From positions 1-11,410 of the forward strand of contig CAMDKN010000024.1 of the NCBI GenBank assembly GCA_945901035.1: DNA of 11,410 nt, written 5' to 3'. The notes under the pieces were generated by a model, which saw only the letters and a program-made list of their open reading frames with translations, did no database searches and was not told the origin of the DNA. Shown here one piece after another: positions 1-11,410 of the stretch (positions are counted from its first letter, which is position 1; the number at the start of each line of letters is the position of its first letter). Source of the stretch: Gulosibacter massiliensis. GTDB lineage: Bacteria > Actinomycetota > Actinomycetes > Actinomycetales > Microbacteriaceae. Position numbers and translations under genes: made by a program.

Positions 1-431
1 AGATACGTCTTGCCCGTCCCCGCTGGACCGATACCGAAGGTGATGGTCGCGTGCTCAATCGCGTCGATGTAGGCCTTTTGTCCGGCGGTCTTCGGACGAA
101 TCGTTTTGCCTCGAGCAGACAGTATCGCTTCGCCCAAAACGCCCGAGACGCTGCCGCCCGCACGCGTGATGGTCGACCCTTCGACCACGTCGCTGTCAGC
201 GAGGTCGACTCCGTTCGCGATCATGTCCATCAACTCGCGGATGTGGCCCTCGACTCGGGAGACTTCCACCGATTCGCCGTCGACCGAAATGACGTTGCCA
301 CGCGAGTGGATCGACACGGAGGGATAGCGCTGTTCGAGCGAGTTGAGGAAGCGGTCCTGTGGACCGAGCAACCGGACCATCGCAAACCCGTCGACTTCGA
401 TGTCGAGACGTGTGACGTCACTCTTGGCCAA
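1..431 (-). CDS. phoH: PhoH-family ATPase, N-terminal part (runs off the window)
   Basis: PhoH-like proteins are cytoplasmic P-loop ATPases, often linked to RNA metabolism and usually found next to ybeY; the exact substrate is unsettled. About 143 N-terminal residues are visible. They begin MAKSDVTRLDIEV, continue through the family's N-terminal region (LLGPQDRFL, RGNVISVDG), then KTIRPKTAGQKAYIDAI, and end in the Walker A motif GPAGTGKT at about residues 135-142, just before the window edge. The catalytic core and C-terminus lie outside. I chose the TTG start at 431 because a GGAAGG ribosome binding site lies 5 nt upstream; there is no ATG in frame until residue 14. The gene overlaps the end of the HIT gene by 14 bp, which suggests coupled translation in the rsmE-HIT-phoH chain. 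Family identity is firm; the exact start is less so. Confidence 0.9.
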   Translation of the reverse strand, partial: MAKSDVTRLDIEVDGFAMVRLLGPQDRFLNSLEQRYPSVSIHSRGNVISVDGESVEVSRVEGHIRELMDMIANGVDLADSDVVEGSTITRAGGSVSGVLGEAILSARGKTIRPKTAGQKAYIDAIEHATITFGIGPAGTGKTY

Positions 432-759
432 GGGAACCTTCCGACAGTCCGCCCGCGAGAACGTGCGCGTGGACGTGAAAAACGCTCTGGCCGGCGTTAG
501 CGCCGGTGTTGAATATCAGACGGAAATCACCGTCGGCGTGTTCGGCGGCAAGCTCACGCCCGACCGCCACCATCTCCGCGAGCAACGCGGGGTCGCCCGC
601 GGCGAGTTCCACCACATTGGCGTACGCCTCGGTTTTCGGAACCACGAGGAGGTGCAGCGGTGCGCGGGGTGCGATGTCGCGAAACGCGATGATCCGTTCG
701 GACTCGAAGACGATGTCCGCAGGGATTTCCCGCGCAATGATGGAAGAGAAAATGCTCAT
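418..759 (-). CDS. HIT-family (histidine triad) nucleotide hydrolase, HinT-like
   Basis: This is a predicted cytoplasmic purine nucleoside phosphoramidase or nucleotidyl hydrolase of the HinT branch. The 113-residue protein has the usual HinT length. It starts MSIFSSIIAREIPADIV, has the conserved block AFRDIAPRAPLHLLVVPK at about residues 25-42, and carries the active-site triad HVHAH at residues 95-99, followed by VLAGG. The CxxC zinc ligands found near the N-terminus of some HIT proteins are absent. I chose ATG at 759, which is the family's usual start; an in-frame GTG at 792 would add 11 unrelated residues and overlap rsmE. No strong ribosome binding site is seen, so translation probably depends on the upstream gene 19 nt away. 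It sits between rsmE and phoH, a common actinobacterial order. Confidence 0.92.
   Translation of the reverse strand: MSIFSSIIAREIPADIVFESERIIAFRDIAPRAPLHLLVVPKTEAYANVVELAAGDPALLAEMVAVGRELAAEHADGDFRLIFNTGANAGQSVFHVHAHVLAGGLSEGSLGQE
437..442 (-). promoter_or_regulatory. Ribosome binding site deciding the phoH TTG start
   Basis: On the minus strand GGAAGG lies inside the HIT coding region, 5 nt before a TTG codon at 431. This favours TTG over the in-frame ATG about 13 codons downstream, which would remove the first part of the conserved N-terminal region. Confidence 0.55.
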
Positions 760-778
760 TTGGTTCAGTCTATCGCCG

Positions 779-1513
779 TCACCACACGCCACCCAGGGCG
801 AAAAGAGCCGCTATCGCCGCCGGACCCGCGGTGGAGGTTCGAAGGATCGGACCGTCGAGGCGAATCGGGGTCGCGCCTAACGTGCGCAGGGCGTCGATTT
901 CGGCGTCCGAGATTCCGCCTTCCGGTCCCACGACGATTCCGATGGTGGTCGGCTTGCCCGCGGCCGCGAACCAGCTCGACAGTGATTGCTCGCCTCGCGG
1001 GTCGAGCACGATCCAGGTCGCGTCGGGTTCGGTCGCACAAATTCCGGCGGTGTACACGGGTTGGGTGATGGCCGGAATGCGACTGCGCATCGCTTGTTTG
1101 GACGCTTCGCGAACAATGGCGGTCCAGCGGGCGACGCCCTTTGTCACCTTGTCGCCGACCCACTTCGACACCGACCGTTCGGATTGCCACGGCATGACGA
1201 CCGACACCCCCAGTTCCGTGGCGGCCTGAACCGCGAGTTCGTCGCGGTCGCCTTTCGCCAGCGCTTGGGCCAACACGATTCGGATTGGCGATTCGCCGTC
1301 ACGGCGAGGGTTCTCGACGGAACACTCGACACGCGCTTTGTCCGCGACGGTCACAGTCGCGTCTGCACGCCAACCGTTTCCGTCAGAGACCTCGAAGCGG
1401 TCGCCGACACGAACGCGAGCGACCTGAACAGCGTGCCGCGCCTCGTCGCCGACGAGTTCGACCGTCCGTGTCGCGGCGGACAGTGCCTGGTCGACGAAAT
1501 ACAGGTTCGCCAT
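779..1513 (-). CDS. rsmE: 16S rRNA (uracil1498-N3)-methyltransferase RsmE
   Basis: RsmE uses S-adenosylmethionine to methylate N3 of U1498 in 16S rRNA and is a dimeric SPOUT-fold enzyme acting on the 30S subunit. The 244-residue product has the family length. It has an N-terminal PUA-like RNA-binding part (about 1-70, with GDEARHAVQVARVRVGD) and a C-terminal SPOUT domain. That domain shows LAQALAKGDRDELAVQAATELG at about 81-102, the cofactor-loop motif GPEGG at 196-200, and the knot motif ILRTSTAG at 223-230; the serine where many bacteria have glutamate is, to my knowledge, common in actinobacteria. The ATG overlaps the dnaJ stop by one base (TAATG), and no separate ribosome binding site is obvious, which suggests coupling to dnaJ. 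Confidence 0.95.
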   Translation of the reverse strand: MANLYFVDQALSAATRTVELVGDEARHAVQVARVRVGDRFEVSDGNGWRADATVTVADKARVECSVENPRRDGESPIRIVLAQALAKGDRDELAVQAATELGVSVVMPWQSERSVSKWVGDKVTKGVARWTAIVREASKQAMRSRIPAITQPVYTAGICATEPDATWIVLDPRGEQSLSSWFAAAGKPTTIGIVVGPEGGISDAEIDALRTLGATPIRLDGPILRTSTAGPAAIAALFALGGVW

Positions 1514-2607
1514 TATTCGGTGAAGAACCGATCGCGCAGTTTCGCGAACAGACCCTGGCGGTGTTCGGCGAGGTGAGGCGTTGCCGCGGGCCGAAGCGAC
1601 GCGAACTCGTCCATCAGTTTCGATTCCTTCGAGTTCAGCTTGGTGGGGGTCATGACCTGAACGCCGAACTTGGCGTCGCCGCGTCCGCTGCCGCGAAGGT
1701 GTCCGACACCGCGATTTTTGACGACGACGACGTCACCCGATTGAGCGCCCGGCTTGATGTCGAACGAAATTTCGCCGTCGAGAGCGTTGAGTGAAATCGA
1801 GGTACCGCGAACCGCGTCGACCATGTCGATCTGTACTGTGGCGAGCAGGTCATCGCCCTGACGTGCCCAGACGTCCGACGGAGTGATGTGGAACTCGACA
1901 TAGACGTCTCCGGCCGGTCCGCCCGCTTCGCCGACCTCGCCGACGCCGCGAAGATGAACGCGCTGTCCGGTCTCGATTCCCGCGGGGATGTGAATGTCCA
2001 GAGTGGTGCGAGCCCGAACCCGACCGTGACTCGCACACGTGGGGCAGGGCGCCGCGATGACGGTGCCGTATCCGCGGCAGGAGCCACAGGGGGTCGCGGT
2101 GACGATGTTGCCCAAGAGGCTGCGAACCTGACGCTGCACGGATCCGCTGCCGCCGCACACGTCACAGCGCGAGGGGTTTGTACCAGGCGAACAACACGAC
2201 CCGTCGCAGGTCTCACATCGGACCGCGGTATCGACCTCGACTTCTCGGTCGCTGCCAAAAATGGCGTCGACCAGTTCGATGTCCACGCGCAACAGCGCAT
2301 CGTTTCCGCGTTGGGCACGGCTCGCGGGACCGCGGGTTTGACCGCCACCGAAGAACGCGTCGAAGACGTCGCCCATGTTCCCGAAACCGGGCATGCCGCC
2401 CTGACCCTGACCGCCCATGTCGTAATTGCGGCGCTGTTCGGGGTCGCCCAGAACATCGAACGCGTGGGTGACGGCCTTGAAATTGTCTTCGGCGTCCGCC
2501 GCCGAGTTCACGTCCGGGTGCAGTTCTCGGGCGAGCTTGCGGTACGCCTTCTTGATTGCGTCCTGACTGGCGTCGCGCGCCACCCCCAAGACCTCGTAGT
2601 GGTCCAT
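1513..2607 (-). CDS. dnaJ: Chaperone DnaJ (HrcA-linked DnaJ2 type)
   Basis: DnaJ is the Hsp40 co-chaperone that delivers unfolded proteins to DnaK and stimulates its ATPase. The 364-residue protein has an N-terminal J domain (1-63) with the HPD motif at residues 30-32, a short Gly/Phe-rich stretch (about 65-93), and a zinc-binding domain (about 131-195). The four cysteine pairs are C131/C134, C148/C151, C174/C177 and C188/C191. The C-terminal substrate-binding domains follow. All eight zinc ligands are present, but the first repeat carries extra cysteines at 138 and 139 and the fourth repeat reads CPTCASHG instead of CxxCxGxG. The short Gly/Phe region and linkage to hrcA fit the second actinobacterial DnaJ, not the one in the dnaK operon. 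The start overlaps the hrcA stop by one base (TGATG), so it should share the CIRCE-controlled transcript. Confidence 0.96.
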   Translation of the reverse strand: MDHYEVLGVARDASQDAIKKAYRKLARELHPDVNSAADAEDNFKAVTHAFDVLGDPEQRRNYDMGGQGQGGMPGFGNMGDVFDAFFGGGQTRGPASRAQRGNDALLRVDIELVDAIFGSDREVEVDTAVRCETCDGSCCSPGTNPSRCDVCGGSGSVQRQVRSLLGNIVTATPCGSCRGYGTVIAAPCPTCASHGRVRARTTLDIHIPAGIETGQRVHLRGVGEVGEAGGPAGDVYVEFHITPSDVWARQGDDLLATVQIDMVDAVRGTSISLNALDGEISFDIKPGAQSGDVVVVKNRGVGHLRGSGRGDAKFGVQVMTPTKLNSKESKLMDEFASLRPAATPHLAEHRQGLFAKLRDRFFTE

Positions 2608-3629
2608 CAGTCGTCGTCTCCCAGTACCTGCGACAGATAGCGTGCGACCGCGTCGACCGCAGCCATGTTAAGCGGATAGTTCATGCGGGTCGGACCCAGA
2701 ATCGCGACCCGTGCCGAGTCGCCGCCCGTCGAGGAGTAGGCGCGCGACACGATCGCCGCGTCGGACAAATCGTCGACCATTTCGCGACCGATTCGAACGC
2801 CCGAATCGTGGGGAGCGTCGCGCATCTCGCCGAACAAACGCAGCAGCGTCACCTGTTCCTCGATGGCGTCGAGGACGGGGGCAACGGTTCGGGCAAAATC
2901 GTTGTCCGATCGCACGAGTTTGGGTGTTCCCGCCACGATGAGTTTGTCTTTGCGATGGGAATCGACCTGCGCACGCAGAGCGAGCCGAACTGCTTCGAGC
3001 AGCGCCGCGAGGGCGGGCGGTGCGTCGCGCACGAGTGCGGCCATCACCCCGTCAATCTCTCCGAGCGCGACCCCGGCGATCGTTGTGGCGACGCGCGCGC
3101 GCAGGTCGGCAATGGTGTCGTCGTCCAACACGCGGTCGAAGTCGACCATGCGCCGATCGACGCTGCCCGCCGTCGTGATGAGCACCGAGAACGCTTTGGT
3201 CGGCGACACCGAGACCAGTTCGACGTGGGCCGCCTTATCGTTCCCCAGAGTCGGAAACTGAACCAACGCGACCTGGTTCGTCAAATCGGACAACAGTTTC
3301 ACGCTTCGAACGTAGAAGTCGTCGACGTCGAGGGACTCGTCAAGAAAACGGTGGATCGCGAGGACCTGTTGGGACGTGAGGGGCGTGACTGCGCTCAACG
3401 AGTCAACGAACCGGCGGTAGCCGAGGTCGGTCGGCACGCGCCCCGAGGAGGTGTGCGGTGCGTGGATCAGGTTCGCTTCTTCCAAGAGCGCCATGTCGTT
3501 TCGAATGGTCGCCGAAGACACACCGAAATCGTGACGTTCGACTATCGCCTTCGATCCGACGGGTTCGCGCGAATCGACGTAGTCCTCAACGATGACGCGC
3601 AGCACCTCGAGCGCTCGCTGCGAAACCAT
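2607..3629 (-). CDS. hrcA: Heat-inducible transcription repressor HrcA
   Basis: HrcA represses class I heat-shock genes by binding CIRCE operators; in other bacteria GroEL supports its folding. The 340-residue protein begins MVSQRALEVLRVIVEDYV, with a winged helix-turn-helix at about 5-70 (EPVGSKAIVERHDFGVSSAT, then IRNDMALLEE and SSGRVPTDLGYRRFVD). The GAF-like dimerization and core domain follows. An upstream in-frame GTG at 3650 exists, but it lies inside the CIRCE element. The ATG at 3629 has a strong GGAGG site 5 nt upstream and matches the usual family start. A CIRCE copy sits just upstream, so the gene is predicted to repress itself. It is followed without a gap by dnaJ. A DUF4870-type gene diverges from it. 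Confidence 0.97.
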   Translation of the reverse strand: MVSQRALEVLRVIVEDYVDSREPVGSKAIVERHDFGVSSATIRNDMALLEEANLIHAPHTSSGRVPTDLGYRRFVDSLSAVTPLTSQQVLAIHRFLDESLDVDDFYVRSVKLLSDLTNQVALVQFPTLGNDKAAHVELVSVSPTKAFSVLITTAGSVDRRMVDFDRVLDDDTIADLRARVATTIAGVALGEIDGVMAALVRDAPPALAALLEAVRLALRAQVDSHRKDKLIVAGTPKLVRSDNDFARTVAPVLDAIEEQVTLLRLFGEMRDAPHDSGVRIGREMVDDLSDAAIVSRAYSSTGGDSARVAILGPTRMNYPLNMAAVDAVARYLSQVLGDDD

Positions 3630-3632
3630 TGA

Positions 3633-3639
3633 CACCTCC
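3633..3639 (-). promoter_or_regulatory. Ribosome binding site deciding the hrcA start
   Basis: GGAGGTG on the minus strand lies just before the ATG at 3629. It supports that codon over the in-frame GTG at 3650, which would place coding sequence within the operator. Confidence 0.75.
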
Positions 3640-3643
3640 ACGA

Positions 3644-3670
3644 TTGGCACTCTCAGGGGTAGATTGCTAA
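3644..3670. promoter_or_regulatory. CIRCE operator (HrcA binding site)
   Basis: The sequence reads TTGGCACTC, nine bases, GATTGCTAA. The CIRCE consensus is TTAGCACTC-N9-GAGTGCTAA, so each 9-base arm has eight matches and the spacer is exactly nine. It lies 15 bp upstream of the hrcA ATG, where HrcA autoregulation is expected. Read towards hrcA it falls at the very start of the predicted transcript. Read towards the DUF4870 gene it covers the predicted -35 and touches the -10. Confidence 0.93.
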
Positions 3671-3673
3671 TAT
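3644..3673 (+). promoter_or_regulatory. Predicted promoter of the DUF4870-type gene, overlapping CIRCE
   Basis: TTGGCA (3644-3649) and TAATAT (3668-3673) are separated by 18 bases and fit a vegetative -35/-10 pair (five of six matches to TTGACA). The -35 is the left arm of CIRCE and the -10 begins in the right arm, so HrcA bound here should block this promoter. The start would be near 3680, giving a leader of about 45 nt. A clear AGGAG ribosome binding site lies at 3714-3718. Confidence 0.6.
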
Positions 3674-3683
3674 TTCAATATTA
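3668..3683. repeat. AT-rich perfect palindrome between hrcA and the DUF4870-type gene
   Basis: TAATATT, TC, AATATTA: seven-base arms match perfectly around a two-base centre. It is strikingly AT-rich for this GC-rich DNA. Each arm holds a TAATAT box pointing outwards, so it could serve as back-to-back -10 elements. It shares three bases with the right end of CIRCE. Confidence 0.8.
3678..3683 (-). promoter_or_regulatory. Predicted -10 box of the hrcA-dnaJ promoter
   Basis: TAATAT on the minus strand is followed seven bases later by an A at 3671, a good transcription start. This puts CIRCE at about +2 of the mRNA, as in many HrcA-controlled operons. The -35 is poor; only weak matches are seen near 3701-3708. 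This box is one arm of a 16-base palindrome. Confidence 0.6.
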
Positions 3684-3724
3684 CGCGCCGGCAGAGCGCC
3701 CACCGTCACCCACAGGAGTCAACA

Positions 3725-4078
3725 ATGTCCGATTCAACGCCACCCGCTTCGTCCAATCAGCTCGGCGGGCTCGCTCACGTGCTCGGCATTCTCACCAGCT
3801 TTGTGGCGCCGCTCATCATCTGGCTGACCAACACGTCGCGCGATGCGCACGTCGACGCGAACGCCAAAGAAGCGCTGAACTTCCAGATCACGATTGCTGT
3901 GGCGCACGTGGCGAACAGCGTCCTCGGTGTGGTTCTGTTTTTCATCTGGCCACTGTTCGGCTGGGCCATCACGCTCGGGCTGTTGGCCATCAGCGTCTGG
4001 TGGGGGTTGCTCGCGTTCCTGTCGGCGAACTCGGGTGCGGCCTACCGCTACCCCTTCGCGTTCCGACTCGTCGCCTAG
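3725..4078 (+). CDS. Small membrane protein, DUF4870 (Tic20-like) type
   Basis: This 117-residue protein of unknown function is the only plus-strand gene. It has a short polar N-terminus (1-14), a hydrophobic segment at about 16-35 (LAHVLGILTSFVAPLIIWLT), the family signature AHVDANAKEALNFQ at about 41-54, two further hydrophobic segments (about 55-75 and 78-100), and the closing AAYRYPFAFRLV. That layout is typical of the DUF4870 family. The ATG at 3725 is preceded by AGGAG seven bases away. It diverges from hrcA across a shared CIRCE/promoter region and may be heat-responsive. Its stop overlaps the hemW stop tail to tail (CTAG). The biochemical role is unknown. Confidence 0.88.
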   Translation: MSDSTPPASSNQLGGLAHVLGILTSFVAPLIIWLTNTSRDAHVDANAKEALNFQITIAVAHVANSVLGVVLFFIWPLFGWAITLGLLAISVWWGLLAFLSANSGAAYRYPFAFRLVA

Positions 4079-5289
4079 TCCGCGAGGAGCGTTCGGACAA
4101 CCAAGTCCGCCAGCAGCCGTCCTCGGCGCGTGAGAACCACTCGCCCGGCGATGGCTCGTGCGCCGTCGACCAACCCGTCGGCGATCAGCCCCGCCACCGC
4201 AGCGCGGCCGAGCGGTCCGAGTGAATCGATCGCGATTCCGTCGCGCACCCGGACGCCCAACAACACCGATTCGTACACCCGCTGTTCGTCGTCCAAAATC
4301 TCGCGTTCAAGCGCCGGCGATTCACCCGCACCGATGCGCTCGGCGTAAGCAGCGGGGTGCTTCACGTTCCACCACCGCACGCCGTTCAGATGACTGTGGG
4401 CTCCCGGACCGAAGCCCCACCAGTCCGTTCCCTGCCAGTACGACAGGTTGTGCAGCGAACGCACCGCGGGGTCTTTGGCCCAGTTGCTCACTTCGTACCA
4501 GTCGTACCCCGCTGCGGTGAACAGGTCGTCGGCCAGTTCGTACATGTCCGCGTGCACATCGTCGTCGATCGGTTCCAACTCGCCGCGGCGAATCCGACGT
4601 TCGAGCGCGGTGCCGTCCTCGATGATGAGCGCGTAGGCCGACACGTGGTCGGTATCGAGCGCGAGTGCCGCCTCGACCGATTTCCGCCAATCGTCCAGCG
4701 ATTCGCCCGGGGTCCCGTAAATCAGATCGACCGAGGTCCCCAGCCCCGCGGCTTTTGCCCAGCCCACCGCGGTGACCACGGATTCGGGGTTGTGGGTGCG
4801 GTCGAGTGTGGCGAGCACAGCGGGAACCGCCGATTGCATCCCAACCGACACTCGGGTCACTCCGGCGGCGGCGAGTTCGCGCATCCCGGCTTCCGACACC
4901 GAGTCGGGATTGGCCTCGATGGTCATCTGGGCTCCGGGCACAATCCCGAACGACTCCCGAACCGCATCGAGGATTCGAGCGATGTCCGCAGTCGGAAGGA
5001 GCGTCGGAGTTCCGCCCCCGATGAACACCGTCGCAGCGGGTCGAACGGGGTGTCCTCCGTCGACCAACACCCGACGCGAGAAGGCGATTTCACCGAGAAG
5101 GTCGTCGACGAACGACTGGCGTGTGACTCCGCGGAGTTCGGTCGCGGTGTAGGTGTTGTAGTCGCAGTAACCGCAGCGCGCGGTGCAGAACGGGATGTGC
5201 AGATAGACGCCGAACGGCGTTTCGGATGTTCCGACAACCGGCAGGGACCCGTCCCTCGGTGCGACTTCTCCGCGCGGGAGCGCGACCAC
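4075..5289 (-). CDS. hemW: Radical SAM heme chaperone HemW (coproporphyrinogen oxidase-like)
   Basis: HemW proteins resemble the oxygen-independent coproporphyrinogen III oxidase HemN, but characterized members bind heme and act as heme chaperones, so the older name HemN is probably wrong. The 404-residue protein has the radical-SAM cluster motif CTARCGYC (C35, C39, C42). It also has GGGTPT at 91-96, DLIYGTPGESLDDW at about 188-201, AYALIIEDGTALERR at about 218-232, the HemW block WGFGPGAHSH at 291-300, and a C-terminal winged-helix-like HemW domain. The GTG start shares one base with the stop of the preceding membrane gene (TAGTG); no clear ribosome binding site is seen, so it is probably coupled. 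The residues before FGVYLHIPFC fit actinobacterial HemW N-termini. Confidence 0.93.
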   Translation of the reverse strand: MVALPRGEVAPRDGSLPVVGTSETPFGVYLHIPFCTARCGYCDYNTYTATELRGVTRQSFVDDLLGEIAFSRRVLVDGGHPVRPAATVFIGGGTPTLLPTADIARILDAVRESFGIVPGAQMTIEANPDSVSEAGMRELAAAGVTRVSVGMQSAVPAVLATLDRTHNPESVVTAVGWAKAAGLGTSVDLIYGTPGESLDDWRKSVEAALALDTDHVSAYALIIEDGTALERRIRRGELEPIDDDVHADMYELADDLFTAAGYDWYEVSNWAKDPAVRSLHNLSYWQGTDWWGFGPGAHSHLNGVRWWNVKHPAAYAERIGAGESPALEREILDDEQRVYESVLLGVRVRDGIAIDSLGPLGRAAVAGLIADGLVDGARAIAGRVVLTRRGRLLADLVVRTLLAD

Positions 5290-5651
5290 TAGGAGCCGGT
5301 CCAGATGATGGACATCCGAATCATCATGACGGCAACCGCGACCGCGACGATTCCCATCCCAATCGTGGCGTAACGAGTGCGGTCAACCAGCGCCCACAGC
5401 ACCACACCAATCACCATGGCCATCGCCACGATCAAGTACAGCCAGAACTCGAGGCCGTCGCCGACCGGGGGGTAGCCCCTCAGCGGCTGCACAATGGACA
5501 CCACGATCTGGATGATGAGCAGAAGCGCGATTCCCGCGGTGGACAGAACCGTCGAGTCGCGCGGCGCGAAACCGCGAATTCCGGACACCAGCGACCACAC
5601 ACCCGACGCGAGTGCCAGGGTTACCTCGATGAGAGTCCACCAATCACTCAT
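5289..5651 (-). CDS. Conserved four-helix membrane protein, function unknown
   Basis: This 120-residue protein has four predicted membrane helices at about 6-26, 36-55, 67-89 and 94-113. It begins MSDWWTLIEVTLALASGVW and ends IRMSIIWTGS. The helix-3 end LWALVDRTRYATIGMG and the closing R-x-x-x-IW resemble a small actinobacterial integral membrane family that I recognise by pattern but cannot name. No catalytic motif is visible. The ATG overlaps the end of truB by 8 bp and its stop overlaps the hemW start, so it sits in the middle of a tightly coupled truB-membrane-hemW unit. The coding call is firm because of the hydrophobic pattern and the packing; the role is unknown. Confidence 0.8.
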   Translation of the reverse strand: MSDWWTLIEVTLALASGVWSLVSGIRGFAPRDSTVLSTAGIALLLIIQIVVSIVQPLRGYPPVGDGLEFWLYLIVAMAMVIGVVLWALVDRTRYATIGMGIVAVAVAVMMIRMSIIWTGS

Positions 5652-6519
5652 GGGGAAATCCTGTCACGACCCGGGCGACCCCGTTGGACACGGCAACGAT
5701 CGCGACGAGCCGTCCCTCGTCGACCGCGGCGACGAGTGGCGCATCCGGCACGGTGGAGGCCACCTTCTTCCCGTGACCGATGTCGGTGGTTTCGGCGTCA
5801 CTCATCGACCAGGTCGGGAACAGTTGACCGGCGACTCGGGCGGGGGCGATCAACCGCGACTCGTCGATCGCATCCGGCAGGCACGCGTCATCCACACTGA
5901 ACGGCCCGACGCGTGTCCGTCGAAGCGCAGTGAGGTGTCCCCCGCACCCGAGTGCACCGCCGATGTCCCTCGCGAGAGCGCGAATGTAGGTTCCGGACGA
6001 ACAGTCGACGGTCACGTCCACGTCGATGGCGGTGGGTGTGCGTCGAATGGCGTGAACATCGAAACGGGACACGGTGACGGTCCGGGCGTCGAGCACGACG
6101 CCGTCGCCGGCACGCACCCGGTCATAGGCGCGCTGCCCGTCCACCTTGATGGCCGACACCGCCGACGGGCGCTGTTCGATTGTTCCCGTCAGGGCCGTGA
6201 CCTGATCGCGAATGTCGGCGTCCGATATGTCCGCGAGGACAGCCGGATCGGCGACCGTCACCGCCTCGCCCTGCGCGTCGTCGGTCACCGTCGATGAGCC
6301 CAGCCGAATTGTCGCGGTGTACGTCTTGTCCGCACCGACGAGAAACGTGAGCAAACGGGTGGCTGTTCCGACACCCAACACCAGCAAACCGGTCGCCATC
6401 GGGTCGAGCGTTCCCGCGTGACCGACCTTCCGGGTCCCCAGCGCCCTGCGTGTGACGGACACGACTCCGTGGCTCGTCGGACCTTCGGGTTTATCGACGA
6501 GAAGGATTCCAGTAACCAC
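5644..6519 (-). CDS. truB: tRNA pseudouridine(55) synthase TruB
   Basis: TruB converts U55 in the T-loop of tRNAs to pseudouridine. The 291-residue protein begins VTGILLVDKPEGPTSHGVV. It has the catalytic motif GHAGTLDPMATGLL with the essential aspartate at residue 39, the second motif SAIKVDGQRAYDRVRAG at about 122-138, and CSSGTYIRALARDIG at about 173-187. A short C-terminal PUA-like region follows (about 222-291). The start is GTG at 6519, with no ribosome binding site; a -10 box six bases upstream suggests a leaderless mRNA. In many actinobacteria truB lies directly upstream of ribF. Here it lies downstream, with the deoC operon between them. Confidence 0.95.
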   Translation of the reverse strand: MVTGILLVDKPEGPTSHGVVSVTRRALGTRKVGHAGTLDPMATGLLVLGVGTATRLLTFLVGADKTYTATIRLGSSTVTDDAQGEAVTVADPAVLADISDADIRDQVTALTGTIEQRPSAVSAIKVDGQRAYDRVRAGDGVVLDARTVTVSRFDVHAIRRTPTAIDVDVTVDCSSGTYIRALARDIGGALGCGGHLTALRRTRVGPFSVDDACLPDAIDESRLIAPARVAGQLFPTWSMSDAETTDIGHGKKVASTVPDAPLVAAVDEGRLVAIVAVSNGVARVVTGFPHE

Positions 6520-6525
6520 GATCGG

Positions 6526-6534
6526 AGAATATCA
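6526..6534 (-). promoter_or_regulatory. Leaderless extended -10 promoter of truB
   Basis: On the minus strand TGATATTCT gives a TG-N extension plus a TANNNT -10 box (TATTCT), followed by exactly six bases and then the GTG start codon. That spacing puts transcription start on the initiation codon. No purine-rich ribosome binding site is present. The -35 region (AACGAC at 17 bp) is poor, which fits an extended -10 promoter. Confidence 0.6.
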
Positions 6535-6552
6535 GGGTGAGTTGTGCGGTCG

Positions 6553-7416
6553 TTAGGAGAGCGACTTCGTGTGCCACACGGTTTTGGTCTCGACGAACGC
6601 CGCGATTCGGTCAACCGCACACTCGGTCGCCCCGAAAGTTCCGGGACGAATGACGCGCATGAGCGTTTCCGCCGCCGACCGCTCGCACTCCACGGCGAGT
6701 TCCCGTTCAGCCCCGGTTAGGTCGATGGCATTGACGTCGGCGTGAGACGCCAGCCACGGAGTCACCTCGGCGACCGAACCCGTCAGAATGTTGATCGCAC
6801 CGCCGGGGACATCACTGGTCGCGAGCACCTCCGCGAACGTCATCGCGGGGCACGGCGCCGACTCGCTCGCGAGCACCACAACCGCATTTCCGGTGGTGAG
6901 CGCGGGGGCGATTGACGCGACGAGACCGAGCAGCGACGTTCCGTTTCCGGACGGCGCAACCAGCGCGACGACACCGGTCGGTTCAGGGACGGACAGATTG
7001 AAGAACGGACCGGCAACGGGGTTCGCCCCGCCGTGCACCTGTGCGAACTTGTCGGTCCAACCGGCGTACCAAACGAGACAGTCGATCGCCGAGGCGACCT
7101 CGGCTCGGGCATCCACCGGCTTCACGCCGGTCGCCTGGATAATCTCGGTCACGAACTGTTCCGCACGACCCTCGAGCATCTCGGCGATTCGATAGAGGAC
7201 CTGACCGCGGTTGTAGGCGGTCGCTCCGGACCATCCCGCCACAGCCGCTCGAGCGGCGACAACCGCATCGCGCGCGTCCTTGCGACTCGCCTGAGCGACG
7301 TTGGCGAGGAACTCCCCGGCGGGACTGGACACCGTGGTGGTTCGCCCCGATTCACTCCGCGGGAACTTTCCGCCGATGAACAGTTTGTAGGTCTTGGGGA
7401 CGGCGAGTCGGGTCAT
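6553..7416 (-). CDS. Catalytically dead aldehyde dehydrogenase-like protein (ALDH16 C-terminal domain type)
   Basis: This 287-residue protein has the aldehyde dehydrogenase fold but is much shorter than the usual ~480 residues. It begins with the usual N-terminal pattern (KLFIGGKF, then SPAG, at about 11-33). It continues through PEPTGVVALVAPSGNGTSLL (about 145-163) and TSDVPGGAINILTGS (about 200-214), then ends near AAFVETKTVWH. The cofactor lysine motif KPAE is replaced by ASES, the general-base region is not recognisable, and there is no catalytic-cysteine motif. This matches what I know of the C-terminal pseudo-enzyme domain of bacterial two-domain ALDH16. The ATG overlaps the upstream dehydrogenase by 4 bp and has a strong GGAGG site. 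It is probably a structural partner of that enzyme. Only 33 bp separate its stop from truB, so it is not a cut-off full-length gene. Confidence 0.85.
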   Translation of the reverse strand: MTRLAVPKTYKLFIGGKFPRSESGRTTTVSSPAGEFLANVAQASRKDARDAVVAARAAVAGWSGATAYNRGQVLYRIAEMLEGRAEQFVTEIIQATGVKPVDARAEVASAIDCLVWYAGWTDKFAQVHGGANPVAGPFFNLSVPEPTGVVALVAPSGNGTSLLGLVASIAPALTTGNAVVVLASESAPCPAMTFAEVLATSDVPGGAINILTGSVAEVTPWLASHADVNAIDLTGAERELAVECERSAAETLMRVIRPGTFGATECAVDRIAAFVETKTVWHTKSLS

Positions 7417-8861
7417 CGTGCACCTCCGCTGGCGAGATAGGCCGCGAGACCGTGTCGGCCACCCTCGCGCCCGTAACCCGATTCTTTGTACCCGCCGAAC
7501 GGGCTGGTCGGGTCGAACTGGTTGAAGGTGTTCGCCCACACCACGCCGGCCCGGAGCGAATCGACAACCCGCAGCATGCGGCTCGCGTTGTTCGTCCACA
7601 CCCCGGCACTCAGTCCGTAGGGCGTGTTGTTGGCTTTCGCGATCGCCTCATCGGGCGTGCGGAAGCTGAGAACCGACAGCACTGGTCCGAAAATCTCGTC
7701 TTTCGCCACGGTGTGACTCGTCGTCACATTCGTGAATATCGTCGGGCGGAACCAGAACCCAGCCTTCGGAATTTCGCAGTCGAGTGTCCAGCGGTCCGCG
7801 CCCTCCGCCTCGCCGGTCGCCGCAATCGCGGTGATGCGGTCGAGCTGGGCGCGCGAGTTGATCGCACCGATGTCGGTGTTCTTGTCGAGCGGATCGCCGA
7901 GGCGCAGTGTCGACAGTCGGCGCGTCAGTTTTTCGACCACCTCGTCCTGGACGTTCTCCTGGACCAGAAGGCGCGAACCCGCGCAACACACGTGACCCTG
8001 GTTGAAGAAGATTCCGTTGATGATGCCCTCGACCGCTTCGTCCATCGCCGCGTCATCGAAGATGATGTTGGCGCCTTTGCCACCGAGCTCCAGAGTGAGC
8101 CGAGTGTCCGTGCCGGCGAGCGTGCGGGCGATGCCGCGTCCCACCGCGGTTGACCCGGTGAACGCGATCTTGTTGATGCCCGAGTGCTCGACCAGAGCCT
8201 GACCGGCGACACCGCCGAGACCGGGGATGATGTTGACCACGCCCGCGGGCAGCCCGGCCTGTTGGCACACGTCGGCGAACAATAGAGCCGTCAACGGGGT
8301 GGTCTCAGCGGGTTTGAGAACGACGGTGTTTCCCGCAGCCAGTGCGGGGGCGACCTTCCACGCCAGCATCAGCAGCGGAAAGTTCCAGGGAATGATCTGA
8401 CCGGCGACTCCCAGCGACGACGGCTTCGGGCCGAGCCCGGCAAATTCGAGTTTGTCGGCCCACCCGGCGTAGTGAAAAAACCACGCTGCGACGAGCGGGA
8501 TATCGATGTCGCGCGTTTCGCGAATCGGCTTGCCGTTGTCGAGGGTTTCGGCGACAGCAAACTCGCGGGCACGCTCCTGAATCAACCGAGCAATCCGAAA
8601 CAGGTACTTGCCGCGTTCGGCTCCGCCCATCTTCGACCACACGGTGTCATAGCTCTTTCGCGCGGCGGCGACAGCCCGGTTCACATCGGCGGCATCGGCG
8701 AGGGCGATTTCCGCGATGGGTTTTTCGGTCGCGGGCGAGATGGTCGTCATCGAACCACCGTGTCCGTCCGACCAGGCTCCGTCGATGAACAGACCGTACG
8801 ACTTCTGAAGTTTCAGAATCGCGGTCGATTCCGGTGCGGGGGCGTAATCACGAAATGTCAT
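7413..8861 (-). CDS. NAD(P)-dependent aldehyde dehydrogenase, full catalytic domain
   Basis: This 482-residue aldehyde dehydrogenase, beside deoC, probably oxidizes the acetaldehyde released from deoxyribose-5-phosphate to acetate. All key residues are visible: the oxyanion asparagine in PWNFP (N160), cofactor lysine in KPAE (K183), the Rossmann motif FTGSTAVG (234-241), and the general base in LELGGK (E258). The catalytic cysteine is in FFNQGHVCCAGSR (C292, spaced 34 residues from the base as in ALDH2), and the NAD-ribose glutamate is in EIFGPV (E389). The ATG lies 9 bp after the deoC stop, and its AGGAAA site overlaps that stop. Its end overlaps the next, catalytically dead ALDH-like gene by 4 bp (ATGA). 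Substrate is inferred from context only. I read it as the catalytic half of a split ALDH16. Confidence 0.92.
   Translation of the reverse strand: MTFRDYAPAPESTAILKLQKSYGLFIDGAWSDGHGGSMTTISPATEKPIAEIALADAADVNRAVAAARKSYDTVWSKMGGAERGKYLFRIARLIQERAREFAVAETLDNGKPIRETRDIDIPLVAAWFFHYAGWADKLEFAGLGPKPSSLGVAGQIIPWNFPLLMLAWKVAPALAAGNTVVLKPAETTPLTALLFADVCQQAGLPAGVVNIIPGLGGVAGQALVEHSGINKIAFTGSTAVGRGIARTLAGTDTRLTLELGGKGANIIFDDAAMDEAVEGIINGIFFNQGHVCCAGSRLLVQENVQDEVVEKLTRRLSTLRLGDPLDKNTDIGAINSRAQLDRITAIAATGEAEGADRWTLDCEIPKAGFWFRPTIFTNVTTSHTVAKDEIFGPVLSVLSFRTPDEAIAKANNTPYGLSAGVWTNNASRMLRVVDSLRAGVVWANTFNQFDPTSPFGGYKESGYGREGGRHGLAAYLASGGAR
7421..7427 (-). promoter_or_regulatory. Ribosome binding site deciding the start of the short ALDH-like gene
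   Basis: GGAGGTG on the minus strand ends four bases before the ATG at 7416 (GGAGG core, 6 nt spacing). It excludes the longer reading of this frame from 7599, whose first 61 residues are arginine-rich shadow of the upstream gene. Confidence 0.75.
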
Positions 8862-8870
8862 GCGCGTTTC

Positions 8871-10058
8871 CTAGTCCACGGTCACGTAGTCGGGGCCGCT
8901 GTAGTGGCCGGTGGTCATCTTTTGACGTTGCAGCAGGACGTCGTTGAGCAAACTGGAGGCGCCAAAACGGAACAGGTGCGGGTGGATCCACTCCTCGCCC
9001 GCGACCTCGGCGACCGCGACCAGATAGCGAATCGCGTCCTTGGACTGGCGAATTCCGCCCGCCGGCTTGACGCCGATGCGCTCGCCGGTGAGGGCGAACC
9101 AGTCCCGAACGACCTCCAGCATCAAAACGGTGGTGGGCAGAGTCGCCGCCGGCTGAACTTTTCCGGTCGAGGTCTTGATGAAATCGGCACCGGCGAGAAT
9201 CGCCAGCCAGGACGCGCGTTTGATGTTGTCGTACGTGCGAAGCTCGCCCGTTTCCAGAATGACCTTGAGGTGCGCGTGGGTTCCGTCGGGGCGTTCACAG
9301 GCCCGCCGAATGGCTACGATTTCGGAGAACACCGCGTCGAGATCGCCCGAGAGGAACGCGCCGCGATCGATCACCATGTCGATTTCGGTCGCACCGGACG
9401 CGACGGCGTGACGTGTGTCCGCGAGTTTGATGGCGAGCGTCGAGCGCCCGCTGGGGAAAGCGGTGGCGACCGAGGCGATTCCGACTCCGGTCACTCCGTC
9501 ACCGGCTCGTGCACCGAGTGCGGTCACGGCGTGGTGGACCATATCCGGGTACACGCACACTGCCGCAACACGCGGAGCCGTCGGATCCGCGGGGTCGGGT
9601 AACAGCGCCTTCTGCACGAGCGAACGCACTTTGCCACGCGTGTCGGCGCCCTCCAGCGTGGTGAGGTCGATCAGTCGAATGATGGTGTCAAGCGCCTCGC
9701 GCTTGGAATCGTTTTTGATGGAGCGGGTTGCGAGTCGCGCGGCGCGGTCTTCGAGCCCGATGGCGTCGACTGACGAAAGTCCGTAGAGAAATGCGCGAAG
9801 GGACGACGAGTCGACAACACCGCGGGCACGCGAGCGCTCGGTGGTCGGGAATCCCGCGACCGCGTTGGCGTCGCCCGATTCCGAGCCATCGACAATGGAA
9901 ATCGCCACGATTCCCGTGTCACGGGCGAGGGCCAACAGGCGTCCCGCTTTCCAGCGCGTAATGGTCAAAATCTCGCCGATCTCGTCCTGCGTTTTTCCGT
10001 CGTCGTAATAGAGTCGAGCCGCGCGCAGAGCGAGATCGTTGTCCGAAATTTCCGTCAC
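8871..10058 (-). CDS. deoC: Deoxyribose-phosphate aldolase with N-terminal SorC/DeoR-type DNA-binding domain
   Basis: DeoC cleaves 2-deoxyribose-5-phosphate to glyceraldehyde-3-phosphate and acetaldehyde. Residues about 84-395 form a complete long-type DeoC domain. The general-acid region is EIDMVIDRG (D227), followed by HLKVILETGEL (K265). The Schiff-base lysine lies in ADFIKTSTGK (K295), the helper lysine in GVKPAGGIR (K331), and the protein ends GPDYVTVD. Residues about 8-55 are extra and read as a SorC-family helix-turn-helix: AARLYYDDGKTQDEIGEIL, then TITRWKAGRLLALARDTGIV. A linker of about 28 polar residues joins the two. The ~250-residue sugar-binding domain normally following this helix-turn-helix is absent. 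The start is GTG at 10058, six bases after a -10 box. No ATG occurs until residue 173, so a separate short DeoC is unlikely. It is first in an operon with two ALDH genes and may regulate itself. Confidence 0.93.
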   Translation of the reverse strand: MTEISDNDLALRAARLYYDDGKTQDEIGEILTITRWKAGRLLALARDTGIVAISIVDGSESGDANAVAGFPTTERSRARGVVDSSSLRAFLYGLSSVDAIGLEDRAARLATRSIKNDSKREALDTIIRLIDLTTLEGADTRGKVRSLVQKALLPDPADPTAPRVAAVCVYPDMVHHAVTALGARAGDGVTGVGIASVATAFPSGRSTLAIKLADTRHAVASGATEIDMVIDRGAFLSGDLDAVFSEIVAIRRACERPDGTHAHLKVILETGELRTYDNIKRASWLAILAGADFIKTSTGKVQPAATLPTTVLMLEVVRDWFALTGERIGVKPAGGIRQSKDAIRYLVAVAEVAGEEWIHPHLFRFGASSLLNDVLLQRQKMTTGHYSGPDYVTVD

Positions 10059-10064
10059 AGACGC

Positions 10065-10093
10065 ACTCTACGCGCATATGAGCAGAATGCCAA
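10065..10093 (-). promoter_or_regulatory. Leaderless promoter of the deoC-ALDH operon
   Basis: On the minus strand TTGGCA (10088-10093) is followed by 17 bases, then TAGAGT (10065-10070, a TANNNT box), then six bases and the GTG start of deoC. There is no ribosome binding site, so transcription should begin at the start codon. The promoter supports the full-length reading that includes the helix-turn-helix. Confidence 0.65.
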
Positions 10094-10097
10094 CATT
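10086..10097. promoter_or_regulatory. Possible operator: short inverted repeat over the deoC -35
   Basis: AATG, CCAA, CATT: four-base arms around a four-base centre, overlapping the predicted -35 of the deoC operon. The arms are short and could arise by chance. The site is suggested only because the operon's first gene encodes a DNA-binding domain, and SorC-family regulators bind near their own promoters. Confidence 0.25.
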
Positions 10098-10108
10098 TGC
10101 GCGCGCGG

Positions 10109-11035
10109 CTACAGGTGGAGCGTGCCGTCCGCGATGAGGGTGCGGATGTTCCGGAAGTCGCCGTGCAAAGCCTCGATGAGTTCCTCCACGGAAGCGAAGG
10201 GCACGTTGTCTCGAAGCCAGTGGGTGAATCGGATTTCCGCGACCGCACCGTAGGCGTCAAAGTCCGCGTCGAGCGCATGGGCCTCGACCTGATTGCGCGT
10301 TACATCGGTGAACGTCGGGTTCTTGCCCACCGAGATACCCGCTAGGTATTCGACGCCCAAAACCAGAACGCTGCCCGCGTACACCCCGGATTTCGGGATG
10401 AAGCCCTCGTTGTTTTCTTCCAGGTTGACCGTCGGGTAACCGAGCACCCGCCCGCGCTGGTGACCGTGAACGACGAGCCCGCGCACGCGGTGCGGGCGAC
10501 CCAGTAACTGGGCGGCGGTTTCGACATCGCCGGCGGCGAGGGCGTCGCGAATTGTCGAGGACGACACTTTCACCCCACCCTCCAGGCAAACATCCCGGAG
10601 CACATCGACGGAAAAACCGCGCGCGTCACCCATCTCGGTGAGCGTTCCCACGTTTCCCGAACCGCCGGAGCCGAAACGAAAATCGGCCCCGACCAGGATC
10701 AACTGGGCCGACAGACCGTCCACCAGGATGCTCTGAACAAAGTCTTCGGGTGATGTGGCGGCGAATTCTTCGGTGAACGGTAACACGACGACGAGGTCCG
10801 CACCGGCGTCGTGGAGCGCTTCGACTTTTTGGGGAATCGACAACAGCGGCGTGGGGGCACGCGACGGGTCGAATAGTTCGAGCGGGTGGCGATCGAAGGT
10901 CACGACGGCTACTCGTCGACCATCGGCTTTTTCGCGCAACGTGCGCAGCACCTCCCGATGCCCGATGTGGACACCGTCAAATTTTCCAATCGTCACGACC
11001 GAATCGACTCCGTCGCGCGGCAACGGCCAGTTCAT
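10109..11035 (-). CDS. ribF: Bifunctional riboflavin kinase / FAD synthetase RibF
   Basis: RibF phosphorylates riboflavin to FMN and adenylylates FMN to FAD. The 308-residue protein has an N-terminal FMN adenylyltransferase domain with the nucleotidyltransferase motif GKFDGVHIGH at 17-26 (K18 where most have N) and SSSTIRDAL at about 158-166. The C-terminal riboflavin kinase domain has GRVLGYPTVNL at 195-205, SGVYAG at 216-221, and the catalytic glutamate in VEAHALD (E251). The ATG at 11035 overlaps the upstream membrane gene by 4 bp (ATGA) and has a GGGGAG site 7 nt upstream. The same frame is open 63 codons further up, but that part has no homology and lies inside the upstream gene. No FMN riboswitch is seen before it. 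Confidence 0.96.
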   Translation of the reverse strand: MNWPLPRDGVDSVVTIGKFDGVHIGHREVLRTLREKADGRRVAVVTFDRHPLELFDPSRAPTPLLSIPQKVEALHDAGADLVVVLPFTEEFAATSPEDFVQSILVDGLSAQLILVGADFRFGSGGSGNVGTLTEMGDARGFSVDVLRDVCLEGGVKVSSSTIRDALAAGDVETAAQLLGRPHRVRGLVVHGHQRGRVLGYPTVNLEENNEGFIPKSGVYAGSVLVLGVEYLAGISVGKNPTFTDVTRNQVEAHALDADFDAYGAVAEIRFTHWLRDNVPFASVEELIEALHGDFRNIRTLIADGTLHL

Positions 11036-11400
11036 CGGCGAACTCCCCGAGCCCACCAGAGCCCGAGCATCGGAAGAATCACAGGCAAGAACCCGTACCC
11101 CGCACCGAAATACGACCACACCGAGTTGGCGTGGAAGAGCGACGGAATGAGAACGGTCAGGAACCCGACGCTGAGCACACCGATCAGTTCCACGATCATG
11201 ATGACGATGGCGAAATTGCGCCACCTGCGAATAATCGCGAGCACAGCGAGCAAATAGTGGGCGGCCGCAATCGCGGACATCGTGTAGGCGAACGGCGCGT
11301 CGGAAAACTTGGTGATGATTTGGAAAACGCTGCGACCCGTCGCGGCGAGGGCCAAAATCAAATAGCCGATTGTGAGCAAGCGCCCGAAGCCGTCTTTCAC
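11032..11400 (-). CDS. Conserved four-helix membrane protein upstream of ribF
   Basis: This 122-residue protein of unknown function has four predicted membrane helices at about 7-24, 38-57, 62-85 and 97-117. The first loop, TGRSVFQIITKFSDAPFAYT, and the last segment, FGAGYGFLPVILPMLGLWWA, resemble a small actinobacterial membrane family found beside ribF; I know it only by pattern. The GTG start at 11400 is preceded by AGGA six bases upstream, separated by a run of A, right at the window edge. The upstream promoter or partner gene is not visible. Its end overlaps ribF by 4 bp, so the two are translated together; a role in flavin transport is possible but nothing in the sequence shows it. Confidence 0.82.
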   Translation of the reverse strand: MKDGFGRLLTIGYLILALAATGRSVFQIITKFSDAPFAYTMSAIAAAHYLLAVLAIIRRWRNFAIVIMIVELIGVLSVGFLTVLIPSLFHANSVWSYFGAGYGFLPVILPMLGLWWARGVRR

Positions 11401-11410
11401 TTTTTTTCCT

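Follow-up and report, generated by a model that had tools for sequence, protein, structure and literature searches.

Repressors of the SorC/DeoR type, among them DeoR, LsrR and SorC, share a helix-turn-helix (HTH) of about 55 residues followed by a strand, base-contacting arginines and a palindromic operator with a CATATG-like core. According to the portions of the DeoR study drawn on here (PMC11229326), R34 and R39 of DeoR contact bases, the beta-linker after the HTH serves as a dimerisation interface, the effector domain holds together the tetramers in which SorC proteins bind DNA, and half-operators of DeoR by themselves gave no binding in solution. The same portions describe control of the deoC operon dra-nupC-pdp by DeoR and covalent binding of deoxyribose-5-phosphate in its effector domain, as the initial annotation had stated for the Bacillus subtilis protein. 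In the trigger enzymes PutA and BirA, an enzyme and the repressor of its own operon are combined in one chain (PMC6978683, relevant part). No report of a SorC/DeoR-type HTH fused to DeoC was found in the open-licence PMC papers searched.

Such a fusion is encoded in the DNA analysed here (the window, the whole stretch of 11,410 nucleotides), in the gene order ribF, HTH-deoC, aldehyde dehydrogenase, short aldehyde dehydrogenase (Table 1). The window's own genome comprises 1.2 Mb at 80% completeness. The start codon (ATG) of the short aldehyde dehydrogenase overlaps the stop codon of the preceding gene. As the match of the short protein is limited to profile positions 5-216 of 461, and the catalytic cysteine presumably lies outside these positions, it should be devoid of the part that carries this cysteine. 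The short homologue was also observed in the fused relative L036 (287 aa), and a similar short reading frame in strain MWH-Ta3.

Table 1. Positions of the fused gene, its neighbours and the predicted promoter and operator elements in the window
Feature	Position	Strand	Basis
Fused gene, SorC/DeoR-type HTH and deoxyribose-phosphate aldolase	8871..10058	-	395 aa, GTG at 10058-10056; fusion in 13/15 genus genomes
HTH and beta-linker strand, residues 6-57	9888..10043	-	NF053881, LsrR and PDB DeoR/LsrR/SorC matches; pN/pS
Variable linker, residues 58-80	9819..9887	-	pN/pS 0.53; pLDDT <50 at residues 53-67
Aldolase part, residues 81-395	8874..9818	-	TIGR00126, E. coli DERA; D227, K295 and K331 identical in 53/53
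Catalytic codon D227	9378-9380	-	
Catalytic codon K295	9174-9176	-	
Catalytic codon K331	9066-9068	-	
Aldehyde dehydrogenase, following gene in the presumed operon	7413..8861	-	PF00171, E 4.6e-159
Short second aldehyde dehydrogenase homologue, 287 aa	6553..7416	-	PF00171 profile positions 5-216 of 461
ribF, upstream neighbour	10109..11224	-	NF004160 above cut-off; listed ORF, start provisional
Putative operator palindrome TGCTCATATGCGCG in promoter spacer	10071..10084	-	mean pairwise identity 0.88, 14 fused loci
Putative second operator element CGCGCAAATGTTGG, overlapping the -35 box	10090..10103	-	conserved part, mean pairwise identity 0.92, 14 fused loci
Predicted -35 box TTGGCA	10088..10093	-	
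Predicted -10 box TAGAGT, leaderless type, six bases before GTG	10065..10070	-	pattern in 14/14 fused loci

The N-terminal part of the protein was assigned by profile and structure matches. Residues 6-61 matched NF053881, the model of B. subtilis-type DeoR (E 1.1e-8, 34.6 bits; full-length cut-off 420), and residues 4-55 matched the LsrR model (E 5.8e-8, 32.3 bits; full-length cut-off 486); both scores are far under the full-length cut-offs because only the DNA-binding domain is present. Matches to PDB chains of DeoR (8r7y), the DeoR DNA-binding domain (7bhy), LsrR and SorC (4l5i, 2w48) pointed to the same type, in agreement with the initial annotation. The Pfam scan of the protein returned no HTH family above its cut-off, and the sole N-terminal match was Sigma70_r4, below the cut-off (E 0.0047). 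Pfam found DeoC and no SorC effector domain (PF04198) in the protein. By the profile and PDB matches it shows the HTH with beta-linker that defines the SorC/DeoR subfamily; the C-terminal effector domain that also defines it is absent.

Residues 126-375 were assigned to deoxyribose-phosphate aldolase (DeoC/DERA), which we take to be EC 4.1.2.4. They matched TIGR00126 above its curated cut-off (E 3.2e-49, 167.2 bits; cut-off 117.3) and E. coli DERA (E about 3e-44). D102, K167 and K201 of the E. coli enzyme, presumably the catalytic residues, align with D227, K295 and K331 of the fused protein, which were identical in all aligned proteins (53 of 121 proteins). By its sequence, the protein is a DeoC with the catalytic D, K and K, and K295, aligned with K167, had been named correctly as the Schiff-base lysine. 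The earlier description of an HTH in one frame with a full DeoC therefore stands for this 395-aa reading frame, and so does the absence of the SorC sugar-binding domain, with the aldolase in its place: PF04198 was detected neither in the fused protein nor in the 13 genomes that carry the fusion. An enzyme and a DNA-binding domain would thus be translated as one chain, the arrangement that characterises trigger enzymes, as far as sequence alone can tell. In the same alignment, residue 274 was Arg in all 31 fused rows, Ala in four sister rows and Asn or Thr in the 18 others.

The structure was predicted with AlphaFold2, as the initial annotation had proposed (53-row alignment; mean pLDDT 84.2, pTM 0.77). 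The model has three N-terminal helices (residues 6-19, 24-30 and 35-47) followed by the aldolase, and pLDDT is below 50 at residues 53-67. The 50 Foldseek rows shown were all DERA or designs on a DERA scaffold, with E. coli-type DERA as the nearest solved structures; the small HTH was absent from these rows.

All 14 fused promoters, from 13 genomes (G005 gives two), follow the pattern TTG-N20-TANNNT-N6-GTG, with the GTG in frame at the HTH. Mean pairwise identity in the 14 loci was 0.70 for the -10 box, against 0.46 upstream and 0.44 for the six leader bases. As this leaderless-type promoter ends at the in-frame GTG of the HTH in all 14 loci, the HTH is very probably translated, and translation very probably starts there. 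A start downstream of the HTH, which the initial annotation had named as a result that would speak against the fusion, would lie inside the linker and yield a plain aldolase with the HTH unused, and two listed homologues (P0058 and P0060; 315 and 314 aa) do begin at a linker codon, but selection on the HTH codons and the position of the promoter make this reading very improbable. Records of 402 aa (P0028, P0029, P0031 and others) are nine residues longer and start with MRICAY; this start was probably called too far upstream, as in the close relative L010 those bases would overlap the operator palindrome.

The fusion was present in 13 of the 15 genomes of the genus, truncated by contig ends in two of the 13. 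The remaining two are G010 (MWH-Ta3), which is unfused, and G008 (61% complete), which gave no DeoC match. Full-length relatives are 80-87% identical to the window protein. Among 120 homologues listed (8000 scored), 57 contain RWKxGRLL in their first 70 residues, and the other 63 (314-344 aa) are without it. The domain pair, for which a search had been proposed, was present in both sets. In a sample of 398 Microbacteriaceae genomes, 229 had a DeoC match at E <= 1e-60, and among the matches listed from this sample, alignments starting at residues 1-5 came from the window's genus only. Two further candidates for a fusion were rejected: G290, aligned from residue 34, has a separate SorC gene of 336 aa, and for G093, aligned from residue 43, an HTH was absent from the 3.5 kb of sequence inspected. 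Among the genomes and listed matches compared, the fusion was seen in one group of freshwater actinobacteria. The records of two fused genomes (L037 and L045) bear the name Gulosibacter, perhaps wrongly, as both are placed with the genus by the taxonomy used. The start of the fused gene occurs twice in one assembly, in L003 and in L031 (G005:C36:9269-9655); the latter copy is truncated by a contig end and may reflect a strain mixture or a duplicate.

Most of the fused genomes (12 of 13) correspond to records labelled as metagenome assemblies, in which a junction of this kind could be an artefact. That explanation is hardly credible, since the same junction occurs in 13 separately assembled, diverged genomes with a constant gap of 85-88 bp between the end of the HTH match and the start of the DeoC match. 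A chance overlap or assembly error was rejected on the same grounds, together with the in-frame HTH motif in the 57 listed homologues. The frame is open in 13 genomes.

Selection on the protein was compared as raw pN/pS over 12 loci from 12 genomes, an all-pairs figure from related genomes, calculated without L014 and L031, which are cut by contig ends, and with L007 missing its last residues. The values were 0.051 for residues 34-46, 0.175 for 10-57, 0.53 for 58-80, 0.194 for 81-125 and 0.109 for 126-375. The recognition helix (residues 34-46) is thus the most constrained stretch, with a value under that of the aldolase, and in the linker (residues 58-80) only 6 of 23 positions are invariant in the 12 genomes. 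R35, W36, K37 and R40 were identical in all 31 fused rows, and R35 and R40 align with the base-contacting R34 and R39 of DeoR. The strand after the HTH (IVAISIV) is kept, but the effector domain is not. Judged by these substitution patterns, the HTH is still under selection and shows the conservation expected of a functional module. An HTH that has lost DNA binding and serves folding or oligomer assembly only would fit the changed operator layout described below; the constraint on the recognition helix, the invariant base-contact arginines and a palindrome at a fixed place in all 14 promoters make this improbable.

The two-gene state was found in MWH-Ta3, where the order at the same locus is ribF, SorC, deoC, aldehyde dehydrogenase, short aldehyde dehydrogenase, and no gap separates SorC from deoC; in the fused relative L036 it is ribF, HTH-deoC, aldehyde dehydrogenase, short aldehyde dehydrogenase. 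MWH-Ta3 is also the only one of the 15 genus genomes with PF04198. From the HTH match to the DeoC match, unfused loci have 795-979 bp in place of the 85-88 bp of the fused ones. The simplest history suggested by these gene orders and distances is that the SorC effector domain was lost in frame. In the DeoC tree, 31 fused and four unfused G010-like rows form one group (100/100). With fused and unfused labels set by length and N-terminus, two changes of label are required on the best tree and a single one on 34% of bootstrap trees; the fusion may have had one origin.

The distance of 795-979 bp between SorC and deoC was observed in 65 unfused Microbacteriaceae loci (L015-L112; duplicates L013, L032, L044, L090, L095 and L113 removed, other duplicates may remain), which also have a strong shared operator. 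This SorC-deoC operator could define a deoC regulon in Microbacteriaceae. The sequence TGCTCATATGAGCA precedes SorC in 64 of the 65 loci with at least 11 of 14 positions, and the degenerate consensus matches at least 12 of 14 in 64 of 65, in the same 160-bp stretches. At 16 of 16 deoC loci without an HTH in the stretch analysed the operator was absent, the best match to this consensus being 11 of 14 in up to 600 bp upstream (two of these loci have only 138 and 225 bp of upstream DNA). In 50 of the 64 unfused loci, TGTTG follows the palindrome centre at a distance of 21 bp, and 12 of the 64 are without TGTTG; 46 of the 52 loci with TGTTG have a -10 box after a 17-bp spacer. In MWH-Ta3, the upstream palindrome TGCTCATCTGAGCG is accompanied, 21 bp away, by a spacer element that is weak (11 of 14). 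Apart from the SorC promoter, this strain has five operator-like places (L114, L127, L131, L133 and L134), more than the control pattern gives, so that its SorC regulon may be wider.

In the fused loci, the strong palindrome lies in the promoter spacer, with one half degenerate. The upstream palindrome is gone in all 14 (best 8-10 of 14 positions). The centres of the second element and the palindrome are 19 bp apart in all 14 loci vs 21 bp in unfused ones. This layout change is the main departure from simple operator inheritance and may reflect a new oligomer scaffold. With a position weight matrix built from the unfused sites, 10 of the 14 fused upstream regions scored higher than every one of 1000 shuffles, and in the other four the score was reached by 1-3 of 1000; the top site in L011 was a different one, by the start codon. 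The pattern YGCKCATNTGMGCR has a single occurrence, at this promoter, in the genome from which the window comes (80% complete). Of the 13 fused genomes, 12 carry it at the promoter of the fusion, the exception being G011 with a mismatch; three further occurrences lie elsewhere in the fused genomes, and the reversed control pattern gave six matches in 15 genomes. The region 10059-10108, which the initial annotation had singled out for DNA binding, thus appears to hold a SorC-type operator overlapping the promoter, with palindrome and second element in all 14 loci. Two conserved elements are present at the fused promoter; a tetramer on a two-part operator would be the arrangement typical of the SorC/DeoR subfamily. 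The -35 and -10 boxes by themselves would also conserve some of these bases.

We infer DNA binding by the fused protein, and its repressing action from the overlap of operator and promoter; repression is more likely than activation because the elements lie over the promoter. In the proposed mechanism, the effector domain of an ancestral SorC/DeoR repressor encoded just upstream would have been deleted in frame, and the DNA-binding and dimerising module of this repressor would so have been joined to the aldolase. The fused protein would bind two palindrome-like elements at its own leaderless promoter, where they overlap the -35 box and the spacer, and repress the operon of HTH-deoC, aldehyde dehydrogenase and short aldehyde dehydrogenase. 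Since SorC tetramers are held by the effector domain, loss of this domain could weaken DNA binding, and the aldolase part may replace it as the oligomer scaffold. By inference from the HTH type, the domain swap, the conservation of the HTH, the start at the HTH and the operator overlap, the self-repression suggested at the outset is well supported. The protein is probably a DNA-binding, self-repressing bifunctional aldolase, whether with or without sensing of its substrate, the two readings that together make up this estimate.

In the first of them, deoxyribose-5-phosphate bound at K295 as a Schiff base would shift the oligomer and release the promoter, with the active site as the sensor. The aldolase that replaces a domain of the kind that senses covalently in DeoR keeps K295, K331 and D227 in all 53 rows, PF04198 was not found in the 13 fused genomes to sense instead, and R274, fixed in the fused rows and absent from the 22 others, is a possible coupling residue. 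That a separate SorC sensor might act in trans was rejected on the same PF04198 scan; nine of the 13 genomes scanned are less than 90% complete, and the four that reach 90% (G001, G007, G009 and G014) are also without the domain. The presence of K295 says nothing on coupling to DNA binding, because catalysis needs this residue anyway. The variable linker and the low model confidence at the joint between HTH and aldolase are not suggestive of a rigid allosteric path. The sensing switch is therefore held tentatively, at somewhat less than even confidence. Self-repression without sensing, in which binding is independent of ligand and the operon level is set by protein concentration, draws on the same HTH and operator data, which it would explain equally, on the loss of the sensor domain and on the small genomes, in which it would be a simplification, but it would leave a catabolic operon no longer inducible by its substrate; it is regarded as possible, with a slightly lower degree of confidence.

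The formation of DNA-binding enzymes is rarely visible, and here the two-gene state, the fusion, a conserved HTH and a rearranged inherited operator are found at one locus. DeoR's covalent sensing domain and the catalytic covalent bond of the aldolase concern the same compound, deoxyribose-5-phosphate. If sensing is true, an enzyme would have taken over the role of a sensor by simple fusion, and enzyme occupancy would be the inducing signal.

Compared with the SorC/DeoR repressors, the fused protein has the same HTH with its strand and base-contact arginines and a related putative operator. DeoR controls a deoC operon, and the fused protein lies at its own deoC operon. The repressors differ in carrying an effector domain where the aldolase stands here, and the 19-bp spacing is particular to the fused loci. 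With DeoC/DERA the whole aldolase and its catalytic D227, K295 and K331 are shared, whereas the N-terminal DNA-binding domain is absent from the other Microbacteriaceae DeoC listed. The fused aldolase would be like PutA and BirA if the reading is right; it differs from them in the enzyme and in the DNA-binding family, and here the two-gene state survives in a sister strain.
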